Source of the DNA: an uncultured Collinsella sp.
GTDB taxonomy: Bacteria > Actinomycetota > Coriobacteriia > Coriobacteriales > Coriobacteriaceae
Direction of reading: 5' to 3'
Assembly: GCA_949294785.1 (NCBI GenBank)
Contig: CASFIQ010000095.1
Coordinates: forward strand, 1 to 34,683
Length of the DNA stretch: 34,683 nt
The notes under the pieces were generated by a model, which saw nothing but the letters and a program-made list of their open reading frames with translations, searched no databases and had not been told where the DNA came from. Both the position numbers and the translations under genes were made by a program. This document shows, piece by piece, positions 1 to 34,683 of this stretch. The first letter of the stretch is position 1, and every line of letters starts with the position of its first letter.

Positions 1-107
1 CGGCGTGCCCGCTGTTCGACCGCGTATGCACCCCGGAGAACCCGGTCGGCCCCTGCATGGTCTCGAGCGAGGGCAGCTGCGCGGCGTACTGGCGCTTCCG
101 CGATTAG
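1..107 (+). CDS. hypD: HypD C-terminal end (partial, 5' cut by window edge)
   Basis: Reading codons from base 3, the first 105 bases encode the characteristic tail of the hydrogenase maturation protein HypD: a CPLF stretch, then [17 protein letters not shown], then AAYW and a TAG stop at 105-107. HypD is the iron-sulfur scaffold that, with HypC, assembles the Fe(CN)2CO unit of [NiFe]-hydrogenases in the cytoplasm. The tail includes the conserved cysteines of the C-terminal region. The next gene on the same strand is hypE, which supplies the cyanide ligands, so the order hypD-hypE agrees with a maturation operon. Only about 34 residues are visible and the rest lies upstream of the window. Confidence 0.9.
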
Positions 108-229
108 GGCCGCACGAACCGGGCGGACGGTACAATATCCCAGATAGCAGATGTGGAGAACCCGCCGCGCGCCCGATTCGCAAGGTCAGCCGGCATCACG
201 GCCATCCGCACGTTTCCGAAGGGGATCAC

Positions 230-1258
230 ATGACATCAGCGACCGATACCGTTCTTCTGGGCCACGGCTCGGGCGGGCAGATGATGAAGCGCATCATCGA
301 CGAGGTCTTCTTGGAGGCATACGGCTCCCCCGAGCTTCTGGCCGGAAACGATGCCGGTGTGGCGGAGCTGCCTGCAACTGGGCGCATCGCCATGTCGTGC
401 GACAGCTTCGTGGTGACCCCGCGGTTCTTCCCCGGCGGCGACATCGGCCGGCTCGCCGTATGCGGCACCGTGAACGACGTGGCGACCTCGGGCGCGCGCG
501 TGCGCTACTTGTCGGCCGGGTTCATCCTGGAAGAGGGCCTGCCCTTGGCGGACCTGCGCCGCATCTGCCGGAGCATGGCCGAGACCGCGCGCGAGGCGGG
601 CGTCAAGATCGTCACCGGCGACACCAAGGTCGTGGAGCGCGGGCACGCCGACGGCGTCTTCATCAACACCGCCGGCGTGGGCGAGGTGCCGGAGGGAGTG
701 TCCCTCTCGGGGGCGTCCTGCCGCCCCGGCGACGTCGTCCTGGTATCGGGTACGCTCGGCGACCACGGTATCGCCATCATGAGCCAGCGCGAGGGCCTCG
801 CGTTCTCGACGCCCATCGAATCCGACGCCGCGCCCCTGAACCACCTGATCGCCCGCGTTATGGAGGAAGCGCCCCACGTGCGGTGCTTCCGCGACCCCAC
901 GCGCGGAGGTCTGGCCAGCACCCTGAACGAGTTCGCCGCCGCAAGCGACGTGGCGATCGAGATCGACGAGGAGGCTGTACCCGTACGGCCCGAGGTCCGC
1001 GCGGCCTGCGAGATGCTCGGCTACGACGTCCTGCAGGTTGCCAACGAGGGCAAGATGGTCGCGGTGGTCCCTGCCGACGAGGCGGATGCGGCGCTTGCCG
1101 CCATGCGCTCGGACCGCTACGGCAAGAACGCGGCGGTCATCGGACGCGTAAGCGATGCCGCCGAGCACACCCATGCCCGCGTGCGCGTGCGCACGCCCTG
1201 GGGTGCGACCCGCGTGCTCGACATGCTGGTGGGCGAGCAGCTCCCGCGCATCTGCTAG
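230..1258 (+). CDS. hypE: Hydrogenase expression/formation protein HypE
   Basis: The protein has 342 residues, the normal HypE length. It belongs to the PurM-like ATP-binding fold and dehydrates a C-terminal thiocarboxamide made by HypF to a thiocyanate, which supplies the CN ligands of [NiFe]-hydrogenase. The glycine-rich GHGSGG motif lies at residues 11-16. A conserved RDPTRGGLAS motif follows in the second half, and the protein ends in LPRIC, so the essential C-terminal cysteine (C342) is present. I chose the ATG at 230 because the homology begins there and a weak AAGGGGA lies upstream. The same frame is open further upstream, but that extension has no HypE-like sequence. It follows hypD after a 122-base spacer and is probably co-transcribed. 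The stop is TAG at 1256-1258. Confidence 0.95.
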   Translation: MTSATDTVLLGHGSGGQMMKRIIDEVFLEAYGSPELLAGNDAGVAELPATGRIAMSCDSFVVTPRFFPGGDIGRLAVCGTVNDVATSGARVRYLSAGFILEEGLPLADLRRICRSMAETAREAGVKIVTGDTKVVERGHADGVFINTAGVGEVPEGVSLSGASCRPGDVVLVSGTLGDHGIAIMSQREGLAFSTPIESDAAPLNHLIARVMEEAPHVRCFRDPTRGGLASTLNEFAAASDVAIEIDEEAVPVRPEVRAACEMLGYDVLQVANEGKMVAVVPADEADAALAAMRSDRYGKNAAVIGRVSDAAEHTHARVRVRTPWGATRVLDMLVGEQLPRIC

Positions 1259-1300
1259 CACGCATCGAACATCGCGACAATCGTTATTATCAGGCACCTG

Positions 1301-1369
1301 AACATACAAGGTTATCGAATAACCTTATATGTTTGCTTCGGTTATACAAGGTTGTTCTTCAACCTTGTA
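1301..1369. promoter_or_regulatory. Tandem palindromes, candidate paired operator
   Basis: Two inverted repeats share the core ACAAGGTT-N7-AACCTT. The first (1301-1333) has 15-bp arms with one mismatch around CGA. The second (1345-1369) has perfect 10-bp arms around TTCTT. Their centres, 1317 and 1357, are 40 bp apart, close to four helical turns. The stretch is AT-rich within GC-rich DNA and lies just upstream of the candidate promoter of the next gene. A transcription-factor binding pair is inferred; the regulator is unknown. The arms could also form RNA hairpins, but neither is followed by a clear U-tract. Confidence 0.5.
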
Positions 1370-1383
1370 CATCGTAGATACCG

Positions 1384-1414
1384 TTGCGGGACCGTACAGA
1401 TCAATCGCTACAAT
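1384..1414 (+). promoter_or_regulatory. Candidate promoter of the HAD phosphatase gene
   Basis: TTGCGG at 1384-1389 and TACAAT at 1409-1414 are separated by 19 bases. The -10 is good; the -35 and the long spacer are weak, as is common for activator-dependent promoters. The predicted start is near 1421. The two upstream palindromes would then be centred near -64 and -104. Confidence 0.4.
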
Positions 1415-1456
1415 AGGCATGGCGTATCACCGCATTTGAGAAGATGAGGAGGGCGC

Positions 1457-2116
1457 ATGCCCATCACTCACGTGATGTTCGACCTGGATGGAACGTTGCT
1501 CGACACGCTCGAGGACCTGGCGCGGGCGGGTAACCACGTGTGCGAGGAGTTCGGCTGGCCCACCTTCCCCCTCGAACGCTACCGCTACAAGGTTGGCAAC
1601 GGCATCGATCGCCTGATCGAACGCATCGTCCCGGCAGAATTCGCCGGCGACGAGCGCGTCTTCCTTACCGCGCGCGACGCGTTCCGCGCGCACTACGATG
1701 CGCACAAATTCGACCATACCGCCCCGTATCCCGGAGTCCCAAAGATGCTCGATGCGCTGCTTGGGCGCGGCGTCGCGCTCGCCGTGCTCACCAACAAGGA
1801 CCATGCTGCCGCGGGGCCGCTCGTGGAGCGCTTCTTTGGTAGGCGGTTCCAGCTGGTGCAAGGGCACTTGGACGGCTTTCCGCCCAAGCCGGATGCGCGC
1901 ATCACGCACCATGCGCTCGAGGAGTTCGGCGCCGATGCGGCGGCCACGCTCTATGTGGGCGACAGCGACGTGGACGTGGAGACCGGCCATAACGCCGGCA
2001 TGTTCGCCGTGGGCGCGGCATGGGGCTTTCGCGGCAGGGTGGAACTAGAGACGGCGGGCGCCGATGCCATCATCGAAACGCCCGCCGACCTTATCTCCCT
2101 TATCGACACCAGGTAG
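1457..2116 (+). CDS. HAD-superfamily phosphatase, phosphoglycolate phosphatase-like
   Basis: The protein has 219 residues and is a HAD hydrolase of the Gph/PGP group. The nucleophile motif DLDGT is at residues 9-13 (D9 and D11). A helical cap follows (about 20-85), then motif II in the LTNKD region, a lysine in the PPKP stretch, and motif IV as YVGDSDVD. Family members dephosphorylate 2-phosphoglycolate or other small phosphate esters in the cytoplasm; the true substrate cannot be read from sequence. The ATG at 1457 is preceded by GAGGAGGG at 5-6 bases. The gene stands alone between hypE and a convergent lipoprotein gene, and the paired palindromes upstream suggest it has its own regulator. 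Confidence 0.85.
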   Translation: MPITHVMFDLDGTLLDTLEDLARAGNHVCEEFGWPTFPLERYRYKVGNGIDRLIERIVPAEFAGDERVFLTARDAFRAHYDAHKFDHTAPYPGVPKMLDALLGRGVALAVLTNKDHAAAGPLVERFFGRRFQLVQGHLDGFPPKPDARITHHALEEFGADAAATLYVGDSDVDVETGHNAGMFAVGAAWGFRGRVELETAGADAIIETPADLISLIDTR

Positions 2117-2142
2117 CTTCAAGAAGCCCCGTCCGTTCGGCG

Positions 2143-2703
2143 CTAGCCCATCATCGCCACGCTGAACGCCTGGGAAACCTCGTCCTCGTCGATAGTCCAC
2201 TCGCCATCATCGTCCTTGGCGAGGTTGAACGTGTGCTCGGTCACCTCGGGCTCCGCGGCATCCGTAACGGTCATCATGAGGTCGCCGCCGGCCTTGTAGA
2301 GCTCATCGGCACTCGAGAGCGATTCGAAATCGATGCCCGCGACATATGCGTTGAACTGGGTCGTCCACTCGTCGACGATCTTCGTCATGTTCTTGGCGGT
2401 GATGGCGACCTCAGCCGTGGCGGTGCCGGCGTCCTCGTCGACTACGATCTCGCCGACCTCGAATGCCAGCCCCTCCAGGAAGGAGTCGACGTACTCGTCG
2501 GAATCGATGCCGAGCATCTCGAACTCATCGCCCGCCGAGCTCTCGACGCCCTCGGCGATCTTGTCGCTTTGGCTCATGGCCTCCTCGAAGCCCGCATTGA
2601 GCTCCGCGCGGATGGTCTCCTCGGCAGACGGACCGCCGCAGCCGCCCAGCGCCGCAGCGCAGAACATGGCGGCCGCCATAATCGGAACGAACAGTTTCCT
2701 CAT
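2143..2703 (-). CDS. Putative lipoprotein of unknown function
   Basis: This 186-residue protein has a type II signal peptide: MRK, then a hydrophobic stretch to residue 21, then the lipobox LGGC with the lipidated cysteine at residue 22. The mature part is acidic and mostly helix-forming at first. It ends in a small beta-rich segment with TVTDAAEPEVTEHTFNLAKDDDGEWTIDEDE, which resembles DUF5105- or DUF4878-like lipoprotein tails; that resemblance is tentative. The start at 2703 is preceded by GGGGGA. An in-frame ATG four codons upstream (MGDL) is also possible. The gene is convergent with the phosphatase gene (26-base gap) and is separated from pyrE by a strong hairpin. It should be anchored on the outer face of the membrane; no enzymatic motif is visible. 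Confidence 0.75.
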   Translation of the reverse strand: MRKLFVPIMAAAMFCAAALGGCGGPSAEETIRAELNAGFEEAMSQSDKIAEGVESSAGDEFEMLGIDSDEYVDSFLEGLAFEVGEIVVDEDAGTATAEVAITAKNMTKIVDEWTTQFNAYVAGIDFESLSSADELYKAGGDLMMTVTDAAEPEVTEHTFNLAKDDDGEWTIDEDEVSQAFSVAMMG

Positions 2704-2781
2704 GAGATCCCCCATCTCCCTCGGCGGGGCGCCGCAGCGCGCCCCGTATCGATACCGTGCGTCCAGCGTAGCAAATGAGGA

Positions 2782-2813
2782 GCGCGCCGGGGGAACGGAT
2801 TCCCCCGGCGCGC
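2782..2813 (-). terminator. Strong hairpin downstream of pyrE
   Basis: A perfect 14-bp GC-rich inverted repeat (arms 2782-2795 and 2800-2813) with a 4-base loop lies between the pyrE stop and the lipoprotein gene. On the minus strand it is followed by TCCTCATTTG, a poor T-tract. It most likely ends pyrE transcription. Confidence 0.6.
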
Positions 2814-2844
2814 GAACCGCCTCCTTGAACGGCATCGCTGCCGG

Positions 2845-3528
2845 CTACTCCTTCACGCCGTACTGCGCGTAGTACGCATCGAGCGCCTCTTTGACCTTGT
2901 CATCAATCACCACGCGACCGCCGACCTCGCGGTTATGGAGCACCTCGGTGACCTCCGCCATGGACACGATCGACGCGACCGGGAACCCGTAGCGCTCCTC
3001 GATCTCCTTCTGCGCCGTGGTGACGCCGCCCTTGCCGACCTCCATGCGGTTGAGCGAGACGATAAGACCCTTGACCTCGACGTTGGCGGCAGCCATGAGC
3101 TTGGGATACGTCTCGTCGATGGACTTGCCCGAGGTGGTCACGTCCTCGACCATCACCACGCGGTCGCCATCCTTGAGCTCGTAGCCCAGCATGTTGCCCG
3201 CATCCGCACCGTGGTCCTTGACCTCCTTGCGGTCGGAGCAGTACTTGACCTCCTTGCCGTAGAGGTCGTGAAGCGCGATCGCGGTGACCACCGCGAGCGG
3301 GATGCCCTTGTACGCAGGGCCGAACACAACGTCGAAGTCGAGCCCGAAGTTGTCGTTGATGGCGCGCGCGTAGTACTCGCCCAGGCGTTTGAGCTGCTCG
3401 CCCGTGACATAGGCGCCCGCGTTCATGAAAAACGGGCTCTTGCGGCCGCTCTTCAGGGTGAACTCGCCGAACTTGAGCACGTCGGACGCGACCATGAACT
3501 CGATGAACTCCTGCTTGTACGCCTCCAT
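2845..3528 (-). CDS. pyrE: Orotate phosphoribosyltransferase
   Basis: The 227-residue protein catalyses orotate plus PRPP to orotidine 5'-monophosphate, the fifth step of de novo UMP synthesis. The type I phosphoribosyltransferase PRPP-binding loop is clear at residues 124-137 (VVMVEDVTTSGKS). The N-terminal LKSGRKSPFFMNAG and central FGPAYKGIPLA segments are diagnostic for PyrE. I chose the ATG at 3528, preceded by AGAGGAGAGG, over the longer open frame, whose extra 36 residues are arginine/alanine-rich and unlike the family. It is transcribed away from deoC, with a 242-base shared spacer in which I found no convincing -35/-10 pair. No other pyr gene is in the window. Confidence 0.93.
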   Translation of the reverse strand: MEAYKQEFIEFMVASDVLKFGEFTLKSGRKSPFFMNAGAYVTGEQLKRLGEYYARAINDNFGLDFDVVFGPAYKGIPLAVVTAIALHDLYGKEVKYCSDRKEVKDHGADAGNMLGYELKDGDRVVMVEDVTTSGKSIDETYPKLMAAANVEVKGLIVSLNRMEVGKGGVTTAQKEIEERYGFPVASIVSMAEVTEVLHNREVGGRVVIDDKVKEALDAYYAQYGVKE

Positions 3529-3770
3529 GGGGCACCTCTCCTCTCGTTGAACGGGCGCAGATGGCGAGAGCCGCGCACAACGCCGCGCCAACCGGACGCA
3601 GGCGGCGCGCCTCCGGACGGATGTGCCCGCAGACAAACCGACAGCAAGAGCATAGCAGAGGGCGCGACCGGCCGCCGATGCGCGCCGCGCACCGCAGGCG
3701 CGAACTCGCTAGGATAGAGGGGATACCGAACATGGGACCCGCGGCACGCCGCGAGAAAGGACGGTCCTCC

Positions 3771-4499
3771 ATGGCTCGCTACACCCTGGACGAGCTTGCA
3801 CGCATGATCGATCACACCAACCTGCGCGCCGACGCCACCGAGGCGGATATGGCGCGACTCTGCGACGAGGCGCGCCGTTATCACTTCAAGATGGTCGCCA
3901 TCAACTCGGTCCAGGCGAAGCGCTGCGCGGCGCTCCTTGCCGGAACGGATATCCACGTGGGAGCGGCGATCGCGTTCCCGCTGGGGCAGACCTCGATCGC
4001 GGCGAAGGTCTTCGAGACCGAGGACGCGATCGCGCAGGGCGCGACCGAGATCGACTACGTGGTGAACCTCACCGAGGTGAAGGCGGGCAACTGGGGCTAT
4101 GTCGCGGATGAGATGCGCGCCGTGACCGATGCCTGCCGCCGCGCCTCCGCCGGGCGGGAGGAGCCCATCCCCTGCAAGGTGATCTTCGAGAACTGCCTCA
4201 TCACCAACGAGGAGAAGCTGGGTCTCTGCCGTGTGGCGGCCGAGGTGAAGCCGGACTTCGTGAAGACCAGCACCGGATTCTCAACCGGCGGCGCCACCGT
4301 GAAGGACGTGCGCCTCATGCAGGAGAACGTCCCCGACGCCGTGCAGGTGAAGGCGGCGGGCGGCATCCGAGACGCCGAGACCTTCCTGGCCATGGTGGCA
4401 GCGGGGGCGACGCGGATCGGCACGAGCGCCGGCGTGTCCATCATCCAAGAACTCGCACAGCGCATCGAGGCCTCCGGCACGGACACGATTGAGGTCTAG
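3771..4499 (+). CDS. deoC: Deoxyribose-phosphate aldolase
   Basis: The 242-residue protein is a class I aldolase that splits 2-deoxyribose 5-phosphate into glyceraldehyde 3-phosphate and acetaldehyde in deoxynucleoside catabolism. The Schiff-base lysine is K165 in DFVKTSTGF. The supporting catalytic residues are D95 (EIDYVVNL) and K194 (VKAAGGI). The ATG at 3771 follows GAAAGGA and starts at the family N-terminus (LARMIDHT); an upstream ATG at 3732 would add 13 residues. A possible -10 (TAGGAT, 3710-3715) is visible without a good -35. Its TAG stop overlaps the stop of the convergent nucleoside hydrolase gene. Confidence 0.95.
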   Translation: MARYTLDELARMIDHTNLRADATEADMARLCDEARRYHFKMVAINSVQAKRCAALLAGTDIHVGAAIAFPLGQTSIAAKVFETEDAIAQGATEIDYVVNLTEVKAGNWGYVADEMRAVTDACRRASAGREEPIPCKVIFENCLITNEEKLGLCRVAAEVKPDFVKTSTGFSTGGATVKDVRLMQENVPDAVQVKAAGGIRDAETFLAMVAAGATRIGTSAGVSIIQELAQRIEASGTDTIEV

Positions 4500-5458
4500 G
4501 CCGAAAGTCCGCGCGCCATGCGCTCGCGGAAGCGGTCGAGAAACGCCGTGGCGTCCACGTCGAGCGCGACCTCGACACCGGGGGCGCCCGATGCCCATGC
4601 CGGCTCGTCGCCGATGGTGCGCCCGCGAAGCGGCCCCGTAAGATCGACCGCGAGCGGTGTCTCGTACGTCACCGCGAGGGCGGGGTCGAGCGCGACCGCC
4701 ACGGCAAGCGGGTCGTGAAGCGCGCACCCTCCGATCCAGGGATCCGCGGCCTCGTAGGCATCGATATAGCTCTCCACCATCTGTGCGAACGCGGCGCCGG
4801 CATCCGTGCCGAGCGCACGCCAGCCCGCAATGTCGCCGCGCGTCGCCGCCACGCGATGCGTCACGTCGAGCCCGACCATGGTGAGGGGCATGCCGGATGC
4901 GAGCACGCGAGCGGCAGCCTCGGGATCGGCGGCGATGTTTGCCTCAGCCGCCGGCGTCACGTTGCCGGGAACGGTGAGCGCACCGCCCATGAAGGTCGTC
5001 CCGCGAAGCGCGGTCATCGCGCGCGCATCGAGCTCGAGGGCTCGGGCGATGTTGGTGAGCGGCCCGGTGGGGACCACGAGCAGATCGCCTCCGTAGCGCA
5101 GCGCCGCCTGGACGATGAAGCGGGCCGCATCGCCGCGCGCCGGGTCATCCGGGCGCCCGACCTCGCGCCGGGCGCGCTCGAGCTCGACCCCGCCGATGCC
5201 GTTCGCACCGTGCACCGCCTGGAAGGCGCGGTGCGGCCCCATGCCGGCAAGCGGGCGGTCTGCGCCCACGATGACGGGAATGTCATCGCGCCCCAGCAGA
5301 TGCAGGACATCCAGACAGTTTCGCGCTGAGACCCCGACCGGCACGTTGCCGAACACGCAGGTGATGCCAACGAGTTCGACCTCGGGGCTCGCGAGCGCGA
5401 AGCAGAGCGCCATCGCGTCGTCGATACCCATATCGAGGTCGAGGATCAGCTTCCGCAT
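4496..5458 (-). CDS. Inosine-uridine preferring nucleoside hydrolase family protein
   Basis: The 320-residue protein belongs to the IUNH family, which hydrolyses the N-glycosidic bond of ribonucleosides to a base plus ribose using a bound Ca2+. The N-terminal Ca2+ motif reads DLDMGIDDA (D7, D9, D13, D14), a slight variant of the usual DTDPGIDDA. The C-terminal Ca2+ ligand is in HDPLAV (D249). VPTGPLTN and FMGGA are other family landmarks. Substrate preference (purine or pyrimidine) cannot be assigned. It starts 5 bases after the ribokinase stop, so the two form an operon, and the ribose released here is the ribokinase substrate. The ribosome binding site is weak (GGGGGCG), which suggests translational coupling. 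Its stop and the deoC stop share the palindrome CTAG. Confidence 0.9.
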   Translation of the reverse strand: MRKLILDLDMGIDDAMALCFALASPEVELVGITCVFGNVPVGVSARNCLDVLHLLGRDDIPVIVGADRPLAGMGPHRAFQAVHGANGIGGVELERARREVGRPDDPARGDAARFIVQAALRYGGDLLVVPTGPLTNIARALELDARAMTALRGTTFMGGALTVPGNVTPAAEANIAADPEAAARVLASGMPLTMVGLDVTHRVAATRGDIAGWRALGTDAGAAFAQMVESYIDAYEAADPWIGGCALHDPLAVAVALDPALAVTYETPLAVDLTGPLRGRTIGDEPAWASGAPGVEVALDVDATAFLDRFRERMARGLSA

Positions 5459-5463
5459 CGCGA

Positions 5464-6459
5464 TCACGCCCCCGGGGCGGCATCGTCCGCGAACAGCGCC
5501 GCATCGTCGACCTTGAGCCACGCGAGAACCTCCGTCGCGGTGGGGATGGAGCGCTGGGCGCCCTCGCGCGCAACCGTGAGCGCCGAGGCCCGCGCCCCCT
5601 GCATCAGGCACCCGTACAGGGGCAGGCCCTCGGCACGCGCCGCCGCCAGGGCCCCGAGGTAGGTATCCCCTGCGGCGGTGGTGTCCACGACATCGGTCGG
5701 GAGCGCGGGGATGCGGTGGAACTCGTCGTCGATCAGGGCGACCGAGCCCGCCGCGCCAAGGGTGACGACCGGGGTGCCGCCGCCCGTGAGCTCGGTAAGG
5801 GCGGCGAGCGCTCGGGCGCACGAGGCGTCATCTGCAGGCTCGATACCCGTGAGCTCCGCGCATTCGGTCTCGTTCACGCACACCAAGTCGACCGCCCGCC
5901 ACGCGTCGCGGGAGAGGTCCATGACCGGGGCGGGGTTGAAGACGGTGTAGAGGCCGTGCGCGTGCGCGCACATGATCGCGCGCTCGGTCGCGTCGCGCGC
6001 GCACTCCCCCTGGGTGATGAGCACGCTTCCCACCGGCGCCTCCCCGGTGCGCACGAGCGCCTCGATTGCGCGCTCGACCGTCGCGGGGGTCGTCAGGCGG
6101 TTCGCGCCCGGCGAGAATATGATGCGGTTGTCGCCCGCGGAGCGCAGGACCACCGCCGTGCCCGTGGAGGATTCGGCCATCCGCGCGACATGCGCGCGGC
6201 CGATGCCGTCCGCGTCGAGCGCTGCCACGAGCGCGTCCCCGAAGGAATCGGCACCCACCGCTGCGACCATATGGGTGCGCGCGCCCATGCGCGCCGCCGC
6301 GACCGCCTGGTTCGCACCCTTCCCGCCGGGGTTGGTCATGACCGGGCCCGCCGCCACCGTCTCGCCCGCCCGAGGGAGGCGGTCGCATGGGATCGAAAGG
6401 TCCATGTTCATGCTGCCGAACACCACCACGGTGCGCAGCACGTCTTTTCGCATATCCAT
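5464..6459 (-). CDS. rbsK: Ribokinase
   Basis: The 331-residue PfkB-family sugar kinase has the signature NPGGKGANQA at residues 43-52 and the catalytic loop DTTAAGDTY near 259-267, with D265 as the likely base. FGSMNMDL at the N-terminus is typical of ribokinases. It phosphorylates D-ribose to ribose 5-phosphate using ATP. The ATG at 6459 is preceded by AAGGGGGA at a good distance; a second in-frame ATG lies two codons on. It is the first gene of a two-gene operon with the nucleoside hydrolase, which argues for ribose salvage from nucleosides, since no ribose ABC transporter is nearby. Three GCACGAG copies lie in the upstream region. Confidence 0.9.
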   Translation of the reverse strand: MDMRKDVLRTVVVFGSMNMDLSIPCDRLPRAGETVAAGPVMTNPGGKGANQAVAAARMGARTHMVAAVGADSFGDALVAALDADGIGRAHVARMAESSTGTAVVLRSAGDNRIIFSPGANRLTTPATVERAIEALVRTGEAPVGSVLITQGECARDATERAIMCAHAHGLYTVFNPAPVMDLSRDAWRAVDLVCVNETECAELTGIEPADDASCARALAALTELTGGGTPVVTLGAAGSVALIDDEFHRIPALPTDVVDTTAAGDTYLGALAAARAEGLPLYGCLMQGARASALTVAREGAQRSIPTATEVLAWLKVDDAALFADDAAPGA

Positions 6460-6794
6460 AGGTCCCCCTTGCACGAGGCCTTGCACGAGACGGCCGCTGC
6501 CGGACCGTTGCGTGGCTTCCCGCCGCCTTCGTCTCAACTATGCACGAGACCTCCCCCATCGGCGGCATCAATTCGCCGGGACGCCGGCATGGGCCGCAAG
6601 CGGCAGGTCGCTTCGGGCACATCATCAACTCTGCAAATCGCGCCGCGTTTCGCCAGCGCACCTTCAACGTCTCGTTCATACCGTGCGCGCTCCGGCTCCG
6701 TTTGTCGACAACGCGCACCGGGAGCACGACAATCAACTCCGCTTCGACTAGAATCGAACCATACGAACAACCCGGAAAGCGAGTTCTCATCGTG
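6460..6794. other. Intergenic spacer between rbsK and the acyltransferase gene
   Basis: These 335 bases hold the divergent control region. GCACGAG occurs at 6471-6477, 6483-6489 and 6542-6548; the first two sit in a 10-base direct repeat (CTTGCACGAG) with a 12-base period, close to the rbsK start. The acyltransferase promoter lies at 6726-6754. An open frame runs through part of the spacer, but it starts upstream of that promoter and has no protein-like sequence, so I do not call a gene. Confidence 0.4.
6726..6754 (+). promoter_or_regulatory. Candidate promoter of the acyltransferase gene
   Basis: ACGACA (6726-6731) and TAGAAT (6749-6754) are separated by exactly 17 bases. The expected start, near 6761, lies before the chosen start codon at 6795 and after the more distal ATG at 6540, which supports the shorter protein. 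Confidence 0.5.
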
Positions 6795-9023
6795 ATGCAG
6801 CAGCCGAGTCCGACACAGCGTCGGCGCGATTCGAATATGCAGGGCACGGGCAGCGACCGCGCCGCGAGCCGCGGCCCATCCGCCACAGCCGGCCCAACCG
6901 CGCCGCACGCGCAGCGCCCGCCTCGCACCGCTCGCCCGATGCGCGACGCCCGCCCGTCCCGCATCGCACCCGGCGCACGCAACACGGCCCCGATGTCTGC
7001 CGGCGCGCCGACGGGTGCCGGTGCATCGACGCGGCGCATGCGCTACATCCCCGCGCTCGACGGCATCCGCGCCCTCGCCGTCATCGCGGTCGTCCTCTAC
7101 CATCTGCACCTTCCCGGCGCCGCAGGCGGCCTTTTGGGCGTGACCGTGTTCTTCGTCCTCTCGGGCTATCTCATCACCCGCCTTCTGGTCGCCGAGTTCT
7201 CGCAGACGGGCCGTATCGACTTCAAGGGCTTCTACACGCGCCGCGTGCGCCGCCTCGTGCCGGCAATCGTGGCGGTCGTGGTGGTGACGATCATCCTGTG
7301 CACCATCTTCAACCACGTGATGCTCACCAAGATGCGCCCCGACATCCTGCCGTCGCTCGTCTTCATCAACAACTGGTGGCAGATTCTGAACCAGGTCTCG
7401 TACTTCAACGCGGTGGGCGACCCGAGTCCCCTCACGCATTTCTGGTCGCTCGCCATCGAGGAACAGTTCTATCTGGTCTGGCCTCCGCTCATCTACCTGA
7501 TCATGCGGATGGGCGGGCGCCGCACGGCGCTGCGCCGCCTGGCGCTCGGCCTTGCCGTCTGCTCCATCGCGGCGATGTTCATCCTCTATAACCCCGCCGC
7601 CGACCCCAGCCGCGTGTACTACGGGACCGATACGCGCGCGTTTTCGATCCTGCTGGGCGCCTGGCTCGCCTTCATTCCCGAGGGACAACTGCGCCAGACG
7701 CCGGCCACGAGCACGCCGGCGCGCTTCGACGCGCTCGGCCTCGCCGCGATTGCGGGCCTGGTGCTCATGTGCGTCTTCGTTCCCGGCTACGCCTCTTTCC
7801 AGTACCGCGGCGGAACGCTTCTGACGACGCTGCTCACCCTGGTGCTCATCGCCGCGAGCGTGCAGGGCGACTCCGCGCTGGGTCGCGTGCTGTCGCTTCC
7901 GCCGCTCACGTGGTTGGGAACGCGCTCGTACAGCATCTACCTGTGGCACTACCCGCTCCTGCTGCTTATGAACCCGGTGGCGAACATCTCGGAGACCCCA
8001 TGGTGGATGACGCTCGTGCAGATCGCGATCGTGCTCGCCGTCTCCGAGGCCTCCTACCGCTTCATCGAGACGCCCTTCCGCCACGGAGCCGCCGGCCGCA
8101 TCTGGGCGCGCCTGAAAGAGCTGCGCTTCCGCCCCTCCGTCATCGCACGCGCCTACACGGTGCCCTGCGCGGCGATCGCCCTTGTGGCGGCCGTCGCCGT
8201 GGGAGGGCTCGCCTTCGTGCCGGACACCTCGGCGCTCTCGGAAGAGGGCGCGGCGCTGCTCAACCCTACGGAGGACACCGGGGCGGCAGCGGATTCCACC
8301 GAGTCGGGAGCGGACGACGTAGGCGGCGAGACGACGGAGGGAGACGCCTCCCCGGAGGCAGAAGCTACCGGACCGGAGGGTTCGAGCGGCGAGGTGGACC
8401 TCGATATGACCGGCTTCCCCCAAGGCGCTTACGACGTCCTCATGATCGGCGATTCGGTGTCGCTGCGGGCGGTCGACGCCTTCCAGGCGACCTTCCCGCA
8501 CGGGCACATCGATGCCGCCATGAACCGCCAATTCACCCAGGGTGAGGCCGCGTTCGAGAGCTATCTCGGCCAGAACCTCGCCGGCAAGATCGCCGTCTTC
8601 GCGTTGGGCACGAACGGCCTCGTTACCGCCGAGCAGATCGATTCGGTCATGGCGGACGTGGGCGACCGCCGCCTCGCCGTGTTCGTAACCACCAGGAGTC
8701 CCCAACCGTGGGTGCAGGCCACCAACGACGCCTTCTGGGCCGCCGCCGAGCGCTACCCGAACGTGCGCGTGGCGGACTGGTTCGGCCACAGCGCCGGACG
8801 CAACGACCTGTTCGACGGCGACGGCACGCATCTCTCCGCTTCCGGCGCGCAGGACTACGTCAATCTCATCTACGAGACGGTCAAAAACGACCTGCCCTTC
8901 CATATCGAAGACCATCAGGATCAGCCCGAGATCGCCAGCCTGCTTGGAGCGGTGCAGAACATCCGCGATGGCGTGCCCGCGTCCGCAGGGGCGGCCGCCA
9001 GCGAAGGTCTCCGCAACCACTAG
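6795..9023 (+). CDS. OatA-like acyltransferase: AT3 membrane domain plus SGNH domain
   Basis: The 742-residue membrane protein has the two-part layout of peptidoglycan O-acetyltransferases. After a basic, proline-rich cytoplasmic N-terminus (1-82), an acyltransferase-3 domain of about ten helices runs from 84 to about 430. It carries ALDGIRALAV, H103, FFVLSGYLIT and the HFWSLAIEEQFYLVWP signature at 215-230. One more helix (455-475) and an acidic low-complexity linker (480-540) lead to an extracellular SGNH domain with GDS at 552-554 (nucleophile S554) and DGTH at 676-679. By family knowledge, the membrane part passes acetyl groups across the membrane and the SGNH part attaches them to the cell wall or another glycan; the acceptor is inferred. 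The ATG at 6795 has only a distant GGAAAG, and an ATG at 6837 is an alternative. Confidence 0.85.
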   Translation: MQQPSPTQRRRDSNMQGTGSDRAASRGPSATAGPTAPHAQRPPRTARPMRDARPSRIAPGARNTAPMSAGAPTGAGASTRRMRYIPALDGIRALAVIAVVLYHLHLPGAAGGLLGVTVFFVLSGYLITRLLVAEFSQTGRIDFKGFYTRRVRRLVPAIVAVVVVTIILCTIFNHVMLTKMRPDILPSLVFINNWWQILNQVSYFNAVGDPSPLTHFWSLAIEEQFYLVWPPLIYLIMRMGGRRTALRRLALGLAVCSIAAMFILYNPAADPSRVYYGTDTRAFSILLGAWLAFIPEGQLRQTPATSTPARFDALGLAAIAGLVLMCVFVPGYASFQYRGGTLLTTLLTLVLIAASVQGDSALGRVLSLPPLTWLGTRSYSIYLWHYPLLLLMNPVANISETPWWMTLVQIAIVLAVSEASYRFIETPFRHGAAGRIWARLKELRFRPSVIARAYTVPCAAIALVAAVAVGGLAFVPDTSALSEEGAALLNPTEDTGAAADSTESGADDVGGETTEGDASPEAEATGPEGSSGEVDLDMTGFPQGAYDVLMIGDSVSLRAVDAFQATFPHGHIDAAMNRQFTQGEAAFESYLGQNLAGKIAVFALGTNGLVTAEQIDSVMADVGDRRLAVFVTTRSPQPWVQATNDAFWAAAERYPNVRVADWFGHSAGRNDLFDGDGTHLSASGAQDYVNLIYETVKNDLPFHIEDHQDQPEIASLLGAVQNIRDGVPASAGAAASEGLRNH

Positions 9024-9045
9024 GGAAACATCTGGGACGATCCCG

Positions 9046-9196
9046 GGTACAACTGGGGGCTTAGTGAGTGCGACGAGCGGATTCGACCGGGTATCCTGAA
9101 TATTGGCAACCGCGTGACCTGCTCAAATATTGCGTGCTCAGGCCGGCATACGCACCGAAACCGAAACAGCACACTCACTAAGCCCCGAGTTGCACC
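9046..9196. repeat. Inverted-repeat-bounded intergenic element (151 bp)
   Basis: Arms at 9046-9070 and 9172-9196 are reverse complements over 25 bases with two mismatches, enclosing 101 bases of non-coding DNA. The arms contain GGGCTTAGTGAGTG. The element sits between the convergent acyltransferase and Nramp genes. It has the size and form of a miniature inverted-repeat element or a long stem-loop. I see no clear target-site duplication, and its loop is too long for a simple terminator. The interior carries two AATATTG copies and two TGCTCA copies. Confidence 0.55.
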
Positions 9197-9251
9197 TGAA
9201 GGGCCTCATCGCAGGCAGAATGACCGCCTGCCGAGCAAATTGCGGGCTGTC

Positions 9252-9267
9252 GGCACCAGACGGTGCC
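9252..9267 (-). terminator. Weak hairpin just downstream of the Nramp gene
   Basis: GGCACC and GGTGCC flank a 4-base loop, a perfect 6-bp stem immediately after the stop codon of the Nramp-related gene on the minus strand. There is no T-tract, so a terminator function is only possible. Confidence 0.25.
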
Positions 9268-9274
9268 CGCCCGG

Positions 9275-10519
9275 TCACCAGCCCAGCAGCTGAAGCGCGA
9301 ACATGACGACCGTGAGCACGGTGATGAGGACGATCGTCGCCCAGGTGAGGGCGTTCCAAACCCTGCCGTTCGCCCAATTGCCCATGATCAGGCGATCGCT
9401 CGCGATGAACACAAGGAAGACCAGGAGCACCGGCAGCAGGATACCGTTGATCACTTGGGCGGACATCATGATGTCGAAGAGGTTGACCCCGGGCAAGATC
9501 ACGATCAGCGCCGAGACCACGATGATGCCCGTGATGATGCCGCGGTAGGCGGGCGCCTCGTCCCAGCTGCGGTCCGCGCCGCGCTCCCAGCCAAAGGCCT
9601 CGCAGATGGCGCTCGAGGTCACACCGGGCAGCACGCAGGCGGCAAGGAAGCTCGCCGCGACGAGGCCCGCGCCGAACAGCACCGTCGACCACTCGCCCAC
9701 GATCGGCTCGAGCGCGCGGGCGGCGTCCGCCGCGTCCGCGACCTCGATCCCGGCCGGCGCGAGCACCGACCCAGTGGTCACGATGATGAACCACGCGATG
9801 GCGCAGGCGAGCACGGACCCCGAGACGGAATCGATGCGCTGCAAGATGATGCCGGCCTCGTCGACGTTCTTGTCGACCACGTTGTTCTGCGCGAGGAAGA
9901 TCATCCACGGGGCGATGGTGGTACCGATGGTGGCGACCAGCAGCGACACGTATCCGGGCTCCGCCACGAGCTGCGGAGCGACCGTCGCCGCCGCGACCCG
10001 GCCCCAATCGGGCCCCACCATGAACGCCGCGACGACATAGGTGAGAAACACGCAGCTCACCAGCAGCAAAATCCGCTCGATGCGCTTGAAGCTCCCGCTC
10101 ATGGTGATCAGCCAGATGACGAGCCCCATCAGCGGCACCGATATCGTCGCGGGAACGCCGAAGAGCGCCAGGCCGCTTGCCAGGCCCGCGAACTCCGAGA
10201 TGGTGACCGCGGTGTTCGCGACGAGCAGCGCCCCCATGGCGAGCGCGCTGTTGCGCACACCGAACTTCTCGCGGATGAGCGAGGCGAAACCCTTGCCCGT
10301 AACGCAACCGGCGCGTGCCGCGGTCTCCTGCACCACGATCAGCAGCAGCGCCATGACCGGCAAGATCCACAGCGTGCGGTAACCGTAGGTGGCACCGGCG
10401 CTCGAATAGGTTGCGATTCCGCCCGCATCGTTGCCGGCAAGCGCCGCGAGAAGCCCCGGGCCCATGGCACCCAGCACGGCCACAAGCGTCAGGCGCTCGC
10501 CTGCATCCCGTCTCATCAC
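9275..10519 (-). CDS. Nramp-related Mg2+ transporter (NRMT-like)
   Basis: The 414-residue protein is an SLC11/Nramp-fold transporter with 11 or so helices. The key ion-site motifs differ from Mn/Fe Nramps. The helix-1 motif DPGN is DAGG (31-34), keeping the aspartate but losing the asparagine. The helix-6 MPH motif is IAPW (202-205), so the methionine that selects soft metals is alanine (A203). These replacements are what I recall of the NRMT branch, shown to carry Mg2+ in Clostridium acetobutylicum and studied structurally in Eggerthella lenta. Mg2+ uptake is therefore the likeliest function. The GTG at 10519 has AGGG at 7 bases; ATG at 10516 is equally possible. It follows the MgtE-like gene by 25 bases, in one operon. 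Confidence 0.82.
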   Translation of the reverse strand: MMRRDAGERLTLVAVLGAMGPGLLAALAGNDAGGIATYSSAGATYGYRTLWILPVMALLLIVVQETAARAGCVTGKGFASLIREKFGVRNSALAMGALLVANTAVTISEFAGLASGLALFGVPATISVPLMGLVIWLITMSGSFKRIERILLLVSCVFLTYVVAAFMVGPDWGRVAAATVAPQLVAEPGYVSLLVATIGTTIAPWMIFLAQNNVVDKNVDEAGIILQRIDSVSGSVLACAIAWFIIVTTGSVLAPAGIEVADAADAARALEPIVGEWSTVLFGAGLVAASFLAACVLPGVTSSAICEAFGWERGADRSWDEAPAYRGIITGIIVVSALIVILPGVNLFDIMMSAQVINGILLPVLLVFLVFIASDRLIMGNWANGRVWNALTWATIVLITVLTVVMFALQLLGW

Positions 10520-10544
10520 CTGCTCACCCTACCCGGTCCCGCAT

Positions 10545-12425
10545 CTATGCCAGCATGCTGAAGACGGCGAGCGTCGCAATGATAGAAAACGCCGCGCAGG
10601 CGACCACGACGGCACCGACGCTGAGCGCGGCACCCGAGGTGTTGAGGTCGTGCTCGTCGCGCCAGATCAAGACCTTCAGGAAGCCGACCGAGGATGCGCA
10701 GCACACGAAGACCACCGCGGCAGCGGCCATGAACGAGCACGAGAGCGCGGCGGCGGCCAGCGCCTCCGCCGAGAGGTCGGCACCACCGATCTGGGCGAGC
10801 ACCTCGTCGGGGAACGCCGCCCCCAAAACCAGCTGCGAGCACAGGTAGATGACGATGGCAAGGATCGCGCCCACCCCGGTGGTCTCCAAGAAGAAACCCA
10901 GGTAGGGCTTGGCATCATCCTCATGTTCGTCGTACTCCAGGTAGAAGTTGCGCGCAAACGACACGGTGCGCGCCGCGGCGATCAGCACCACGGGCATGGC
11001 GCACATGGGATAGACGAAATACCCCTCGAAACCGCCCAGCCAGCCCAAGGCCGCCGCGATGATCCCCGATGCGATCGCCCAGATGAGCAACCAGTACTGG
11101 CGGCGGGCGAACCAGCCGAACACGTGCATCGACTCGCCGGCACCGCCCTCGCCCGCGGAGACGCCGGCGATCTGGAGGTCCTCCTCGTGCTCCTCGGCGA
11201 TGACGTCGAGGGCGTCGTCGACGGTGACGATGCCGAGCACATGGCGCGCCTCGTCGCACACCGGGATGGCGACCAGGTTGTACTTGGTCATCTCCTCCGC
11301 CACGTCCTCCTGATCGAGGTCCGGCGCGACCCACACCACGTCGCGATACGCCAGATCGGAAAGGCGCGCGTCGTGATCGGCCACGATCAGCGTGCGCAGG
11401 CTGAGCACACCCGTAAGCGCCCCCGCGGGGTCGAGCGTGTAGACGTAGTAGACGCTCTCGAAGTCCTCGTCGAGCCTGCGAATCGCCTCGATCGCGTCGG
11501 CGACGGTCGCCGTCGCGGGCAGCGCCACGAACTCCGAGGTCATGATGCGGCCGGCGGTATCCTCCTCATACCCCAGCAGGGTACGGATCGCGCGCTCCTC
11601 CTGCACGCCCATAAGGCGCAGCAGCTTCTCCGCCTTCTCGTAATCGAGCTCCTCGATGAGCGCCGCGGCGTCATCGGGGTCCATGAGGGCGAGCATGCTC
11701 GATGCCTCGCGGTCGCTCATGCCCTCGAGGACCTCGGCCGCGAGCTCGTCGTCGTCGAACTCGCCGATCGCCTCGGCCGCCTGGGCGGTGTCGAGTTGCG
11801 CGAAGACCTGGCCGCGCAGGCGCGGATCGAGCTGCTCGATGATGTCGGCGATGTCGGCGGGATGCAGTTCGTCGAGCGTCTTATGCGAGACCGAGAGCTT
11901 GATGTTTTGCGTCGAGCGCTCCAGCAGGTCCATATAGGACCAGGCGATGATCTCCTCCTTGAGCGGGCGCCCCAGCGTCTTGGCTACGCGCACCGCCACG
12001 CGCTCGAGCGCGGGATGGAGCGAACGCAGAAGGCCGCGCGCGCCGACCTCGGCGCCCAGAAGGCGCAGCTGGCCGTCACCGGCCGAGGAGAGCTTGATAT
12101 CGTTCACGCGGACGACCTTCATGCCCTGGGTATCCACGATCTGCTTGTTCAAGATGTCGCGAGCGAGCAGCACCTCGTCGGGCTGCAGGTAGGAGAAGCG
12201 CACGTCCTTGTCGGCGGTCTTCAGGTGCACGCCGTCGTCGTCGACGCGCTCCACGTACTTGCGCCAGCTGATCATGAAGGGCGTCTTGCCCGGGCCCTGG
12301 AACGCGAGCGAGGTCACATGGGGGAAGACCTCGCCCGTGGCGATGCCGAGGTCGTTCACGACGCCGAGCCGCGTGCCCTGGGAATCGAGCACGGGAAGCT
12401 TGAGCATCTCGGATAGGTAGTTCAT
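10545..12425 (-). CDS. PRC/MgtE-N/CBS membrane protein, MgtE-like without recognisable pore motifs
   Basis: The 626-residue protein reads, in order: two PRC-barrel-like segments (about 1-80 and 85-165), an MgtE_N helical domain (184-285, LHPADIADIIEQLDP), a CBS pair (296-415) and about five C-terminal helices (443-465, 468-490, 508-530, 555-578, 598-622). The order and helix count match the Mg2+ channel MgtE. However, the helix-2/3 GGNxGxQ signature is absent, and the last helix has no aspartate where MgtE has its selectivity residue. It may therefore sense Mg2+ or nucleotides rather than conduct ions, and may gate its operon partner, the Nramp-related transporter; this is inference. The ATG at 12425 has AAGGAG at 4 bases. 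N-terminal PRC fusions to MgtE_N/CBS occur in actinobacteria. Confidence 0.8.
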   Translation of the reverse strand: MNYLSEMLKLPVLDSQGTRLGVVNDLGIATGEVFPHVTSLAFQGPGKTPFMISWRKYVERVDDDGVHLKTADKDVRFSYLQPDEVLLARDILNKQIVDTQGMKVVRVNDIKLSSAGDGQLRLLGAEVGARGLLRSLHPALERVAVRVAKTLGRPLKEEIIAWSYMDLLERSTQNIKLSVSHKTLDELHPADIADIIEQLDPRLRGQVFAQLDTAQAAEAIGEFDDDELAAEVLEGMSDREASSMLALMDPDDAAALIEELDYEKAEKLLRLMGVQEERAIRTLLGYEEDTAGRIMTSEFVALPATATVADAIEAIRRLDEDFESVYYVYTLDPAGALTGVLSLRTLIVADHDARLSDLAYRDVVWVAPDLDQEDVAEEMTKYNLVAIPVCDEARHVLGIVTVDDALDVIAEEHEEDLQIAGVSAGEGGAGESMHVFGWFARRQYWLLIWAIASGIIAAALGWLGGFEGYFVYPMCAMPVVLIAAARTVSFARNFYLEYDEHEDDAKPYLGFFLETTGVGAILAIVIYLCSQLVLGAAFPDEVLAQIGGADLSAEALAAAALSCSFMAAAAVVFVCCASSVGFLKVLIWRDEHDLNTSGAALSVGAVVVACAAFSIIATLAVFSMLA

Positions 12426-12714
12426 GGTGCTCCTTCGCACATCGGGCGCATCCGCCCAGCTGCCGGCGCGGGGCGCGACCGCCCGGCGTCGCATGATGTT
12501 CTGGGACGCGCGACCCGCGCGCAGCTGCGGCGCGGTCGCTCGGGTTCACCCCGGCGCGCGTCCCTATGGGGAGCACTCGCAGGGGTTACCGACTATGAGG
12601 TCGAGGTTTGGATTTCACCTGCTGCCTTTCTCGTAACCCTGCCGAACATGCCGCACGAAAACCACCCCGCACGACATGAGCGCCCGCCGCGTCGCGGAGG
12701 GCCTCATCACTATA
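12426..12714 (-). promoter_or_regulatory. Long structured 5' leader and -10 box of the Mg2+ operon
   Basis: A TATAGT -10 (plus-strand 12709-12714) predicts a leader of about 275 bases; no good -35 is visible. The leader can form a three-way junction: stem 12579-12589 with 12633-12642, plus hairpins 12590-12593/12600-12603 and 12604-12607/12617-12620. A second nested stem pairs 12503-12512 with 12555-12564. I looked for the M-box core (GGTGAGGCTCC) and did not find it. A Mg2+- or nucleotide-sensing leader is possible but unproven. The whole 321-base gap 12426-12746 holds no gene. Confidence 0.45.
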
Positions 12715-12746
12715 GCATCAGCGCACAGGATGCGCGCCGGTCAATC

Positions 12747-14150
12747 TCAGGATGCCGCGGCATCGCCGGCCGCATCCTCATCGGGAAGAACCGGCAGGGA
12801 CGCATCCTCGGGCATGGATACCTTCGCGGTGTCGACAGCGCCGGCGAGGTCCTCGTCGCTCGCGATGAGCTCTGAGACGGTGACGAGCTCGTAGCCCCCC
12901 TCCTGGAGGCGGTCGATAAGGTCGGGCAGCGCCTCCACCAGCTGGGCGCCGCAGGCGTCCGAATCGGTCAGCAGCACGATGTTGCCCGACCGCACCGAAC
13001 CCATCACGTTGGAGACCACGGTATCGGCACCGGGCATAAGCCAGTCCCCCGAGTCGACGTTCCACGAGATGACGGCGCTCATTAGGTCCATCGCCTGCGT
13101 CCAGGTCTCGTCATCGAACTCCGCGAAGGGCGCACGCAGAAGGCTCACGCGCTTGCCCGTCGCCGCCTCAATCGCATCGAAGCCCTGCGCGATCTGCGTG
13201 CGCACCTCATCGGCGGAGCGCCCGGTGAGCGCGACGTCGCTCATGGTGTTCGAGCCGATCTCCATCCCCGCCTGCGCGATCGCCGCGGCAGCCGACGGGT
13301 CGGCCTCAACCGCATCTCCTGAGAGGAAGAACGTCGCCTTCGCGCCCTTCTCCTCGAGGATGTCGAGCAGCTGCCGGGTATAGGAGCTCGGGCCCTCGTC
13401 GAACGTGAGGGCGACGACGGGTTTGTCCTGGGCGGGAAGCGCGGTGTTCTGCTGGACGACGGCGTTTTGAACCTCTTTCACCACGCCGCGGTCCGCGGTC
13501 TTGCCCGAGACCTCGCCGGTCCAGATCTCGCTGCGACCGGGGATGCCCCAGCTTTCCACATAGGCGATCGCACCCGTCCCATCGACGGTGAGCGTGGGTG
13601 CGATATCGGTCGCCTGGATGGAGTGCGGCTCGTAGACGTCGCCGCCGTCCTCGATGGTGAGCTCCTCCCCGCCGGTGAGCTCGATCTCGCCAAGTGCGGG
13701 CAGTTCGACCTCGTCGCCGTTGAGGGTCACGGTGTAGCGCATGCCGCCGCCGCGCTCGAGCACGCTGTCGTCGACGGCCAGAAGGTCGCCGGCCTCGTAG
13801 TCGTCGGCGAGGTTGTTGTCCTCGATGTAATGCTCGATCGTCGAGTTGATGCGCACGCCGACGGTCTCGCCGTTCACGGTGATATCGACCGAGCGGTTCA
13901 GGTACCAGATGACCGTTGCCATGAAGAACAGGAAGGCGCACCCGATCGCGATGAAGGCATAGGGCTTGCGCGCATTGCCGCTGCCCGCGCGGAACCCACG
14001 GCGGCGGCCGAAGCCCTGGCTGTGGTTCAGATAGCTCGCACCCGGACGGCGCGTCGTGCGCGCGCGACCGCCGGGCAGCTGGTAGCCGCCCGTGGAGCTG
14101 CGTCTCACCCGGGGGCGCTTGCGTGAATAGGAGGTGGTGTGTTTCAGCAT
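12747..14150 (-). CDS. NodB-fold (polysaccharide deacetylase-like) protein with degenerate active site
   Basis: The 467-residue protein has a basic cytoplasmic tail (1-63), one transmembrane helix (64-83), an extracytoplasmic beta-rich region (86-225) and a C-terminal NodB domain (244-430). The NodB motifs are recognisable but altered. TFDDGP is TFDEGP (D251, E252). The metal-binding H(S/T)xxH segment is SNTMSD (300-305), with both histidines replaced. RPPYG is RAPFA (339-343), WDVD is WNVD (363-366), and the LLHD histidine is T395 in LLTD. With the D-H-H metal site and the motif-5 histidine missing, ordinary metal-dependent deacetylation is unlikely. It may bind glycan or have another function. 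The ATG at 14150 has AGGAGA at 6 bases. It is the third gene of an operon with a PRC-barrel and a YtxH protein. Confidence 0.85.
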   Translation of the reverse strand: MLKHTTSYSRKRPRVRRSSTGGYQLPGGRARTTRRPGASYLNHSQGFGRRRGFRAGSGNARKPYAFIAIGCAFLFFMATVIWYLNRSVDITVNGETVGVRINSTIEHYIEDNNLADDYEAGDLLAVDDSVLERGGGMRYTVTLNGDEVELPALGEIELTGGEELTIEDGGDVYEPHSIQATDIAPTLTVDGTGAIAYVESWGIPGRSEIWTGEVSGKTADRGVVKEVQNAVVQQNTALPAQDKPVVALTFDEGPSSYTRQLLDILEEKGAKATFFLSGDAVEADPSAAAAIAQAGMEIGSNTMSDVALTGRSADEVRTQIAQGFDAIEAATGKRVSLLRAPFAEFDDETWTQAMDLMSAVISWNVDSGDWLMPGADTVVSNVMGSVRSGNIVLLTDSDACGAQLVEALPDLIDRLQEGGYELVTVSELIASDEDLAGAVDTAKVSMPEDASLPVLPDEDAAGDAAAS

Positions 14151-14182
14151 GCGGTTCTCCTCGCACCCTGTGGTCGCGTGCC

Positions 14183-14950
14183 TCAGCGCTTCTTCTTGAC
14201 CTGCTTTCCGCCCGGTGCGCCCGCGGCCTTCTTGAATTCGTCCTTGAACGCGCCGAACATGCCGCGCGTGCGCCCCAGCTGCCTGCCGACGGCGCGCGCG
14301 CCCTTCGTGACCGCGACGGAACCCTTCTCGTCGAGCACCTGGGCGCCCTGCTTGACCTTCTCGCCCACCACGGCGGTCGCCTCGCCGGCCTTCGCGGCGA
14401 CGCCGCCGGTCACCTCGAGCGCGGTGGCAGCGTCATCGACCACCATGCAGCCGGAGCGGTAGCCCGCGACCATGCGCGCGGGCACGTGGACGTCGCCCAG
14501 AAGCGCGCTCGCGGTTGCCCCGCGGGTCACCGCGAAATACTCGACGGCCCGCGTCTTGGGCGAGAAGCACGCGTCAGCGCAATATCCCAGGGGCTCGCCC
14601 GAGGCGCTCACCACGTCCATGCCGGTCCAGATGACGCAGGCGTCCAAATCGATTCCGAGCCGCTTGGCGGCTGGCTGGTCGAACGAATCGCGAGCATCGG
14701 TCACGGCGAGCGCGCCCTCGTAGATGTGGATGCGGTCGAACGCCGCGAAGCGGTCGGGGCGCTTCACCATGCCGGCGATCTCCGGCGGGGTAATCATGAA
14801 GCCCACCAGCTGGCTGCCGTCCTTGGTGAAGACGGGAAAATGCACGCGACCGAGCTTGCGCGGGTCGCGTGGCGTTCCATCCTTGTTGGTGCGCTTGCCC
14901 TCCGCCGGGGCGAGGTAGATCTTCTGCCCCTGGAAATCGGATGCGAGCAT
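14183..14950 (-). CDS. PRC-barrel domain protein
   Basis: The 255-residue protein has a PRC-barrel-like stretch at about 105-180 (GMDVVSASGEPLGYCADACFS, then VHVPARMVAG). An N-terminal half (1-100) of similar beta character may be a second, degenerate copy. The C-terminal 70 residues are alanine/lysine-rich, amphipathic and strongly basic, ending in VKKKR, as if to contact membrane, wall polymer or nucleic acid. No signal peptide or membrane helix is visible, so it is probably cytoplasmic. Its ATG overlaps the stop of the YtxH gene by one base (TAATG), and the NodB-like gene starts 32 bases after its stop, so the three are co-transcribed and partly coupled. The molecular function is unknown. 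Confidence 0.75.
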   Translation of the reverse strand: MLASDFQGQKIYLAPAEGKRTNKDGTPRDPRKLGRVHFPVFTKDGSQLVGFMITPPEIAGMVKRPDRFAAFDRIHIYEGALAVTDARDSFDQPAAKRLGIDLDACVIWTGMDVVSASGEPLGYCADACFSPKTRAVEYFAVTRGATASALLGDVHVPARMVAGYRSGCMVVDDAATALEVTGGVAAKAGEATAVVGEKVKQGAQVLDEKGSVAVTKGARAVGRQLGRTRGMFGAFKDEFKKAAGAPGGKQVKKKR

Positions 14951-15333
14951 TACGCCTCGGCGCCGGCTTCCGCAGCTGCCTCGGCGACGGCGTCGGAAAC
15001 CTCGACATCCATGGCGGGGGTGACGGTGCCGGAGTTCACGGCCTGGTTCAGCGTCTCGCGAAGCTGGTCCATGCGCTCGCGGGCGAGATCGACCTTGGCG
15101 CGGAGCTCATCGGTCTTGGCATCGACCATGGGGCCGAAGTCGTTCATCGCGGCACGGGCCTGCTCGGTGCCCTGCTCGTAAAGATCGCGCGCGCTATCCC
15201 ACGCATCGTTGGCCATATCGGCGGCCATGGCGCGGGTCTCGGCGCCGGAGCGCGGGGCGCAAAGGATGCCGATGATGGCACCGGCGGCGGCACCGACGGT
15301 CGCGCCGACCACGAAACTGAAGGCCTTGCCCAT
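14950..15333 (-). CDS. YtxH domain protein
   Basis: The 127-residue protein has a glycine/alanine-rich hydrophobic N-terminus (residues 5-25, VVGATVGAAAGAIIGILCAP) followed by a long charged amphipathic helix (30-100) and a short acidic alanine-rich tail. This is the YtxH (gas-vesicle/stress-type) layout: a membrane-attached helix with a cytoplasmic coiled coil. Proteins of this type are common in Gram-positive stress operons, but their biochemical role is not established. The ATG at 15333 has GGAGGGGA at 6 bases. It is the first gene of the three-gene operon read from the promoter at 15376-15405. Confidence 0.8.
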   Translation of the reverse strand: MGKAFSFVVGATVGAAAGAIIGILCAPRSGAETRAMAADMANDAWDSARDLYEQGTEQARAAMNDFGPMVDAKTDELRAKVDLARERMDQLRETLNQAVNSGTVTPAMDVEVSDAVAEAAAEAGAEA

Positions 15334-15375
15334 GTAAATCCCCTCCGTAAGGAATAGGTTTTAAAGTGGTTTCAC

Positions 15376-15405
15376 ATTATAGCGTACCCGTGCGAGCGCG
15401 GTCAG
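15376..15405 (-). promoter_or_regulatory. Promoter of the ytxH/PRC/NodB-like operon
   Basis: On the minus strand a perfect TATAAT (plus-strand 15376-15381) follows CTGACC (15400-15405) at 18 bases. It gives a leader of about 35 bases. The -35 overlaps the stop codon of the upstream gene. It is the best -10 of the minus-strand genes here. Confidence 0.65.
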
Positions 15406-16091
15406 CCCTCGTATCCGGCAGCGGCGCCGCCGAAGACGGGGTCGGCGGGGGTATCTTCCTCGACGCGCGCCCCCTCCACGTCGATGGGGCCGTCTACGGC
15501 ATCGTCCCCATCGACGTCGGCGGCGGCGTCCTCTTCCGGCCCGCCCGCCGCGTCATCGGCAGCAGCATCGTCGATATCGGCGTCATCGCCGTCCGCGACC
15601 TCGGTGGCATCCTCGCCGCGCAGCGACAGGACCAGCCGGCGCAGGCCCTCGACCGTGCCCTCCACATCGGGCGCCGGCGCATCCGGCTGGACGAACGCCC
15701 ACTGCATCATGAAGACCGCAGATGACAGCGCGCCGATGGTGAGCACGTCGTCCGGGCAGGAGAGCTCGATATCGAACAGGCGCGGGTCCTCGGCGATGCC
15801 GCGGGTGCGGCCGCAGGAGATATCGCCGGCGAGGCCGGTCTCGTTCATGAGCTCGACGGTCAGGTGCTCCAGCAGGTGTGCCAGCTCGGTGTCGCCCATG
15901 CAGTCCTGGAACTCGGACCCCGCGTCGCCCAGGCACACGTGCTTGGCGATGGCGGGCGCGAGGTAGTAGACGCGCGCCGTGGCCTCGATGTCCTCGGCGG
16001 TGCGCAGCGGCATGCCCGGGTTCACCAGCACGCGCGCCGTGAGTTTCTCCTCGCCCACGGTGATCTTCATGATCTTGAACAGCTCTGCCAT
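15402..16091 (-). CDS. Stand-alone cyanophycin-synthetase N-terminal-domain-like protein
   Basis: The 229-residue protein resembles only the N-terminal domain of cyanophycin synthetase (CphA). It has the histidine/glutamate helix AHLLEHLTVEL (71-81), the following CGRTRGI (93-99) and a long helix FMMQWAF matching the CphA N-domain end. CphA's ATP-grasp and Mur-ligase domains are absent here and next door. Residues 160-215 are a very acidic, low-complexity tail. HLLEH (72-76) has the inverted zincin pattern HxxEH, which raises the possibility of a metal site. As I recall, the CphA N-domain can have a hydrolytic primer-making activity, but the role of the orphan form is unknown. The ATG at 16091 has GAGG two bases upstream and AAAGGA further up; the longer open frame upstream crosses the promoter. 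Confidence 0.65.
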   Translation of the reverse strand: MAELFKIMKITVGEEKLTARVLVNPGMPLRTAEDIEATARVYYLAPAIAKHVCLGDAGSEFQDCMGDTELAHLLEHLTVELMNETGLAGDISCGRTRGIAEDPRLFDIELSCPDDVLTIGALSSAVFMMQWAFVQPDAPAPDVEGTVEGLRRLVLSLRGEDATEVADGDDADIDDAAADDAAGGPEEDAAADVDGDDAVDGPIDVEGARVEEDTPADPVFGGAAAGYEG

Positions 16092-16148
16092 AACCTCACG
16101 CGTCCTTTCACGCGCGCCCGAACTCGGGCGTCCCGGGAAACTCCCCTT

Positions 16149-16177
16149 ATGGTAGCGGACGGGCGCGCCCCGCACAA
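16149..16177 (-). promoter_or_regulatory. Promoter of the CphA-N-like gene
   Basis: TTGTGC (plus-strand 16172-16177) and TACCAT (16149-16154) are separated by exactly 17 bases on the minus strand. The predicted start near 16142 gives a 50-base leader. Confidence 0.5.
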
Positions 16178-16226
16178 AGCGAGACGCGCCGGGTGCCGCG
16201 TGGCTCAACCGTTATGCGAGCTGCGC

Positions 16227-17591
16227 TCAGGCGCGCTCGTCCGCCTCGGGATCGCGCGCCCCTTTGCCGGCGGGGGCCTCGTCGGCGGCGTGCTCGGGCT
16301 CCTCCTCCGGAGCGATCACGCGGATGAGCGAGATGCGCTGCCCGCGCATGGATTGAATCTTGAACTTGTACTGCTCGACCTCGAAGATCTCGCCGATGCT
16401 CGGCACGGAGTCGCAGAAGTCCATGATCCAGCCGGCGATGGTCTCGTAGTCGTCGCTCTCCTCGATCGGCCATCCCAGCTCGACGGCGTCGTCGCAGCTG
16501 AAGCGCCCGTCGACCAGCCACTCGCGGCGCGAGAGGCGAGTGAGGTACTTGTTGTCGGGATCGAACTCGTCCTCGATCTCGCCCACGACCTCCTCGACGA
16601 TGTCCTCGATGGTGATGAGGCCGGCGGTGCCGCCGTACTCGTCCACCACCACGACCATCTGCTCGTGCGCGGTCTGCATCTCGGAGAGCAGGGGCAGGAT
16701 GTCCTTGGTGTCGGGCACGAAGGTCGCATCGCGCAGGCTGCTCGCCACGGGGCCGTCGGCCTTGTTGGAGAGCGCGAGCTCGATCAGGTCCTTGATGTGC
16801 GCGATGCCCACCACGTTGTCGGTGTCCTCGTGGTAGACGGGGATGCGCGAGAACCCGGTCTTGCGCATGAGGTCGAGCACCTCCGCGACGGTATCGGTGT
16901 CCTCGGCCATCTCGACGTCCACGCGCGGCACCATGACCTCGCGCGCCACGGCGTCGCCCAGGTCGAAGATCTCGTGGATCATGCGCTTCTCCTCGTCGCG
17001 CATGCCGTCCTGCTCGGAGACCATGTACTTGATCTCCTCCTCGCTCACGTTCTGGCGGTCGTCGGCGCTCTTGATGCCCAGAAGGGCGCTGAGGCCGTTG
17101 GCGGACGCCTGCGTGAGCCACACGAGCGGGCGGGCGACCTTGCGGAAGGTCGAGATGGTGCCGGCAACGGACTTCGCCATGCCCTCGGCGTCGGAGAGGC
17201 CGATGCGCTTGGGCACGAGCTCGCCGATCACGATCGAGAGGTAGGAGACGATCAGGGTGATGATGATGGGCGCGGCGATGGGCGCGGCGGCGGTGAGCGG
17301 CGCGACGCCGAAGGAACTCATCCACTGGGCCAGCGGGTCGGAGAGCGTGTTGGACGAGACGGTCGCCGAGAAGAAGCCCACGAGCGTGATGGCCACCTGG
17401 ATGGTCGCCAGGAAGTTGGTGGAGTCGTTCGCGAGGTCGAGGGCGAGGACGGCGCGGTGGTCGCCCTCCTCGGCGTCGTGCTCGAGGGTCGCGCGCTTGG
17501 CGGTGGTGAGGGCCATCTCCGACATGGAGAAGAAGCCGTTCAGCAGGGTCAGCAAGAACGTTGCGACGATGGAAAAGACGATTATGCCCAT
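16227..17591 (-). CDS. CNNM/CorC-type transporter with CBS pair (hemolysin C family)
   Basis: The 454-residue membrane protein begins with a DUF21/CNNM domain of about four helices (1-200; FFSMSEMALTTA and SIVIGELVPKRI are diagnostic). A CBS pair follows (about 215-335, MVPRVDVEMAEDTDT and VVVDEYGGTAGLITIEDIVEEVVGEIEDE), then a CorC_HlyC domain (about 350-435) and an acidic tail. Relatives (CorB, CNNM) export or exchange Mg2+, with nucleotide binding at the CBS domains; the hemolysin name is historical. The start at 17591 matches the family N-terminus, although the GGGAGG is 15 bases away. The gene follows the hemolysin III gene by 93 bases and is likely co-transcribed. Confidence 0.88.
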   Translation of the reverse strand: MGIIVFSIVATFLLTLLNGFFSMSEMALTTAKRATLEHDAEEGDHRAVLALDLANDSTNFLATIQVAITLVGFFSATVSSNTLSDPLAQWMSSFGVAPLTAAAPIAAPIIITLIVSYLSIVIGELVPKRIGLSDAEGMAKSVAGTISTFRKVARPLVWLTQASANGLSALLGIKSADDRQNVSEEEIKYMVSEQDGMRDEEKRMIHEIFDLGDAVAREVMVPRVDVEMAEDTDTVAEVLDLMRKTGFSRIPVYHEDTDNVVGIAHIKDLIELALSNKADGPVASSLRDATFVPDTKDILPLLSEMQTAHEQMVVVVDEYGGTAGLITIEDIVEEVVGEIEDEFDPDNKYLTRLSRREWLVDGRFSCDDAVELGWPIEESDDYETIAGWIMDFCDSVPSIGEIFEVEQYKFKIQSMRGQRISLIRVIAPEEEPEHAADEAPAGKGARDPEADERA

Positions 17592-17684
17592 AAGATGTAG
17601 ATCAAACCTCCCAGACGGGGCGTGCAGACAAACAGGATGGGGCCCGGGCGCGAGCGATGTTGCGTCGCCGGGCGGCACGGCGTA

Positions 17685-18701
17685 TCAGATCACGTAGAGG
17701 ATCACCGCCATGAAGATGAAGATGCTCCCCGCCAGCACCCACAGGTGCCAGACGCTGTGCATATAGCGAATCTTCTTCAGCAGGTAGAAGATGGTGCCGA
17801 TGGTGTAGCACAGGCCGCCCACCACGAGCAGCGCCAGCGCCACCGGGTCGAGCGCGCCGACGAGCTCGCGCAGGCGGAACACCACGAGCCAGCCCATGGC
17901 AAGATAGATGAGGATGCTCACCCAGCGCGGCTGGCGCTGGCGGCCGATGACCTCGAACGAGATGCCCGCGAACGCGAGCGCCCACACCACCACGAACATG
18001 GGGATCCCACCGACATCGGCCAGCGTGATCAGGCAAAACGGCGTGTAGCTGCCGGCGATCAGAAGGTAGATGCTGCTGTGGTCGATGATGCGGAAGATGC
18101 GCTTGGCGCGCGGCGCGGCGATGGCGTGGTAGAGCGTGGAGGCCAGGTACTCAAGGATGAGGGTGCACCCGAACACGATCGCCGATGCCACGTGGGTGGG
18201 AAGGGCCCCGCCCGAGACGGCCTTCACGATCAGGAGGACGAGCCCGGCGATGCCCAGCAGCACGCCGATGCCGTGGGTGACCGAGTTGGCGATCTCCTCG
18301 CCTAGCGTGTAGAGCGGACGGTCCACAGGGGCGTCCGCGGGGGTCGCCGCGTCGGGGGCGGCGGAGGCCTCAGGCACCTCGGGCGCCTGAGGGGCCTCGG
18401 TTTCGGACGCCATCGGGGCCCCGGCTGCGACCGGGGTTTCAACAACAGATTGCAGGGGTGAGGAAGCGGGCGCATCCGACGCGACGGAGCACCCGAGCGC
18501 GCGCTCGGCAGCCTCCAGGTGCCCCTGCGCGCGGCGGAGCTCCAAGCGGGCGCACGCCAACTCGTCGGCGACGGCGTCGAGCGGCGCCTTCATCGATTGT
18601 GTATCGCAGGAAGCAGCATCCCCTACCTCGGCAGGGGAGTCATCTGGGGAAACCGCCGCAGCCGGGGGCTGCGGCACGGTACTGTCACCGGAATCGTGCA
18701 T
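17685..18701 (-). CDS. Hemolysin III (HlyIII/YqfA, PAQR-like) family membrane protein
   Basis: The 338-residue protein ends in a seven-helix HlyIII domain of about 215 residues (from YTLGEEIANSVTHGIG). The conserved motifs are STLYHAI in helix 2-3, RIIDHSSIYLLIAGSYTPF in the middle and HSVWHLWVL near the end, which include the histidines and serine of the presumed metal site. Bacterial members lack a settled function; some affect membrane lipid or stress responses. The N-terminal 115 or so residues are unusual: a short coiled coil (LDAVADELACARLELRRAQGHLEAAERAL) and a proline/alanine/acid-rich linker. I chose ATG 18701, which has GGGAGG upstream (13 bases); ATG 18722 would leave almost no leader after the -10 at 18739-18744. 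Confidence 0.85.
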   Translation of the reverse strand: MHDSGDSTVPQPPAAAVSPDDSPAEVGDAASCDTQSMKAPLDAVADELACARLELRRAQGHLEAAERALGCSVASDAPASSPLQSVVETPVAAGAPMASETEAPQAPEVPEASAAPDAATPADAPVDRPLYTLGEEIANSVTHGIGVLLGIAGLVLLIVKAVSGGALPTHVASAIVFGCTLILEYLASTLYHAIAAPRAKRIFRIIDHSSIYLLIAGSYTPFCLITLADVGGIPMFVVVWALAFAGISFEVIGRQRQPRWVSILIYLAMGWLVVFRLRELVGALDPVALALLVVGGLCYTIGTIFYLLKKIRYMHSVWHLWVLAGSIFIFMAVILYVI

Positions 18702-18738
18702 GGATGCGACAAAACCTCCCATGAAAATCGTTCCCGAT

Positions 18739-18744
18739 ACTATA
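18739..18744 (-). promoter_or_regulatory. Candidate -10 box of the hemolysin III gene
   Basis: TATAGT on the minus strand lies 38 bases before the chosen start codon. No good -35 is visible at 16-18 bases. It is one half of a divergent control region shared with kup. Confidence 0.35.
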
Positions 18745-18920
18745 CCAGAAGCTTAGGGTCGCGGCGGCTCCCGCACGAGAACCTTACGCAGTCGCAACAT
18801 GCGGCGCGCACCATGCGCAAGCGGCAAGACCGGGGAACCGCGGCCGCACTGACCGGAGACGAGCGGGGCATGCGGGCCGCAACGCGGCCAGACGGCGTAG
18901 CAGCTCCAACCCCCAACAGC

Positions 18921-18984
18921 TATAATACGGTCACAACCTACCGGCAGCCGACCTGCCGGCGCGGGCGGCAGCCGCCTCGCCCGC
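18921..18984 (+). promoter_or_regulatory. kup promoter -10 and two leader hairpins
   Basis: A perfect TATAAT lies at 18921-18926 with no clear -35. The leader from about 18933 holds two perfect 7-bp stems: 18941-18947 with 18953-18959, and 18961-18967 with 18978-18984. They end 16 bases before the AGGAG. The leader (about 80 bases) is too short for a c-di-AMP (ydaO) riboswitch, and I saw none of its conserved boxes. The 312-base gap 18702-19013 holds no gene. Confidence 0.4.
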
Positions 18985-19013
18985 GAGCATCGCATCTGCT
19001 AGGAGTCGACCCC

Positions 19014-21170
19014 ATGTCCCAACAGCCCGATACCGAACGCGAGCGCAGCCAGGCGCAGCAGCCGGGCCAGACCGCCATGTTCAAGGCGCTCGGCGCCGTC
19101 AAGGCCGAAACGCTGCGGGAGGACCCGCGCACCGGCAAGCCCAAGACCGTGCCGGGCGCCGCGCATCCCGACGCCCATACCATCCCGGTGAGCATCGCGG
19201 CGATGCTCGTCACCATCGGCGTGGTCTACGGCGACATCGGAACCTCGCCCATGTACGTCACCAAGGCGCTGCTTGCCGGCAACGGCGGCATCATGAGCGT
19301 CACCGAGGAGTTCGTGCTGGGCGCGCTCTCGCTCGTCATCTGGACGGTCACGCTGCTCACCACCGTGAAGTACGTCCTCATCTCGCTCAAAGCCGACAAC
19401 CACGGCGAGGGCGGCATCTTCGCGCTCTACTCGATCGTGCGCCGCTACGGCAAGTGGCTCATCATCCCCGCCATGCTGGGCGGCTCGGCGCTGCTCGCCG
19501 ACGGCGTGCTCACCCCCGCCGTCACCATCACCACGGCGGTCGAAGGCCTGCGCACCATCCCCGAGATGCACGCGCTCATCGGCGACAACCAGATGAACGT
19601 GGTGATCATCACCCTCGCCATCGTGTGCATCCTGTTCGCCGTGCAGCGCGCCGGCACCTCGAAGATCGGCCGCGCCTTCGGCCCGGTCATGACCTTCTGG
19701 TTCCTGTTCCTGGGCGGGGTCGGCCTGGTCTCGATGCTCGTCGCCCCACAGGTGCTGCTCGCCATCAACCCCGTCTACGGCATCCAGTTCCTGTTCTCGC
19801 CGAACAACCACGCCGGCATCATGATCTGGGGCAGCTGCTTCCTTGCCACGACCGGTGCCGAGGCGCTCTACTCCGACATGGGTCACGTGGGCCGCGGCAA
19901 CATCTACGCCACCTGGCCGTTCGTGAAGGTCTGCCTCGTCCTCAACTACCTGGGCCAGGGCGCGTGGCTGCTCGCCAACCAGGGCAATGCCGACCTCGCC
20001 GGCGTCGCCGACCTGAACCCGTTCTTCCAGATGCTCCCCGACATGATGCGCCCCTTCGGCGTGCTGCTCTCCACCGCAGCGGCGATCATCGCCAGCCAGG
20101 CGCTCATCACCGGCGCGTTCTCGCTCGTCTCCGAGGCGAGCCGCCTTGACCTCATGCCGCACCTGCAGGTGTTCTACCCCGCCGAGACCAAGGGCCAGCT
20201 CTACATCCCGTTGGTCAACAACGTGATGTGGGCGGGCTGCATCATCGTGGTGCTGCTGTTCCAGTCCTCCGCCCACATGGAGGCGGCCTACGGCCTGGCC
20301 ATCACCATCACCATGCTCTGCACGACGCTCCTGCTCTTCTTCTACCTGCACCGCGTCCGCAAGCTCCACCTCTTCCCGTGGATCTTCGTCGCGTTCTTCG
20401 TGGCGCTCGAGGGCTTCTTCTTCGGCTCGTCGCTCACCAAGTTCTTCCACGGCGGCTATTTCACCATCCTGCTCGCCGCGATGATCATGGCGGTCATGCT
20501 GTGCTGGTACGCGGGCACCGCCGTCGAGCGCAGCCAGGCGACGCTTCTGCCCGTGCGCAACTACCTGGACCAGTTGGCGCGCCTGCGTGACGACCTCACG
20601 TACGACCTCATGTGCGACAACCTGATCTACCTCACCAACGACACCAATACCGATTACCTGGACCGCGACATCCTCTACTCGATCCTGGACAAGCATCCCA
20701 AGCGCGCCCGCGCGTATTGGTTCCTGAACGTCGAGGTCATGGACGACCCCTACACCTTCGCCTATTCGGTCGAGGATTTCGGGACCGATTACGTCTTCCG
20801 CGTGCACCTGTTCTTGGGCTATAAGATCGACCAGCGCGTGAACGCCTACCTGCGCCAGGTGGTCCAGGACCTCTCCGCTACCGGCGAGCTCCCGCCGCAG
20901 CAGCATGACTACTCGGTCTACAAGAAGAGCGGCTCGATCGGCTCGTTCCAGTTCTGCATGCTGCGCAAGACGCTCGCCCCCGAGTCCGACGTCCACAGCC
21001 GCGAGCGCCGCGCGATCGGCCTCAAGTACGCCATCCGCAGCTTCGCCGGCTCGCCCGCGCAGTGGTACGGTCTGGAGAACTCGAGCGTCTTCGTTGAGTA
21101 CGTGCCGCTGTTCACCAAGTTCAAGAGCGTGAACAAGATGCATCGCATCGCACCGGACGAGCGTCCGTAA
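19014..21170 (+). CDS. kup: Kup/Trk-type potassium uptake protein
   Basis: The 718-residue protein belongs to the KUP/HAK/KT K+-H+ symporter family. After a hydrophilic 58-residue N-terminus, twelve helices run to about residue 510. The family's first-helix motif GVVYGDIGTSPMY is exact, and GGIFALYSIVRR, ADGVLTPAVTITTAVEG and GQGAWLL are also diagnostic. A hydrophilic C-terminal cytoplasmic domain of about 190 residues follows. The length is slightly above the usual 620-680 because both ends are long. The ATG at 19014 has AGGAG 8 bases upstream; the much longer open frame upstream overlaps the hemolysin III gene on the other strand and the kup promoter, so it is rejected. A strong terminator follows the stop. 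Confidence 0.95.
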   Translation: MSQQPDTERERSQAQQPGQTAMFKALGAVKAETLREDPRTGKPKTVPGAAHPDAHTIPVSIAAMLVTIGVVYGDIGTSPMYVTKALLAGNGGIMSVTEEFVLGALSLVIWTVTLLTTVKYVLISLKADNHGEGGIFALYSIVRRYGKWLIIPAMLGGSALLADGVLTPAVTITTAVEGLRTIPEMHALIGDNQMNVVIITLAIVCILFAVQRAGTSKIGRAFGPVMTFWFLFLGGVGLVSMLVAPQVLLAINPVYGIQFLFSPNNHAGIMIWGSCFLATTGAEALYSDMGHVGRGNIYATWPFVKVCLVLNYLGQGAWLLANQGNADLAGVADLNPFFQMLPDMMRPFGVLLSTAAAIIASQALITGAFSLVSEASRLDLMPHLQVFYPAETKGQLYIPLVNNVMWAGCIIVVLLFQSSAHMEAAYGLAITITMLCTTLLLFFYLHRVRKLHLFPWIFVAFFVALEGFFFGSSLTKFFHGGYFTILLAAMIMAVMLCWYAGTAVERSQATLLPVRNYLDQLARLRDDLTYDLMCDNLIYLTNDTNTDYLDRDILYSILDKHPKRARAYWFLNVEVMDDPYTFAYSVEDFGTDYVFRVHLFLGYKIDQRVNAYLRQVVQDLSATGELPPQQHDYSVYKKSGSIGSFQFCMLRKTLAPESDVHSRERRAIGLKYAIRSFAGSPAQWYGLENSSVFVEYVPLFTKFKSVNKMHRIAPDERP

Positions 21171-21208
21171 GCGCGCGTCCGCGCGCGCCGCACACCATGT
21201 TCCGATGC

Positions 21209-21244
21209 GGAGGCGGGGCCCCGAGGGCCCCGCCTCCCGTTTTT
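21209..21244 (+). terminator. Rho-independent terminator of kup
   Basis: A perfect 13-bp GC-rich stem (21209-21221 and 21225-21237) with a CGA loop is followed by CGTTTTT. It starts 39 bases after the kup stop. This is the clearest intrinsic terminator in the window. Confidence 0.9.
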
Positions 21245-21334
21245 GCCGGCCGCCAGGCACCCGCGCGCGGAAGCCCCCGTGGTTCAACCTCGACTCGACG
21301 GCGCTCGGACCGGCCCAGCGCAACTCCGTCCGGC

Positions 21335-22165
21335 TCAGCCCAGCAGCGGCTCCTCCCCCGTCCAGTTGGCGAACCAGCGCTCGGTCGACCTCCCCATCTC
21401 GCGCATGAAGGCGCTCGTATGCTTGCGCAGGTAAATGTCGCGCACGCGCGAGCCGGCCTCGGCGGCATGCGGACGAAACATCGCGTCCATCTCCGCCACC
21501 TGTGCATCGAGCGTCGCGGCGTCCGCCGGACGGTAGCGCTCCTCCATCACCAGGTTCACCACGGGATGCGGCGTCTGCGGCCGCTCCTTCGCCGGGGCTC
21601 CCAGCACGAGCATCGAGAGGGGGACGGTGTGGGCAGGAAGCTCCAGCAGACGGGCGACGTCCTCGCCATGCTCGACCACATCGCCGATATAGCAGCTGCC
21701 GAGCCCCACCGCCTCCGCAGCGATCACGGCGTTCTGGGCAGCGACGACCGCATCCTGCGCTGCGATGGCGAACTCGCCCCAACCCGGCGCGCGACGCGGC
21801 TCGACACCGTGTTCGCGCGCGAAATCGGGCTCGAAGCATCCCGTATGCTCGAACAGCGCGATCCACTTCGCGTAGTCGACCACGAAGACGAGCGCCCAGG
21901 GCGCCTTGGCGATGAAGGGCTGATTGTCGGCAAGCACCGCGAGGCGTCCGAGCGTCGCATGATCGCGAATATCGATGATGGAGTACATGAGCATGGCGCC
22001 CGCCGAGGGCGCCCGGCTCGCGGCGCGCAGGACGGCGGCGCACTGCGCGTCGGTGGGCTGCCGTTCCGCATCGAAAGCGCGCGTCGACGTCCGGCACTCG
22101 ATCAGACTCATGGTCGGGTCGTCCGCGTAGGCGTGTACGGGTTGCGAGATATCGGGCTCGGGCAT
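21335..22165 (-). CDS. Nitroreductase family protein
   Basis: The 276-residue protein is an FMN-dependent nitroreductase-fold oxidoreductase. The FMN-phosphate contact region CRTSTRAFDAERQPT (24-38), the RAASRAPSAGAM stretch, and the GLGSCYIGDVVEH segment are typical. PVVNLVMEERYRP is followed by a C-terminal extension of about 50 residues that fits the larger NfsA/FRase-like members. These enzymes reduce nitroaromatics, quinones or flavins with NAD(P)H; the natural substrate is unknown. The ATG at 22165 has GGAGG at 5-6 bases. The gene diverges from the LTA-synthase-like gene across a 281-base spacer that shows no clear promoter pair. In gut Coriobacteriia such enzymes may act on drugs or bile pigments, which is speculation here. 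Confidence 0.82.
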   Translation of the reverse strand: MPEPDISQPVHAYADDPTMSLIECRTSTRAFDAERQPTDAQCAAVLRAASRAPSAGAMLMYSIIDIRDHATLGRLAVLADNQPFIAKAPWALVFVVDYAKWIALFEHTGCFEPDFAREHGVEPRRAPGWGEFAIAAQDAVVAAQNAVIAAEAVGLGSCYIGDVVEHGEDVARLLELPAHTVPLSMLVLGAPAKERPQTPHPVVNLVMEERYRPADAATLDAQVAEMDAMFRPHAAEAGSRVRDIYLRKHTSAFMREMGRSTERWFANWTGEEPLLG

Positions 22166-22446
22166 GAGGTCCTCCAGAAGCGTCGCGGTGGCTGCAGGCG
22201 AATCATCCGCAGCCGGGCAGTCTTGCCGCGGCGCCATCCGCCAGCACGAGCATACACCCGCGCGAAGATGCCGGCCGCATGCGCCCGCCGCCCGCATATA
22301 GCCTTTTTCAGGACGCATGGGACGTCGACAGATTCTTGATAAAGGGGCGCTACCATAGGTGCTCGGCCTATCAGCAACGGGTCACGCTCGCGTCAGCTTT
22401 CGGTAAGCCCATGCCCCTCGACGGAGCGCGCCCTCAAGGAGTCCCC

Positions 22447-24720
22447 ATGCTCGTCACGATTATCACCCTCGTCTTCCTCGCCGCCAGCATCGCACTCGCC
22501 GTACGTGAGCTGCGTCGGCACGATGCCGCCGGCACGGTCGCGCACGGCGCGGCCGGCGCCCACTCCGCAACGCGGCACGATGCCGCGGCGATGCCGATGC
22601 GTCGCAGCGGCATCGCCTGGGGGATCTTCTTCTGCGCGCTCCAGGCGTTTATCGCCGCCTGGTCAGCGATCGGCCTCGTGCAGCAGGACGTCCTGTCCGC
22701 GGTCATCGTGAACCTCGTGCTCACAGCATGTGCCGGGGCGAGCTTTGCCCGACCGCGCGTATCGGGGGCGCTCCTGCGCCTCGTCGCGCCCGAAGGCCCC
22801 TTCCCGCACCCCGCGATCGCGCTCGTCATCTGCCTCGCCATCGCGGGGGCGGCGGCGACGCTCGCGCTCGAGCTCCCCAGCAACCACGACCTCACCTGGA
22901 TGTACCCCCTGTGCCTGCTGCTCGAGTTCTCGCTCATTACGGCGGTCATGGCGGGCCTTTTCTTGCTATCCCAGCGCCATGCCGTTGCACCGGGCATCTT
23001 CGGCTGCGCGATGTTCATCCTGGGTGTGGCCGAGCACTTCGTCATCACCTTCAAGAGCATGCCCATCCAGCCCGGCGACCTCTCGGCCCTCTCCACCGCG
23101 GCGGCGGTCGCAGGGTCGGGCTACACCTATACGCTCACCGCGTTCTGCCTCTACGGCATGGCGGCGTTGGCGCTCTCGCTCGTCGCGTGCCAGGCGGCCG
23201 GGGCCCTGCGCGGCACGTGCCGCATGGCGGGGCGCCGCCTCGTCGCCGTGAACGTTCTCGCCGGCATCCTCTGCCTCGCCGGCGTCACCGCGCACGTCAC
23301 TCTCATCGATTACTACAACACCCTGGGCATCCAGATCTACACCTGGCGCCCGCTGGAGAGCTACTACCGCCAGGGCTTCCTGACGTCGTTCATCTCCAGC
23401 GCGCAGACGATCATCCCGCCCAAGCCCAAGAACTACGACGCCGACGAGTCCCAGGCGCTGTTGGACGAATACGCCGCCGCCTTCGACGAAACCGAGGGTG
23501 CCTCGGCCGAGCGCGACGCGGCCGTCGAGCAGTTCGATTCCGAGCAGCCCACCGTCATCGCCATCATGAACGAGACCTTCTCGGATCTGTCTATCTACCA
23601 AAACATGCACTGCGGCTACGAGGGGCCCGCCTTCTTCAACGGCATCTCCGACGCGGTCGCACGCGGGACGCTCTATGTCTCGGCGTTCGGCGGCGGAACC
23701 TGCAACACCGAGTTCGAGTTTTTGACCGGCAACTCCATGGCGTACCTGGGACAGGGCGTCTACCCGTACACTATCTACAACCTCACGCAGACCGAGAACC
23801 TCGCGCAGCAGTTCAAGGACCTGGGCTACACCACCACCGCGATGCACCCCAACCACAAGACCAATTGGAACCGCGAGAACGTCTACCGTGATTTCGGCTT
23901 CGACCAGTTCCTGGGCATCGAGGACTTCCAGGGCGCCGAGACGCTGCGCAACATGGTCACCGACGGGGCGACCTACGACAAGATCCTCGAGCTTCTGGAT
24001 CAGAACAGCGACCCCCAGTTCATCTTCGACGTGACGATGCAGAACCACTCCGGCTACAACACCGGCCTCATCCCCTACGAGATGCGCGAGAACCGCATCA
24101 TCGACGGTCGCTACGATTCCGAGATCAACGAGTACCTCGACCTGATCGAAGAGTCCGACCGCGCTCTGGAGAAGTTCCTGGGTAAGTTGGAGGACCTCGA
24201 CCGCAAGGTGGTCGTGGTCTTCTTCGGCGACCACCAGCCGTCGTTCCCGCGCGACCTCAACGATGCATGGTTCACCGGCGAGGACGAGGCGGCGCACGAG
24301 GAGCGCCTCTGGCAAACCGACTACGTGATCTGGGCGAACTACGACGTGGCGGGGAGCTCGCAGCGAAGCGAGGTGCGCGACCTCTCCGTCAACTACCTGG
24401 GGGCGTGGATGATGGAGCTCATCGGGGCTCCGCTCACGGATTACCAGAAGGCGCAGCTCACGGCCGTCGAGACCATGCCCGCCATCAACACCGCAGGCTA
24501 TCAGGACGCGAATGGCACCTGGTACCTTGCGGGAAGGAACTCCGACGAGGCGGCCGATGGCGGCGACGGCGACGATGTCGAGCGAACCCGCGACGAGCTC
24601 TCGCGCATCCAGTATCTCAAGCTCTTCGACCACGGGGACGGCATCTTCACCAAGACGTTCCAGTCCGCCGCGAACGAGACCGACCCGAACCTCGATCCGG
24701 GCACGACGAAGATCAAGTAG
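22447..24720 (+). CDS. LTA synthase-like sulfatase-fold phosphoglycerol transferase
   Basis: The 757-residue protein has an N-terminal membrane part with about seven helices (1-290) and an extracellular sulfatase-fold domain (365-650). The active-site set of LtaS/MdoB enzymes is present: E376 in MNETFSD, the likely nucleophile T418 in GGGTCNTE, NH in TMQNHSGYN (533-534), and DH in FFGDHQPSF (595-596). Family members transfer glycerol phosphate from phosphatidylglycerol to a growing polymer or glycan outside the membrane. The exact product (lipoteichoic acid or another phospho-decorated glycan) is not known for Coriobacteriia. The ATG at 22447 has AAGGAG at 5 bases; an upstream in-frame ATG at 22411 lacks a good site. 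Confidence 0.88.
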   Translation: MLVTIITLVFLAASIALAVRELRRHDAAGTVAHGAAGAHSATRHDAAAMPMRRSGIAWGIFFCALQAFIAAWSAIGLVQQDVLSAVIVNLVLTACAGASFARPRVSGALLRLVAPEGPFPHPAIALVICLAIAGAAATLALELPSNHDLTWMYPLCLLLEFSLITAVMAGLFLLSQRHAVAPGIFGCAMFILGVAEHFVITFKSMPIQPGDLSALSTAAAVAGSGYTYTLTAFCLYGMAALALSLVACQAAGALRGTCRMAGRRLVAVNVLAGILCLAGVTAHVTLIDYYNTLGIQIYTWRPLESYYRQGFLTSFISSAQTIIPPKPKNYDADESQALLDEYAAAFDETEGASAERDAAVEQFDSEQPTVIAIMNETFSDLSIYQNMHCGYEGPAFFNGISDAVARGTLYVSAFGGGTCNTEFEFLTGNSMAYLGQGVYPYTIYNLTQTENLAQQFKDLGYTTTAMHPNHKTNWNRENVYRDFGFDQFLGIEDFQGAETLRNMVTDGATYDKILELLDQNSDPQFIFDVTMQNHSGYNTGLIPYEMRENRIIDGRYDSEINEYLDLIEESDRALEKFLGKLEDLDRKVVVVFFGDHQPSFPRDLNDAWFTGEDEAAHEERLWQTDYVIWANYDVAGSSQRSEVRDLSVNYLGAWMMELIGAPLTDYQKAQLTAVETMPAINTAGYQDANGTWYLAGRNSDEAADGGDGDDVERTRDELSRIQYLKLFDHGDGIFTKTFQSAANETDPNLDPGTTKIK

Positions 24721-24812
24721 CGCCGGCGAGGGCCGCCCAACGGTTTTCTACGACTGGCTCATGCGAGACGCTTCGCAGGTCAAGCTTGTGGATTGGAACC
24801 GCGGAACGAGGC

Positions 24813-25637
24813 TCACGACGCGCGGCCGCGCAGGTGGTCGCGCAGGCGGGCGACAAGAACCTGGTCGCAACCGCACGCCTCGACCAGGTAGCGCCGCGCG
24901 TCACCGTAGCGCTCGCGCAGATAGGTAAGGGTGCGCTCCATCTCGTGCGGGCGCGCCTGGAAGAGGCACCGCGGGACCGCCTTGCGCAGGGCTACCGAGA
25001 CGGCGACGCGCTGCAAGCGAAGAAAGCCGCCCATGTAGCGCTCCGTCGATGCGTAATCGGCGACGATATCCTCGTCCGCCACGCCGGCGAGATTCAAAAG
25101 CAGCATGGTTATCACGCCGGTGCGGTCCTTGCCGGCACGGCAGTGGAACAGCACGCATCCCGGCGCATCGAGCGCCTGGGCAAGCTGGCGGAACCCATCT
25201 TGGTCGTCATCGAGCAGATCACGGTACACGGCGAACATGCTCTCAGGCAGAAGGCCCTGAAAACCGTTCGAATTGAGCTGGTCCATCATGGGGATGTGCA
25301 CGTAGCCGATATCCGGCTGCGGCCGCTTCGCGAACGGATCGGGCCAGATCTTGAGCTCGAAGTTGCTGCGCACGTCGATCACGCGCACGAGCCCGTGCGC
25401 ACGAAGCGCATCGATATCCGAGCGCTTGAGGCGTGTGAGCGCTCCGGAACGCAGGAAGACGCCGCTAGCGGTAACGCCCGACCGCCCCGCCTCGTCCACA
25501 TAGGAAAAACCACCGAGGTCGCGCACATTGCGCGCGCCCTTAAGCGGCAACGGTTGCGAGATATGGGGCTCGTGGTCGGAAATGGGAATCGCCTCCCGAT
25601 CATCATGCGGCGATGTCGTACCGCGGCTCCATCCCAT
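24813..25637 (-). CDS. PTP-type protein phosphatase (tyrosine/serine phosphatase family)
   Basis: The protein has 274 residues if it starts at the ATG at 25637. It carries the NVRDLGG motif (37-43), the DVRSNFEL segment and the catalytic P-loop HCRAGKDRTG (cysteine C166, arginine R172, with the lysine typical of lipid- and dual-specificity bacterial enzymes such as MptpB). These enzymes dephosphorylate phosphotyrosine, phosphoserine/threonine or phosphoinositides; the substrate is unknown. No signal peptide is present. The start is uncertain. The ATG at 25637 has no good ribosome binding site, whereas a strong GGGAGG lies further in, 8 bases before an in-frame ATT next to the beginning of the conserved region. 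A -10 overlapped by a palindrome lies at 25665-25682. Confidence 0.85.
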   Translation of the reverse strand: MGWSRGTTSPHDDREAIPISDHEPHISQPLPLKGARNVRDLGGFSYVDEAGRSGVTASGVFLRSGALTRLKRSDIDALRAHGLVRVIDVRSNFELKIWPDPFAKRPQPDIGYVHIPMMDQLNSNGFQGLLPESMFAVYRDLLDDDQDGFRQLAQALDAPGCVLFHCRAGKDRTGVITMLLLNLAGVADEDIVADYASTERYMGGFLRLQRVAVSVALRKAVPRCLFQARPHEMERTLTYLRERYGDARRYLVEACGCDQVLVARLRDHLRGRAS

Positions 25638-25664
25638 GCGGCGACGAAGCCCTGCGGCGAAATG

Positions 25665-25682
25665 AGTTGCCTTGCAACTATA
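25665..25682 (-). promoter_or_regulatory. Phosphatase promoter with overlapping palindrome
   Basis: TATAGT on the minus strand (plus-strand 25677-25682) overlaps a perfect 6-bp-arm palindrome AGTTGC-CTT-GCAACT (25665-25679). A protein bound there would cover the -10 and start site, as a repressor operator does. The -35 is not obvious. Confidence 0.4.
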
Positions 25683-25789
25683 GTCTACCCGGCCGAGAAG
25701 GGGCGATGCGTCAACCCGGGCTGACGGAAACCTTACCAACCCTTGTTTGAGACTTGCCCTGGGCGGGTGCGCTCGCGCGGCCAGATAGC

Positions 25790-26323
25790 TCAGGCATCGA
25801 GTGCATCATGTGCCGCCTGGACGATCCGCACGATATCCGCGTCATCGGGATGCGAGCGCGCCGCATCGAAGTTCTCGATCATGGCCTGCGCACGGCGGTC
25901 CTCCGGATTCTCAGCGAGCATCGCCTCGTAACGCGCGCGCACGCCCGGGCCCATCTTTCCCTGGCACATCGCACCTCCCGCGTAAACGGCATCTTGCGGC
26001 AGATGGGCGCGCACGCGCTCCAGAATCTGCGCGAAGTACGCATCTGCCCCGCCGAACCCCGCGGTGCCGAACAGGAACACGCGCTTGCCGCCAAGATGCC
26101 CCAAAAAGGCCGCCATCTCGGGGGCGCACGCGCCCTTATCGGTCCAGAAACCCGCGAGCACGGTGTCCGCCGCAAGCGCGGACGCCTCGTCGGCGGAACC
26201 TTCCGCCGGCACCGGCCCCACGTATGCCGGATCATCCGGCGTCGTCGCAAGTGCAGCCGCAATCGCCTCCGCGACCCGCTGCGTGTTGCCGCCCCTACTT
26301 GACCATACGATCGCGTACGACAT
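25790..26323 (-). CDS. Flavodoxin family protein
   Basis: The 177-residue protein has the flavodoxin fold. The FMN phosphate loop SSRGGNTQRVAE lies at 8-19, and LAGFWTDKGACAPE and VFLFGTAGFGG form the isoalloxazine-binding loops. It resembles the gut-bacterial flavodoxins named BilS, which accompany bilirubin reductase, particularly in the GFWTDKG segment. That is recalled resemblance, not a search result, and no bilR-like gene is in the window. It should be a cytoplasmic one- or two-electron carrier. The ATG at 26323 has AAGGAG at 5 bases and another AAGGAG just before it. It lies downstream of the ABC exporter genes on the same strand, across a 282-base spacer containing an inverted repeat. 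Confidence 0.82.
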   Translation of the reverse strand: MSYAIVWSSRGGNTQRVAEAIAAALATTPDDPAYVGPVPAEGSADEASALAADTVLAGFWTDKGACAPEMAAFLGHLGGKRVFLFGTAGFGGADAYFAQILERVRAHLPQDAVYAGGAMCQGKMGPGVRARYEAMLAENPEDRRAQAMIENFDAARSHPDDADIVRIVQAAHDALDA

Positions 26324-26430
26324 GCTGGCTCCTTCTCCTTGCGCGCCACCTGCCCCGGCATCCCGCCGGGCGCGTGGACGATCCTCCTCAACCGGTATAC
26401 CCGCATCTGCAACGGAAGATCACGTGCTTC

Positions 26431-26582
26431 AGCCATTTTTGACCGCCTTTGCACGGTCTCCCGCCGCTTTGAGCGCCCTGTTAGGCAGCGATGGCGTCAA
26501 GGCATCGGGAAAACCCGAGGTCGACGATTACCTCATCGGCGCTTCAGCGCATGGATTCATGCAAAAGCGGTCAGATTTGACT
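26431..26582. repeat. Inverted-repeat-bounded intergenic element (about 152 bp)
   Basis: Arms at 26431-26453 and 26560-26582 match as reverse complements at 18 of 23 positions. The inner 14 bases, TGCAAA(A/G)GCGGTCA, differ at one position. The arms enclose 106 bases with no protein-like open frame. It lies between two genes on the minus strand. The form and size resemble the element at 9046-9196, but the sequences differ. Confidence 0.45.
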
Positions 26583-26605
26583 AGGAGGCCTCTCGTCGCG
26601 GGCGC

Positions 26606-28468
26606 CTATTCGGCGAACTGCGAGTTGTAGAGCTCCGCGTAGGCGCCGCCCGCCGCGAGCAGCTCCTCGTGGGTGCCGCGCTCCAAGATCTCGCCGGCGC
26701 GCATGTACAGGATGCAGTCGGCACTCACGATGGTCGAGAGGCGATGCGCCACCACGAAGCTCGTCCGCCCTGCCATGAGCTCGTCGAATGCGGATTGAAC
26801 CTGGGCCTCGGTACGGGTGTCGATGGAGCTCGTCGCCTCGTCCAGCAGTAGAATCGCCGGGTCGGTCAGCATGACGCGGGCGATGCAGATGAGCTGGCGC
26901 TGTCCCTGCGAGAAGGTGCCCCCGTCCTCGCCGATCACCGTATCGAACCCCTGCGGCAGCGCACGGATGAACCCGTCGGCGTGCGCACGCTCGGCAGCGC
27001 GTTCGATGTCGGCACGCGTGGCGTCCGGCCTGCCGTAGGCGATATTCTCCGCGACCGTCCCCTCGAACAGCCAGGAATCCTGCAGCACCATACCGAAGGC
27101 GGCGCGCAAGCTCTTGCGGGTGAGATGGCGGATGTCGTGGCCGTCCAGCGCGATCGACCCGGAGTCCACGTCGTAGAAGCGCAGCAAGAGGTTGATGAGC
27201 GTGGTCTTGCCGCATCCCGTCGGTCCCACCAGGGCGAAGCGCATGCCGGGGCGCGCGTGCACGCACACGTCGCGCAGGATGGGGTGGCCCGGCTCATAGG
27301 AGAAGTCCACGTGATCCACGAGCACGTCGCCCGCCGGGTCGGAGAGTTCGATGGCATCGGGCGCATCGGGCTCCTCCTCGGCGGCGTCGATGAGCGCGAA
27401 CACGCGGCGGGCGGACGCCCATGCGGTCTGAATCTGCGTGATCACGCTCGTGACCTCGTTGAAGGGTTTCGTGTACTGGTTGGCATAGGACAAAAACGTC
27501 TGCACGCCTCCCACGGTGAGCGGCGCCGGCCATCCGGTGATCACGCAGGCGCAGCCGATCACACCCACCACGGCGTAGATGATGTTATTGATGAAGCGCG
27601 TGCCCGGGTTCGAGAGCGAGCTCAGGAACTGCGCGCGCTCACCGGCGGTGTAGAGCTCGCCGTTCATGCGCTCAAAGCGCTCCTGGGCACGCGAACCGTA
27701 GGCGAACGCGTCGACGAGCTTCTGGGCGCCCACGTACTCCTCGATGTGCCCGCCGAGCTGACCTTGGATGCGCTGTTGGGCGGCGAAGCTCGCATTGGAG
27801 AAGCGCGCGATAGCCGATGCGGCGAGGATCGAAAGCGGCGTCACGAGCACCACCACGAAAGCCATGGGCACCGAGAGGGTGAGCATGAACACGAGCGTGC
27901 CCACGATGGTCACGACACCGGTGAAGAGGTTGGTGAGTCCCTGCAGCAGGCCGTCGCCCACCTGGTCGACGTCGTTCACCACGCGGCTCATAAGGTCACC
28001 GTGCGGATGCGCATCGATGAAGGAGAGCGGCATCCGCCCGAGCTTCTCGCTCGCCTCCACGCGCAGGTCGCGCACGGTGCGATACGAAAGGCGGTTCACG
28101 CAATACCCCTGCACCCACTGGGTGCCCGCGGCGAGCGCCACCACCACGGCGAGCAGGATGACGGTCTCGAGCAGGGCGGAGAAATCCACCTGCCCGGCTC
28201 CGACGATGCAGTCGATGGCGCGCCCGGTAAGCACGGGTACCGTGAGCTGCAAGATGATCGTCACGGCAGAGAAGACGAAGGAGACGATGAGGGCGATACG
28301 ATGCGGCTTCAGATACGCCATGAGCCGCCGTGCGACCTCGAGCGCCGAGAGGGTCTTGCCCCCCGGAGCGCCCGGACCGCCCGGGCCCCCGTCCAGAAGA
28401 TCGTCGCCTCCGGAGATGCTCGCCGCGACCGTCGCGACCGAACCGGTGGAAACATACGGGTTCGCCAT
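26606..28468 (-). CDS. ABC exporter subunit with catalytic Walker B (heterodimer partner 2)
   Basis: The 620-residue protein is a half-transporter: an N-terminal glycine-rich tail (1-40), six transmembrane helices (55-350) and a nucleotide-binding domain (380-620). Walker A is GPTGCGKT (415-422). The signature is FSQGQ (519-523), which departs from LSGGQ. Walker B is intact with DE (543-544), and the switch histidine H575 is present. Together with the neighbouring subunit it fits the asymmetric heterodimeric exporters (BmrCD, TM287/288, LmrCD). It is separated from the first subunit's stop by one base, and its AGGAGG lies inside the end of that gene. The substrate (drugs, lipids or peptides) is unknown. 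Confidence 0.93.
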   Translation of the reverse strand: MANPYVSTGSVATVAASISGGDDLLDGGPGGPGAPGGKTLSALEVARRLMAYLKPHRIALIVSFVFSAVTIILQLTVPVLTGRAIDCIVGAGQVDFSALLETVILLAVVVALAAGTQWVQGYCVNRLSYRTVRDLRVEASEKLGRMPLSFIDAHPHGDLMSRVVNDVDQVGDGLLQGLTNLFTGVVTIVGTLVFMLTLSVPMAFVVVLVTPLSILAASAIARFSNASFAAQQRIQGQLGGHIEEYVGAQKLVDAFAYGSRAQERFERMNGELYTAGERAQFLSSLSNPGTRFINNIIYAVVGVIGCACVITGWPAPLTVGGVQTFLSYANQYTKPFNEVTSVITQIQTAWASARRVFALIDAAEEEPDAPDAIELSDPAGDVLVDHVDFSYEPGHPILRDVCVHARPGMRFALVGPTGCGKTTLINLLLRFYDVDSGSIALDGHDIRHLTRKSLRAAFGMVLQDSWLFEGTVAENIAYGRPDATRADIERAAERAHADGFIRALPQGFDTVIGEDGGTFSQGQRQLICIARVMLTDPAILLLDEATSSIDTRTEAQVQSAFDELMAGRTSFVVAHRLSTIVSADCILYMRAGEILERGTHEELLAAGGAYAELYNSQFAE

Positions 28469-28469
28469 A

Positions 28470-30296
28470 TCAGCGCACCTCCTGAGTGTCCTGCGCGGAG
28501 TCCGTCGCCGGGGCGGCGAGACCGAGTTCCTCGGGCTTCAGCTGCGAGAGGCAGATCTCGCGGTAGACCTGGCAGGTCTCGAGCAACTCGTCGTGAGCGC
28601 CCAGGCCAACGACCTCGCCGCGCCGCATGACGCAGATAAGGTCCGCGTCGCGCACCGACGAGACGCGCTGACTCACGATGACCGTGGTGAGCGGCACAGC
28701 GCCCGCCGCCTGAGCGGAGCGCGAGCGCTCGCGGATCGCATGGCGCAGCGCGGCATCGGTCTTGAAGTCGAGGGCGGAGGCGGAATCGTCCAAGATCAGG
28801 ATGAGCGGGTCGCCCACGAGCGCGCGGGCGATGGTGAGGCGCTGGCGCTGTCCGCCGGAGAAGTTTTTGCCGCCCGCCTCGACCGGGGCGTCGAGACCAC
28901 GCGGCAGGCTGCGCACCACCTCGGCCGCCTGCGCGCACTCGAGCGCACGCCAGAGCTCCTCGTCCGTGGCGTCGGGCGCGCGCCACGTGAGGTTCGAGCG
29001 CACCGTGCCCGATACGAGCGCGGTCTGCTGCGGCACCAGACCGACCACATGGCGCAGCTGCTCGAGCGGCCAGGTGCGCACGTTGCGCCCGAAGATATCG
29101 ATCTCGCCGGCGTTGACGTCGTAGAGCCGGGGAATGAGCGAGACGAGCGTCGACTTGCCCGAGCCCGTACCGCCGATGACGCCGAGCGTGGCCCCCGGGG
29201 CGAGCTCGAACGAAGCGCCCGCGACCGCTGGGGCAGCCGCCCCGTGGTAGGCGAACGCAGCGCCCTCGAAGCGGATCGCCGGCACGGCGTCGCGTCCGTC
29301 ACCGAGCACCCCCGCCACATCCACGGGCGCCGCGCCCTCGTCGGTGATGGTGGGCTCGCAATCGAGCACCTCGTTCACGCGGACGGCGCTCGCCGACGCC
29401 TTGGTGAACACCACCACGAGGTTCGCCACGTACACGATGGAAAGCAGCGTCTGGGTCATATAGTTCACGAAGGCCATGACTTCGCCCTGCGTGAGGCCCC
29501 CCACCTGGACCTTGCCCGCGCCCATCCACAGGATGCAGCACACAGCGAGGTTCATCACGAAAAAGGTCACCGGGTTCAACGCGGCGGAGAGCTTGCCCGC
29601 CGCGATCGCCACGGCCGCCTGCGCATCCGCGGCATCGCGGAAGCGCCGGCGCTCGTGCTCCTCGCGCGAGAACGCACGGATCACGCGGACGCCCGAGAGC
29701 CCCTCGCGCGTGATGAGGCCCACCGTGTCGAGGCGCCCCTGGAGCTCGCCGAACAACGGAACGAGCCGCGTCATGACCCACCAGAACACGGCAGCCACCA
29801 GCGGCATCGAAACCAGGAACACCAAACCCAGCTGCACATCGATGGCGATGGCGGCAATCATGGAACCGATCGCCAGAAACGGCCAACGGATGAGCTGGCG
29901 GATGGCGAGCGCGACCGCGAGCTGCACCTGGTTGACGTCGTTGGTGAGGCGGGTGATGAGCGAGGGCGTGCCGAAGCGGTCCAACTCGGCATAGGAGAGC
30001 TTGTTGATGTGCGCGTAGAGCGCGCTACGGATGTCGGTGCCGATACCCTGCGAGGCACGGCTCGCCATCTTCTGGCACACGAGCGCGAACGCGATACCGA
30101 TCAGCGCGAAGGCGCCCAGCACGCAACCGTAGCGGATGACGGCGGAAAGGTCGTGCTCCAGCACGCCGCGATCGATCATGCGGGCGATGACGAGCGGGGT
30201 GAGGATATCGAAGACGACCTCGATGAGCTTGGCGAGCGGTCCCACGATGAGGTTGACGCGGAACCTGCCGAAGAAACGTCGTGCGAGCTTGAGCAT
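28470..30296 (-). CDS. ABC exporter subunit with degenerate Walker B (heterodimer partner 1)
   Basis: The 608-residue half-transporter has six helices (15-310) and a nucleotide-binding domain (340-590). Walker A GGTGSGKS (375-382) and the signature FSGGQ (479-483) are normal. The Walker B glutamate is aspartate (DD, 503-504), and the switch histidine is glutamine (Q543 in VSQRVSSV). This is the non-catalytic half-site expected to pair with the FSQGQ signature of the partner subunit, leaving one consensus ATP site. The ATG at 30296 has AAGGTG at 6 bases; the open frame upstream has 23 extra residues unlike the family. A possible -10 (TATCAT, plus-strand 30368-30373) precedes it. Confidence 0.93.
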   Translation of the reverse strand: MLKLARRFFGRFRVNLIVGPLAKLIEVVFDILTPLVIARMIDRGVLEHDLSAVIRYGCVLGAFALIGIAFALVCQKMASRASQGIGTDIRSALYAHINKLSYAELDRFGTPSLITRLTNDVNQVQLAVALAIRQLIRWPFLAIGSMIAAIAIDVQLGLVFLVSMPLVAAVFWWVMTRLVPLFGELQGRLDTVGLITREGLSGVRVIRAFSREEHERRRFRDAADAQAAVAIAAGKLSAALNPVTFFVMNLAVCCILWMGAGKVQVGGLTQGEVMAFVNYMTQTLLSIVYVANLVVVFTKASASAVRVNEVLDCEPTITDEGAAPVDVAGVLGDGRDAVPAIRFEGAAFAYHGAAAPAVAGASFELAPGATLGVIGGTGSGKSTLVSLIPRLYDVNAGEIDIFGRNVRTWPLEQLRHVVGLVPQQTALVSGTVRSNLTWRAPDATDEELWRALECAQAAEVVRSLPRGLDAPVEAGGKNFSGGQRQRLTIARALVGDPLILILDDSASALDFKTDAALRHAIRERSRSAQAAGAVPLTTVIVSQRVSSVRDADLICVMRRGEVVGLGAHDELLETCQVYREICLSQLKPEELGLAAPATDSAQDTQEVR

Positions 30297-30469
30297 AATC
30301 ACCTTGCGTGGCGCGCGAAGCAGCAGATGGTTCGGACGCCGCGCCGTACCTGCGCCCAAACGCATCTATGATAGGGCACCTGACGGTCCGGCCCGCGCAT
30401 CCCATATCGCGACCATGATTCGCGCCGCCGCGTCCACGAGCGGTTGAACGCCCCTCCACGCATGAAAAG

Positions 30470-30586
30470 CGCCGCGTGCCCTCGATGGATCCGGGTGCCC
30501 GGCAGAGGCTCCTTATGGCTGCTTCCTCCCGGACCTGACCAGGTTCGGAACATATCGTCACCCGAACCCATCGAACGCGCGCGGCG
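30470..30586 (-). ncRNA. ffs: Signal recognition particle RNA, small bacterial type
   Basis: The minus strand carries the conserved SRP domain IV: CCTGGTCAGGTCCGG followed by GAGGAAGCAGCC (plus-strand about 30518-30545). The flanks pair into the long SRP stem, including GTTCGATGG with CCATCGAGG, and a GCCGCG/CGCGGC closing helix. The ends are estimated from this pairing, with TTTTC after the 3' side. The short form lacks an Alu domain, as in actinobacteria. It works with Ffh in co-translational membrane targeting. Confidence 0.9.
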
Positions 30587-30595
30587 TAGGTCCCT

Positions 30596-30624
30596 ATCTT
30601 ACCGGTTCGCCGCCCGCCCGTCGA
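30596..30624 (-). promoter_or_regulatory. Promoter of the SRP RNA gene
   Basis: On the minus strand TCGACG (plus-strand 30619-30624) and TAAGAT (30596-30601) are separated by exactly 17 bases. The predicted start near 30589 agrees with the folded 5' end of the SRP RNA. Confidence 0.55.
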
Positions 30625-30674
30625 GCCTTGACCGCCATCGACCGGCAAAACCGCAGGATTTTCGCCATCGGCAT

Positions 30675-30706
30675 CTACCATTCGGTGTCTGCGCCTACCA
30701 TTCGGT
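30675..30706 (+). promoter_or_regulatory. Direct repeats upstream of the surface-protein gene
   Basis: CTACCATTCGGT occurs twice (30675-30686 and 30695-30706) with an exact 20-base period, two helical turns. A TTGTGA/TATACC pair with a short 15-base spacer follows at 30716-30742. Tandem direct repeats at this spacing upstream of a promoter are typical of response-regulator sites. The remaining bases to 30892 show no gene. Confidence 0.45.
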
Positions 30707-30892
30707 CCCAACTACTTGTGAGGGGCGGGGTCAGGATATACCGTCTAGGGAATTAGGTGCATCGCCTGCACGCGAGCGCGCTGCACGCCAGACCGTCGAT
30801 CCGGCCGTCGATCAGGCCGGCGACCGCGCCGCCACCCGCGGGCCGCGCCCCGGCGAGATGCTCGCGCAGGCACACGGGGGAAGAGGTCTGCC

Positions 30893-33460
30893 ATGGGTTT
30901 CGCCTTGGGCTCGCCGTCGAAACGCTTTGCCCTCCTGCGCGTCGCAGCCGCCTGGACGCTTCCCCTCGTGCTGGGGCTGTGCTGCGGCATATCCCTCCCC
31001 CAATCCGTGTTCGCTTTGACTGAGGAGGCATCCTCCGTAGCCGCCACGATGGAGCAGCAAGTAGCCGAGGCAGAGCAGCAAACGGCCGCGGCAGAGCCGC
31101 AGGCGGACGACGCCGATGCGCCGACAAGCCCCGTCACATACGACCCCGCCGACGTGGCGGCCAAGCCGATCGCCGGCGAGTTCGACCACTCACCCATCTA
31201 TAGCAGCCAGATCAAGGCGATATCGAAGTCCTCCGGAGAGCCGCTCGAGCTCCCCGGTGAGTTCCGGTGGCAAGACCCCGATTGCGAACCTATGGATATC
31301 GTCTACTTCGACGAAAAGGGCAGCTACACAAAGACCGCGGTGTTCGTCCCCGACAATCCCTCGGCGAACAAGGAATTCACGGTAGATGTAACCATCGAGA
31401 TGGCCGCCGGCCCGTTCGACATCGAGGGCGGTGTACCGGGACGAGACTACGAGTACGTTTCCGTGATGGGGCTCGTCGTATTCACCAATACGCCGCTGAC
31501 CATCTCCACCGACCCAGATGGCTACAGCGTGGTGGACGGGGTCTCCACGTTGACGGGCATCGTGGTCAGCGGCGGCGCTGACCTCACGCTGAACAACCTG
31601 CATATCGACCCCGTTATGGACCCGTCGCAAGACGAATATGCCCTCTCCGCCCTCACCCTCCTCCCTTCGGTCGAGGAAGAAAACGAGGGCACGGTCGCAG
31701 ACGTCACGCTTACCCTGCAGGGTGACAACACGGTCTCTGCCGAAGACGGCGCCGCGGTGAACATATGGGAGAACGTTGCCCTCACCATCCGGGGCGAAGG
31801 CTCGCTCACCGCGCGCTCCGCCGGCACGCACCTCGCCGAAGACCCCGATAGCGCAGGCGCCGGGATCGGCGGCGATAGCTGGACCCACTGGGACTGCGGG
31901 ACCATCGTCATCGAGGGAGGCACCATCCACGCAATCGGCAGCGGCGACTGCGCGGGCATCGGCGCCGGCAACGACGGCGTTGTCGAGAACATCCGCATCG
32001 AAGGCGGCAACATCGATGCCAAGGCGGGCAACGAGGACGCCTGCCCCATCGGCGCCGGCGCGGGCGGCAACGGCGTCGCGGGTGTGACGATCACGGGCGG
32101 ATGCTTCGCCGACTACGGCCTCGCCGACAACAGCGTCTACGGCGTGCCACTTGCCACGGGCGGCGTCGTAGTGTTCAACAGCAGTGCCGATCTCGAAACG
32201 TTCTTCACCTTTCCCGTGCGCGTCGTGGTCCCGGTCGAGAGCTCCGAGACCGACTACACCGCGGACCTAATCCGCCAGGCCGTCACCGGTGACTACGTGT
32301 TCACCGACCCCGAAGGCGACGTCTACGACGAGGTCACCGGGGAAGTGGTGGCCGGAAGCCTGAAATGGGAGGACGGCGGCTTCTACGCGGAAGAAGTCGG
32401 CGAATACGAGGCGCGGGTGCTTTTCGTTCCCGACGATGTGAGCCTGCCCTCCGCCTACTTCACCGTAACGATCAACGTGGCCGAACCCGCCTTCATCGTC
32501 GAGGGCGGCGAGCGAGGCGTGGACTACGGCCTCTCCGCCGACTCGCTCACGCTGTACACCGACACACCGATCACGGTGAGCATGAACGAGGACGGCTACG
32601 GCGTAGTAGACGGCGTGGCGACCAAGACGCACATCGGCGTCGTAATGATCGAGGGCGACGGCAACCCCACGATCACCCTGCGCGACGTGCGCATCCGCGA
32701 GGAGGGCAACGGCCGCGCACCGCTGGACGTGAACCATCTGGATGAGGACGCCGTGACGACCATCATCCTCGAGGGCGAGAACGAGCTGGTCAATGTCACC
32801 CCGCGCGCGGCCGCCCTCAACAATAATGGCAGCTATCCCATTGTGATCCGCGGCACGGGCTCGCTTGTGGCTGAGAGCGTGGGCGACCAGCCCGCCATCG
32901 GCGGCGCCCCCTTCAACGAAGAGTTCGCGCCTGCGCACCCCGTCATCCGCATCGAGGGCGGCACGATCACGGCGAGGGCCACCGGCGACGGCGCGGGCAT
33001 CGGCTCCGCCGCCGGCGTCGACGCGCCCACGATCGAGATCGCGGGCGGTTACATCGACGCCTCCTCCGCCGGTGGCGGCGATCCCATCGGCGCCGGTGCA
33101 CCCGCTGACGCCGCCGCGCGCACCGCGGCCGGCACCACCGCTGCCGATGCGGCAAGCGTGACCATCACGGCCGGCTACTTCGCCGATACGAGCGCTCCTG
33201 CCACCGACCTGGCGCGCGCGAATACCGTCTACGGCATCACCCCGGCCTCACCCGCGAAGGTGTGGGAGAACAAGGACGCCGCGACCGCGAAGGCCTACCC
33301 GGTCTACGTCGCCAAGACCGAGATCAAGCCCGCCGGCACCGGCAACACCTCGGGCTCTCTGGCAGCCACCGGGGACACGGTAGCGCCCCCGATTGCCGGC
33401 GCTGCCCTTCTCGCAGCGTGCGGTGCGGCGCTGATCGTCGGTGCGCGCAAGCGCATCTAA
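30893..33460 (+). CDS. Wall-anchored surface protein with duplicated Ig-like plus beta-helix modules
   Basis: The 855-residue secreted protein has a signal peptide (1-41, cleavage after SVFA) and an LxxTG-like sorting signal: LAATG (823-827), a hydrophobic helix and the tail ARKRI. Between them lie two copies of one module offset by about 359 residues. Each has an Ig-like strand block (about 110-172 and 470-530), a link (FDIEGG.PGRDY at 175 and FIVEGGERGVDY at 534; DGYSVVDGV at 209 and DGYGVVDGV at 567) and a right-handed beta-helix-like region with GAGIG and IEGGTI repeats. The beta-helix parts resemble carbohydrate-binding or pectate-lyase-like folds, but no catalytic motif is recognisable, so adhesion or glycan binding is inferred. 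The ATG at 30893 follows GGGGAAGAGG. It is probably anchored by a sortase. Confidence 0.85.
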   Translation: MGFALGSPSKRFALLRVAAAWTLPLVLGLCCGISLPQSVFALTEEASSVAATMEQQVAEAEQQTAAAEPQADDADAPTSPVTYDPADVAAKPIAGEFDHSPIYSSQIKAISKSSGEPLELPGEFRWQDPDCEPMDIVYFDEKGSYTKTAVFVPDNPSANKEFTVDVTIEMAAGPFDIEGGVPGRDYEYVSVMGLVVFTNTPLTISTDPDGYSVVDGVSTLTGIVVSGGADLTLNNLHIDPVMDPSQDEYALSALTLLPSVEEENEGTVADVTLTLQGDNTVSAEDGAAVNIWENVALTIRGEGSLTARSAGTHLAEDPDSAGAGIGGDSWTHWDCGTIVIEGGTIHAIGSGDCAGIGAGNDGVVENIRIEGGNIDAKAGNEDACPIGAGAGGNGVAGVTITGGCFADYGLADNSVYGVPLATGGVVVFNSSADLETFFTFPVRVVVPVESSETDYTADLIRQAVTGDYVFTDPEGDVYDEVTGEVVAGSLKWEDGGFYAEEVGEYEARVLFVPDDVSLPSAYFTVTINVAEPAFIVEGGERGVDYGLSADSLTLYTDTPITVSMNEDGYGVVDGVATKTHIGVVMIEGDGNPTITLRDVRIREEGNGRAPLDVNHLDEDAVTTIILEGENELVNVTPRAAALNNNGSYPIVIRGTGSLVAESVGDQPAIGGAPFNEEFAPAHPVIRIEGGTITARATGDGAGIGSAAGVDAPTIEIAGGYIDASSAGGGDPIGAGAPADAAARTAAGTTAADAASVTITAGYFADTSAPATDLARANTVYGITPASPAKVWENKDAATAKAYPVYVAKTEIKPAGTGNTSGSLAATGDTVAPPIAGAALLAACGAALIVGARKRI

Positions 33461-33484
33461 TCCAATAAACGCGTCTCAAGGGAA

Positions 33485-33528
33485 GCGGGCGCGCGGTGAT
33501 TGAACATCATCGCGCGCCCGCAAATCTT
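33485..33528. terminator. Bidirectional terminator between surface protein and glycerate kinase genes
   Basis: A perfect 11-bp GC stem (33485-33495 with 33511-33521) is extended inward by TGAT/ATCA. On the plus strand AAATCTTTCTC follows; on the minus strand TTCCCTT follows. It lies between two convergent genes and can serve both. Confidence 0.75.
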
Positions 33529-33542
33529 TCTCCGCCCGTCGC

Positions 33543-34683
33543 TCACATAAGGTACGCGCGCACCGCGGTCTCGCCCGCGACGACGAGGTTCGCCCGCGTC
33601 TCCCCCGCCGTCATGGCGCGCTCGAGCGGCATGGGGCGCCGGCAGATGGAGAGGACCAGATCCACGCCCTCCTCGTAGACGGCATCGACATCGTCCGCAC
33701 GGCCGCCGCCGAGCGCGACCACCCGGGCGCGCGGGTTCTGGCGCTTGGCGCGCCGCGCCACACCCACCGGGACCTTGCCGGAGGCGGTCTGCTCGTCGAT
33801 CATCCCCTCGCCGGTGATGACCAGATCGGCCGCTGCCGCCGCCTCGTCGAACCCCACGATGTCGAGCACCGCATCGATGCCGGATTTGAGGCTGCCGCCC
33901 AAGGCGAGCACCGCCGCACCCAGACCGCCCGCGGCGCCCGCCCCCGGCACGCCCGGAAGCGAGCGGAACGCGGGGTCTACGACCTTGCGGCACGCGGCGT
34001 CGAGCAGCGCCCCATAGGCAACCATATCCTGTTCGAGCTTGGGGAACTCGGGCGAGGCGGGGTCGAGCCCCTTCTGCGGGCCGAAGACGGGCAACGCGCC
34101 GCGCGGGCCCACCAAGGGGTTCGAGACGTCGGTGAGTGCGATGAGCTCTGCGCCGGCAAGCGCGTCGAACGCCGGTGCGAGGTCGATCGCGGCGCAGGTG
34201 CGCACGCCGGACAGGCCGGGTGCGACATCCGCACCAGCGGCGTCCGTGATGCGCGCGCCGAGCGCCTGGAGAAAACCCGCTCCGCCATCGTTCGTCGCGC
34301 TGCCGCCCAAACCCAGGTAGATGCGCCGGGCACCCCGCGCGAGCGCGTCGCGCACGAGCTCGCCCACACCGTAGGTCGTGGCGGCGAGGGCCGCACCCCA
34401 GCTGCGGTCCGTAAGGGTGATGCCGGCGGCGCGCGCCATCTCCACCAGCGCGGCAGGTGCGCCGTCCGCATCGGTAAAGGCAAGGTAGGACGCCTTCACG
34501 CGCTGGCGCGCGGGCCCCGTCACCTCCCGGGTGACCAGCTCGCCCTCACGCACGGCGGCGCTCGCGTCGAGCGTGCCCTCGCCGCCGTCGGCGACCGGCA
34601 GGCAGGTCACCTGCGCGCCGGGCGCCACGTGGCGCACGCCCGCGGCGACGCCGTCGGCGACCTCGAGGCTCGTGGCCGACCCC
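33543..34683 (-). CDS. Glycerate kinase (5' end cut by window edge)
   Basis: About 380 residues are visible of a GlxK/GarK-type glycerate kinase, which converts D-glycerate to 2-phosphoglycerate (or 3-phosphoglycerate) with ATP. The N-terminal part at the window edge reads SLEVADGVAAGVRHVAPGA, then LPVADGGEGT, as in the family just after its start, so only about 12-15 residues are missing. GLGGSATNDGGAGFLQALGA, DVSNPLVGPRGA and FGPQKGLDP are diagnostic, and GEGMIDEQTASGKVP is the conserved loop near the C-terminus. An in-frame GTG at 34637 is not the start, because homology continues upstream of it. The stop is TGA at 33543-33545, beside the shared terminator. Confidence 0.93.
   Translation of the reverse strand, partial: GSATSLEVADGVAAGVRHVAPGAQVTCLPVADGGEGTLDASAAVREGELVTREVTGPARQRVKASYLAFTDADGAPAALVEMARAAGITLTDRSWGAALAATTYGVGELVRDALARGARRIYLGLGGSATNDGGAGFLQALGARITDAAGADVAPGLSGVRTCAAIDLAPAFDALAGAELIALTDVSNPLVGPRGALPVFGPQKGLDPASPEFPKLEQDMVAYGALLDAACRKVVDPAFRSLPGVPGAGAAGGLGAAVLALGGSLKSGIDAVLDIVGFDEAAAAADLVITGEGMIDEQTASGKVPVGVARRAKRQNPRARVVALGGGRADDVDAVYEEGVDLVLSICRRPMPLERAMTAGETRANLVVAGETAVRAYLM

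Follow-up and report, generated by a model that had tools for sequence, protein, structure and literature searches.

The window, that is, the whole stretch of 34,683 nucleotides that was analyzed (contig CASFIQ010000095.1 of an uncultured Collinsella sp., class Coriobacteriia, family Coriobacteriaceae), carries two adjacent genes on the minus strand that are separated by 25 bp, a partner gene with domains of the MgtE type (gene 1) and, downstream of it, a gene for a transporter of the NRMT branch of SLC11 (gene 2). The features of this pair and of two genes located farther upstream are as follows.

9275..10519, minus strand: gene 2, NRMT-branch SLC11 transporter, 414 aa, with its start at GTG 10519 or ATG 10516
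9911..9922, minus strand: TTIA, residues 200–203, the NRMT helix-6 signature TxxA
10418..10429, minus strand: DAGG, residues 31–34, the NRMT helix-1 ion-site signature DxxG
10545..12425, minus strand: gene 1, PRC-MgtE_N-CBS-5TM protein, 626 aa, start ATG 12425, a pore-less MgtE relative and proposed Mg2+ sensor
10548..11126, minus strand: degenerate MgtE-type membrane domain of five helices, residues 434–626 (hhalign, AlphaFold2, Foldseek)
10551..10634, minus strand: last helix, residues 598–625, without an acidic residue, at the position of the MgtE pore Asp (TtMgtE D432)
10956..10982, minus strand: IAAARTVSF, residues ~482–490, at the position of MgtE GGNxGxQ
11178..11549, minus strand: CBS pair, residues ~293–416, with equivalents of TtMgtE Y170, R187, E216, D247, D250, and E255 (Pfam PF00571 and site alignment)
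11559..11867, minus strand: MgtE_N, residues 187–289, with the equivalent of TtMgtE D91, a conserved Mg2+-site residue (Pfam PF03448, E = 3e-25, and site alignment)
12219..12422, minus strand: PRC-barrel domain, residues 2–69 (Pfam PF05239, E = 8e-8, in two stretches)
14183..14950, minus strand: PRC-barrel-like protein, upstream (weak Pfam PRC match, 18.0 bits, below the cut-off)
16227..17678, minus strand: CNNM/CorC-type Mg2+ transporter (CNNM, CBS pair, and CorC_HlyC), upstream (Pfam PF01595, E = 3e-41)

Gene 2 matches the Pfam Nramp model (E = 1e-84), and its best relative of solved structure is EleNRMT, the Mg2+ transporter of Eggerthella lenta (7qia, E = 6e-140), which scores 470 bits compared with 99.8 bits for the next chain in the PDB and thereby identifies gene 2 as NRMT-type and not MntH. 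A preliminary description of the locus had noted that DAGG replaces DPGN and that Ala occupies the helix-6 Met position; we find both, the former at residues 31–34 and the latter as Ala203 within TTIAPW (residues 200–205). Helix 1 has DxxG and helix 6 has TxxA, which together make up the NRMT signature, published as DxxG-TxxA/T. The first His of helix 6 is replaced by Trp and the Glu of helix 3 is retained, both as in EleNRMT. The 7qia match and the signature together bear out the earlier assignment of this Nramp-related gene to the NRMT-type importers. EleNRMT transports Mg2+ and Mn2+ without protons and is active alone in proteoliposomes (PMC8806188). Relative to EleNRMT, gene 2 is an ordinary relative; the genus of EleNRMT has a single-helix sensor beside NRMT (L261, L266).

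For gene 1, Pfam and AlphaFold2 agree with the preliminary description of an upstream gene with PRC, MgtE_N, a CBS pair, and five helices. When the membrane domain is modeled alone with AlphaFold2, the C-terminal part folds into five membrane helices with a pLDDT of 95.2, and the full-length model (pLDDT 86, pTM 0.52) has MgtE entries as its best PDB matches. The protein nevertheless scores below the curated cut-off of TIGR00400, the NCBI MgtE equivalog model (214 vs. 233 bits), and PF01769, the Pfam model of the MgtE pore, does not match it. Like the MgtE channel TtMgtE, gene 1 has MgtE_N, a CBS pair, plug-region acids, and a five-helix domain in the same register, but it lacks GGNxGxQ as well as the pore Asp and adds a PRC domain.

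To what extent the five helices descend from MgtE was addressed by hhalign, in which 69 partner membrane domains aligned with those of true MgtE proteins at E = 7e-11 along ~170 columns. The families other than that of the window gave 1e-12 on their own. Because the window family alone gave a nonsignificant E value of 0.09, the homology to the MgtE membrane domain that these alignments support firmly for the group is transitive for the window protein. Partner genes from other families of the class have weak matches to PF01769 that reach E = 1e-7 and in some cases lie above the curated cut-off, and a Foldseek search with the model of the gene 1 membrane domain placed MgtE entries at ranks 1–5 (4u9l, 4u9n, and 2zy9 at the top) with E values of 0.16–0.45, which are not significant and only consistent with such a relationship. 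GGNxGxQ is found in none of the 69 relatives from the class that bear a membrane domain and is likewise absent from the window protein; another 15 PRC-MgtE proteins from the phylum lack it as well, and one of them (L227), which still scores 61 bits over the entire Pfam MgtE profile, resembles an intermediate. The position of the last-helix Asp is hydrophobic in the partners. An MgtE-like partner without GGNxGxQ and without this Asp, as previously described, is thus confirmed by the sequence and by the alignment of 69 relatives, and in the profile alignment the helices have none of the usual pore residues. These comparisons support the view that gene 1 encodes a former MgtE channel whose membrane domain has diverged and whose pore has been lost.

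The cytosolic part has a different fate. Closure of MgtE is prevented by a mutation in any of several of its cytosolic Mg2+ sites, including D91/D247 (Mg4), D226/D250 (Mg5), and D95 (Mg6), and the D91/D247 mutant stays open at 20 mM Mg2+ (PMC5882242), while the ATP contacts of MgtE include Y170, R187, D188, N203, and F227 (PMC5529423). In a site alignment with TtMgtE, equivalents of D91, D247, E216, E255, E258, D259, and Y170 are present in all five-helix groups aligned, that of R187 in most of them, and those of E59 and D250 mostly; in the window protein, the equivalents of D95, D226, and F227 are changed to A, N, and L, respectively. Judged from this alignment, gene 1 retains most of the Mg2+-sensor acids and two ATP-site residues (Y170 and R187), in line with the MgtE-derived sensor part that had been proposed. 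The Mg4 residues D91 and D247 occur in every sensor form checked, including soluble forms and those linked or fused to MgtA, whereas only sensors with a five-helix domain have both residues of the plug-region pair E258/D259.

Each of the two genes was found in 62 of the 67 genomes surveyed in the family; because they are adjacent and on the same strand in 61 of the 61 genomes that hold both, chance pairing is excluded. Four genomes of one genus (g2) have neither gene. Of the 199 genomes surveyed across the class, 182 encode MgtE_N and 164 encode Nramp; wherever loci were retrieved from genomes holding both, the two genes were neighbors, with the gene order reversed in L077. Among 80 loci sampled from many phyla, NRMT lies beside the sensor in 67, a fusion to MgtA accounts for one, and the remaining 12 show neither arrangement, some of these 12 ending at a contig edge. 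Both co-occurrence and fusion of the two families had been considered in the preliminary description; the former stands, and no fusion of NRMT to the sensor was seen. Long Nramp frames that could have been such fusions were, in those inspected, overlapping open frames. The NRMT frame is broken in G052 (L073) and the partner frame in G108 (L165), either of which may be a draft-assembly error.

Shin et al. 2014 reported that most NrmT genes have an MgtE-N-like neighbor, for which they suggested a role in cytosolic feedback control or as a chaperone (PMC4072509); both the pairing of NRMT with a sensor and the feedback idea are thus already known. According to the same text, coexpressing the Acidobacterium capsulatum partner with NrmT did not improve growth rescue, and NrmT of Clostridium acetobutylicum is functional without its partner (PMC4072509). 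This rescue assay does not test a brake because improvement was sought under starvation, where a feedback brake is silent. The NrmT-associated gene of C. acetobutylicum and A. capsulatum resembles gene 1 in adjoining NRMT and in being homologous to the MgtE cytosolic domain, but it is described there as the cytosolic domain only, whereas in the window form a PRC barrel and a pore-dead five-helix domain are present as well. The window also has no M-box riboswitch, a scan of it at the Rfam gathering thresholds finding SRP RNA only; we treat the M-box as accessory to NRMT and not as defining it. That CBS pairs act as "plug and play" control domains is an accepted idea (PMC10710835). A search of open-licence PMC text found neither a description of a pore-dead MgtE partner nor work on the role of the partner after Shin et al. 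2014. What is new here is the pore-dead five-helix form, the graded series of five-helix, one-helix, and helix-free forms beside NRMT, and the sensor in an MgtA operon and in an MgtA fusion.

In the window family and in most of the class, the membrane part of the partner comprises five helices; in Eggerthellaceae it is a single C-terminal helix, and the partners of Chloroflexi, Nitrospirae, Deltaproteobacteria, and other groups have no membrane helix. Eggerthellaceae partners were considered as soluble proteins, which the C-terminal helix rules out. Because Eggerthellaceae have a single helix and most other phyla none, the five helices appear dispensable, and we take the membrane part for an anchor and not for the gate. 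Among 24 relatives from the family (276 pairs), the median pN/pS is 0.49 for the membrane domain, 0.21 for the cytosolic part, and 0.24 for NRMT; the membrane domain is still under purifying but looser selection, as expected of an anchor. In two loci (L063 and L064, from G044 and G034), the membrane domain of the partner has ~43% identity compared with 82% for the cytosolic part, as if it had been replaced or recombined.

The sensor is also found without an adjoining importer (L062, L167, L168, L183, L226, and L229–L236). In L062 (G058) it lies in the syntenic locus of a genome from which NRMT is absent and which encodes two MgtA proteins above the cut-off elsewhere. L167, L168, and L183 have a five-helix partner in genomes without Nramp; a gene resembling 5-formyltetrahydrofolate cyclo-ligase lies beside the partner in L167 and L183, and a purE-like gene in L167 and L168. 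The Geothermincolia-type loci (L226 and L229–L236) have a pore-dead PRC-MgtE without NRMT beside it, often next to an apparent MerR-like regulator gene, and most of these genomes also have an MgtE-like gene of ordinary length elsewhere.

A second importer is linked to the same module. Using the curated cut-off of TIGR01524 (611 bits) to identify MgtA/MgtB, we found two arrangements, each in two genomes.

L169:4060-7973, minus strand, and L170:1-2070, plus strand: MgtA and, immediately after it, a sensor gene without helices, in Nramp-less genomes, with CNNM and PRC genes nearby
L224:1093-5046, minus strand, and L225:1281-5234, minus strand: a single 1318-aa ORF containing the sensor and a complete MgtA, in two MAGs (Pfam CBS, MgtE_N, PRC, and ATPase domains)

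The genomes of L169 and L170 belong to one genus and have no Nramp match; in both, the gene for the P-type ATPase, of which the full-length copy scores 1151 bits, immediately precedes that of the helix-free sensor. In the fusion ORF, the sensor spans residues 3–411 and MgtA residues 433–1315, the MgtA parts scoring 1077 and 1099 bits and the sensors being 90% identical between L224 and L225. The fusion occurs in only two of the 31 genomes of their class, and the genome of L225 is recorded as Candidatus Geothermincola secundus (L254). Because the gene order is reversed between the two arrangements, MgtA preceding the sensor in the operon and following it in the fusion, the link between MgtA and the sensor probably arose twice. 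All eight Nramp-less sensor carriers checked in the class (G058, G074, G077, G085, G087, G089, G094, and G100) encode MgtA above the cut-off. MgtA/MgtB P-type ATPases thus share with NRMT an association with this sensor module, although their transporter fold is unrelated and the window genome has no MgtA above the cut-off. The preliminary description had proposed a two-protein gated uptake system; the partner is not a subunit dedicated to NRMT, as this sensor module is also encoded next to MgtA, within an MgtA fusion, or by itself. No paper on a gene link between MgtA and MgtE_N-CBS was found in open-licence PMC text, nor is such a link mentioned in the available part of PMC4072509.

We favor, at a probability of roughly 70%, the reading that the cytosolic part of gene 1 senses Mg2+, and probably nucleotide, and restrains the adjacent NRMT, with the helices acting as an anchor and the sensor being portable. 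Gene 2 would import Mg2+, and probably also Mn2+, down the electrochemical gradient without protons. The PRC-MgtE_N-CBS part of gene 1 would sense free cytosolic Mg2+ and probably nucleotide, and its N domain would close on the CBS pair in the same motion that shuts MgtE, so that gene 1 would restrain the neighboring importer at sufficient internal Mg2+ while the five helices would serve only to keep the sensor membrane-bound next to the transporter. Elsewhere the sensor would act through a one-helix tail anchor, as a soluble protein, from a gene beside MgtA, or in fusion with MgtA. Mg2+ sensing, physical contact, and the sign of the effect (inhibition at high Mg2+) are what we infer from the sequences. 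Several observations weigh against this reading, namely the activity of NRMT without a partner, the unimproved rescue on coexpression, the sensors that have no importer beside them, the merely transitive match of the window membrane domain to MgtE, and the altered equivalents of D95, D226, and F227. Stated more broadly, it is somewhat better than an even bet that PRC-MgtE_N-CBS is a transporter-independent Mg2+ governor that feedback-controls importers of unrelated mechanism (NRMT, a uniporter of SLC11, and MgtA, a P-type pump), being a decommissioned MgtE channel in Coriobacteriia and related actinobacteria and tail-anchored or soluble elsewhere, with a link to MgtA formed at least twice, once as an operon with MgtA first and once as a fusion with the sensor first.

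PRC barrels serve as interaction domains, which would also suit a partner that acts as a scaffold, a stability factor, or a Mg2+ chaperone and shields the importer, marks it for turnover, or passes metal along. Metal-chaperone activity was raised as an alternative by Shin et al. (PMC4072509), and turnover of MgtA/MgtB is set by the small proteins MgtR, MgtU, and MgtS (PMC10710835). We regard this explanation as unlikely, though it deserves to be kept in mind: a plain scaffold would not need the MgtE-gating sensor residues that are conserved here, and the fusion places the sensor N-terminal to MgtA without a separate chaperone. A sensor of energy state, in which ATP or AMP on the CBS pair and not Mg2+ gates uptake, would explain why the window protein and most of its relatives have retained the equivalents of the ATP contacts Y170 and R187; it seems very improbable given that the stacking Phe227 is replaced by Leu, that Asn203 and Asp188 vary, and that the acids D91/D247 of the Mg2+ site vary less than the ATP residues do. 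The prospect that the partner still conducts an ion through a rebuilt pore, for instance exporting Mg2+ or carrying another cation so that the genes form an import/export or two-importer pair, strikes us as slight. Outside the window family the GGNxGxQ position holds a fairly conserved acidic pattern, R-x-[AG]-E-[ED], in 24 of 69 sequences, and purifying selection on the membrane domain would fit a working pore, but the pattern is not kept in the window family, the last helix has no acidic residue, and the gene in the same place encodes a single helix in Eggerthellaceae and no helix at all in other phyla.

NRMT has no recognized sensor of its own, so that what shuts off its Mg2+ import is at issue, and the series of dead channel, single-helix anchor, soluble protein, MgtA operon, and MgtA fusion makes this question a testable claim. 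The operon and the fusion are the new and most testable part, and the fusion supplies an experimental handle because sensor and pump share one polypeptide. If the favored reading of gene 1 as a Mg2+-sensing brake is true, a P-type pump and a uniporter would answer to the same Mg2+ sensor, and pore loss would have converted a channel into a regulator.

The window genome, which is 86% complete, encodes two CorA proteins but neither a true MgtE nor an MgtA above the cut-off. A promoter and terminator scan of the locus gave no useful signal at this G+C. The region 14183–17678 and the pair form an extended Mg2+ cluster that is syntenic in relatives, the whole arrangement being present in Collinsella massiliensis (L272). 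A relative of the 14183–14950 protein in L169 has a clear PRC match, and this neighbor is conserved near the sensor in relatives. The CNNM/CorC gene is also near the sensor in L062, L272, L169, and L170; PRC genes and CNNM alike accompany the MgtA-linked sensors of L169 and L170. CNNM/CorC proteins, one of which is thus encoded in the same cluster, resemble the proposed system in the control of a Mg2+ transporter by Mg2+ and ATP through a CBS pair, but their sensor is built in and their membrane domain is unrelated to that of gene 1. The region 14183–17678 also includes a minus-strand ORF with a cyanophycin-synthase-like N domain.
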